Shown here piece after piece: positions 1 through 33,076 of a DNA stretch of 33,076 nt. Source of the stretch: a bacterium (lineage in GTDB: Bacteria; UBP15; UBA6099; JAJRTR01); assembly GCA_024278215.1 (NCBI GenBank), contig JAJRTR010000055.1, positions 1 to 33,076 of the forward strand. The letters are read 5' to 3'. Below the pieces are notes generated by a model. It did no database searches, was not told the DNA's origin, and saw only the letters and a program-made list of their open reading frames with translations. The number at the start of each line of letters is the position of its first letter. Positions within the stretch are counted from its first letter, which is position 1. A program made the translations under genes and the position numbers.

Positions 1-176
1 GCCAATTGCAAAATTCTGATTCTGCTGCGGTCGGCTGCTATTGTCCATAGCTGCGTTGTCGGCGCAAAATCGTCCTCGACGTACTCTGCAAGTACGCCTG
101 CGAGGATTTTACACCTCTGCCTTGCTCTGAACAATTTCGCTCGACCTCGCTACGAACATAATTTTGCAAGTGGCTC
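1..176 (+). repeat. R1 MITE-like element, copy 1 (lacks its first 2 bases at window edge)
   Basis: Copy of a 178-bp non-coding repeat whose other full copies are at 5409, 9516, 12422 and 32380. The right terminal repeat is at 160-176 and has one mismatch to the inverted left end. The centre (66-110) is a large imperfect hairpin with arms AAAATC..CCTCG..GTACT and AGTAC..CGAGG..ATTTT. The first two bases (GA) of the element fall outside the window. No transposase is encoded, so it resembles a MITE mobilised in trans. Confidence 0.9.
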
Positions 177-231
177 ATACGTATGAACTCGACACAGTTA
201 TCAAATGTCTATAACCGGCAACCAAAGCCTA

Positions 232-260
232 TTGACACGTTTTTTGCATTGATTTATCAT
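232..260 (+). promoter_or_regulatory. Near-consensus sigma-70-type promoter of the porin gene
   Basis: A perfect -35 hexamer TTGACA (232-237), a 17-base spacer and TATCAT (255-260) lie 38 bases before the porin start codon. A strong Shine-Dalgarno GGGGG (285-289) follows. It lies just downstream of R1 copy 1. Confidence 0.75.
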
Positions 261-298
261 TAGGCTCTATGTGTCTCCATAAGCGGGGGTAACAGATT

Positions 299-1015
299 AT
301 GAAAAAGGGAATAATTATATTAGCCGTAATGCTGCTTGCATCCCAGGCGCTTTATGCAGAAGAACACAAAGTTGACATCACGACCGGAGTGACGTACCTG
401 TCGAGCTATATCTGGCGCGGTTTCGACATGTTGCCCGACAATGAAGATGCTATCGGTTCTGATGTGAAATTTACACTGGGCGACAGCGGACACAGTCTTC
501 AACTGTCGGCAATATACGGGCTTGACGACACGAGCGACATCGACGAATATGTTGCAACGTGGGATTACACGAAGCCGGTAAGTCCGACTGTAGATATAAC
601 TTATGGAGTCAACTATTACGGCTACCCCCAGAGTCGTGCAGACACGGTCGAGGCATATATGGGAGTCGCATGGCCGCCGGTTCTTCTTCACCCGGCATTG
701 AAAGTGTTTGCCGACTTCGGCGATGGAGAAGGTTACTATATCACTGCCGGAATCAGCCACACAGCGCCAGCCGGAAATCAGGACCTGAATTTCGCGGCAA
801 GTGTTGGGTACACCGATGGTTACCGTGATGTCGAACCTGGCGTAAGTGACATAAACTTCTCTGTTTCATCACCATTCGATGTCGGCACTGTGGTTGTTAC
901 GCCTTCAGTGAATTACACGGTTACTCCCGAAGACACTGTAAATACGGAAGACGGCGAGTTCTGGTTCGGAATTGCCGCGCGCACGGAAATCAGACACATA
1001 CCGGATAAAAAATAG
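299..1015 (+). CDS. TorF-family putative porin / outer-membrane beta-barrel protein
   Basis: Encodes 238 residues. Residues 1-20 form a typical signal peptide (MKKG, hydrophobic core, cleavage after ALYA). The mature part is made of short alternating, aromatic-rich beta strands such as VTYLSSYIWRGF and YGVNYYGYPQS. The 'YLSSYIWRGF' start of the barrel is typical of small proteins annotated as TorF-like putative porins, which are usually 220-260 residues long. It should sit in the outer membrane, so the cell is diderm. The substrate is unknown. The protein does not end in the usual terminal Phe but in a charged HIPDKK tail. It appears monocistronic, with its own promoter and a GC-rich hairpin directly after the stop codon. 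The family call is from pattern recognition; an outer-membrane location is more certain than transport function. Confidence 0.75.
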   Translation: MKKGIIILAVMLLASQALYAEEHKVDITTGVTYLSSYIWRGFDMLPDNEDAIGSDVKFTLGDSGHSLQLSAIYGLDDTSDIDEYVATWDYTKPVSPTVDITYGVNYYGYPQSRADTVEAYMGVAWPPVLLHPALKVFADFGDGEGYYITAGISHTAPAGNQDLNFAASVGYTDGYRDVEPGVSDINFSVSSPFDVGTVVVTPSVNYTVTPEDTVNTEDGEFWFGIAARTEIRHIPDKK

Positions 1016-1041
1016 GCGGCACCTGCCGCCGCAGTTCTTTT
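1015..1041 (+). terminator. Possible terminator hairpin after the porin gene
   Basis: GGCGGCA (1015-1021) pairs with TGCCGCC (1024-1030) and begins on the last base of the porin stop codon. Only a weak, delayed T-tract (TTCTTTT) follows, so termination may be inefficient. Confidence 0.45.
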
Positions 1042-1099
1042 GAGCGATGCTTTTCAGGATCGCAAAATAAGACTTAATATCATTACCGGAATTATCTGA

Positions 1100-1127
1100 T
1101 AATCGGCGCAATTCTCTACGCCGATTA
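1100..1127. promoter_or_regulatory. Perfect 9-bp inverted repeat upstream of the GH4 gene
   Basis: TAATCGGCG (1100-1108) and CGCCGATTA (1119-1127) are separated by 10 bases and lie about 70 bases before the GH4 start. The symmetry and spacing fit an operator for a dimeric regulator. There is no T-tract to suggest a terminator. The function is inferred. Confidence 0.35.
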
Positions 1128-1194
1128 ATAGACCGGAAGCACTTTTTGTGATAATATAAGCAACCACGTTAATAATAGGCGGCGGAGTGAAAAT

Positions 1195-2481
1195 ATGGAC
1201 ACAAAGCAGGTGAAGATAGCGCTGGTAGGAGCGGGGGGGATGTCTTTCGGCCCTGTGATGACTTACGACACGATGTGTGCGAAAAAGCTGAGGGGTTCGA
1301 CCCTCACGCTTGTGGATATCAACGAGAAGCGTCTGGAGATCGCGCATGCTGCGGCGGAACGGTTGAACGAAGCTATGGGGTCGCCGATGAACATCGAGGC
1401 GGAAAGCGACACTGAACGTGGTGTCGAAGATGCGGACTTTGTGCTGCTCTCGGTCGAAAACAACCGGTGGGACGGCTGGCGGCAGGACTACGAAATACCG
1501 CGAAAATACGGCTCTACGCAGGTGATGGGCGAAAACGGCGGCCCAGGCGGCATGTTCCATTCTCTGCGCAGCATCAAGCTCATTCTCGAAATATGCGCAC
1601 TTATCGAAAAGAACAGCCCGGACGCTTTCGTCGTGAACCTGACAAACCCGATGAGCCGCGTCACTCTCGCTGTCAACAGTGCAACAAAGCTGCGCAATGT
1701 CGGACTCTGCCACGAGTTCATGGGCGGCATGCTGCGGCTCTCTGTCATGCTGCTGCTGCCTATAAATAAAATTGCTGCAAAAGCATCCGGCATAAACCAT
1801 TTTACATGGTTTTATGAAATCAAACACGCCATCACGGGTGAAGACCTTTATCCGAAAGTCAGAGATCATTTTAAGAAATATTCATTTCTTCACAGCCCTG
1901 TCGTATCGCGCTGCATGGACGAATTCGGGCTGTTTGCCACCAGCAGCGACAGCCACATCGGCGAATATCTTCCCTTTGTAGGCGATATAAGTAAGCCTCT
2001 GTTTCCACACCATAAATTCTTCGAGAACGAGGGCAGGGTTCGCAAACAGCTTGTAGACTGGTATGGTCGCGGCGTTTTACCTCTGCCCGCAAAGCACCTT
2101 CCGAAATCCGGCGAGGAAGCAATACCGATATGCGAAGCGCTGGCAACAGGCGATCATGAATACTTTAATGCTGTAAATATACCCAACAAGGGCAACATTC
2201 CCAACCTGCCCGACGGCTCAATCGTCGAGGTGCCCGCAAATGCGGTGAACGGCGAACTTGTTGCTGAAACAACTCCACCCATACATGAGGATGTTGCCGA
2301 ATACATCAGGCCGCAGCTTGAAATACAGTCCCTGATCGTCGATTCCGTACTGAAAAACGACCCCGAACTTGCATTCGAAGCGCTCGTTATGGATCCGCTT
2401 TCGCCTCCCGACGAAGGCGACTGCCGGAATTTATTCGAGAAGATGATGAAGTTGCAGAAAGACTATCTGCCTTTCGACTAA
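1195..2481 (+). CDS. Glycoside hydrolase family 4 (alpha-glucosidase/alpha-galactosidase-like)
   Basis: The protein has 428 residues, the usual GH4 size. GH4 enzymes cleave glycosides through an NAD-dependent oxidation-elimination mechanism that needs a divalent metal. The N-terminus has the NAD-binding loop VGAGGMSFG (about residues 11-19) followed by LVDINEKRLE. NLTNPMS (about 149-155) is the conserved substrate/NAD loop. The metal ligands are the Cys of C172-H173-E-F and H202 in INHFTW. In this family the residues after the Cys track specificity: CHE-type sequences are associated with AglA-like alpha-glucosidases, CHS with alpha-galactosidases and CN with phospho-beta-glucosidases, so a non-phosphorylated alpha-glycoside is my best guess. 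The enzyme is cytoplasmic, with no signal peptide. A GGAG ribosome site lies about 8 bases before the start. No transporter is adjacent. Confidence 0.88.
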   Translation: MDTKQVKIALVGAGGMSFGPVMTYDTMCAKKLRGSTLTLVDINEKRLEIAHAAAERLNEAMGSPMNIEAESDTERGVEDADFVLLSVENNRWDGWRQDYEIPRKYGSTQVMGENGGPGGMFHSLRSIKLILEICALIEKNSPDAFVVNLTNPMSRVTLAVNSATKLRNVGLCHEFMGGMLRLSVMLLLPINKIAAKASGINHFTWFYEIKHAITGEDLYPKVRDHFKKYSFLHSPVVSRCMDEFGLFATSSDSHIGEYLPFVGDISKPLFPHHKFFENEGRVRKQLVDWYGRGVLPLPAKHLPKSGEEAIPICEALATGDHEYFNAVNIPNKGNIPNLPDGSIVEVPANAVNGELVAETTPPIHEDVAEYIRPQLEIQSLIVDSVLKNDPELAFEALVMDPLSPPDEGDCRNLFEKMMKLQKDYLPFD

Positions 2482-2570
2482 GATATACAATCGGGTCGTT
2501 ACGATATTGTTTTTCGCTCAAAGAGAACATTAAGATCACATGCCATTACAACACGGAAGATAAATAAAAA

Positions 2571-2674
2571 AGTGTAGGGCGGGGTCACCGTAGCCCGCCT
2601 CAACCTGCACTCACATAAATAGTTCTCGCAAAGAATATACGCAGGCGGGGTGCGGTGACCCCGCCCTTGTTTAC
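2571..2674. repeat. R3 REP-like palindrome, copy a (two inverted units)
   Basis: GGGCGGGGTCACCG (2577-2590) is the exact reverse complement of 2653-2666, giving 14-bp arms around a roughly 60-base AT-richer loop. The outer ends AAGTGTAG and CTTGTT also occur at the single-unit copy near 5818-5855. REP/BIME-like, transcribable as a large hairpin. Confidence 0.75.
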
Positions 2675-2786
2675 TGCGCCATCTCTTTCGGGCACAAGAC
2701 CCGAAAGCGAAATATAATATTTATTTATAGTATCATCGTCAAAAACAATATACAGAAATTTTGATGTTCATTTTCTAACAAGAATC

Positions 2787-2839
2787 TCGGGGCATTAACG
2801 GAATTTACTCTTTATTCACAATCGTATCCCCGGAAATTC
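2787..2839 (+). repeat. R4 diverged intergenic repeat, copy a
   Basis: About 53 bases starting TCGGGGCAT and ending CCCCGGAAATTC. Aligns by eye in the same orientation with 5735-5786, sharing GGGGCAT, GGAAT, CTCTTTA, TCCCC and AAATTC blocks. Too short and diverged to class. Confidence 0.5.
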
Positions 2840-2932
2840 GGATCTTTCTATAAAAATGCACAGGTTCAGCAATGTATCAAGGTCAATTGTATACTTTGCA
2901 ATGTGTAAAGTCTTTCACATACGGGGGAAAGA

Positions 2933-4666
2933 ATGAGAACTTTTGAAATGGCGGTTGAAAACATCAAGATCAAAGAACTCGAGCCCGGGATGAGGATGAT
3001 GGAAGTACTCAGATGCACTAAAAACCATTGCCCGAAACATGAGAAAAACAAGGAAATCATACCAGGCCAGACAGAAGGCAAAGAGCTATCCGAATATGAC
3101 ATACTGAGGATATGGCAGAATTGCGAGTGTCTGTACTCGAAAAACTTTCAGACCTTTGATACACAAAATGAATTGCTTGAGTTTATCCAGACAAAATGCA
3201 AATCGAAGATCGCGCACTTCACAGTAATCCTTATCCATCACAACACGAGAGAACTCCGCACAGAAACCGGAGAAACGTTGAAAAGGATTGCCGATCTTTT
3301 CGATGAGCGGCGCGGTATGCAGGTGAAGATTGCAGTAACAAGGGAATACACCTTTACGATACAGCGACCGACGGAAAAGAAAAGAGAATTCAAAACTTTT
3401 CTCAAAACAATGAAATCACAGGTTAAAGAGATTTACAACCAGGTGGAAAATGGAATCGTTTCGAATTCCGCTCCACTACCTCCCAAACTGGTAGCCGACA
3501 GCTTCGAGACAATAAAGGCTTCTCGCTCGATATTCGACAAGCTGGCAAACGACACGATGATGCGTGAACTCCAGAACGACTCGAGGGACTCATACTACGA
3601 GGGTATTCATAACCATATATATAATGTCGCGCTTACCTCCGCAAAAATTCTTAATTCGATGAAGTTCGGAAAAAAAGCACATCTCGAGCAAGTGTTCGCG
3701 GCATGTTTTTTTCTCGATGTGGGAATCCCTCTCGCCATCAGGACAAATCAGCCGCTGGAAAAACACCCACAGCTGGGCGCTAACTTCTACAACCTTTACC
3801 TCCAGAAGCTCCAGAAGATCAACAGGCAGAAATCCGAACAGTTGAACGCTTCCGGCGAGGCGACTGTTTCTGTTGACGAAAAGATACAGATGAACCTGAT
3901 GATGGGCAAAAACATTATTGATTACCACCATGAGAGATTGAATGGTACGGGCTACCCATACAAGTTCAAGGATCATCAGAGGACACAGGAATTCGACCGG
4001 ATGGTCGCGGTAGTCGACGAGTTCTACAAGTTGACGAGCAATTTCGATTACCATAAAAATCCTCCCGTCAAAAAGAGACCTCTTTCAAGATATGACGCGC
4101 TTCGAGTGCTTGAAAAACTCGCGGAAAAGAGAGTCTTCGATCCCAGGATGGTCGCGGTATTGAGAGCCAATGTCAGTCCGTTTCCGCTGTACTCCTTTGT
4201 CACACTGAATGGAATAGAAAAAGGCGTTGTAGTCGGCTTGAACCCGAACGCAATGGACAAGCCCAAAGTTTTTTCGCTCGATGAACGTAAAGAAATAAAT
4301 CTTGCGACTCCCGAATTCTCCGGCTACAAGATAGAACCGGATTCTTCGTATGTCCCGCGCTATAAGAAAACAGCAGTCGACATCAACGTAATGATAAAGA
4401 AGAAAAGGAACTCGATACAGATTTTTCTCGAAGACGGTTACGAGTGCCCCTGGTGCAAATCCGAACTGGGGGATAAGCTCCCTGAGAATATTTCTAATGA
4501 ATTTTCACTTGACGAATGTCTCGTAGAGCGAAAAGCGGTTCATGTCTGTTCGGAAGGCCATTTCTGTCTTGTATCGCTCGCGCCCCCGGAATCGTGCAAT
4601 ATGCTCACATGCAAACAGGGCGACAACTGCACTTCCGACTGGAATGTTTATGTGGAAGGTTTCTGA
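2933..4666 (+). CDS. Degenerate HD-GYP-domain protein with C-terminal Cys cluster
   Basis: The protein has 577 residues. HD-GYP proteins are c-di-GMP phosphodiesterases. The N-terminus (IKIKELEPGMRMM) resembles the DUF3391 segment often found before HD-GYP domains. The HD-GYP core spans roughly 215-430: a His-rich first helix (HNHIYNVAL), EKHPQLG, H332-H333-E334 with GTGYP (G338-P342), and the trailing FPLYSFVTLNGIEKGVVVGLNP typical of the family. The defining HD pair is changed to L261-D262 in FFLDVGIP, so one metal ligand is missing. The C-terminus adds C505-PW-C508, C539-SEGHF-C545 and a further Cys group near 555-569, suggesting a zinc-ribbon-like tail. It may be a c-di-GMP sensor rather than an enzyme. 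Start chosen for the GGGGGA site 7 bases upstream. Convergent with the zf-HC2 gene. Confidence 0.8.
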   Translation: MRTFEMAVENIKIKELEPGMRMMEVLRCTKNHCPKHEKNKEIIPGQTEGKELSEYDILRIWQNCECLYSKNFQTFDTQNELLEFIQTKCKSKIAHFTVILIHHNTRELRTETGETLKRIADLFDERRGMQVKIAVTREYTFTIQRPTEKKREFKTFLKTMKSQVKEIYNQVENGIVSNSAPLPPKLVADSFETIKASRSIFDKLANDTMMRELQNDSRDSYYEGIHNHIYNVALTSAKILNSMKFGKKAHLEQVFAACFFLDVGIPLAIRTNQPLEKHPQLGANFYNLYLQKLQKINRQKSEQLNASGEATVSVDEKIQMNLMMGKNIIDYHHERLNGTGYPYKFKDHQRTQEFDRMVAVVDEFYKLTSNFDYHKNPPVKKRPLSRYDALRVLEKLAEKRVFDPRMVAVLRANVSPFPLYSFVTLNGIEKGVVVGLNPNAMDKPKVFSLDERKEINLATPEFSGYKIEPDSSYVPRYKKTAVDINVMIKKKRNSIQIFLEDGYECPWCKSELGDKLPENISNEFSLDECLVERKAVHVCSEGHFCLVSLAPPESCNMLTCKQGDNCTSDWNVYVEGF

Positions 4667-4708
4667 ATCGTTCGCCGCGCAGCAAGAACAGACCGATTTT
4701 AACTGCTC

Positions 4709-5377
4709 CTACGCAGAGAGTCTTGAATGAACGTCCGTCTTTTTCAGCTTGAAACAAATCTCGACAGGAACCCCTTGAATATCAGCGGTATCAAGTTGAG
4801 CGGTTTCCCCTCCTTCAGGCGAAAGCGTAGCGGTAAGTCCGTCTACAGAATAAAACTCGATGTATAGTTCCGGTCCCGTTTCAATACAGCTCATTGTTAT
4901 CTTTCCCGGTTCGATCTTTACCGTAGCGCAGCTTTCACCACGGCACTGGATAACTATCTCACCCATCTGTGCGGCATCACCGCCGCCCCCTGCATTCTCT
5001 TTCCATTTTATCTCGGGACAGCAATCGTCCGGGAAGTGCATTGTCTCCACCTCGACACCGTATTCCAGCAATGCCTTCATGATGACTTTCCATGCCAGCC
5101 GCATGTAGTGGCTGCTTGTGAGCCAACTGTGAATGAACTCGTCGGCGTGCTCGTCGATTCCGGGCATGTCGATATTCGGGTCTTCTTCAAAGCAATCGTC
5201 CGGCTGCATTTCATTTACAACCTCATCAATGAGGTTCTTTGCGTAATCGTAGCCGTTCATCAACTTCCGGCAGTCTTCGCATTCATCGATGTGGAACTGA
5301 AGTTCGCGTATCTCGACAGCATCAAGCCCGGCGGGGTCGGTCCAGTATCTCTCGATAAGTGTATCAACGTGCGTCAT
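4709..5377 (-). CDS. zf-HC2 (anti-sigma-like) zinc-finger protein of unknown function
   Basis: Encodes 222 residues. Near the N-terminus, FHIDECEDCRKL is an H-x3-C-x2-C motif as in zinc-binding anti-sigma factors (zf-HC2), preceded by an IERYW helix. The rest is acidic, with no membrane segment, so this would be a soluble protein. The second half (from about residue 105) has more Cys residues (DDCCPEIKW, CRGESC) and a beta-rich tail. No sigma factor gene is near, so an anti-sigma role is only inferred from the motif. The reading frame stays open to 5458, but that extension runs into repeat R1; the ATG at 5375-5377 has an AAGGGAAG ribosome site and is the better start. Confidence 0.65.
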   Translation of the reverse strand: MTHVDTLIERYWTDPAGLDAVEIRELQFHIDECEDCRKLMNGYDYAKNLIDEVVNEMQPDDCFEEDPNIDMPGIDEHADEFIHSWLTSSHYMRLAWKVIMKALLEYGVEVETMHFPDDCCPEIKWKENAGGGGDAAQMGEIVIQCRGESCATVKIEPGKITMSCIETGPELYIEFYSVDGLTATLSPEGGETAQLDTADIQGVPVEICFKLKKTDVHSRLSA

Positions 5378-5408
5378 CTTTTCTTCTTCCCTTGCTGTTT
5401 TGCTTCCT

Positions 5409-5586
5409 GAGCCAATTTCAAAATTATGATTCTGCTGCGGTCGGCTGCTATTGGCCATAGCTGCGTTGTCAGTGTAAAATCGTCCTCGACGTACTCTTCA
5501 AGTACGCCTGCGAGGATTTTATACCTCCGCCTTGCTCTGAATAATTTCGCTCGACCTCGCTACGAATATAATTTTGCAATTGGCTC
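5409..5586 (+). repeat. R1 MITE-like element, copy 2 (possible 4-bp target duplication)
   Basis: Full 178-bp copy starting GAGCCAATTTC and ending GCAATTGGCTC. It is flanked on both sides by TCCT (5405-5408 and 5587-5590), the only copy with an exact candidate target-site duplication. It lies 31 bases upstream of the zf-HC2 start, so it may separate that gene from its original promoter. Confidence 0.9.
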
Positions 5587-5734
5587 TCCTGCAAAATATA
5601 TTTCGAGCTACTTTCTTATTATTCCGGGTCATCATCCGCCTCGGAGCCCGGTTCCATAATGTCGGCGAAACAGCAATACACAGTTATTTGTTTATCAACT
5701 GATCTTGCGCGAATACAAATATTTTGTAATATTT

Positions 5735-5786
5735 TCGGGGGCATGACTGGAATGCGCTCTTTAATTACGGATGTCCCCATAAATTC
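5735..5786 (+). repeat. R4 diverged intergenic repeat, copy b
   Basis: Starts TCGGGGGCATGAC and ends GTCCCCATAAATTC; partner of 2787-2839. In both places an R3 unit lies within about 110 bases. Confidence 0.5.
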
Positions 5787-5817
5787 TACTACTGTCACGT
5801 CAAGCTTGTAATGTCGC

Positions 5818-5855
5818 AACAAGGGCGGGGTACGGTGCCCTCGCTCTACACTTTT
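5818..5855 (-). repeat. R3 REP-like unit, copy b (single imperfect palindrome)
   Basis: On the minus strand it reads AAAAGTGTAGAGCGAGGGCA then CCGTACCCCGCCCTTGTT, matching the outer parts of R3a without the internal loop. Confidence 0.65.
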
Positions 5856-6070
5856 ATAGTTTTTACGTCCCCATCTTACATCTTTTCTTTGTTGACATGG
5901 CACTACCTTTTACAAAAACGCACAAATTCTGTATTAATGATAATATCAATGATGTACGTGGTTTTATTTCCTGACATTATAGAAACATACAAGCAGTTCA
6001 GCAGTATCATTATTTTCGTCGTAAAAACAGCGAATTTCGGGCATATCCAAAATATTTCTTGGGAAAAATG

Positions 6071-6098
6071 TTTTAAATGCTCAGAAATCAGGTATAAT
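6071..6098 (+). promoter_or_regulatory. Weak candidate promoter of a short transcript
   Basis: TATAAT (6093-6098) with a poor -35 (TTTTAA, 6071-6076, 16-base spacer). It points at the terminator at 6139, which would give an RNA of about 65 bases. Confidence 0.35.
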
Positions 6099-6138
6099 AA
6101 TATCAAAGGGAATGGACCTTTTTCATAACCTCCTTGGA

Positions 6139-6171
6139 AAACTCCCTCGTTAAGAGGGAGTTTATTTTTTT
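6139..6171 (+). terminator. Strong intrinsic terminator
   Basis: AAACTCCCTC (6139-6148) pairs with GAGGGAGTTT (6154-6163) around a GTTAA loop, followed by ATTTTTTT. It is a textbook rho-independent terminator on the plus strand, yet no gene ends just upstream. Confidence 0.85.
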
Positions 6172-6244
6172 GCCTTCAATTTGTCTCACAAATAAATAAA
6201 ACGACTGAAACTACACGCGATGATTTGACGTCTTCTTCAGTATC

Positions 6245-6480
6245 TTATGCCTGAAATGCTACGAAGGATGGTAAAGAAATGCTGAAAAGAGATCGGTGTA
6301 AGCTGGAACTTCCAGTCTATACGTTCCGGGTATAGTCCCAGAACGATTATAAGTAGGATCGTCAAGTTCCTGGCGTTCCAAGATATACCTTGAAACTATG
6401 AAACTCTGTGTGCCGTACTCATACCGAATTTGTTTGGGCACGAAAATGCGACATTTTTTGTTCCGGCTGCGCCGGAACAG
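6245..6480 (-). repeat. R2 dispersed repeat, copy a (with extra internal segment)
   Basis: Shares TAAAGAAATGCTGAAAAGAG, GATCGGTG, GAAACTCTGTGTGCCGT and GGGCACGAAAATG with 12062-12256 and, inverted, with 27420-27590. This copy has about 60 extra internal bases and ends in a GTTCCGGC-TGC-GCCGGAAC hairpin (6460-6478). Confidence 0.75.
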
Positions 6481-6524
6481 GAAAGCTTTTTGCTCCCGGA
6501 GGATGTGGCTTCCTTGCGGTGGAA

Positions 6525-6555
6525 ATTTTTGATCCGCATTGGTGAAATATCTGGG
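6525..6555 (+). repeat. R5 short direct repeat, upstream copy
   Basis: ATTTTTGATCC followed by GCATTGGTGAAATAT (6536-6550) and CTGGG. The 15-base core is identical to 7904-7918, so R5 flanks the M24 peptidase gene as a direct repeat. Confidence 0.65.
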
Positions 6556-6604
6556 ATAAGGTCATAATATTACATGTTCAAGAAAAACTCTGGAGAAACA
6601 ACTT

Positions 6605-7696
6605 ATGCCGAACAGATCGGAAGTGCAGCAAAAACGACAGCATAAACTAATCGGTCTGATGATAAAAAAATCGCTGTCGGCATTTCTCATAAGCAACCTG
6701 CACAATATCCGCTACCTGATAGACTTCGATTGTTCTTTCGGGATACTCCTGTGTTTCAAAAAGAAAATGTACTTTATCACAGACGCGCGATATACAATTG
6801 CCGCACGCGAGAATGCTGTCGGTGTCGAAGTAGTGGACATCGCAGGTCGCAAAACCGGCAAAGTGGTTGCGGACATTGTTAATGACCACAGAATAAAAAA
6901 GCTCGGATATGAACCCGCTGCTCTTACAGTCGAAGAATTCAGCGCATGCGAATCAACGGCGACAGATATAAGATGGATGCCGCAGCGTAGGCTTGTCGAG
7001 CAAATCAGAGTTGTAAAAGACAAAAGTGAAATAGAAGCCGTCAGAACTGCATGCCGCAAGACTGACCGAGCATTTAGAAGCCTGCTTGATAAAATCCGGC
7101 CCGGACAAACCGAGCGTCGCGTGCGGGCACTGCTCGAATCCGAACTCATCAGGCAGGGTATAGACCGGCTCGCATTCGACTCGATTGTCGGCAGCGGTCC
7201 CAACGGCGCTTTCGCTCACGCAAAACCATCTGAAAGAAAACTTCGAAAAGGTGAATTCGTCGTTATGGACTTCGGTGTTTGCGTCGACGGCTATCACTCC
7301 GATATGACGCGAACTATCTTTCTCGGCAAACCAACAACTGAAGACCGACGCCGCTACAATGCCGTTCTCGACGCGCAAAAACAGTCGTTTGATGCTGTGG
7401 TGGATGGTATAGACGGCTCCGAACCCGATGCCGTCGCACGCGATGTTCTGGATAGCTGCAACCTTGGAGAATATTTCGTGCACGGACTGGGTCATGGTGT
7501 GGGGCTCGATGTGCACGAAGAACCGCGCCTCGCGCCAAAATCGAAATCCGTTATAAAAACCGGCATGGTCTATACAATCGAACCTGGCATATATATTGAA
7601 GGGTGGGGCGGCATACGAATAGAAGATACCGTCGCACTCACCTCCGGCGGCCCCGTCGCGCTCACAAAAACCGGAAAGTCACTGATAATGTTGTAA
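6605..7696 (+). CDS. M24-family metallopeptidase (Xaa-Pro aminopeptidase/dipeptidase-like)
   Basis: The protein has 363 residues, the usual length for cytoplasmic Xaa-Pro peptidases, which remove an N-terminal residue before proline or split Xaa-Pro dipeptides. An N-terminal creatinase-like lobe (to about residue 125) precedes the pita-bread catalytic domain. All five metal ligands are visible: D222 in VMDFG, D233 in HSDMTRTIFLG, H297 in GLGHGVGLDVHE, E326 in YTIEPGIY and E340 in RIEDT. It should therefore be an active dinuclear enzyme. It has no signal peptide. A GGAG ribosome site lies 9 bases upstream. The gene stands alone, bracketed by the R5 direct repeats at 6525 and 7892. A second, degenerate M24-like protein is encoded at 10594-11694. 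Confidence 0.92.
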   Translation: MPNRSEVQQKRQHKLIGLMIKKSLSAFLISNLHNIRYLIDFDCSFGILLCFKKKMYFITDARYTIAARENAVGVEVVDIAGRKTGKVVADIVNDHRIKKLGYEPAALTVEEFSACESTATDIRWMPQRRLVEQIRVVKDKSEIEAVRTACRKTDRAFRSLLDKIRPGQTERRVRALLESELIRQGIDRLAFDSIVGSGPNGAFAHAKPSERKLRKGEFVVMDFGVCVDGYHSDMTRTIFLGKPTTEDRRRYNAVLDAQKQSFDAVVDGIDGSEPDAVARDVLDSCNLGEYFVHGLGHGVGLDVHEEPRLAPKSKSVIKTGMVYTIEPGIYIEGWGGIRIEDTVALTSGGPVALTKTGKSLIML

Positions 7697-7891
7697 GCTG
7701 ATTACTGCTCCCTGTTTTCATTAGTAAAAGCACAACCGGAAACCTACCCCGGATTCTCGTAAAGAAATCCGGAAAATCGAGATAACGCCTATTCTACTGC
7801 GTTGCGGCGGCGATTCGGGATCGGTCACAAACTGACAGTATGCCCCCTCACCACTCACTTGCCGCGCCTTGTATCACAAGGCATTCTCACG

Positions 7892-7923
7892 ATTTTTAGA
7901 CCTGCATTGGTGAAATATGCGGG
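7892..7923 (+). repeat. R5 short direct repeat, downstream copy
   Basis: ATTTTTAGACCT followed by GCATTGGTGAAATAT (7904-7918) and GCGGG. It directly abuts the stop codon of the XylF-like gene (7924-7926). Read from the gene it gives TAGCCCGCATATTTCACC, which reminds me of terminal sequences of IS1380-type elements; that resemblance is from memory and unchecked. Confidence 0.6.
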
Positions 7924-9027
7924 CTACTTCTTCGGCGGTCTTTTGTCCTCTGGAACATTTCTGTAAATTTCGTCGTAAGTGTGGAAACCGTCGGCGATGA
8001 CCGTATCCATCATATTTGCCTTATCCACCTGGACAGGCTCGATGAGAAGTGACGGAATATCGGCTGTGCCGTTGTTGACCGTCTGATTGGCCCTGTCGGA
8101 AATATCCTCACCTTTTGCCAGCGCGACGGTGATCTCGGCGGCAGTACGCGCAAGTTTCCTGATGGGTTTATAAACAGTCATGGTCTGTGTGCCTTCGACA
8201 ACTCTCTGGCAGGCCACGAGGTCTGCGTCCTGACCGGAAACCAGCACGATACCATCGAGTTTTCTGCTTTTCAGCGCCTGTATTGCGCCGCCGGCGGTTC
8301 CGTCGTTCGACACAACGATTGCATCGACATTATCGTTGTTTATTGTCAGCGCGTTGTCGACAAGTCTGCGTGCGTTGGATGCCTTCCAGTCTTCGGCCCA
8401 GTCGTCGAATACGATTTTAATGTCGCCTTTATCAATGGCCGGCTGAAGCGCTCTCATCTGTCCGTCGCGAAACAGCTTGGCGTTGAAGTCTGTCGGTGCG
8501 CCGCCTATGAGGACATAGTTGCCTACCGGTTTGTGCTTCAAAAGGTAACTGCCCTGGATATATCCGACTTTCTCATTGTCGAAAGAAATATAGAGATCGG
8601 GCCTGGAATTATTTATGAGCCTGTCATAGGCGACAACCTTTATGCCGTCCCTGTGTGCCTTGTCTACAATTTTCGCGGCTGTAACACCGTTGTGGGGCAC
8701 AACAACAAGGATGTCCACTCCCTGCGAGATCAGGTTATCCGCCTGTTTGTTCTGGAGTTCATCGTCTCCGGCTGCCTCAGTCACCCTGACTTCCGCGCCC
8801 AACTCCTTTGCTCTCTCGATGAACAGGTCTCTATCCTTCTGCCAGCGTTCCTCCTGGAGTGTGTCCATGCAGAGCCCGATAACAATCTTTCCTCTACCGT
8901 CATTAACCTTTTTATCCGATCCCCAGCCTTTTTTCAGTTTTAAATTGCTGCACCCCGCAGTTGCCATCACAAAAATAAACACCGCGCAAACCGCAGATAT
9001 TAAAGCTGATTTCTTCATTTTCAACAT
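7924..9027 (-). CDS. xylF: XylF-like sugar-binding lipoprotein (ABC transporter substrate-binding protein)
   Basis: Encodes 367 residues from the ATG at 9025-9027; the frame also allows a GTG at 9036, but GAGGTGAG lies at ribosome-site distance from the ATG. The N-terminus is a lipoprotein signal with the lipobox TAGC and acylated C26. The body is a type-I periplasmic binding fold with hallmarks of D-xylose-binding XylF: YISFDNEKVGYIQG, GGAPTDFNAKLFRDGQM, VVSNDGTAGGAIQAL, SGQDAD and GTQTMTVYKPI. It would capture xylose or a similar pentose for an ABC importer. No ATPase (XylG) or permease (XylH) gene is adjacent, so it is an orphan in this window. An FGGY kinase is encoded 12 kb away. Its stop codon abuts repeat R5. 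Confidence 0.88.
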   Translation of the reverse strand: MLKMKKSALISAVCAVFIFVMATAGCSNLKLKKGWGSDKKVNDGRGKIVIGLCMDTLQEERWQKDRDLFIERAKELGAEVRVTEAAGDDELQNKQADNLISQGVDILVVVPHNGVTAAKIVDKAHRDGIKVVAYDRLINNSRPDLYISFDNEKVGYIQGSYLLKHKPVGNYVLIGGAPTDFNAKLFRDGQMRALQPAIDKGDIKIVFDDWAEDWKASNARRLVDNALTINNDNVDAIVVSNDGTAGGAIQALKSRKLDGIVLVSGQDADLVACQRVVEGTQTMTVYKPIRKLARTAAEITVALAKGEDISDRANQTVNNGTADIPSLLIEPVQVDKANMMDTVIADGFHTYDEIYRNVPEDKRPPKK

Positions 9028-9064
9028 ATCTCTCACCTCACCCCGAGTTTATTGTATTATACCC

Positions 9065-9093
9065 TTATTATTATTTGCGTGGAAGCTTATAAT
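9065..9093 (+). promoter_or_regulatory. Candidate promoter of the Cys-module gene
   Basis: TTATTA (9065-9070), 17 bases, TATAAT (9088-9093), about 60 bases before the start. A second TATAAT on the minus strand (9061-9056) could serve the divergent xylF-like gene, so the two promoters would overlap. Confidence 0.4.
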
Positions 9094-9155
9094 AACAACA
9101 GATTGCCGACTAATATTTCGAGGTGGAAAAGGTTTTGCAGGGTCGAGATAAAACA

Positions 9156-9500
9156 ATGAGATGCGAACCCTGGTGCAGGCATTACTTCAGGATCGACGGA
9201 ACTACTGTCTGCGTATTCGGCAATACACAGGTTCAGACGGAGAAAGGCGCGCCCTGCATAGGACGCAAGGAGAGCAGCACATCGAAAAAAAAATATGCTT
9301 ACAGAAAAAAGGAAAAGGAAACAGTCAGATACAAGCAGAAGGACTATGACAAACGTTGCCGGAAAGAATGCAAATATTACAGAGAAAATGTCTGCATTTA
9401 CGGTGTTATAGATTCGAGCACTGAAGAGGGCGCAGCCTGTACCGGCAAAAAAGTATTGCGAAGAAGAAAGTTTATCAATTTCAGCAAAACCAAAGAATAA
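9156..9500 (+). CDS. Small basic protein with two four-cysteine modules, unknown function
   Basis: Encodes 114 residues; a GTG at 9123 would add 11. I do not recognise the family. It contains two copies of the pattern C-x3-C-x(11 or 7)-C-x14-C. Module 1 begins CEPWC and ends GAPCIGRK; module 2 begins CRKEC and ends GAACTGKK. The 14-residue gap before the last Cys is identical in both, and each gap ends in GA-x-C-x-G-(R/K)-K. Between them is a strongly basic, Tyr/Lys-rich linker. Four regularly spaced Cys per module suggest a metal-binding (zinc) finger; the basic linker would suit nucleic-acid binding. Both are inferences. No signal peptide or membrane segment. It is divergent from the xylF-like gene and followed by R1 copy 3. 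Confidence 0.6.
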   Translation: MRCEPWCRHYFRIDGTTVCVFGNTQVQTEKGAPCIGRKESSTSKKKYAYRKKEKETVRYKQKDYDKRCRKECKYYRENVCIYGVIDSSTEEGAACTGKKVLRRRKFINFSKTKE

Positions 9501-9515
9501 TTCCGGACAGTTTAC

Positions 9516-9694
9516 TGAGCCAATTGCAATATTATGTTCGAGGCGAGATCGAGCGAAATTGTTCAGAGCAAGACGAAGGTGTAAAATCCTCGCAGGCATA
9601 CTTGTAGAGTATGTCGAGGACGATTTTATGCCGACAACGCAGCTTTGGACAATTGCAGCCGACCACAGCAGAATCAGAATTTTGCAACTGGCTC
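9516..9694 (-). repeat. R1 MITE-like element, copy 3 (reverse orientation; overlaps DUF89 gene end)
   Basis: Full copy of about 179 bases on the minus strand, with ends GAGCCAATTGC and CAACTGGCTC on the plus strand. Its right-hand 21 bases (9674-9694) are the last six sense codons and the stop of the DUF89 gene. Flanks TTACT and TTCAT show no target duplication. Confidence 0.9.
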
Positions 9695-10558
9695 TTCATT
9701 CAGAGAGATGCGACCACTTTCCATGATGCAGATATCCCCGAAGTGGGCACCGAGCATACGGGCTACAAGGTCGCATTTTACTTTCATGAGGAAGAACAAC
9801 GAAGTGCGCACGGCGTCGAAAAGAGATTCGAAATTCGCCTGCCCTTTGGAGACAACAACATCCGCGGAAAAAAATAAATCTCTTATTTCAGGCGCGATGC
9901 GTTCGAGGGGGAACCCCATCGACTGAATACCCGTGTCCGCAAGTTTCGCGAGTCTGCCTATGCCCGCACGCTCGGCATACTCCATCGTCGCGTCATTCAG
10001 TGAGGGAGCGCCGCGCACAACAAACGTAACGGCTTTATCGCGCAACAAACGCAACAGCGGTTTGTCGAAATATATTTCACCGGTATTGTCGGCAAGATAA
10101 AGTACCGTCGCCGCTTTTTCGAGAGATTCTTTAAGTGCATCATAATGATTGACGGCGACATCGAAATTCATCGCGTCACGCACGGAAGCGGCGAGGTCGA
10201 AATCCGCCGCCGCTCCGAAATCTATTATGTTGCCGGCAATCGCGGTTTTCACGGCAGCAAGCAGCGGATCGCTGCCCCGGCGCGCCATTTCATCAATCTG
10301 CGGCTCCATCTTTTCCGCCATCGCGGTGAACTCTTCTTTTACTTTCAGATACGGGTCCGGATCGCCTACCGCGTCCCTGATTCTCCGGTGAACATTCTCG
10401 GCAGCCATAATGGAATCTGTTCCGGCGGGCACATCTTTCAAGTACTCGGCGACGGCCCTGACTGCATTCCAGTGAAGCTGCTCATCGTCCGTGCTCATCC
10501 TTGCTGCCTGAACGGCCTGCCGGATATAACACGCCATACAATCAAGTTTTATTTTCAT
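9674..10558 (-). CDS. DUF89/ARMT1-like metal-dependent phosphatase (subfamily I)
   Basis: The protein has 294 residues. DUF89 proteins are metal-dependent damage-control phosphatases acting on phosphorylated metabolites. The N-terminal C7-MA-C10 pair (LDCMACYIRQ) marks the prokaryotic CxxC-bearing subfamily. Conserved core elements are AGNIIDFG (N110), LADNTGE (D157, N158, E161) with the following YFDKPLLRLL, VVRGAPSLNDAT and SKGQANFESL. The exact substrate is unknown. Start ATG follows GGAGGCGGGTA. It lies 35 bases after the M24-like gene on the same strand, so the two are probably one operon. The last six residues (EPVAKF) and the stop are encoded by repeat R1, so the native C-terminus has been replaced or slightly shortened. 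Confidence 0.85.
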   Translation of the reverse strand: MKIKLDCMACYIRQAVQAARMSTDDEQLHWNAVRAVAEYLKDVPAGTDSIMAAENVHRRIRDAVGDPDPYLKVKEEFTAMAEKMEPQIDEMARRGSDPLLAAVKTAIAGNIIDFGAAADFDLAASVRDAMNFDVAVNHYDALKESLEKAATVLYLADNTGEIYFDKPLLRLLRDKAVTFVVRGAPSLNDATMEYAERAGIGRLAKLADTGIQSMGFPLERIAPEIRDLFFSADVVVSKGQANFESLFDAVRTSLFFLMKVKCDLVARMLGAHFGDICIMESGRISLNEEPVAKF

Positions 10559-10593
10559 TACCCGCCTCCGGCGCGTTGCCTGTGCTGTTGCTG

Positions 10594-11694
10594 TCAGAGG
10601 ACAAGGATGTCGGGCCGCGCTATAGAAACATCGCCGGCCTCGAGTTCTATCGTCGGCCAGTCAGGCGCCTGCGTGACCAGTTCATTCCGCTCCTCAAGCA
10701 CGAGCAGCGTGTCTTCGCTTTTCGTGCCTGTTATGGAAGGATTCCAGGCATAAGCGGTGTTTGCCGCGACAACCCCTTCGGATTTCTCGTCGGCTTTATA
10801 ATAACGTGTTCTGTAACCTGTGGGGCCGCCCTGGTGGTGTTTCTCCCACTCGCCGTCATACCCGGCATTTTCGTAAGCATCCCTGCATATTTCAAAAATT
10901 TCCGATATTTTTCTGCCGGGGTGGGTATTCATGTTCATCATCACATCTACAAACACGCAGGCGGCATGTTTCTCGGCAAGTTCCGCAGACGGCTCGCCTA
11001 TACTTACCATGCGCGTGCATGAAGCGATGAGTCCCTTGCGTCTGCCGCACACGACCACCATTGCGGTTTTCATTATCTTTTTTTCAGTCGGCAGCGGATG
11101 CCTGTACTTTGAAATTCTTTCGTCGGCAGCCACCAGTGTAACTATGGGCGTCACGCCACGCGCATAGCATCTTTCGGCGACCAGTCCCGCGACCTCGTAC
11201 TCCATCATTCCTTTTTCGATTTTCCTGCATGCTTCCTGGAGCGCCGTACCGGTTCTTGCGCCGAGCGACCTGAAACGCACCAGTTCCGTAAGCGTCATTT
11301 CCATCGTGAGATCAAGGAAATCGCTGTCGAGCATCTTCAGGTTGCTGAACGGCGCGTCTGCCCTCACAATCATATCCTTCACATAGTTGTCGATCCCCAG
11401 CTTTGCGACATCCACCCGCCATGGGGCCACATAGAATTCGACAGGCAGGTTCTTGAGTTCTTCCTGCAGCAGTCTGTCCTTTTCGATGTTGTCCGTCATA
11501 ACAAATGCTTTGTCCTTCAGGATCATGAAAGTCGCGGCGCCCCTGTCTGTTGCGATATTGACATGGCTGCACCCACCGCAAGTCGCCCAGGCAAAATTAT
11601 CCGCCCGTGTAAGCACTAGCCCGTCAAGCGACTTCCTTTCCATATATTGTTTCATCCGTTCCATCTTTATATCAAATTCGTCCAACAGGTCCAT
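10594..11694 (-). CDS. M24-like pseudopeptidase (creatinase-fold protein lacking metal ligands)
   Basis: Encodes 366 residues. The N-terminal lobe (RADNFAWATCGG) and the overall layout match M24/creatinase-fold proteins, and it would usually be annotated as an M24 peptidase. The catalytic signature is eroded. Where the active paralogue at 6605 has MDFG and SDMTRTIFLG, this one reads VVCGRR and ASCTRMVSIGEPS, losing both Asp ligands. The TIEPG Glu is replaced in AWNPSITG. Only a His (in EKHHQGGPTGY) and the Glu in SEDT remain. It is therefore unlikely to be a dinuclear metallopeptidase and may be a non-metal hydrolase, as creatinase itself is, or a binding protein. GGAGGTG precedes the ATG. 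First gene of a probable operon with the DUF89 gene. Confidence 0.78.
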   Translation of the reverse strand: MDLLDEFDIKMERMKQYMERKSLDGLVLTRADNFAWATCGGCSHVNIATDRGAATFMILKDKAFVMTDNIEKDRLLQEELKNLPVEFYVAPWRVDVAKLGIDNYVKDMIVRADAPFSNLKMLDSDFLDLTMEMTLTELVRFRSLGARTGTALQEACRKIEKGMMEYEVAGLVAERCYARGVTPIVTLVAADERISKYRHPLPTEKKIMKTAMVVVCGRRKGLIASCTRMVSIGEPSAELAEKHAACVFVDVMMNMNTHPGRKISEIFEICRDAYENAGYDGEWEKHHQGGPTGYRTRYYKADEKSEGVVAANTAYAWNPSITGTKSEDTLLVLEERNELVTQAPDWPTIELEAGDVSIARPDILVL

Positions 11695-12061
11695 CAGCGC
11701 ACCTCCGATTTTTTTCTGCTCAGAGCGTTTTCACAAAGTTCAAGCCATATTGTTTCCAGCTTGTTTATTCTACAAAAAATCTGCCTGAATTAGTTTAAAC
11801 AAAAAAACTTTTTCTTCAATCGTAATGCTTTTTAAAAATTGAGTGTCGTATGATCATGTGCATGAAAAATATCAGAGTTCCAGAAGTATTTTGATTCCTG
11901 TATCTATTTCATTCATGGTTTCCGCAGATAGAACTCCTCATCGTCAATAGAGTCTTTCCTCGGAAATAGACCGTATTGCATTACATAACACCGAACCTGG
12001 AACACTAATACACCTTCCGGTGGAGAAATCAGAACGTGAAGAGGAATGTCACGATAGGTTT

Positions 12062-12256
12062 TCGTAATAGTATCTTACGACATGCTGCGTAGGATGGTAA
12101 AGAAATGCTGAAAAGAGATCGGTGAAAGCTGGAGTTTCCAGTTACAGTCGTTTCCAAGGTAGACCTTTGGAACGCTGAAACTCTGTGTGCCGTGCTCAAA
12201 CCGCATTAGTTTGGGCACGAAAATGTGGCCTGTTTGATTCCGGCTTCGCCAGGTTA
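12062..12256 (-). repeat. R2 dispersed repeat, copy b
   Basis: Carries GGATGGTAAAGAAATGCTGA, AGATCGGTGAAAGCTG, CCAGTTACAGTCGTTTCCAA, GAAACTCTGTGTGCCGTGCT and GGGCACGAAAATG in the same order as the other copies. It ends in the CCGGCTTCGCCAGG segment. Confidence 0.75.
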
Positions 12257-12421
12257 GGAATAACAACAAGAAGTCCCGCCGGTCCGGAATTGTAAATACT
12301 TGCGGAAACAATAAGCACAGGTCGCTGCCTCCCTGTTCATGGCCTTTCACCGGCTCAAGATCAGCTGTCCATATCTGACCATGTGCAGGCAGAATCTTTT
12401 CTTTTTAATCTTCTTTCATTT

Positions 12422-12599
12422 GAGCCAATTGCAAAATTCTGATTCTGCTGCGGTCGGCTGCTATGGTCCATAGCTGCGTTGTCGGCATAAAATCGTTCTC
12501 GACGCACTCTACAAGCACGCCCGCGGGGATTTTACACCTCAGCCTTGCTCTGAACAATTTCGCTCGACCTCGCTACGAACATAATGTTGCAATTGGCTC
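12422..12599 (+). repeat. R1 MITE-like element, copy 4
   Basis: Full 178-bp copy with ends GAGCCAATTGC and GCAATTGGCTC; the right terminal repeat has one mismatch (ATGTTGC). Flanks ATTT and ATTC match in three of four positions, which is not convincing as a target duplication. Confidence 0.9.
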
Positions 12600-12671
12600 A
12601 TTCCTGTTTATTGATCCGGCACGTACAAAGAAAAAGAGAAATAAATTACTTTTTTGTGTAACCTCATCATG

Positions 12672-12687
12672 ATATAGTGCAATATAT
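12672..12687 (+). promoter_or_regulatory. 16-base upstream motif shared with 32690-32705
   Basis: ATATAGTGCAATATAT occurs exactly here and at 32690-32705. A TTACGTGTT follows within about 20 bases at both sites. It overlaps a TATAAT (12685-12690) and lies 39 bases before the LRR gene start. It may be a core promoter or regulator site common to two secreted-protein genes. Confidence 0.5.
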
Positions 12688-12726
12688 AATGATGATTGTT
12701 AATTACGTGTTCGGGAGGCCGGGTAT

Positions 12727-13836
12727 ATGAATAAACTCTGGAGCTGCATGTTGCTTTTCTGCACTTTTCTGATCCTTAACGCAGCAACGTGCCGGGCATT
12801 TAATGAAGAAAAAACAGAGCTCGTAAAGGAATGCCCCGGAGGATTCGACTCTGTTGAATTTGAGAAGGAACACTGGTGCCAGTTCGATCTCGGCAAACAG
12901 GATATTGCTTTGCTCGATTCGAAAGATACGCTCGAAGTCGGCGCGCTGAAGATAAAGGGCAGGCTCGATGCAGCCAAAGTGGATTTATTATTGACGGATA
13001 CCAACCTGAGTAATATAGAAAAACTGGATTTGAGCTGGACAGGCATCACACCCGAACAGATGGAGCAAATTATTAGTTCGGACAATCTTGAAAAACTGTA
13101 CTCGATAAAGTTGGGTTATAACAGAATCAAGCCGGAAGATATAAAATTCATAGCGGAAGCGCCCGGGCTGATGAAGATCAAAAGTCTTGATCTGACAGGC
13201 TGCGGACTCGGACCGGATGGAATCGCGAAACTTGTCTCTTTTCCGGCAATCGGTAAAATCAGGTCTCTGAATCTCAGCAACAACAATATCGGCGATGCTG
13301 GTTTGAAACAATTGGCGAAAGCAAAGCTTCCCTCGCTCAGAGAGCTTACCCTTGGATTCAATAACATCAGCGATGCCGGCGCAAAAACTCTTTTGAAAGC
13401 GGCTTTTATAAAACATTTAAGATTGCTCGACATGAATTATAACGATATTCTCGACAGAGGCGCGATTGCCATCGCAAAATGCTCGGCGCTGTCTAATCTC
13501 GAATCGTTGAATCTGAATTACAACTACATCGGGGATAAGGGCACGACGAGAATAGCAAATTCCAAATATTTAAGTAAACTTCGTTTCCTCGGGCTGTGGC
13601 ACAATAATGTCGATGATTCCGGAATAAACGCCATAGCACGATCTGAAAAAATGAAAAATCTGCGGCGACTGAATCTTTCTCACAATGATTTCGGATCGAA
13701 AGGCGCCGCCGCCCTGGTCGCTTCCAAAACGCTTACAAAGCTGAAATGGCTTGATGTGAGTCGCAACGATATTGGGCCTGCTGCGCTCGAAAGCCTGAAG
13801 GCGCTTGAAGAAAGAAATGTGGAAGTAATATATTGA
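12727..13836 (+). CDS. Secreted leucine-rich-repeat protein (ribonuclease-inhibitor-like LRR)
   Basis: Encodes 369 residues with a signal peptide (MNKLWSCMLLFCTFLILNAATC). From about residue 95 to the end come roughly ten repeats of 26-28 residues of the type LxxLxLxxNxIxDxGxxxLxxs. Examples are LNLSNNNIGDAGLKQLAKA, LNLNYNYIGDKGTTRIANS and LNLSHNDFGSKGAAALVAS. The long repeat with D-x-G-x3-L is the ribonuclease-inhibitor (RI-like) class, which folds as an alpha/beta horseshoe for protein binding. The sequence stops soon after the last repeat, with no anchor or extra domain, so it is probably periplasmic, surface or released. The partner is unknown. The ATG follows GGGAGG. It is monocistronic and convergent with the ThDP enzyme gene. 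Confidence 0.85.
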   Translation: MNKLWSCMLLFCTFLILNAATCRAFNEEKTELVKECPGGFDSVEFEKEHWCQFDLGKQDIALLDSKDTLEVGALKIKGRLDAAKVDLLLTDTNLSNIEKLDLSWTGITPEQMEQIISSDNLEKLYSIKLGYNRIKPEDIKFIAEAPGLMKIKSLDLTGCGLGPDGIAKLVSFPAIGKIRSLNLSNNNIGDAGLKQLAKAKLPSLRELTLGFNNISDAGAKTLLKAAFIKHLRLLDMNYNDILDRGAIAIAKCSALSNLESLNLNYNYIGDKGTTRIANSKYLSKLRFLGLWHNNVDDSGINAIARSEKMKNLRRLNLSHNDFGSKGAAALVASKTLTKLKWLDVSRNDIGPAALESLKALEERNVEVIY

Positions 13837-13848
13837 CTTACGGACACT

Positions 13849-13868
13849 CTATAGTGAATTGACTATAG
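13849..13868. terminator. Possible shared terminator hairpin between convergent genes
   Basis: CTATAGT (13849-13855) and ACTATAG (13862-13868) form a 7-bp stem followed by CTTTTC on the plus strand. The right arm includes the stop codon of the ThDP enzyme gene. Weak stem; tentative. Confidence 0.35.
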
Positions 13869-15662
13869 CTTTTCACCTTTTATGTCTTTCTCATATTTTC
13901 TGCGTCTTTCTTTCAGGTATGTCGGGACAGGGACATCCCACCAGCCCATGGCAGGGCTTCCGCTGTCCGGGTATTCTCTCCATACTTTTACGTCGAGAAG
14001 TGCGGGCCTGCCGGCGCTGAGGCATCTTTTTAGCGCCACGCCGATATCCGTGCCTTTTTTTACAGTCTCCGCATAGCAACCCATCGCTTCGGCGATTGCG
14101 GCAAAACTTATATGATGAGGCTTGCCGTCGGGCGTAAGAAAATCTGTTGCGATTGCGCGATCTTCGCCGAATGCGGCCTGCTGCAAATCCTTTATGGCGA
14201 TCCAGCCCGCATTATCAAGTACGACGGTGACAGTGTTCAATCCGAGTTCGACGGCAGTCGCGAGTTCCTGCATGGTCATCATAAAATCGCCGTCGCCGAC
14301 TATGCAGATAACCTGTCGGCGCGGCTTCGCAAGTTTTACTCCGAGCGATGCGGGAAGCGCAAATCCCATTGTCGAGAATCCGCCAGATGTGATACATGTC
14401 GCGGGTTCGTAGAACGGGAACTCCTGGAGTATCTGCGCCTGCGAATTGCCGGACGCATGAACGATGAAAGCGTCGCGCGCGATATTCTCTCGTATCTCCT
14501 TGAGGGCATTTGAAATCGTCGGCTGTCCCTTATTTTTGTTCTGAAGTTTCTTTATGTGCTTGAGCCATTTATTTTTGTGCACCTGAAGTTCCTTGAAATA
14601 TTTTGTGCGCGTGTAGTCCCTGACAGCTTTTTTGCCGATGGCTTCAGCGATGGCCGCAAGCGTGAGTTTGGCGTCGCCGACGATGCCGACATCTACAGGG
14701 TAGTTCTTACCGATTTCAGTCGGATCGAGATCGATATGGATAAGTTTTGTAGGCGGGATCGAGAACGAAACGCCGTCTTTATAGCTCGAGGATGTTTCGT
14801 CGGCGAAGCGGCAACCGACAGCGAGCAGAACATCCGCGGTGGAAGTCATTTTCAGGCCGACAGTCGTTCCCTTGCTGCCCGTGTGCCATGCGTAAAGAGG
14901 ATGATCTTCAGGGAAAGCGCTTTTACCCTGCATAGTTGTCACAACGGCCGCGCCGACCGCCTCGGCGAGCTTCAGCAGTTCCTTATATGCGCGTGCAGTG
15001 TGTATGCCGCCGCCTGCGAGTATCACAGGGCGTCTGGCGGAAGTGAGCAGTCTTGCCGCGCGCGCTATGTCATCCGGGTCGGCATGCAGCGATGCTGAAG
15101 GACGTCGCGAATCGAGTTTATCGAATTCAACATCTGTCGAAGCAGCCTGCACGTCCATCGGCAGGTCGATCAGCACAGGGCCCCTGCGGCCTGTCAGCAT
15201 CTGGTTGAAAGCACGTGCTACTATCGTGGGAAGCTGACCTACGGTGTCGACTCGCCAGTATCTTTTCACTATTGGTTCGAATATTCGAGCGAAGTTTGCG
15301 TCGTGCGCGCGCTCTATTTCCTGCAGCAGGCCGTGTCCGCGCATGTGCGTGTGCGCGTCACCTGTTATAATCAGTACGGATGTCGAATCCACATAAGCCG
15401 TTGCAGCGCCGATTGCCGTATTTATCGCTCCGGGGCCTATGGAGGTGAAAACGGCAAGCGGTTTTCCTGTCACACGGTAGTAACCGTCGGCGATATGCAC
15501 CGCGCTCATCTCCTGCCTGACTTGCAGCAATTTTATTTTTTCTTCACGACCGATGAAAGCATCGGCAAGCGCGAGGCATCCGTGTCCGGGTATGCCGATA
15601 GCGTATGGCACTTCCTGTTTTATCAGATATTCGGCAATGATCTCTCCGCCAGTGAGTTCCAT
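13863..15662 (-). CDS. ThDP-dependent acetolactate-synthase-like enzyme
   Basis: Encodes 599 residues in the three-domain order of the acetohydroxyacid synthase/pyruvate oxidase family. The N-terminal domain has GIPGHG and the catalytic glutamate E51 (VRQEMSAVHIADGYYR), which activates ThDP. RRGPVLIDLPMDVQ ends that domain. A central FAD/nucleotide-type domain follows. The C-terminal ThDP motif is G456-D457-G458 running through MTMQELATAVELG to LDNAGW. It most likely joins or decarboxylates 2-keto acids. The best match by eye is the acetolactate synthase large subunit, but no small regulatory subunit (IlvN) or ilvC lies nearby, so a catabolic homologue is equally possible. Start at 15662 is set by a strong GGAGGAAATC site; the open frame extends 14 codons further without one. 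Confidence 0.82.
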   Translation of the reverse strand: MELTGGEIIAEYLIKQEVPYAIGIPGHGCLALADAFIGREEKIKLLQVRQEMSAVHIADGYYRVTGKPLAVFTSIGPGAINTAIGAATAYVDSTSVLIITGDAHTHMRGHGLLQEIERAHDANFARIFEPIVKRYWRVDTVGQLPTIVARAFNQMLTGRRGPVLIDLPMDVQAASTDVEFDKLDSRRPSASLHADPDDIARAARLLTSARRPVILAGGGIHTARAYKELLKLAEAVGAAVVTTMQGKSAFPEDHPLYAWHTGSKGTTVGLKMTSTADVLLAVGCRFADETSSSYKDGVSFSIPPTKLIHIDLDPTEIGKNYPVDVGIVGDAKLTLAAIAEAIGKKAVRDYTRTKYFKELQVHKNKWLKHIKKLQNKNKGQPTISNALKEIRENIARDAFIVHASGNSQAQILQEFPFYEPATCITSGGFSTMGFALPASLGVKLAKPRRQVICIVGDGDFMMTMQELATAVELGLNTVTVVLDNAGWIAIKDLQQAAFGEDRAIATDFLTPDGKPHHISFAAIAEAMGCYAETVKKGTDIGVALKRCLSAGRPALLDVKVWREYPDSGSPAMGWWDVPVPTYLKERRRKYEKDIKGEKL

Positions 15663-15744
15663 TGATTTCCTCCGAGGAATTTGATGGTAATGATTGTAAC
15701 TCAATAGTAATTGTTTTTACAAATTCGAATTATGAAAGTTTATT

Positions 15745-15774
15745 TTGCGGTGACGTGCGGAAATGAAATATAAT
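15745..15774 (+). promoter_or_regulatory. Candidate promoter of the gamma-carbonic-anhydrase/GlcD/HIT cluster
   Basis: TTGCGG (15745-15750), 18 bases, perfect TATAAT (15769-15774), 68 bases before the first gene. Confidence 0.5.
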
Positions 15775-15841
15775 TGTCTGCGTATGAATCGGCTGCTATG
15801 ACGATGGAAAGAAGAAACGAAATAAAACTGCCGGAGTGTGA

Positions 15842-16372
15842 ATGATGTCTATGTTCGAGTTTGAAGGGAAGAGGCCGGAAGTCGGGCGTGGGTGCTGGAT
15901 ACATGAAACAGCACAACTGATCGGCGATGTTCGGATCGGTGACGAATGTTTTATAGGCGCGGGCGCCGTTCTGCGTGGTGACTTCGGTTCAATACGTGTG
16001 GGCGACTGTTCGAGTGTGCAGGAATCATGCACGATGCACTCCCGCCCGAATGAGGTCTGTTCCGTCGGCGATAACTGCGCGATCGGACATGGCGCGGTGC
16101 TGCACGGGTGCAAGGTAGAGGACAGGTCGGTGGTCGGCATGAACAGCACAATTACCGACGGAGCCGTAATCGGCAGCGATTGCATAGTACGTGAGGCTTC
16201 ATTCGTGAAGTCCGGAACAGTTGCGCCCGACGGGTCACTTATCGCAGGCAATCCGGCACAGATAAAAGGTCCGCTGAAAGATGTGCAGATAATGATAAAA
16301 GACGCCGGTATAGCGATGTATCGTGAATTAACGAAGCGTTATGTGGAAACAGCGAAGAAAATAATATTATGA
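15842..16372 (+). CDS. Gamma-carbonic-anhydrase-like hexapeptide-repeat protein (YrdA/PaaY type)
   Basis: The protein has 176 residues, typical of the family. It is a left-handed beta-helix built from hexapeptide turns, for example AQLIGDVRIGDECFIGAGAVLRGD. The zinc-site histidines expected for gamma-carbonic anhydrases are present: His in TMHS and the pair in IGHGAVLHGC, with a helical C-terminal cap (residues about 148-176). Family members are trimeric zinc proteins; some hydrate CO2 while others act as thioesterases or have no known activity. Two ATGs in tandem (15842 and 15845) follow GGAG. It is the first of three plus-strand genes and lies 69 bases before the GlcD-type gene. Cytoplasmic. 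Confidence 0.85.
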   Translation: MMSMFEFEGKRPEVGRGCWIHETAQLIGDVRIGDECFIGAGAVLRGDFGSIRVGDCSSVQESCTMHSRPNEVCSVGDNCAIGHGAVLHGCKVEDRSVVGMNSTITDGAVIGSDCIVREASFVKSGTVAPDGSLIAGNPAQIKGPLKDVQIMIKDAGIAMYRELTKRYVETAKKIIL

Positions 16373-16441
16373 AAGAGCCGATTTCAGTATTGATGATAAT
16401 ACATATTATTGTTTTTATTATCATGTAACGGAGTAATCATA

Positions 16442-17854
16442 ATGACAAATAAGATAAGTAAATATAAAAAGACGGATAAAAGCGACGTCGAATATTTCAA
16501 AGGAATAGTCGGAGATAATTATGTAATTACAGGCGGTGATGAACTTGAGCCTTATACACATGACGAAACAGAGGACTTTGTTTTTACGCCGGAGATTGTG
16601 CTTAGGCCTGGGAGTACCGGGCAGATTTCCGAAATCATGAAGTATAGCAATGACAATAACATAGCGGTTACGCCACGGGGCGGCGGTACAGGTTTGAGCG
16701 GGGGCGCGCTGTGCGTGACAGGCGGCGTGTGTCTTGCAACAAACCGCATGAATCGCATCATGGAGATAGACACGGACAATCTCACTGCAACCGTGCAGCC
16801 GGGCGTGATAGTGGAGGAACTGCACAACGCTGTCGAGGAGAAGGAACTGATGTATCCGCCTGACCCGGCAAGCAGGGGCAGTTGCACGATAGGCGGAAAT
16901 CTCGCCGAGTGCGCGGGTGGCCCAAGGGCGCTCAAATACGGTGTAACGCGCGACTATGTGCTCGGGTTAACTGCAGTGCTTCCTGACGGAAGGATTATAC
17001 GCACCGGCGGCAAGCTTTTGAAAAACTCGACAGGTTATAATCTCACCCAGTTGCTTATCGGCTCTGAAGGTACGCTCGCCGTAATCACTGAGATAATTGT
17101 AAAACTTATACCTCTGCCCGGCTGTCATCGTACTTTGCTTGTTCCGTTTCCATCTGTTGAAGCCGCAGCTCGCGGACTGAATGCGATCTTTCTTAAAAAA
17201 ATAATCCCGTGCGCCGCGGAGTTTATGGAGCAATCGGCGATTCAAGCAGCGGAAGAGATGCTCGGCAGGTCGTTTCCTTACAGCGACTCGGCGGCGATGC
17301 TGCTTATCGAGATCGACGGTAATCACCGGGACCACCTTGATCTCGAATGTGAAATAATATGTGAAGCAGTTCTGGAAATGGGCGCCCTGGACGTACTACT
17401 CGCCGAATCGTCGGCACGTCAGAAGGAACTCTGGGACATGCGCCGTTCGATAGGCGAAGCGGTGAAAAACATATCTGCATATAAGGAAGAAGATACAGTT
17501 GTCCCCCGTGCGCAATTACCTGAATTGATGAATGCACTCAAAGTAATTTCAAAGACGCATGGTTTCACAACAATTTGCTACGGACACGCGGGAGACGGTA
17601 ATATTCATGCGAATATTATTCGTGGAGACATGGACGAACATACATGGCGAGAGCAGTTGCCCGACACGATAGCGGAAGTGCACCGCGCTGTTGTCGGGCT
17701 CGGCGGCATGATATCCGGCGAGCACGGCATCGGCTACACGCAAAAAAAATATATGCCAATAGCGATAGGCGAGACAGAAATAGAATTGATGAGAGCGATA
17801 AAAGAGGTGTTCGATCCGAAAGGGATATTAAACCCGGACAAAATACTTCCGTGA
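16442..17854 (+). CDS. glcD: FAD-linked 2-hydroxyacid oxidase, GlcD type
   Basis: Encodes 470 residues in the FAD-linked oxidase (VAO/GlcD) family. These enzymes oxidise glycolate, D-lactate or related 2-hydroxyacids to keto acids. The FAD-binding segment is PRGGGTGLSGGAL, followed by PPDPAS and GGNLAECAGGPRALKYG. The C-terminal substrate domain carries YGHAGDGNIHANI and SGEHGIGYTQKKYM, standard for the group. The ATG at 16442 has GGAG 8 bases upstream; the open frame begins 11 codons earlier without a ribosome site. In Escherichia coli GlcD works with GlcE and GlcF, but neither is adjacent here, so the partner subunits and exact substrate are unknown. The HIT gene follows after 47 bases, probably co-transcribed. 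Confidence 0.88.
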   Translation: MTNKISKYKKTDKSDVEYFKGIVGDNYVITGGDELEPYTHDETEDFVFTPEIVLRPGSTGQISEIMKYSNDNNIAVTPRGGGTGLSGGALCVTGGVCLATNRMNRIMEIDTDNLTATVQPGVIVEELHNAVEEKELMYPPDPASRGSCTIGGNLAECAGGPRALKYGVTRDYVLGLTAVLPDGRIIRTGGKLLKNSTGYNLTQLLIGSEGTLAVITEIIVKLIPLPGCHRTLLVPFPSVEAAARGLNAIFLKKIIPCAAEFMEQSAIQAAEEMLGRSFPYSDSAAMLLIEIDGNHRDHLDLECEIICEAVLEMGALDVLLAESSARQKELWDMRRSIGEAVKNISAYKEEDTVVPRAQLPELMNALKVISKTHGFTTICYGHAGDGNIHANIIRGDMDEHTWREQLPDTIAEVHRAVVGLGGMISGEHGIGYTQKKYMPIAIGETEIELMRAIKEVFDPKGILNPDKILP

Positions 17855-17901
17855 AAGTATAACTGCGTCAGCCCGGTGCTTTCCGGATTGAGGAGGAAAT
17901 T

Positions 17902-18441
17902 ATGTATAACAGGATATGGGCGCCGTGGCGCATCGAGTATATTCTGGGGGTTAAACCCGAGGATAGAGCGAAGGGTGAAACTGAAAACGAATGCGTGTTG
18001 TGCCAGGCGCATCTTGCCGGAGACGATCTCGAAAAACTCATTCTATATCGTGGCGAATTATGTTTTATTATGATGAATCTCTATCCTTACAACAGCGGGC
18101 ACATAATGATCCTGCCGTATCGCCATGCCGGATCGCTGGATGAGCTTACAGATGAAGAGTCAATTGAAATGATGATTCTGGCCAAAAGGATGCTCCCGAT
18201 TTTCTGGGAAGTGATGAGGCCGGAAGGGTTCAACCTTGGAATCAATCTGGGCCGTTGCGCCGGTGCAGGTATCATCGAGCATGTACATACACACATCGTT
18301 CCGCGCTGGAGCGGTGACGCCAACTTCATGCCTGTGCTCGGAGAAACAAAGGTTATCAGCGAACATATAACCGAGACATTTATGAAACTGAGGGAGGCGG
18401 CACAGGCCCGGTTGATGCCGACTGAAAAGAAGGCGGACTGA
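17902..18441 (+). CDS. HIT-family nucleotide hydrolase/transferase (Ap4A-phosphorylase-like)
   Basis: The protein has 179 residues. The histidine triad is H127-V-H129-T-H131-IVPRW, with the central histidine group as nucleophile on nucleotide alpha-phosphates. The N-terminal WAPWRIEYILG and a CVLCQAH segment, plus HIMILPYRHAGSL, match the longer HIT branch that includes mycobacterial Ap4A phosphorylase, rather than the short HINT proteins. It likely cleaves dinucleoside polyphosphates or adenylated substrates in the cytoplasm. A strong GAGGAGGAAATT site precedes the ATG. It is the last gene of the cluster with the carbonic-anhydrase-like and GlcD-type genes, and convergent with lysS. Confidence 0.9.
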   Translation: MYNRIWAPWRIEYILGVKPEDRAKGETENECVLCQAHLAGDDLEKLILYRGELCFIMMNLYPYNSGHIMILPYRHAGSLDELTDEESIEMMILAKRMLPIFWEVMRPEGFNLGINLGRCAGAGIIEHVHTHIVPRWSGDANFMPVLGETKVISEHITETFMKLREAAQARLMPTEKKAD

Positions 18442-18504
18442 AAACAAGGTTTCGTCATTTTACGTGGAGATAAGATGTGGAAGGAATAACTTTCAATTCA
18501 TTCA

Positions 18505-19968
18505 TTATTTTTCAGGGCGCAGCAGCGGGAAAAAGATAACGTCGCGGATAGTGGGCGAGTCGGTGAGAAGCATGACAAGCCTGTCGATGCCGATGCCGAG
18601 TCCACCGGTTGGCGGCAGGCCATATTGCAGCGCCCGAATAAAATCGTGATCTATCTCGTGTGCTTCCTCGTCGCCTGCGTCGCGCAGTTCCTGCTGGTGT
18701 TCGAAACGGCGCATCTGTTCTGTGGGATCGGTCAATTCCGTGAAAGCATTTGCAACCTCGAAGGCCGAAACAAACAATTCAAAGCGTTCTGTAAGTTCGG
18801 GGGCGTCGTCGTGCTGTCGTGCAAGGGGTGATATTTCCGTCGGGTAATCGTATACGAATGTCGGCTGCACAAGTTTTTCCTCGACAGTGAGTCCGAAAAG
18901 TTTATCTATAATCTGGCCCATGTTTAAAGAAGTATCCATCGAGATGTTTTTTTCTTCGCAGATACCGAGCAACTCGTCTTTCGTCACAGAAACAGATATG
19001 TCCACTCCACCGATTTCCCTGAACGCGTCGAACCATTTTATACGTGTCCACGGCGGCGTGAAGTCGAGTTCCTGATCCTGATAAGTAATTTTCAAAGTGC
19101 CGTGAACAGCCTGCACAGTGTCGGCAACCAAAGCCTCTGTTATGTCCATCATATCGTTGTAATCGGCGTAAGCCTGGTAGAGTTCGAGCATAGTGAACTC
19201 GGGGTTGTGTTTTGTCGAGACGCCTTCGTTTCTGAAATTGCGGTTGATCTCGAAGATTCGTTCGAAGCCGCCGACTGCGAGTCGTTTGAGATAAAGCTCG
19301 GGCGCCACACGCATGTAGAGGTCCATATCCAGCGCGTTGTGGTGCGTGGTGAAAGGCCGCGCCGCCGCGCCGCCTGGTTTCGACTGCATCATAGGTGTTT
19401 CCACTTCGAGAAAGTCCCTGTCCGCGAGAAAGTTCCTTATGTGGCGGATGATCTTCATGCGTGTTTCGAAAAGTTTTTTCACCTCACGGTTCGCAATAAG
19501 ATCGACGTATCGCTGCCTGTATCGAATCTCAACATCGCGCAGGCCGTGGAACTTCTCGGGTAGTTCGCGAAGGCTCTTTGTGAGCAGTGAAAAATCTTCC
19601 ACAAAAATCGTGATTTCGCCGGTTCGTGTTTTGAACACCTGGCCCTTAACGCCGATGATGTCGCCGATATCGAGCAGTTTGAAGATGTCGTATTTGCCTT
19701 CGGGCAACTTATTTTTCTTGAAATAGACCTGCACTCTGCCGCTGCCGTCCACCATATCCGCGAAGCTTGCCTTACCCATGTTCCGTATAGTAATCAGCCT
19801 GCCTGCCGCCGATACCGATTCTTCGTTTTTCGCTAATTTTTCCCAGTTTTCGACAATATCGCTGCATTCATGTGTCCTGTCGTAAATGCGGGCATACGGC
19901 TGCGCGCCGAGCTCTTTAAGTCGCTCTATTTTTTCATATCTCTGGGTTTTCAGATCATCTGTTTCCAT
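18505..19968 (-). CDS. lysS: Lysyl-tRNA synthetase, class II
   Basis: Encodes 487 residues, standard for bacterial LysS, which charges tRNA-Lys. The N-terminal OB-fold anticodon-binding domain (about 50-150) starts from QRYEKIERLKELG. Class II motif 2 is seen as FRNEGVSTKHNPEFTMLELY and motif 3 as GLGIGIDRLVMLLTDSPTIRD, ending FFPLLRPE as expected. The protein looks complete and active. No good Shine-Dalgarno sits next to the ATG; GGAAGAAG is about 15 bases away, so translation may depend on upstream greA. greA ends 47 bases before it on the same strand and both should be driven by the promoter at 20543-20571. A greA-lysS pair is known in other bacteria. Confidence 0.97.
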   Translation of the reverse strand: METDDLKTQRYEKIERLKELGAQPYARIYDRTHECSDIVENWEKLAKNEESVSAAGRLITIRNMGKASFADMVDGSGRVQVYFKKNKLPEGKYDIFKLLDIGDIIGVKGQVFKTRTGEITIFVEDFSLLTKSLRELPEKFHGLRDVEIRYRQRYVDLIANREVKKLFETRMKIIRHIRNFLADRDFLEVETPMMQSKPGGAAARPFTTHHNALDMDLYMRVAPELYLKRLAVGGFERIFEINRNFRNEGVSTKHNPEFTMLELYQAYADYNDMMDITEALVADTVQAVHGTLKITYQDQELDFTPPWTRIKWFDAFREIGGVDISVSVTKDELLGICEEKNISMDTSLNMGQIIDKLFGLTVEEKLVQPTFVYDYPTEISPLARQHDDAPELTERFELFVSAFEVANAFTELTDPTEQMRRFEHQQELRDAGDEEAHEIDHDFIRALQYGLPPTGGLGIGIDRLVMLLTDSPTIRDVIFFPLLRPEK

Positions 19969-20015
19969 GACGAAACAACGCTTCTTCCATAAGTTTTGGT
20001 ACTCTGTGCAATCGG

Positions 20016-20501
20016 TTATTTCTTGATATCCAGGATGAGATACTTGAGTTTACCGGTTGGAGTTTCAGCCGTTACGACCTCTCCCTTTTTTGACCTCATA
20101 AGCACGCGCCCGACCGGGCAGACGTCCGAAATGATACCCTGTGCGGGATCTGCTTCCATCGACTGAAGTATAGTGTAGGTCTCTTCCTCTTTGGTCTTAA
20201 GATTCCTGACCTGCACACGAGAGCCGATGCCGACCCTATCCGTCGGTATCTGACTCGGGGTGAGGATTTTCGCCTTGGAAAGCAGGTTGGCAAGATTGAC
20301 GATCCTGCTCTCGAGCATTGCCTGGTCTTTCTTGATCTCTTCAAACTCGGGGTCTTCCGAGACCTCGCCGCCCTTGGCGACATTCTGCATTCTCTCACGT
20401 ATTTCCGCTCTTTTGACCGTTTTCAGGCGTTCGAGTTCTTCTTCAACTTTTTTCTTGCCGTCCGGCGTCATAATCAACGCATCTTCTATCATATCAGGCA
20501 T
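20016..20501 (-). CDS. greA: Transcript cleavage factor GreA
   Basis: The protein has 161 residues, normal for GreA. It rescues backtracked RNA polymerase by stimulating cleavage of the RNA 3' end. The N-terminal coiled coil includes EELERLKTVKRAEIRERMQ and the acidic tip region SEDPEFEEIKKDQ; the acidic residues at the tip are the ones that position catalytic metal. The C-terminal FKBP-like domain runs from VGIGSRVQVRN to the end. A GGGGGT ribosome site precedes the ATG. It is the first gene of the greA-lysS unit and has the best minus-strand promoter in the window. Confidence 0.96.
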   Translation of the reverse strand: MPDMIEDALIMTPDGKKKVEEELERLKTVKRAEIRERMQNVAKGGEVSEDPEFEEIKKDQAMLESRIVNLANLLSKAKILTPSQIPTDRVGIGSRVQVRNLKTKEEETYTILQSMEADPAQGIISDVCPVGRVLMRSKKGEVVTAETPTGKLKYLILDIKK

Positions 20502-20542
20502 AGCTACCCCCTGTAGACTGTATATAAATTGTCAGAATGAAT

Positions 20543-20571
20543 ATTGTAGTCGCGGACTTTGCTATTGTCAA
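20543..20571 (-). promoter_or_regulatory. Near-consensus sigma-70-type promoter of greA-lysS
   Basis: On the minus strand: TTGACA (20571-20566), exactly 17 bases, TACAAT (20548-20543), 42 bases before the greA start. Confidence 0.8.
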
Positions 20572-20732
20572 CGAACAGGGCACGGCTTGCAGCATTTCTG
20601 AAACTTTACGCGAGACGGCAGTAATTATACACCGTCTCCGTCCACTGTTCTTGCTTCTTCCGGAGGCACCCATTTCGCAGAAACTACTTTACACAACTCA
20701 ATGCCGCCGCCCGGATATAAAACCTGCGCGTT

Positions 20733-22286
20733 TTATTTCGGCGGGTAACCTGTAATATCTCTTATATCATTATAAATACCGTGAAGCGCCGGATACATTT
20801 TCTGATAAACTTTTTCAAATAACTGCTCATAAATCCTGACATTATCGGGAATAGGATCGAACACATCGCCCGTCCCTGTCATTTGCGCGATCGCTGTTTC
20901 GAAATCGGGATGCAGGCCAAGCCCGACAGATGCGACTATGGCCGCGCCAAGCGCTGAAGTCTCATAAGTGCGGGGCCTTTCGGCCCGCATACCGAACACA
21001 TCCGCCGTTATCTGCATCGCTTCGTTGCTCTGTGACCCGCCGCCGGAAACGCGCAGTGTTTTGACTTTTGTACCGCTTCTTTTTTCTGTCTTTGCAAGGC
21101 CTTCTTTCAGAGAATATGCGAGACCTTCGAGTATCGCCCTGTATAGATGCGCGCGCTTATGCACATCGCCGAATCCGATAATCGCACCCTTTGCCTCCGG
21201 CCCCGGCGACTTCAGTCCGCCTGTCCAGAACGGCTGTAGCACAAGTCCCATCGAGCCCGGCGGGATGTCTTTAATAAGGTCGTCGAACAAAGCTTCCGCA
21301 GCCACGTTCTTCTCGTCCGCGGCGAGTGTCTCCTGCAAGCCGAACTCTTCCTTGAACCAGCTTATCATCCAGAAACCACGGAATATCTGCACCTCCGTGT
21401 TGTAATATCCCGGAATCGCGCTCGGATATGGAGGAAAGTTCGGCACGATTTCCACATATTTTTTTGTGGTTGTACAGACGGTCGCGGTAGTGCCGAAACT
21501 GAGACATGCCGTCTCGGGTGATATGCAGCCCGAGGCCAGCACTTCACATGCTTTGTCGGCGGCAGCCGCGACTACCGGCAGCCCCTCCGGTATTCCCGTT
21601 TCACCTGCCGCCTTCGCCGTTATGTTGCCGATGATAGTAACAGGTTCGACGAGTGCGGGCAATTTGTTTTTTTCTATGGGGAATAATTTCCACTTGAAAT
21701 CCGTATCCTTCGCCCACTGCTGCCGCTTGTAATCGAAAGGGACGTAGCCTATCGAGTTGCCGATTGATTCGACATATTTTCCTGTCAGCCTGTGATGGAA
21801 GAAACCCGACAGGAAAACATACTTGTGTGTCTTTTCCCATATTTCCGGCTGGTTCTGCCGTATCCAGTTCGATTCACATTCCTTGACGGCAAACTCGACG
21901 GTGTCCCACATCCCTATAGCTTTCAGGATGTAACTAAGTGCGGCGGGGGGCCAGTCGCCGAGTTGCGCTTTGCGCTGGTCGAGCCATGTTATGGCAGGGC
22001 GCAGAGGATTGCCCTCCCGGTCCAGATTGATGACGGTGGCGCGCTGTGTCGTTACGGCAACACCTTTAATTGCGTTACAGGGAATGGATGTTTTCTCGAA
22101 CATCACGCGGCACGTCTCGCACAGTACGCGCCAGTAGTACTCGGGGTCCTGCTCGGCCCAGCCGGGATGTTTTGAGAAATAGGGTTCTATCGGCGTTTTC
22201 ACCCTGTCGTGCAGTTCGCCGCGAGTGTCCACCAGTACAGACCTGATCGACTGTGTTCCCGCATCTATCGCAAGAACATATTTCAT
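20733..22286 (-). CDS. FGGY-family carbohydrate kinase
   Basis: Encodes 517 residues from the ATG at 22286 (GACGGGAACGAA upstream); the open frame starts 7 codons earlier. It phosphorylates a sugar or polyol with ATP. The N-terminal phosphate loop is DAGTQSIRSVLVD and the substrate region is AVTTQRATVINLD. The catalytic-base Asp lies in VVAAAADKACEVLASG. The C-terminal domain has the family signature RAILEGLAYSLKEGL and the adenosine-binding VSGGGSQSNEAMQ. The sequence does not settle the substrate; xylulose, ribulose and glycerol kinases all fit the family. No transport or isomerase gene is adjacent. A link with the XylF-like protein (pentose use) is possible but only speculative, as the genes are 12 kb apart. 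Confidence 0.9.
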   Translation of the reverse strand: MKYVLAIDAGTQSIRSVLVDTRGELHDRVKTPIEPYFSKHPGWAEQDPEYYWRVLCETCRVMFEKTSIPCNAIKGVAVTTQRATVINLDREGNPLRPAITWLDQRKAQLGDWPPAALSYILKAIGMWDTVEFAVKECESNWIRQNQPEIWEKTHKYVFLSGFFHHRLTGKYVESIGNSIGYVPFDYKRQQWAKDTDFKWKLFPIEKNKLPALVEPVTIIGNITAKAAGETGIPEGLPVVAAAADKACEVLASGCISPETACLSFGTTATVCTTTKKYVEIVPNFPPYPSAIPGYYNTEVQIFRGFWMISWFKEEFGLQETLAADEKNVAAEALFDDLIKDIPPGSMGLVLQPFWTGGLKSPGPEAKGAIIGFGDVHKRAHLYRAILEGLAYSLKEGLAKTEKRSGTKVKTLRVSGGGSQSNEAMQITADVFGMRAERPRTYETSALGAAIVASVGLGLHPDFETAIAQMTGTGDVFDPIPDNVRIYEQLFEKVYQKMYPALHGIYNDIRDITGYPPK

Positions 22287-22422
22287 TTCGTTCCCGTCGG
22301 TACCCATTTATGTTATTCCTGATTTTCTTCGCTGCTGTCGTTTACGACATTATTGTTCGAGAGCGAATATATTTCAACAAGCGGCTCGATCAATGCGCAA
22401 ATACATAACATTATATTTTCGA

Positions 22423-22451
22423 TTACCTATCCTTCGTAGATGATGTAAAAT
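22423..22451 (+). promoter_or_regulatory. Candidate promoter of the secreted protein gene at 22495
   Basis: TTACCT (22423-22428), 17 bases, TAAAAT (22446-22451), 43 bases before the start codon. Confidence 0.5.
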
Positions 22452-22494
22452 AGAGATGCTTATTACTTGCTGTGAACAACAAAGGACTTTGTGA

Positions 22495-23502
22495 ATGAAA
22501 AAAACATTATTAGTGATTATTACAATAGCAATTGTTTCAATATTTTCAGGCCGCGTTTATGCTGCAATGTTTTCCCTGTTGCCTGAAGCAATCACATTAA
22601 GCGAGCTCAAACCCGGCGACACATACAGTCTGGGTGGAGACGGCGGGATAACGTGGAAACTAAGCTATCATGGCCGCGACGATGTCAGAGTTGTATTCAA
22701 ATCCATCAAACCCGATCAGCCTCTCGAAGGTTATGCGCCCGTTCTGGATGCGGGATGGCTTAGACCGGAACATGCCGCATACGAAAATGTAAAGCCCGGC
22801 AGTACTATCGAAACATCAGTTGTTCTTGATCTTCCGGATGATAAAATACTCGCGGGTAAAAACTTCGTAGTCATTCTCGAAGCACGCGCGTATGACATTT
22901 CTACCGGCAAACCGACGAAGCTCGCCGACCGTTCAAAGATATTCATCAAATTCGCAGGCAGAAAGAAAGAAGACGTCGAGGATATATTACTGAATACCGA
23001 CAAAAAAAGTATAATAGAGCCTCCTGTTTCTACATCGGAACATGTCGACACAATTGCGATTGGAGACGCATCAGTTGCCGATGAGCAAATAACGCAGGCG
23101 ATTGAGAAAACAGTCGAAAGAAATTATATCAGGCTGCATCCTTACATAATCGACGCCGGAACAATCGTACCGGGAACGATTACAGAGTCTCGCAAGCCGC
23201 TTGAAATAATCAACATAGGAGAAAGCGACACTATCGTTCGCATCAAGCAGATTTCGCTCGACAAGTCGGGACTTAAAGAAAACGCTACTGGATACAAGTC
23301 GTTGCCTGATGGTGTCTTTCTTGTTTTCACCGAAAGGGAAATTGAAGTAAAAGCCGGCTGGTCGGTTGAAGTCTCGTTCTACATCGGTATCCCTGTTGTC
23401 GACGAGATTGTTTCGGGTTCGTATGCAATCGTCGTCGAGGTTTCAGATATTGCGAATCCTGAAGATAAAGCGGAATCCATTGTGAAGTTTTTGTTGAAGT
23501 AA
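22495..23502 (+). CDS. Secreted beta-rich protein of unknown function
   Basis: Encodes 335 residues with a clear signal peptide (MKKTLLVIITIAIVSIFSG, cleavage near VYA). I do not recognise the family. The mature protein appears to have two beta-sandwich-like halves. The first is about residues 32-155, from LSELKPGDTYSLGGDGGITW to FVVILEARAYD. The second is about 220-335, from IDAGTIVPGT through VEVSFYIGIP to YAIVVEVSD. An acidic linker between them contains KKEDVEDILLNTDKK. The alternating pattern and 'GTIVPG' start resemble Ig-like or DUF916-type folds. No membrane anchor or catalytic motif is seen. AAGGA precedes the ATG by about 8 bases. Probably periplasmic or surface-exposed; the role is unknown. 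Confidence 0.75.
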   Translation: MKKTLLVIITIAIVSIFSGRVYAAMFSLLPEAITLSELKPGDTYSLGGDGGITWKLSYHGRDDVRVVFKSIKPDQPLEGYAPVLDAGWLRPEHAAYENVKPGSTIETSVVLDLPDDKILAGKNFVVILEARAYDISTGKPTKLADRSKIFIKFAGRKKEDVEDILLNTDKKSIIEPPVSTSEHVDTIAIGDASVADEQITQAIEKTVERNYIRLHPYIIDAGTIVPGTITESRKPLEIINIGESDTIVRIKQISLDKSGLKENATGYKSLPDGVFLVFTEREIEVKAGWSVEVSFYIGIPVVDEIVSGSYAIVVEVSDIANPEDKAESIVKFLLK

Positions 23503-23614
23503 GTTGCGCTGCGGCATCATATTTCAACATCATAAAGTATCAAAATGTTTCAAATTCCTTTTATTAACATATTATGTGTTTTATCATATCATCGAAATGA
23601 AGACTGGAAGATTT

Positions 23615-24769
23615 ATGGAAACAGCACATGAGATATTTTTCAAGGACTCTGCGTTGATGGATGCTGTCGCAGACGGCAGCGTACAACTTGTTGTGACATC
23701 GCCGCCCTATCCGATGATCGAAATGTGGGACGAGATATTTTCAGCGCAGAATCCCGGGATCGAAAAAGCGCTGAAAAGCAATGACGGAGAGGGCGCGTTC
23801 GAGATGATGCACAATATGCTGGATGCCGTGTGGCGCGAGTGTTTCCGTGTACTCTGCGACGGCGGCATTGCGTGTATAAACATCGGCGACGCCGTAAGAA
23901 CGATAAATAAGGTATTTAAACTTTATAATTCACATTCGCGTATTTTGCGGGGGTGTCTTGGAATCGGGTTTCAGTCGCTTCCTTCAATTATCTGGCGAAA
24001 ACAAACAAACGCGCCGAATAAATTCATGGGTTCGGGGATGATGCCACCGGGCGCCTATGTAACACTTGAACACGAGTTTGTCCTGATACTGCGAAAAGGC
24101 GGCAAAAGGGAATTCAGGACAAAGGAAAAAACTAACAGGCGTGAGTCTGCTTTTTTCTGGGAGGAGCGCAACAACTGGTTTTCAGATGTATGGTTCGACC
24201 TGAAAGGCGCTTCTCAAAGGCTGCTCGACAAAAACACACGAGCGCGCAGCGCCGCGTTTCCTTTCGAACTACCCTACAGGCTTGTCAACATGTTTTCCGT
24301 CAAGGGTGACACCGTTCTGGACCCATTTCTCGGCACAGGCATGACAGTCGCCGCCGCGATGGCATCGGAAAGAAACAGCGTCGGATTCGAGATCGATGTC
24401 GAAATCGGCACTACAATCGACTCGGTCATTCAACAGACAAAGGAACTTGCGAATAACCGTATACGCAACCGGCTCGAAGCGCATGTAGAATTTGTGAAAG
24501 CTCGAATTGAGAAGGGTAAAAGCGTGTCGAAGCGTAACGAATACTACGGTTTCCCGGTGGTGAGTGGCCAGGAAAAAGATATTATCCTCAGGGATATTGA
24601 AGATATACGAAAAACGCGGGAGAGCGATAAACCTGCTAATCAAAAAGGCGGTGCGGCGCAGAGTAATGAATTGCAATTTGCTTTCGACCCTGAACCCGAC
24701 GTGCAGGTTCCGGTCGGATCTACTGATAAATACCGCGTTTCCTATGATTCTCGCAAACAGATAATATAA
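23615..24769 (+). CDS. Beta-class DNA methyltransferase (N4-cytosine or N6-adenine), orphan
   Basis: Encodes 384 residues from the ATG at 23615 (TGGAAG upstream); the frame is open for 37 more codons with poor ribosome sites. The catalytic motif TSPPY (S29-P30-P31-Y32) comes first and the SAM-binding motif DPFLGTGMTVAAA (from D236) second, the order that defines beta-class amino-methyltransferases. SPPY rather than DPPY favours N4-cytosine methylation. FPFELPYRLVNMFSVKGDTVLDPF is typical of the family. No restriction endonuclease, specificity subunit or helicase partner lies beside it, so it is an orphan here. It ends one base from the convergent uvrD gene. The last roughly 110 residues are a charged tail I cannot assign. 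Confidence 0.87.
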   Translation: METAHEIFFKDSALMDAVADGSVQLVVTSPPYPMIEMWDEIFSAQNPGIEKALKSNDGEGAFEMMHNMLDAVWRECFRVLCDGGIACINIGDAVRTINKVFKLYNSHSRILRGCLGIGFQSLPSIIWRKQTNAPNKFMGSGMMPPGAYVTLEHEFVLILRKGGKREFRTKEKTNRRESAFFWEERNNWFSDVWFDLKGASQRLLDKNTRARSAAFPFELPYRLVNMFSVKGDTVLDPFLGTGMTVAAAMASERNSVGFEIDVEIGTTIDSVIQQTKELANNRIRNRLEAHVEFVKARIEKGKSVSKRNEYYGFPVVSGQEKDIILRDIEDIRKTRESDKPANQKGGAAQSNELQFAFDPEPDVQVPVGSTDKYRVSYDSRKQII

Positions 24770-24770
24770 A

Positions 24771-26975
24771 TCATGGGCATGAAAACGGGACATAGCGAGC
24801 ATCGAAGGTTTTAACACCTTTACCCGGGAATGCAACAAGGACTTCTATGCCTCGCGTACTGACGACACAGCCTTCGCCGAATTCAGGGTGAACAACACGC
24901 TGTCCGGGGTAATAGCCGGAGGCTGGCGATATCGTTTCATGCCTGTGTCGCAACGGGACATCCTGTGAAACGAAACCGCCCGAAACGGGAATATCTTCGT
25001 CATTGTCGAAGAAACTCTCGCCGCCGCCCGATGCGCGTGCGCCGCTTATTTCCTCAAAATGTTCGGGTCCGATCTCACCTATGAATCTCGACGGGGCGTT
25101 GTGCGTTACCCTGCCGAATAGGAGCCTCGATCTGCAACTTGTGAGATAGAGCAATTCCCTGGCTCTTGTGATCCCGACATACATTAGCCGCCGTTCTTCC
25201 TCGACTTCTTCATTCTCTTCGATAGAAGTCTTGTGCGGGAGCAGGCCCTCTTCCACGCCCGCGATGAAAACAACCGGAAATTCCAGCCCCTTTGCGCTGT
25301 GCAGTGTGATCAGTTTCACCTGCCCTTCAGTAAACTCATCGACATCGGTATCCGAGGTTAGAGTAACGCGCGAAAGGAAACCGGAGAGGTCTATGTGTGC
25401 CGCTTCCTTTTCATATTCTACGGCGAGAGATTTCAATTCGAGAGCATTTTCGAGTCTGCTTTCCGTGCCTTCTTTTTGCGCGAGTTCGCGGAGATGCTTC
25501 TCGAAACCCGTCTCCTGCATAAGTTTGGAAATCAGAGCGCTGATACCTTCAGAGGCACTCGCTGCCCTGAGTTTACGCAACGTCTTCAGCAACCCGGCGG
25601 CCTTTGCGGGCAACTGCGGGTGTGGTTTTCCGTCATCGCCGATGAGGCGCAACACATCGCCTTCGGCACGTGCGAGCGCTTCGATTTTCTCAATCGTTTT
25701 TGGCCCGACGCCGCGTTTGGGCACATTTGCAATGCGTGCATACGAGCCGAGGTCCTGTGGGTTCTCGATCACGCGCAGATATGCGATAAGGTCCTTTATT
25801 TCCTTGCGCTGATAGAAACCGGTCGCGCCGATCAACTGGTAAGGAACTCCCATCCGCCGGAAAGTGTCCTCGAAAACACGGGTCTGTGCCTTCGTGCGGA
25901 ACATTACGGCCATATCTTTCAACTGGTAGCCTTCGTCGAGAAGCGAGTCGATCTCGAGCGCGACAAACTGCGCCTCTTCCCGTTCGTCCCACGGTGAATT
26001 CAGCCGCACTTTATCGCCGGCGCCGAGTTCCGACCACAGTTTTTTCTCCTGGCTGCTCATATTATTAACGATAAGCGCATTGGCGGCATCAAGTATGCTT
26101 TGTCGCGAACGGTAGTTCTGTTCGAGGGTGACGACTTTTACGTTGTTGAAATCCTCCTCGTAGGACAGCATGTTGCCGACATCCGCGCCGCGCCAGCCGT
26201 ATATCGACTGATCAAGGTCGCCGACGACGGTAATATTCCCATCGGGCATCGCGAGATGTTTCAATATCTCATACTGCGGTCTGTTCGTGTCCTGATATTC
26301 GTCCACAAGAATGAAGCCGAACCTGCGCCTGTATTTCTCGCGGACGTCCGGGAATGTCTCGAATATTTCGTTAGTCTTCAGGAGCAGATCGTCGAAATCG
26401 AGCGCGTTGTTGTGCATCAGATTGTTCTCGTATCGCTCGACAATCTTTGCCAGGTGGTCGGAAAGCGGATCGTTTATTCCGACGAACTCTTCCGGCGAAT
26501 TCCCGAAGTTTTTTGACGAAGAAATGAAATGTTTTATTCTACCGGGCGCAAACTGAGCCGAGGCGGGAAGTTTCAGTTGCTTGAGGATTTTCTTTATGCA
26601 GCTTCGCGAGTCGTCTTCGTCGTAGATAGTAAAAGAGCTTTTATAGTCGCCGAGCTGTTCTATCTCCCTGCGCAGTATGAGATTGCAGAAAGAATGGAAG
26701 GTTGAAATCGTAACTCCTTCCGCATGCTCGCCGGCGAGAAGCACCGCGCGCGCTTTCATTTCTTCGGCGGCCTTGTTGGTGAAAGTGAGTGCGAGAATGT
26801 TCCAGGGTTTCACGCCGAGAGCACTTATGAGATAAGCTATTCTGTAAGTGATGACCCTTGTTTTTCCTGTGCCCGCACCTGCAAGAATCAGCAATGGGCC
26901 GGTAAAATGTTCGACTGACTCCGCCTGCTGAGGATTAAGTCTATCGAGTAGTTCCTTCGCTTTCGTGTTCATCAT
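24771..26975 (-). CDS. uvrD: UvrD/PcrA-type superfamily 1 DNA helicase
   Basis: Encodes about 734 residues, the length of UvrD/PcrA/Rep helicases used in repair and replication restart. All helicase motifs are present in order: AGAGTGKTRVIT (Walker A), FTNKAAEEMKAR, VDEYQDTN (Walker B), GDLDQSIYGWRGA, LEQNYRS, LITLHSAKGLEFPVVFI and RLMYVGITRARE. The C-terminal YYPGQRVVHPEFGEG segment is the Tudor-like end seen in PcrA/UvrD that contacts RNA polymerase. Two ATGs in tandem (26975 and 26972) follow GTGGAAG; the open frame continues to a TTG at 26984. The start overlaps the end of the small membrane-protein gene by 35 bases, suggesting translational coupling. Confidence 0.96.
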   Translation of the reverse strand: MMNTKAKELLDRLNPQQAESVEHFTGPLLILAGAGTGKTRVITYRIAYLISALGVKPWNILALTFTNKAAEEMKARAVLLAGEHAEGVTISTFHSFCNLILRREIEQLGDYKSSFTIYDEDDSRSCIKKILKQLKLPASAQFAPGRIKHFISSSKNFGNSPEEFVGINDPLSDHLAKIVERYENNLMHNNALDFDDLLLKTNEIFETFPDVREKYRRRFGFILVDEYQDTNRPQYEILKHLAMPDGNITVVGDLDQSIYGWRGADVGNMLSYEEDFNNVKVVTLEQNYRSRQSILDAANALIVNNMSSQEKKLWSELGAGDKVRLNSPWDEREEAQFVALEIDSLLDEGYQLKDMAVMFRTKAQTRVFEDTFRRMGVPYQLIGATGFYQRKEIKDLIAYLRVIENPQDLGSYARIANVPKRGVGPKTIEKIEALARAEGDVLRLIGDDGKPHPQLPAKAAGLLKTLRKLRAASASEGISALISKLMQETGFEKHLRELAQKEGTESRLENALELKSLAVEYEKEAAHIDLSGFLSRVTLTSDTDVDEFTEGQVKLITLHSAKGLEFPVVFIAGVEEGLLPHKTSIEENEEVEEERRLMYVGITRARELLYLTSCRSRLLFGRVTHNAPSRFIGEIGPEHFEEISGARASGGGESFFDNDEDIPVSGGFVSQDVPLRHRHETISPASGYYPGQRVVHPEFGEGCVVSTRGIEVLVAFPGKGVKTFDARYVPFSCP

Positions 26976-27180
26976 CTTCCACAATCCATTTGACTTTTTG
27001 TCCGAATTCGTTGGACTCGTTCAGGGGCTTGAGTTTTATATCATGTATGTATTTTGTATATGAAGCGCCGATCTCTCTTCGCTTTGCAATATGCCTGAGA
27101 ACAGAAAAAACAATGAGCACTCCACCCAGGAAAAGCAAAAGCATTCTAAATGAAGATTCCTCTCTGATTAAGTCAAGCAT
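26941..27180 (-). CDS. Small single-pass membrane protein upstream of uvrD, unknown function
   Basis: Encodes 79 residues (ATG at 27180; a TTG at 27186 is also possible). One membrane segment, MLLLFLGGVLIVFSVLRHIA, is followed by the positive stretch KRRE, so the C-terminal half should be cytoplasmic. That half is charged (KLKPLNESNEFGQKVKW and an acidic DDEHESE end). AGGGACGG serves as ribosome site. It overlaps the uvrD start by 35 bases in another frame. I know no family for it; the case rests on the ribosome site, the membrane segment and the overlap. Confidence 0.55.
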   Translation of the reverse strand: MLDLIREESSFRMLLLFLGGVLIVFSVLRHIAKRREIGASYTKYIHDIKLKPLNESNEFGQKVKWIVEDDEHESEGTTR

Positions 27181-27186
27181 TCTCAA

Positions 27187-27751
27187 ACCGTCCCTTTTAT
27201 TTATCCAGGTTAAATTCTATCAGAAAATCGCTGCATAATCATCAGCACTGCGGTATATAGTGACTGAACGAAAACCTGCACCTTCCGAAAAGCGCGCAAA
27301 GCGCCTGCTATCTTTTTTATCCTCAGTCAACAATGCACTGCATTGCTTCCTTCGTCCACCTCGATATCGAACACATATAAAAGGGAAGCTTACCGTTTTT
27401 TCAAGTACCGACCTAACCCGGCAAGGCTGAAACCAAAAAGACCGCATTTTCGTGCCCGAACAAATTCGGTTTGAGCACGGCAAACAGAGTTTCATCATTC
27501 CCAAGGTCAACATTGGAAACGACTGTAACTGGAAGCTACAGCTTTCACCGATCTCTTTTCAGCATTTCTTTGTGAGAAATCCGGGTTAAAGTCAATACCG
27601 TTTACTTAAGAGGGGATGGGTATCAATATTCGCGATAAATACAGGCTTTTTTGCGTATCATTGTTGTTAAAGTAAAAGGTATTGGGGTTAAAGTATGCCT
27701 GCGGGAATTTATTTCGTTCGTCTTCGCTTCGAACAAAATATTGCAACAGGC
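27187..27751. other. Gene-free interval with R2c and decayed R1
   Basis: No coding sequence recognised. Contains R2c (27420-27590, opposite orientation to the other two copies) and a decayed right half of R1 (27692-27753) that touches the stop codon of the receiver gene at 27752. Confidence 0.65.
27420..27590 (+). repeat. R2 dispersed repeat, copy c (inverted relative to a and b)
   Basis: Contains CATTTTCGTGCCC, CGGTTTGAGCACGGC, GGAAACGACTGTAACTGGAA, TCACCGATCTCTTTTCAGCA and TTTCTTTG, the reverse complement of R2a/b. Translated in one frame copies b and c look similar, but most differences between them change residues and copy a shifts frame, so it does not look coding. Confidence 0.7.
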
Positions 27752-27753
27752 TC
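27692..27753 (+). repeat. R1 element, decayed copy 6 (right half only)
   Basis: AGTATGCCTGCGGGAATTT matches the inner right hairpin arm of R1. TTTCGTTCGTCTTCGCTTCG then AACAAAATATTGCAACAGGCTC match the right end, with about 25 bases deleted between. The final C (27753) supplies the middle base of the receiver gene's TGA stop on the minus strand. Confidence 0.65.
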
Positions 27754-28183
27754 ACCAGCCTTTTCTTTTTAATATGTTGCGCACCAGTTCTTCCGATTGT
27801 TTCTGGATTATAACCATTCTATTTATCTTGGCCTCCTTGATCATCTCCAGGAGTTTCTCGATATTCACCGGTTTTTCCAGAAAATCTTTCGCGCCGAGTT
27901 TCATCGCCTCGACCCCGTTTTGCACAGTGGCGTGTCCGGTAAGCATGATGACCTGCAAATTTTCATCGAGTTGCAGCATTCTTTTCAACGTTTCAAGTCC
28001 GTCTATACCGGGCATCATCATGTCAAGCACCACAACATCGAAGTCTTCCCTTTCCACAAGTTCCAGTGCTTCCAATCCGTTCGATGCAGTTAATACTTCG
28101 ATGTCTCTCAGACACATGCGTTCTGAAAGCGCTTCAATGTAATCGCTCTCATCATCAACCAGTAATATTTTTCCTTCCGACAT
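27752..28183 (-). CDS. Single-domain response regulator (receiver 3 of the cassette)
   Basis: The protein has 143 residues: one receiver domain plus a 20-residue helical tail. Acidic pair D10-D11, phosphoacceptor D54 (VVVLDMMMPG), T82 (MLTG) and K104 (EKP) are all present, so it should accept phosphate. There is no output domain. It closely resembles the receiver of the fusion protein at 31034 (EALSERMCLRD versus ETLSERLQMRD, and LEKPVNIEKL identical), pointing to duplication. GAGGAG lies 7 bases before the ATG. It is the last gene of the five-gene minus-strand cassette, 65 bases after the phosphotransfer-like gene. Its stop codon abuts a decayed R1 repeat, so a longer C-terminus may have been lost. 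Confidence 0.92.
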   Translation of the reverse strand: MSEGKILLVDDESDYIEALSERMCLRDIEVLTASNGLEALELVEREDFDVVVLDMMMPGIDGLETLKRMLQLDENLQVIMLTGHATVQNGVEAMKLGAKDFLEKPVNIEKLLEMIKEAKINRMVIIQKQSEELVRNILKRKGW

Positions 28184-28248
28184 AACGTGGCTCCTCTGCT
28201 ATGTTAAGTTTGTTGATACGGTTTTTCGCGTTATGATACCGGGCATAC

Positions 28249-28929
28249 TTACGGCAAGTCAGGTATTATAAGTATAATCTCCCTGATTTTATCCTGTTCT
28301 TTTACAAGTTCGAACCGGCCGCCAAGGTATTCCATTATGACTTTCAGCAATGGAATTCTTTCCTTCACTTCGTCAGTAGCAGGGAAAGGGGCGCCGCTCC
28401 TAACAGTAATCCTGCATACGGAGTCATCTTTTTCAAGAGCAACGGTTATTGTTTCGTGTTCGCCGGCCGCCGAAACAGCGGCCTCGATGCAGATGAATAC
28501 CGAGTGTTGCAGGGAGAAGGGGTCTGTGTTCAGGCAAACAGGCACCTGCGGGAACCTGGTTTCGAGTTCGATTTCTTTGCGGGAAGCGAAGCGACGGCTA
28601 AGGACCACAAGGTTATCGAGAAGTTCTCCGAGGTCAATAACTTTAACGGGATCGTCCGCGCTGTGAGCGAAGCGGTTGAAGTGTTTAATGATGTTTTCGC
28701 CCCTGCGGGCACTTTGCATGATCTTGTTATTGATGGTTTCAATTTTGTCCGAATCCAGGGACCTGCCTTTTCGGGCCGCACACATATAATCCGACATGAG
28801 CCCTGACATCTCACCCATCATAGCAATAATATTATTTATCTCGTGCGAAAAGGAAGCTGAAATTGAGCCGAAAAAAGCCAGGCTTTTCTCTTTTAGAACC
28901 TGCTCCCTATCGTGTAGTGATTCATTCAT
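28249..28929 (-). CDS. Histidine-phosphotransfer-like protein with degenerate kinase ATPase lobe
   Basis: Encodes 226 residues, soluble. The N-terminus is a DHp dimerisation helix pair with the phosphoacceptor H29 in SASFSHEINNIIAMMGEMSG, as in NtrB-type kinases, and a second helix around IMQSARRGENIIKHFNRFA. The following lobe is placed like a HATPase domain, but the N-box Asn is replaced (ICIEAAVSAAGE), the D-x-G-x-G box reads VRSGAPFP and no G2 glycine loop exists. ATP binding is thus unlikely. Such DHp plus pseudo-ATPase proteins (compare ChpT) shuttle phosphate between receivers. Its ATG overlaps the stop of the preceding receiver gene as ATGA, so the two are translationally coupled. Confidence 0.8.
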   Translation of the reverse strand: MNESLHDREQVLKEKSLAFFGSISASFSHEINNIIAMMGEMSGLMSDYMCAARKGRSLDSDKIETINNKIMQSARRGENIIKHFNRFAHSADDPVKVIDLGELLDNLVVLSRRFASRKEIELETRFPQVPVCLNTDPFSLQHSVFICIEAAVSAAGEHETITVALEKDDSVCRITVRSGAPFPATDEVKERIPLLKVIMEYLGGRFELVKEQDKIREIILIIPDLP

Positions 28930-29297
28930 TTGCCACACCTCATGGCTTCGTGCATCTTTTGTATCAATGTGTCGATCCTGACCGGCTTGACGATGTAGTC
29001 GAACGCTCCGTGCTTCAGACTGTTTTCACAGTCTTTCGCATCGCTTAACCCGGTGAGCAGAATGATCTGTGTTTCGGGCCGCAACCGCCTGATATTCACA
29101 AGGACATCCATTCCATTCATTCCGGGCATCATTACATCCAACAGCACTATATCGTAATCTTTTTCCTTAATGCGATTCAGGGCCTGATCTCCGCTCAGAA
29201 CATATTCCACGTCTATATCCCGAAGTGCCAGCCGCTCTTCGAGCGTGGAGACCAGTTCCTCCTCGTCATCAACAAGTAAAACCCGCATCCGAGCCAT
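28926..29297 (-). CDS. Single-domain (CheY-like) response regulator (receiver 2 of the cassette)
   Basis: The protein has 123 residues, just a receiver domain. D10-D11, phosphoacceptor D54 (IVLLDVMMPG), T82 (LLTG) and K104 (VKP) are intact. There is no DNA-binding or enzymatic output, so it should act through protein contacts or phosphorelay. AGGGGGAACAC precedes the ATG. It starts 9 bases after the sensor-kinase gene ends, and its stop shares ATGA with the start of the phosphotransfer-like gene. That tight coupling on both sides suggests it is the direct partner of one or both. Confidence 0.94.
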   Translation of the reverse strand: MARMRVLLVDDEEELVSTLEERLALRDIDVEYVLSGDQALNRIKEKDYDIVLLDVMMPGMNGMDVLVNIRRLRPETQIILLTGLSDAKDCENSLKHGAFDYIVKPVRIDTLIQKMHEAMRCGK

Positions 29298-29306
29298 GTG
29301 TTCCCC

Positions 29307-31022
29307 CTAATGTTGTGCTGTTATCGGCAGTGTCAAAGTGAAGCTTGTTCCACGCTCTTTATCACTTTCAACTTCGATTTTACCCTTAAGTTTTTTAATT
29401 ATGCCATAAGTGATGGAAAGGCCAAGCCCGGTTCCTTTATTCTTGGTGGTATAGAACGGCTCGAAAATGTGATCGAGGTCATTCTCTGATATACCCGGTC
29501 CGTTATCGGAAACCACTATGGTGATACTGTCTTCTTCTCTCTGTTCGACAAGAATACCGACACGGCCACCCCTTTCCACAGCCTCCAGTGAATTATTGAG
29601 CAAGTTCAAGAACACCTGTTGAAGCTGTCCCTTGTCGCTCTTTATGGAAGGAAGATCATCCTGGAAAAAAGTTTGAATCTGGATATTTCTGAAAGACGCC
29701 TCTTTTTCCAGGAAACCCAGCACCTCTTTTATCAATAAAACCAGATCGATGGTCTGTGTACTCACGTCGAAATGTTTTGCGAACCCCAGAAGCCTGTGAG
29801 TTATCGCAGAACATCGTTCCACGGAATTGATGATGGAATCGAGAAGGGTCGAGAATTTTTCCTTATGCACAAAGTCGTCGGCTCCCGCGATTAAGTCCTG
29901 CATCAGTCCCGCTTTTTCGTTGATAATGGCAAGAGGATTGTTTATCTCGTGCGCCACGCCAGCGGCCAGGCGACCGATAGACGCCATCTTGCTCGAATAC
30001 TCGATTTTATGAAGCGCCTTGTCCTGTCTTTCGTCCGCTTCCCGGATGCGGGTCACAAGAACCGACGATATGGCCATCGTAAGCGCCACGATTACTACTA
30101 TGCTTCCAAGCAGAAAACCGATGAGCCAGTTTCTCAGGTTCAACCAGTTCCGCATCAGGTCCGGAGACCGCCTCGTTATTATGAAAATGAAAGGTGTGTT
30201 TACAATATAAGCGTAGCTTAAGATATACTCGCCACTGTCGGGGCTGTCCATCTTTACAACCCTTGTGGTCAGGACACGTTCCGGAACCGGGACAGGAGAT
30301 TTTTCGAGAACCCTCTTGCCGAACCGTGTGTTGGTCTGGAGAATCCCCTGGGTGTTTATGATGAAAGCGTCGGTGGAATCGTCCTTTTCGAATTGCGGTA
30401 TCTGCCCGGTCAGTATGTCCATGTTGATAGTTGCACGCAAAACATAGGGAACCCCTTTATAGCTTACGTGTCTTACCGCTATAACGAAATGGGGCTTTTG
30501 CCTGAAACCCAGAAACACGTCGCTGATGTATACACCATTGATTTGAACTTCATTAAACCATTTCTCGTCGGCGTAGTTGACCCCAATCAGTTTTTTACTG
30601 TAGGGACCAACATAGGAGAGGACTTCACCATTGTTGTCGATCAGGGCCAGATCGACATAGTGCTTGAAAGAATTATCAAGATGTTTTATGACGGTGTTGA
30701 GTCGCACCTCGTCGCTCAACTCTTCGACAGTTTTGTCTTCAACGATATATATCAGCGCATTTTTGCGTTCCTCGAGTGAGTATTCGAGTGCGTGTTTGGT
30801 TGTTGAGACAAAACGGTGCATGGGATACATGATTTCGTCTTTGAGGGTTCTCTGATACTGAATGTAATTTACGACGGTCATGATAAGCAAGGGGGAAATC
30901 GAAACTATTACCGTTATAAGTACGGAGGAAACCCATATACGCTTGTAGCGAGTTTTCTTAAATTTGTCGTTGGACTCGTTTCCCCAGACTACCTGCTTCA
31001 ACCTGCGTGAAAAATTTTTCAA
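29307..31022 (-). CDS. Membrane sensor histidine kinase with periplasmic Cache-like domain
   Basis: Encodes 571 residues. Membrane segment 1 (about 29-52) and segment 2 (about 294-320) flank a periplasmic region of some 240 residues. Its features (VDLALIDNNGEVLSYVGPY, WFNEV, ISDVFLGFRQKPHFVIAVR) match double-Cache ligand sensors. The cytoplasmic part has the phosphoacceptor H358 in AAGVAHEINNPLAII, the N-box LLNNSLEAVERGG, VSDNGPGI, FEPFYTTKNKGTGLGLSI and SFTLTLP, so it is a complete NtrB/ZraS-type kinase. The only start I find is a TTG at 31022, with AGGA close upstream, 11 bases after the fusion gene's stop; low or coupled translation is likely. It is the only member of the cassette predicted to bind ATP as a kinase. 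Confidence 0.93.
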   Translation of the reverse strand: MKNFSRRLKQVVWGNESNDKFKKTRYKRIWVSSVLITVIVSISPLLIMTVVNYIQYQRTLKDEIMYPMHRFVSTTKHALEYSLEERKNALIYIVEDKTVEELSDEVRLNTVIKHLDNSFKHYVDLALIDNNGEVLSYVGPYSKKLIGVNYADEKWFNEVQINGVYISDVFLGFRQKPHFVIAVRHVSYKGVPYVLRATINMDILTGQIPQFEKDDSTDAFIINTQGILQTNTRFGKRVLEKSPVPVPERVLTTRVVKMDSPDSGEYILSYAYIVNTPFIFIITRRSPDLMRNWLNLRNWLIGFLLGSIVVIVALTMAISSVLVTRIREADERQDKALHKIEYSSKMASIGRLAAGVAHEINNPLAIINEKAGLMQDLIAGADDFVHKEKFSTLLDSIINSVERCSAITHRLLGFAKHFDVSTQTIDLVLLIKEVLGFLEKEASFRNIQIQTFFQDDLPSIKSDKGQLQQVFLNLLNNSLEAVERGGRVGILVEQREEDSITIVVSDNGPGISENDLDHIFEPFYTTKNKGTGLGLSITYGIIKKLKGKIEVESDKERGTSFTLTLPITAQH

Positions 31023-31033
31023 TAGTCCTGAAA

Positions 31034-32287
31034 TTATTTCTCACCTCTCAAGTCTCCCGAAGGTTCGTTATCCTCATTCCTGTTTCGCACCTTGCTGTAG
31101 GCGGCTTTCATTATCTCGGAGAGTTTTTCAATATTCACAGGCTTTTCCAGGTAGGCGAATGCGCCCAGCTCCCCGGCAAGTTCCCTGTCTTTTTCCGTGC
31201 CATGTCCCGTCAGGATTATAACCTCGATTTCAGGATGTTCGATTTTGAGCTTACGCAACACATCAATACCATCGATGCCGGGCATGCGCAGGTCCAGCAA
31301 CATGACTTCAGGCTCGTCGGTTTCGATCATGGACAGGGCCTGCTCTCCGTTCTGTGCCATAGCAGTGCCGAAGTCTCTCATCTGCAACCGCTCGGATAAT
31401 GTCTCCACGAACTGGGCTTCGTCGTCGACAAGCAGGACTTTCTGTGGAAGTTCGAAACTCTGCCTGCGGTAGATATCTGCTTTGTGAAAGCCGGGGCCTA
31501 CCTTGCAGCTTACCGTTTCGACGCCCGCCACACGGGATGCGATATCACACAATTCCCTTTTAATGTGTTCCAGACGCAGGACACGCTTGTTTATGATTAT
31601 TGTAACATTGCCGTTTTCGCAGTCGACGTCGGTGTCGAGATGTCCCTCCAGCGCAAGTTCCACATGCACATTTGACGCAAGTACAAAATCTTCCATGGCT
31701 TTTTGCGACTCACTTGTAGTTTTTACAACATTTTTCAGCGCGTTTTCGCATATTATATCAACAGCTTCAGCTATGGACTTCTTGTGCATTGGCAGTTTGA
31801 CGTCATAGAGGCTGCTGTCCCATGGACTTTTCCCGTGCAATTCCTGCGACCAGTTCGCGGCTTCAAGATCATCTTTTCGGACAGCGCGTTCGGCTTCCTT
31901 CACGGATTTATACTTTCCACACTCCACTGCCGACGATATTCTGAAGTCGCGTGACGCTGTGATACATACCCTCAGAATATGGCTTATATTTTCTGGTGCG
32001 AGCAGAGCTGGAAAACCGGCGAATACGATGTCGTCCCGGCTAAGATATTCGGCAAGGGCCGCTTTGATGTAAATAATATTCCGTTCTTTTTCACGCGTGA
32101 ATGGATTGAAAACCGATACCGGGCCGTGCATGGTACGCATGAGTTTTTCTGTTGTAACATTGAACCGCTTCGCGGCAAGGGCCAGAACCTCCGCACTCGC
32201 AGCGTCATATCCCAGCCTGTGGGCCACCCTGTCGGCAATCTTTTCTTCATTACTGTTTGATGCACTGAAAATCGTGATAATTGACAT
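31034..32287 (-). CDS. Cytidylate-kinase-like / BON / receiver fusion protein (receiver 1 of the cassette)
   Basis: Encodes 417 residues. Residues 1-190 resemble the cytidylate-kinase-like family (RVAHRLGYDAASAEVLALAAKRF, IVFAGFPALL, HILRVCITAS), but the nucleotide loop reads FSASNSNEEK instead of a Gly-rich P-loop, so kinase activity is doubtful. Residues about 198-268 look like a BON domain (VHVELALEGHLDTDVDCENG and IASRVAGVETVSCKV). Residues 283-400 are a full receiver with D288-D289, phosphoacceptor D332 (LLDLRMPG), LTGHG and LEKP. The end is a charged tail. GAGGAG precedes the ATG by 5 bases. First gene of the cassette; R1 copy 5 lies 93 bases upstream. It may sense a nucleotide or ligand and receive phosphate from the kinase. 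Confidence 0.85.
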   Translation of the reverse strand: MSIITIFSASNSNEEKIADRVAHRLGYDAASAEVLALAAKRFNVTTEKLMRTMHGPVSVFNPFTREKERNIIYIKAALAEYLSRDDIVFAGFPALLAPENISHILRVCITASRDFRISSAVECGKYKSVKEAERAVRKDDLEAANWSQELHGKSPWDSSLYDVKLPMHKKSIAEAVDIICENALKNVVKTTSESQKAMEDFVLASNVHVELALEGHLDTDVDCENGNVTIIINKRVLRLEHIKRELCDIASRVAGVETVSCKVGPGFHKADIYRRQSFELPQKVLLVDDEAQFVETLSERLQMRDFGTAMAQNGEQALSMIETDEPEVMLLDLRMPGIDGIDVLRKLKIEHPEIEVIILTGHGTEKDRELAGELGAFAYLEKPVNIEKLSEIMKAAYSKVRNRNEDNEPSGDLRGEK

Positions 32288-32379
32288 ATCACTCCTCGCT
32301 TATGTTTTATTTCGACGCAGTTCTTGCGCTGTACAGCCTTTTTACTGCCTGCACTTTTTCTGCTTCTTCCACTCTTATT

Positions 32380-32557
32380 GAGCCAATTGCAAAATTCTAA
32401 TTCTGCTGCGGTCGGCTGCTATTGTCCATAGCTGCGTTGTCGGCGCGAAATCGTCATCGACGTACTCTACAAGTACGCCTGCGAGGATTTCACACCTGCG
32501 CCTTGCTCTGAACAATTTCGCTCGACCTCGCTACGAACATAATTTTGCAATTGGCTC
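32380..32557 (+). repeat. R1 MITE-like element, copy 5
   Basis: Full 178-bp copy with perfect 17-bp terminal inverted repeats (GAGCCAATTGCAAAATT and its reverse complement). Flanks TATT and GTGC show no target duplication. It sits between the divergent phosphorelay cassette and the secreted-protein gene at the right edge. Confidence 0.92.
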
Positions 32558-32689
32558 GTGCATTATAAACGTAACTATACGTATGAAATTCTAAATAATA
32601 GATGCTATAAACCCAATTTCATGACACTTACCGTAAAGGCAGTAATATAAATTATATGTTTATATTACATAAATATGTGTTATAATAGT

Positions 32690-32705
32690 ATATAGTGCAA
32701 TATAT
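32690..32705 (+). promoter_or_regulatory. 16-base upstream motif shared with 12672-12687
   Basis: ATATAGTGCAATATAT, identical to the site before the LRR gene, followed by TTACGTGTT within about 20 bases. A TATAAT lies just upstream (32681-32686). It is 171 bases before the gene start. Confidence 0.5.
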
Positions 32706-32876
32706 GTGCGCAAACGCCGATTTTACGTGTTTTATTGCGAGAAATCCGTTTTAAGCGTATGCGCTTGAGTTTTTACAGACAACTCCGAAAAATGACAATT
32801 ATAAAAAATGGGAAACGTTAAAAAGCATAGAATCCGCGTCAATATCGCGATTTTAAATATTCTCAAAAGGCTCCCG

Positions 32877-33076
32877 ATGAAACTTCTGTTTCGTGCCTGT
32901 ATCATGCTTTTCATAACTATGTGTTTTTCCCTGACGGCAGTGCCCCTTATCGGGGACGAGTTGCCGGGGACGTTCGATGCCGGCTGGAATCTCGTTTCCC
33001 TGCCGTTCGAACTTGACGGCGCAAATATATGCGAGGAATTCAGCGGAGCCACACTCGCGGCGCTGAGTCGCGGGAA
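32877..33076 (+). CDS. N-terminus of a secreted protein, cut by the window edge
   Basis: The first 66 codons are in the window and the frame is open to the edge. MKLLFRACIMLFITMCFSL is a signal peptide, followed by PLIGDELPGTFDAGWNLVSL. The 'AGWNLVSLPFE' phrase is common in large repeat-containing surface or exported proteins, where it opens a beta-rich domain. The function cannot be told from this fragment. The ribosome site (AAAAGG) is modest. Upstream it shares a 16-base motif with the LRR gene, and both genes lie downstream of an R1 copy in the same orientation. Confidence 0.7.
   Translation, partial: MKLLFRACIMLFITMCFSLTAVPLIGDELPGTFDAGWNLVSLPFELDGANICEEFSGATLAALSRG

Follow-up and report, generated by a model that had tools for sequence, protein, structure and literature searches.

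What does a response regulator do with a nucleotide-kinase fold from which the nucleotide loop has been replaced? This question is raised by one gene in a 33,076-nucleotide stretch of bacterial DNA (hereafter the window, meaning that whole stretch), the product of which joins a cytidylate-kinase-like (CK) domain, a BON-like domain and a receiver (REC) and is called CK-BON-REC here. A sequence-only reading of this DNA had suggested a nucleotide or ligand sensor regulated by phosphorylation, rather than an enzyme. For comparison, 50 fused CK-BON-REC relatives and 50 unfused CK-BON proteins were drawn from genome DNA.

Domain layout and distribution of CK-BON-REC

The gene and the features discussed first are as follows.

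31034..32287, minus strand: CK-BON-REC protein, 417 aa (Pfam PF13189 and PF00072; family of 51 proteins), with the cytidylate-kinase-like domain at residues 1-185, the BON-like domain at about 188-266 and the receiver at 281-396
32240..32269, minus strand: replaced P-loop, residues 7-16, FSASNSNEEK (alignment with 50 fused and 50 unfused relatives)
31493..31726, minus strand: BON-like domain, about residues 188-265 (Pfam BON in relatives; alignment)

The reading frame begins with ATG and has an AGGAG-like ribosome-binding site just 5' of the start. Using Pfam, residues 3-165 were assigned to PF13189 (Cytidylate_kin2; E 6.5e-22, 79 bits against a curated cut-off of 28 bits), which is also matched by all 41 fused members scanned, and residues 284-392 to PF00072 (Response_reg; E 3.7e-27); Pfam found no DNA-binding domain in the protein. 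The receiver residues D288/D289, D332, T360 and K382 are all in place and are kept in 50-51 of the 51 family members. The cytidylate-kinase-like N-terminus and the fully conserved receiver of the sequence-only reading are thereby borne out. The CK part is the fastest-changing domain (median identity across the family 39%, against 47% for BON and 70% for REC), and 37 of its positions are at least 80% conserved across the fused clade. The architecture is not a product of chance, because it is found again in 50 other loci, and a chance domain call is ruled out by the E-values together with these relatives. Isolated pseudogene decay was also considered and rejected: the reading frame is intact, the receiver is 65% conserved (median) and the loss of the loop is common to the clade. 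CK-BON-REC is a widespread and apparently undescribed response-regulator architecture.

The signal for the BON part is weak, and the label "BON-like" is fair where "BON" would be unproven. The earlier proposal of a BON-like domain draws its support from the relatives, as Pfam BON is recognised in 10 of 24 unfused proteins (best E 8e-13) and in one of 41 fused proteins (E 8e-4); in the window protein itself PF04972 gave no match at E<=1. A profile of the BON region found the BON protein OsmY as its best match in the PDB, at a non-significant E of 0.053. The single-sequence AlphaFold model of residues 1-270 shows a low-confidence a-b-b-a-b arrangement at this region (pLDDT 40, pTM 0.28) and, given that confidence, was kept out of the fold search.

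A maximum-likelihood tree built from the CK-BON part separates all 51 fused proteins, the window protein among them, from the 50 unfused proteins by a branch with 100/100 support. With a CK-BON profile we recovered an orthologue in the same order as the window (G002, spread over two contigs) and others in the phylum of G030 (three genomes) and in that of G195. The phylum of G029, which from the appearance of its genes we take to be Desulfobacterota, has CK-BON proteins of all types in 88 of 395 genomes; those of G030, G195 and G262 are small, and the searches yielded few genomes there. The same profile had no match in viral contigs, a plasmid search found no relatives, and a scan of contigs for close relatives of the window protein returned one receiver-level relative only.

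Replacement of the phosphate-binding loop

In the unfused relatives the loop follows the consensus S-R-G-[ST]-[YF]-S-x-G-[KR] (SRGSYSxGKE at residues 7-16), with S7 in 48/50, R8 in 38/50, S12 in 36/50, G14 in 43/50 and K/R15 in 28/50, while R/K108 on a strand is present in all 50. The fused clade has instead F-S-[GA]-[ST]-[FY]-C: R8 survives in 1/50, G14 in 8/50, K/R15 in 2/50 and R/K108 in none, and F7 (45/50), C12 (45/50), P98 (45/50), P166 (46/50) and C108 (42/50, in place of the strand arginine) are present. The window protein keeps the clade motif at its start (F-S-A-S), as well as C108, but has N11 and S12 instead of the aromatic residue and the cysteine. The claim that FSASNSNEEK replaces the P-loop therefore holds: R8, G14 and K/R15 are all absent, that is, the glycine and basic residues by which a phosphate-binding loop is recognised, and the protein is probably, as had been proposed, not an enzyme. 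A conserved alternative loop had been named in advance as evidence to the contrary. The conserved replacement motif of the clade answers to this in part, although it is without the basic residue and the second glycine expected to hold phosphate.

The loop loss is not private to the window gene but ancestral to the whole fused clade. Since the loop residues differ clade-wide between fused and unfused proteins, the P-loop must have been lost a single time, at or near the fusion, with F-S-[GA]-[ST]-[FY]-C put in its place. The two cysteines occur together in 42 fused proteins, C12 alone in three, C108 alone in none and neither in five, and they are found in none of the 50 unfused proteins; these are counts of kin sequences and hence not independent, so that the Fisher p-values are too small and were not used as probabilities. 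Because the proteins with neither cysteine fall on two branches of the tree, the co-occurrence may reflect a few events.

Two further Cytidylate_kin2 proteins are encoded in the genome of the window.

Contig 206 (L013:8803-9615): CK-BON without receiver, 270 aa, loop SRGSRYKGRE
Contig 26 (L014:6995-8539): CK-BON with a transmembrane end, 514 aa, loop GRGSYSKGKE

The former adjoins two receivers, a PEP/pyruvate-binding protein and a TauE/SafE permease, and the latter adjoins TauE/SafE and PEP-binding proteins. PEP/pyruvate-binding (PPDK-like) proteins are grouped with TauE/SafE permeases, receivers and unfused CK-BON at L014:9975-14758 and L013:5171-7813. Proteins of about 515 aa with the CK-BON-transmembrane layout at L030 and L031/L067 (G099, G030) have the loop SSESKNSRRQ or SSESRTARRK, apparently another P-loop loss, in the branch of the contig 26 paralogue. 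Tandem pairs of unfused CK-BON genes lie beside SLC13 at L120:15614-17296, L140, L141, L143, L144 and L146; the first copy keeps SRGSYSKGKE and the second has SSDSYxKG or SADxFxxG, with R8 lost, so that here the loop has been loosened independently for a second time.

Operon and association with SulP permeases

CK-BON-REC leads a compact group of minus-strand genes, the first four of which overlap or are separated by short gaps. The genes that follow it are listed here.

29307..31022, minus strand: sensor histidine kinase (dCache_1, HisKA, HATPase_c), 571 aa (Pfam)
28926..29297, minus strand: single-domain receiver 1, 123 aa (Pfam: Response_reg only)
28249..28938 (start perhaps 28929), minus strand: HisKA-like protein without a recognisable ATPase domain, 229 aa (alignment with 38 relatives)
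27752..28183, minus strand: single-domain receiver 2, 143 aa, ending in ...ILKRKGW (Pfam Response_reg)

The usual arrangement in the relatives starts with a SulP permease and continues with CK-BON-REC, the dCache kinase, a receiver, the HisKA-like protein and another receiver, and the window has the same order after CK-BON-REC. Among the 36 relatives that could be assessed, a histidine kinase comes next after CK-BON-REC in 27 and the complete downstream order is kept in 24. Pfam found no DNA-binding domain in receivers 1 and 2 of the window or in ten operon receivers of relatives. The HisKA-like protein and its 38 relatives share a SHExxN box (H32 and N36 in 39/39, E33 in 38/39); Pfam HisKA is recognised in some of the relatives, down to E 3.8e-6, and Pfam HATPase in none of them. 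These 39 sequences, which also have invariant Asn88, His92 and Arg116, would make up a small family of phosphotransferase-like proteins that is so far undescribed.

At least 32 of the 46 assessable fused loci (strict script; 37 by eye) have a gene for a SulP permease directly upstream of CK-BON-REC, against none of the 36 unfused loci. The nine fused relatives in which no adjacent SulP was seen by eye include three with SLC13 instead, and unfused CK-BON genes have SLC13, TauE/SafE or PEP-binding neighbours in 17 of 36 loci. The upstream SulP is present in 32 of 41 fused loci with C12 and in none of the five without it; the window is also without both. At four loci (L109, L123, L124 and L130) the upstream permease is itself a SulP-STAS-REC fusion (Sulfate_transp, STAS and Response_reg confirmed by Pfam for L109), and in three of these four, which were compared, the SulP-fused receivers are 54-59% identical to the CK-BON-REC receiver of the window. 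The genome of the window itself has a solitary SulP-receiver fusion, at most 864 aa long, on contig 82 (L164:4968-7559), in which a STAS domain is likely from its length and its relatives. Its receiver shares 50% identity over 139 aa with receiver 2 of the window and ends in ...ILRKSGW, against ...ILKRKGW. The fusions thus resemble the CK-BON-REC receiver on the one hand and receiver 2 on the other, so that two different relay receivers have each been joined to SulP in some lineage. Of the computational evidence, these fusions speak most strongly for an action of the relay on SulP.

In the window, the approximately 790 bp upstream of CK-BON-REC, up to the contig end, contain a dispersed repeat, and tblastn found no SulP permease sequence in them, the strong matches being to the fused receiver part. 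As no permease gene adjoins this copy, the tie to SulP is invisible from the contig of the window. The repeat, ATCGACGTACTCTACAAGTACGCCTGCG, with an inner palindrome CGTACT...AGTACG, is found in the window at 32456-32483, 75-102, 5485-5512 and 9591-9618, and at about 224 sites in the genome at <=2 mismatches (23-base core; control 0), often at contig ends; it resembles a REP-type element at which the assembly breaks off. A rearrangement upstream of CK-BON-REC is plausible here, because a repeat with about 224 copies sits there.

Proposed role and known systems

Judged by its gene context, the protein is more likely the output of a phosphorelay with ties to anion permeases of the SulP type than the sensor of the earlier reading. 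We find it somewhat probable that the dead CK fold and the BON-like domain together form a non-DNA-binding output by which a phosphorelay adjusts SulP-type anion uptake. In such a relay, phosphate would pass from the dCache histidine kinase to receiver 1, then to the HisKA-only phosphotransferase and then to receiver 2 and/or the receiver of CK-BON-REC. The kinase would sense an anion outside the cell, presumably sulfate. Phosphorylation of the CK-BON-REC receiver would probably alter the contact that CK-BON may make with SulP, via the STAS domain or the attached receiver, and uptake would be adjusted after translation and not through transcription. The CK domain would take part without catalysis, to judge from its residues, although the loss of the P-loop alone is, strictly, compatible with weak nucleotide binding.

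Clusters of this kind have been met before. For Desulfobacteraceae, gene clusters are described in which SulP and DASS transporters are accompanied by cache-domain histidine kinases and by response regulators (PMC11887813, Sci Adv 2025), with external sulfate as the suggested signal, and the SulP cluster there is likely the same as the one studied here. The link between SulP/cache-kinase clusters and sulfate uptake is therefore already known and the dead-kinase output is the addition: the word "cytidylate" is not found in the text of PMC11887813, so that this output is absent from it. These regulators are also absent from PMC5840216, on sulfate transporters. Our literature searches found no pairing of cytidylate-kinase-like proteins with response regulators, two-component systems or TauE, and a search for cytidylate kinase with the BON domain gave a paper on the lipoprotein DolP as its sole match. 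The transporters of PMC11887813, SulP included, are reported there to be constitutively formed, which fits a post-translational control; against the output role stand the WalR-type response regulators that were proposed there to bind promoters, and the absence of an adjacent SulP in the window and, by eye, in nine of 46 assessable relatives.

Other explanations share much of this evidence. The CK domain could have lost phosphoryl transfer and still bind an acceptor-side nucleotide (e.g. CMP, AMP or APS), to be read jointly with the state of the receiver, which we see as possible though on the unlikely side. Acceptor-side and core residues are conserved in both groups (in fused proteins R116 50/50, D162 50/50 and D140 43/50), a fold retained for so long usually retains some surface function, and PMC11887813 speculates on a tie between intracellular APS and sulfate uptake, though via CBS proteins; yet R108 is lost in the fused clade, where the LID-side R143 is often missing as well (17/50, compared with 36/50 in unfused proteins), and the invariant arginine and aspartate may be structural. 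A role in scaffolding or dimerisation only, in which CK-BON would oligomerise the receiver without any ligand and output would go via receiver 2 or the SulP-fused receiver, is in our opinion unlikely. It would account for the fast change of the CK domain and for the receivers, not CK, having become fused to SulP, but with 37 conserved CK positions the domain seems more constrained than mere scaffolding would require.

The cysteines suggest a redox or metal sensor, in which C12 of the loop and C108 of the strand form a thiol pair in place of the phosphate-binding serine and arginine and sense sulfide or redox state, with half of the pair lost in the window. Their co-occurrence, their absence from unfused proteins, the way in which C12 tracks the upstream SulP and the use of such a sensor to sulfide producers speak for it; as the proteins with neither cysteine lie on two branches, perhaps few events are involved, and the window itself has S12 with C108, so that we consider this decidedly unlikely. 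That the fusion to a receiver rebuilt the pocket (Ser12, Arg108) as a two-cysteine site reporting sulfide or redox to the SulP relay seems to us a little more doubtful again; if true, a dead nucleotide kinase would have been turned into a thiol sensor gating sulfate uptake. Very improbable is a surviving enzyme that would bind phosphate by FSGSFC in place of the usual loop and phosphorylate an NMP or some other small molecule: the loop is conserved in the clade and not random, but it has no basic residue or glycine pair, R108 is lost, and the window breaks even the clade motif, at N11 and S12.

Sulfate reduction begins with the entry of sulfate and, to our knowledge, the control of secondary sulfate permeases is little known. 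With a disarmed nucleotide kinase as the putative output of a relay without a DNA-binding end, the family points to control on the permease and not on its gene. It offers precise targets, namely F7, C12, C108 and the receiver Asp332, and gene pairs in which SulP lies next to or is fused with a receiver; it would be misdescribed by automatic labels such as "cytidylate kinase-like" or "WalR-type regulator".

Compared with known systems, the CK-BON-REC loci resemble the Desulfobacteraceae SulP clusters (PMC11887813) in that a SulP permease is grouped with response regulators and a cache-domain histidine kinase; they differ in that the receivers here are without DNA-binding domains and that a dead-kinase output is attached to one of them, while in the window no SulP is adjacent. 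The unfused CK-BON genes that neighbour SLC13, TauE/SafE or PEP/pyruvate-binding genes (e.g. that of contig 206, L013:8803-9615) share the layout and have a similar neighbourhood of permeases, histidine kinases and receivers, but they keep SRGSxxKG[KR] and R108, have their receivers as separate genes and have no adjacent SulP. Phosphorelays of the Spo0F-Spo0B or ChpT type use single-domain receivers and a HisKA-like protein without a working ATPase domain. The operon of the window is like them in its parts, which suggests a putative His-Asp-His-Asp relay, and unlike them it has no DNA-binding end regulator. The CK part matches, over the whole domain by HMM, the family PF13189, of which 3HDT and 3FDI are solved members (3HDT being the best sequence match of the CK-BON profile in the PDB, E 1.4e-4); the loop EREYGSGGR of 3HDT stands against FSG[ST][FY]C in the fused clade and FSASNSNEE in the window, and CK-BON-REC carries in addition the BON-like domain and the receiver.
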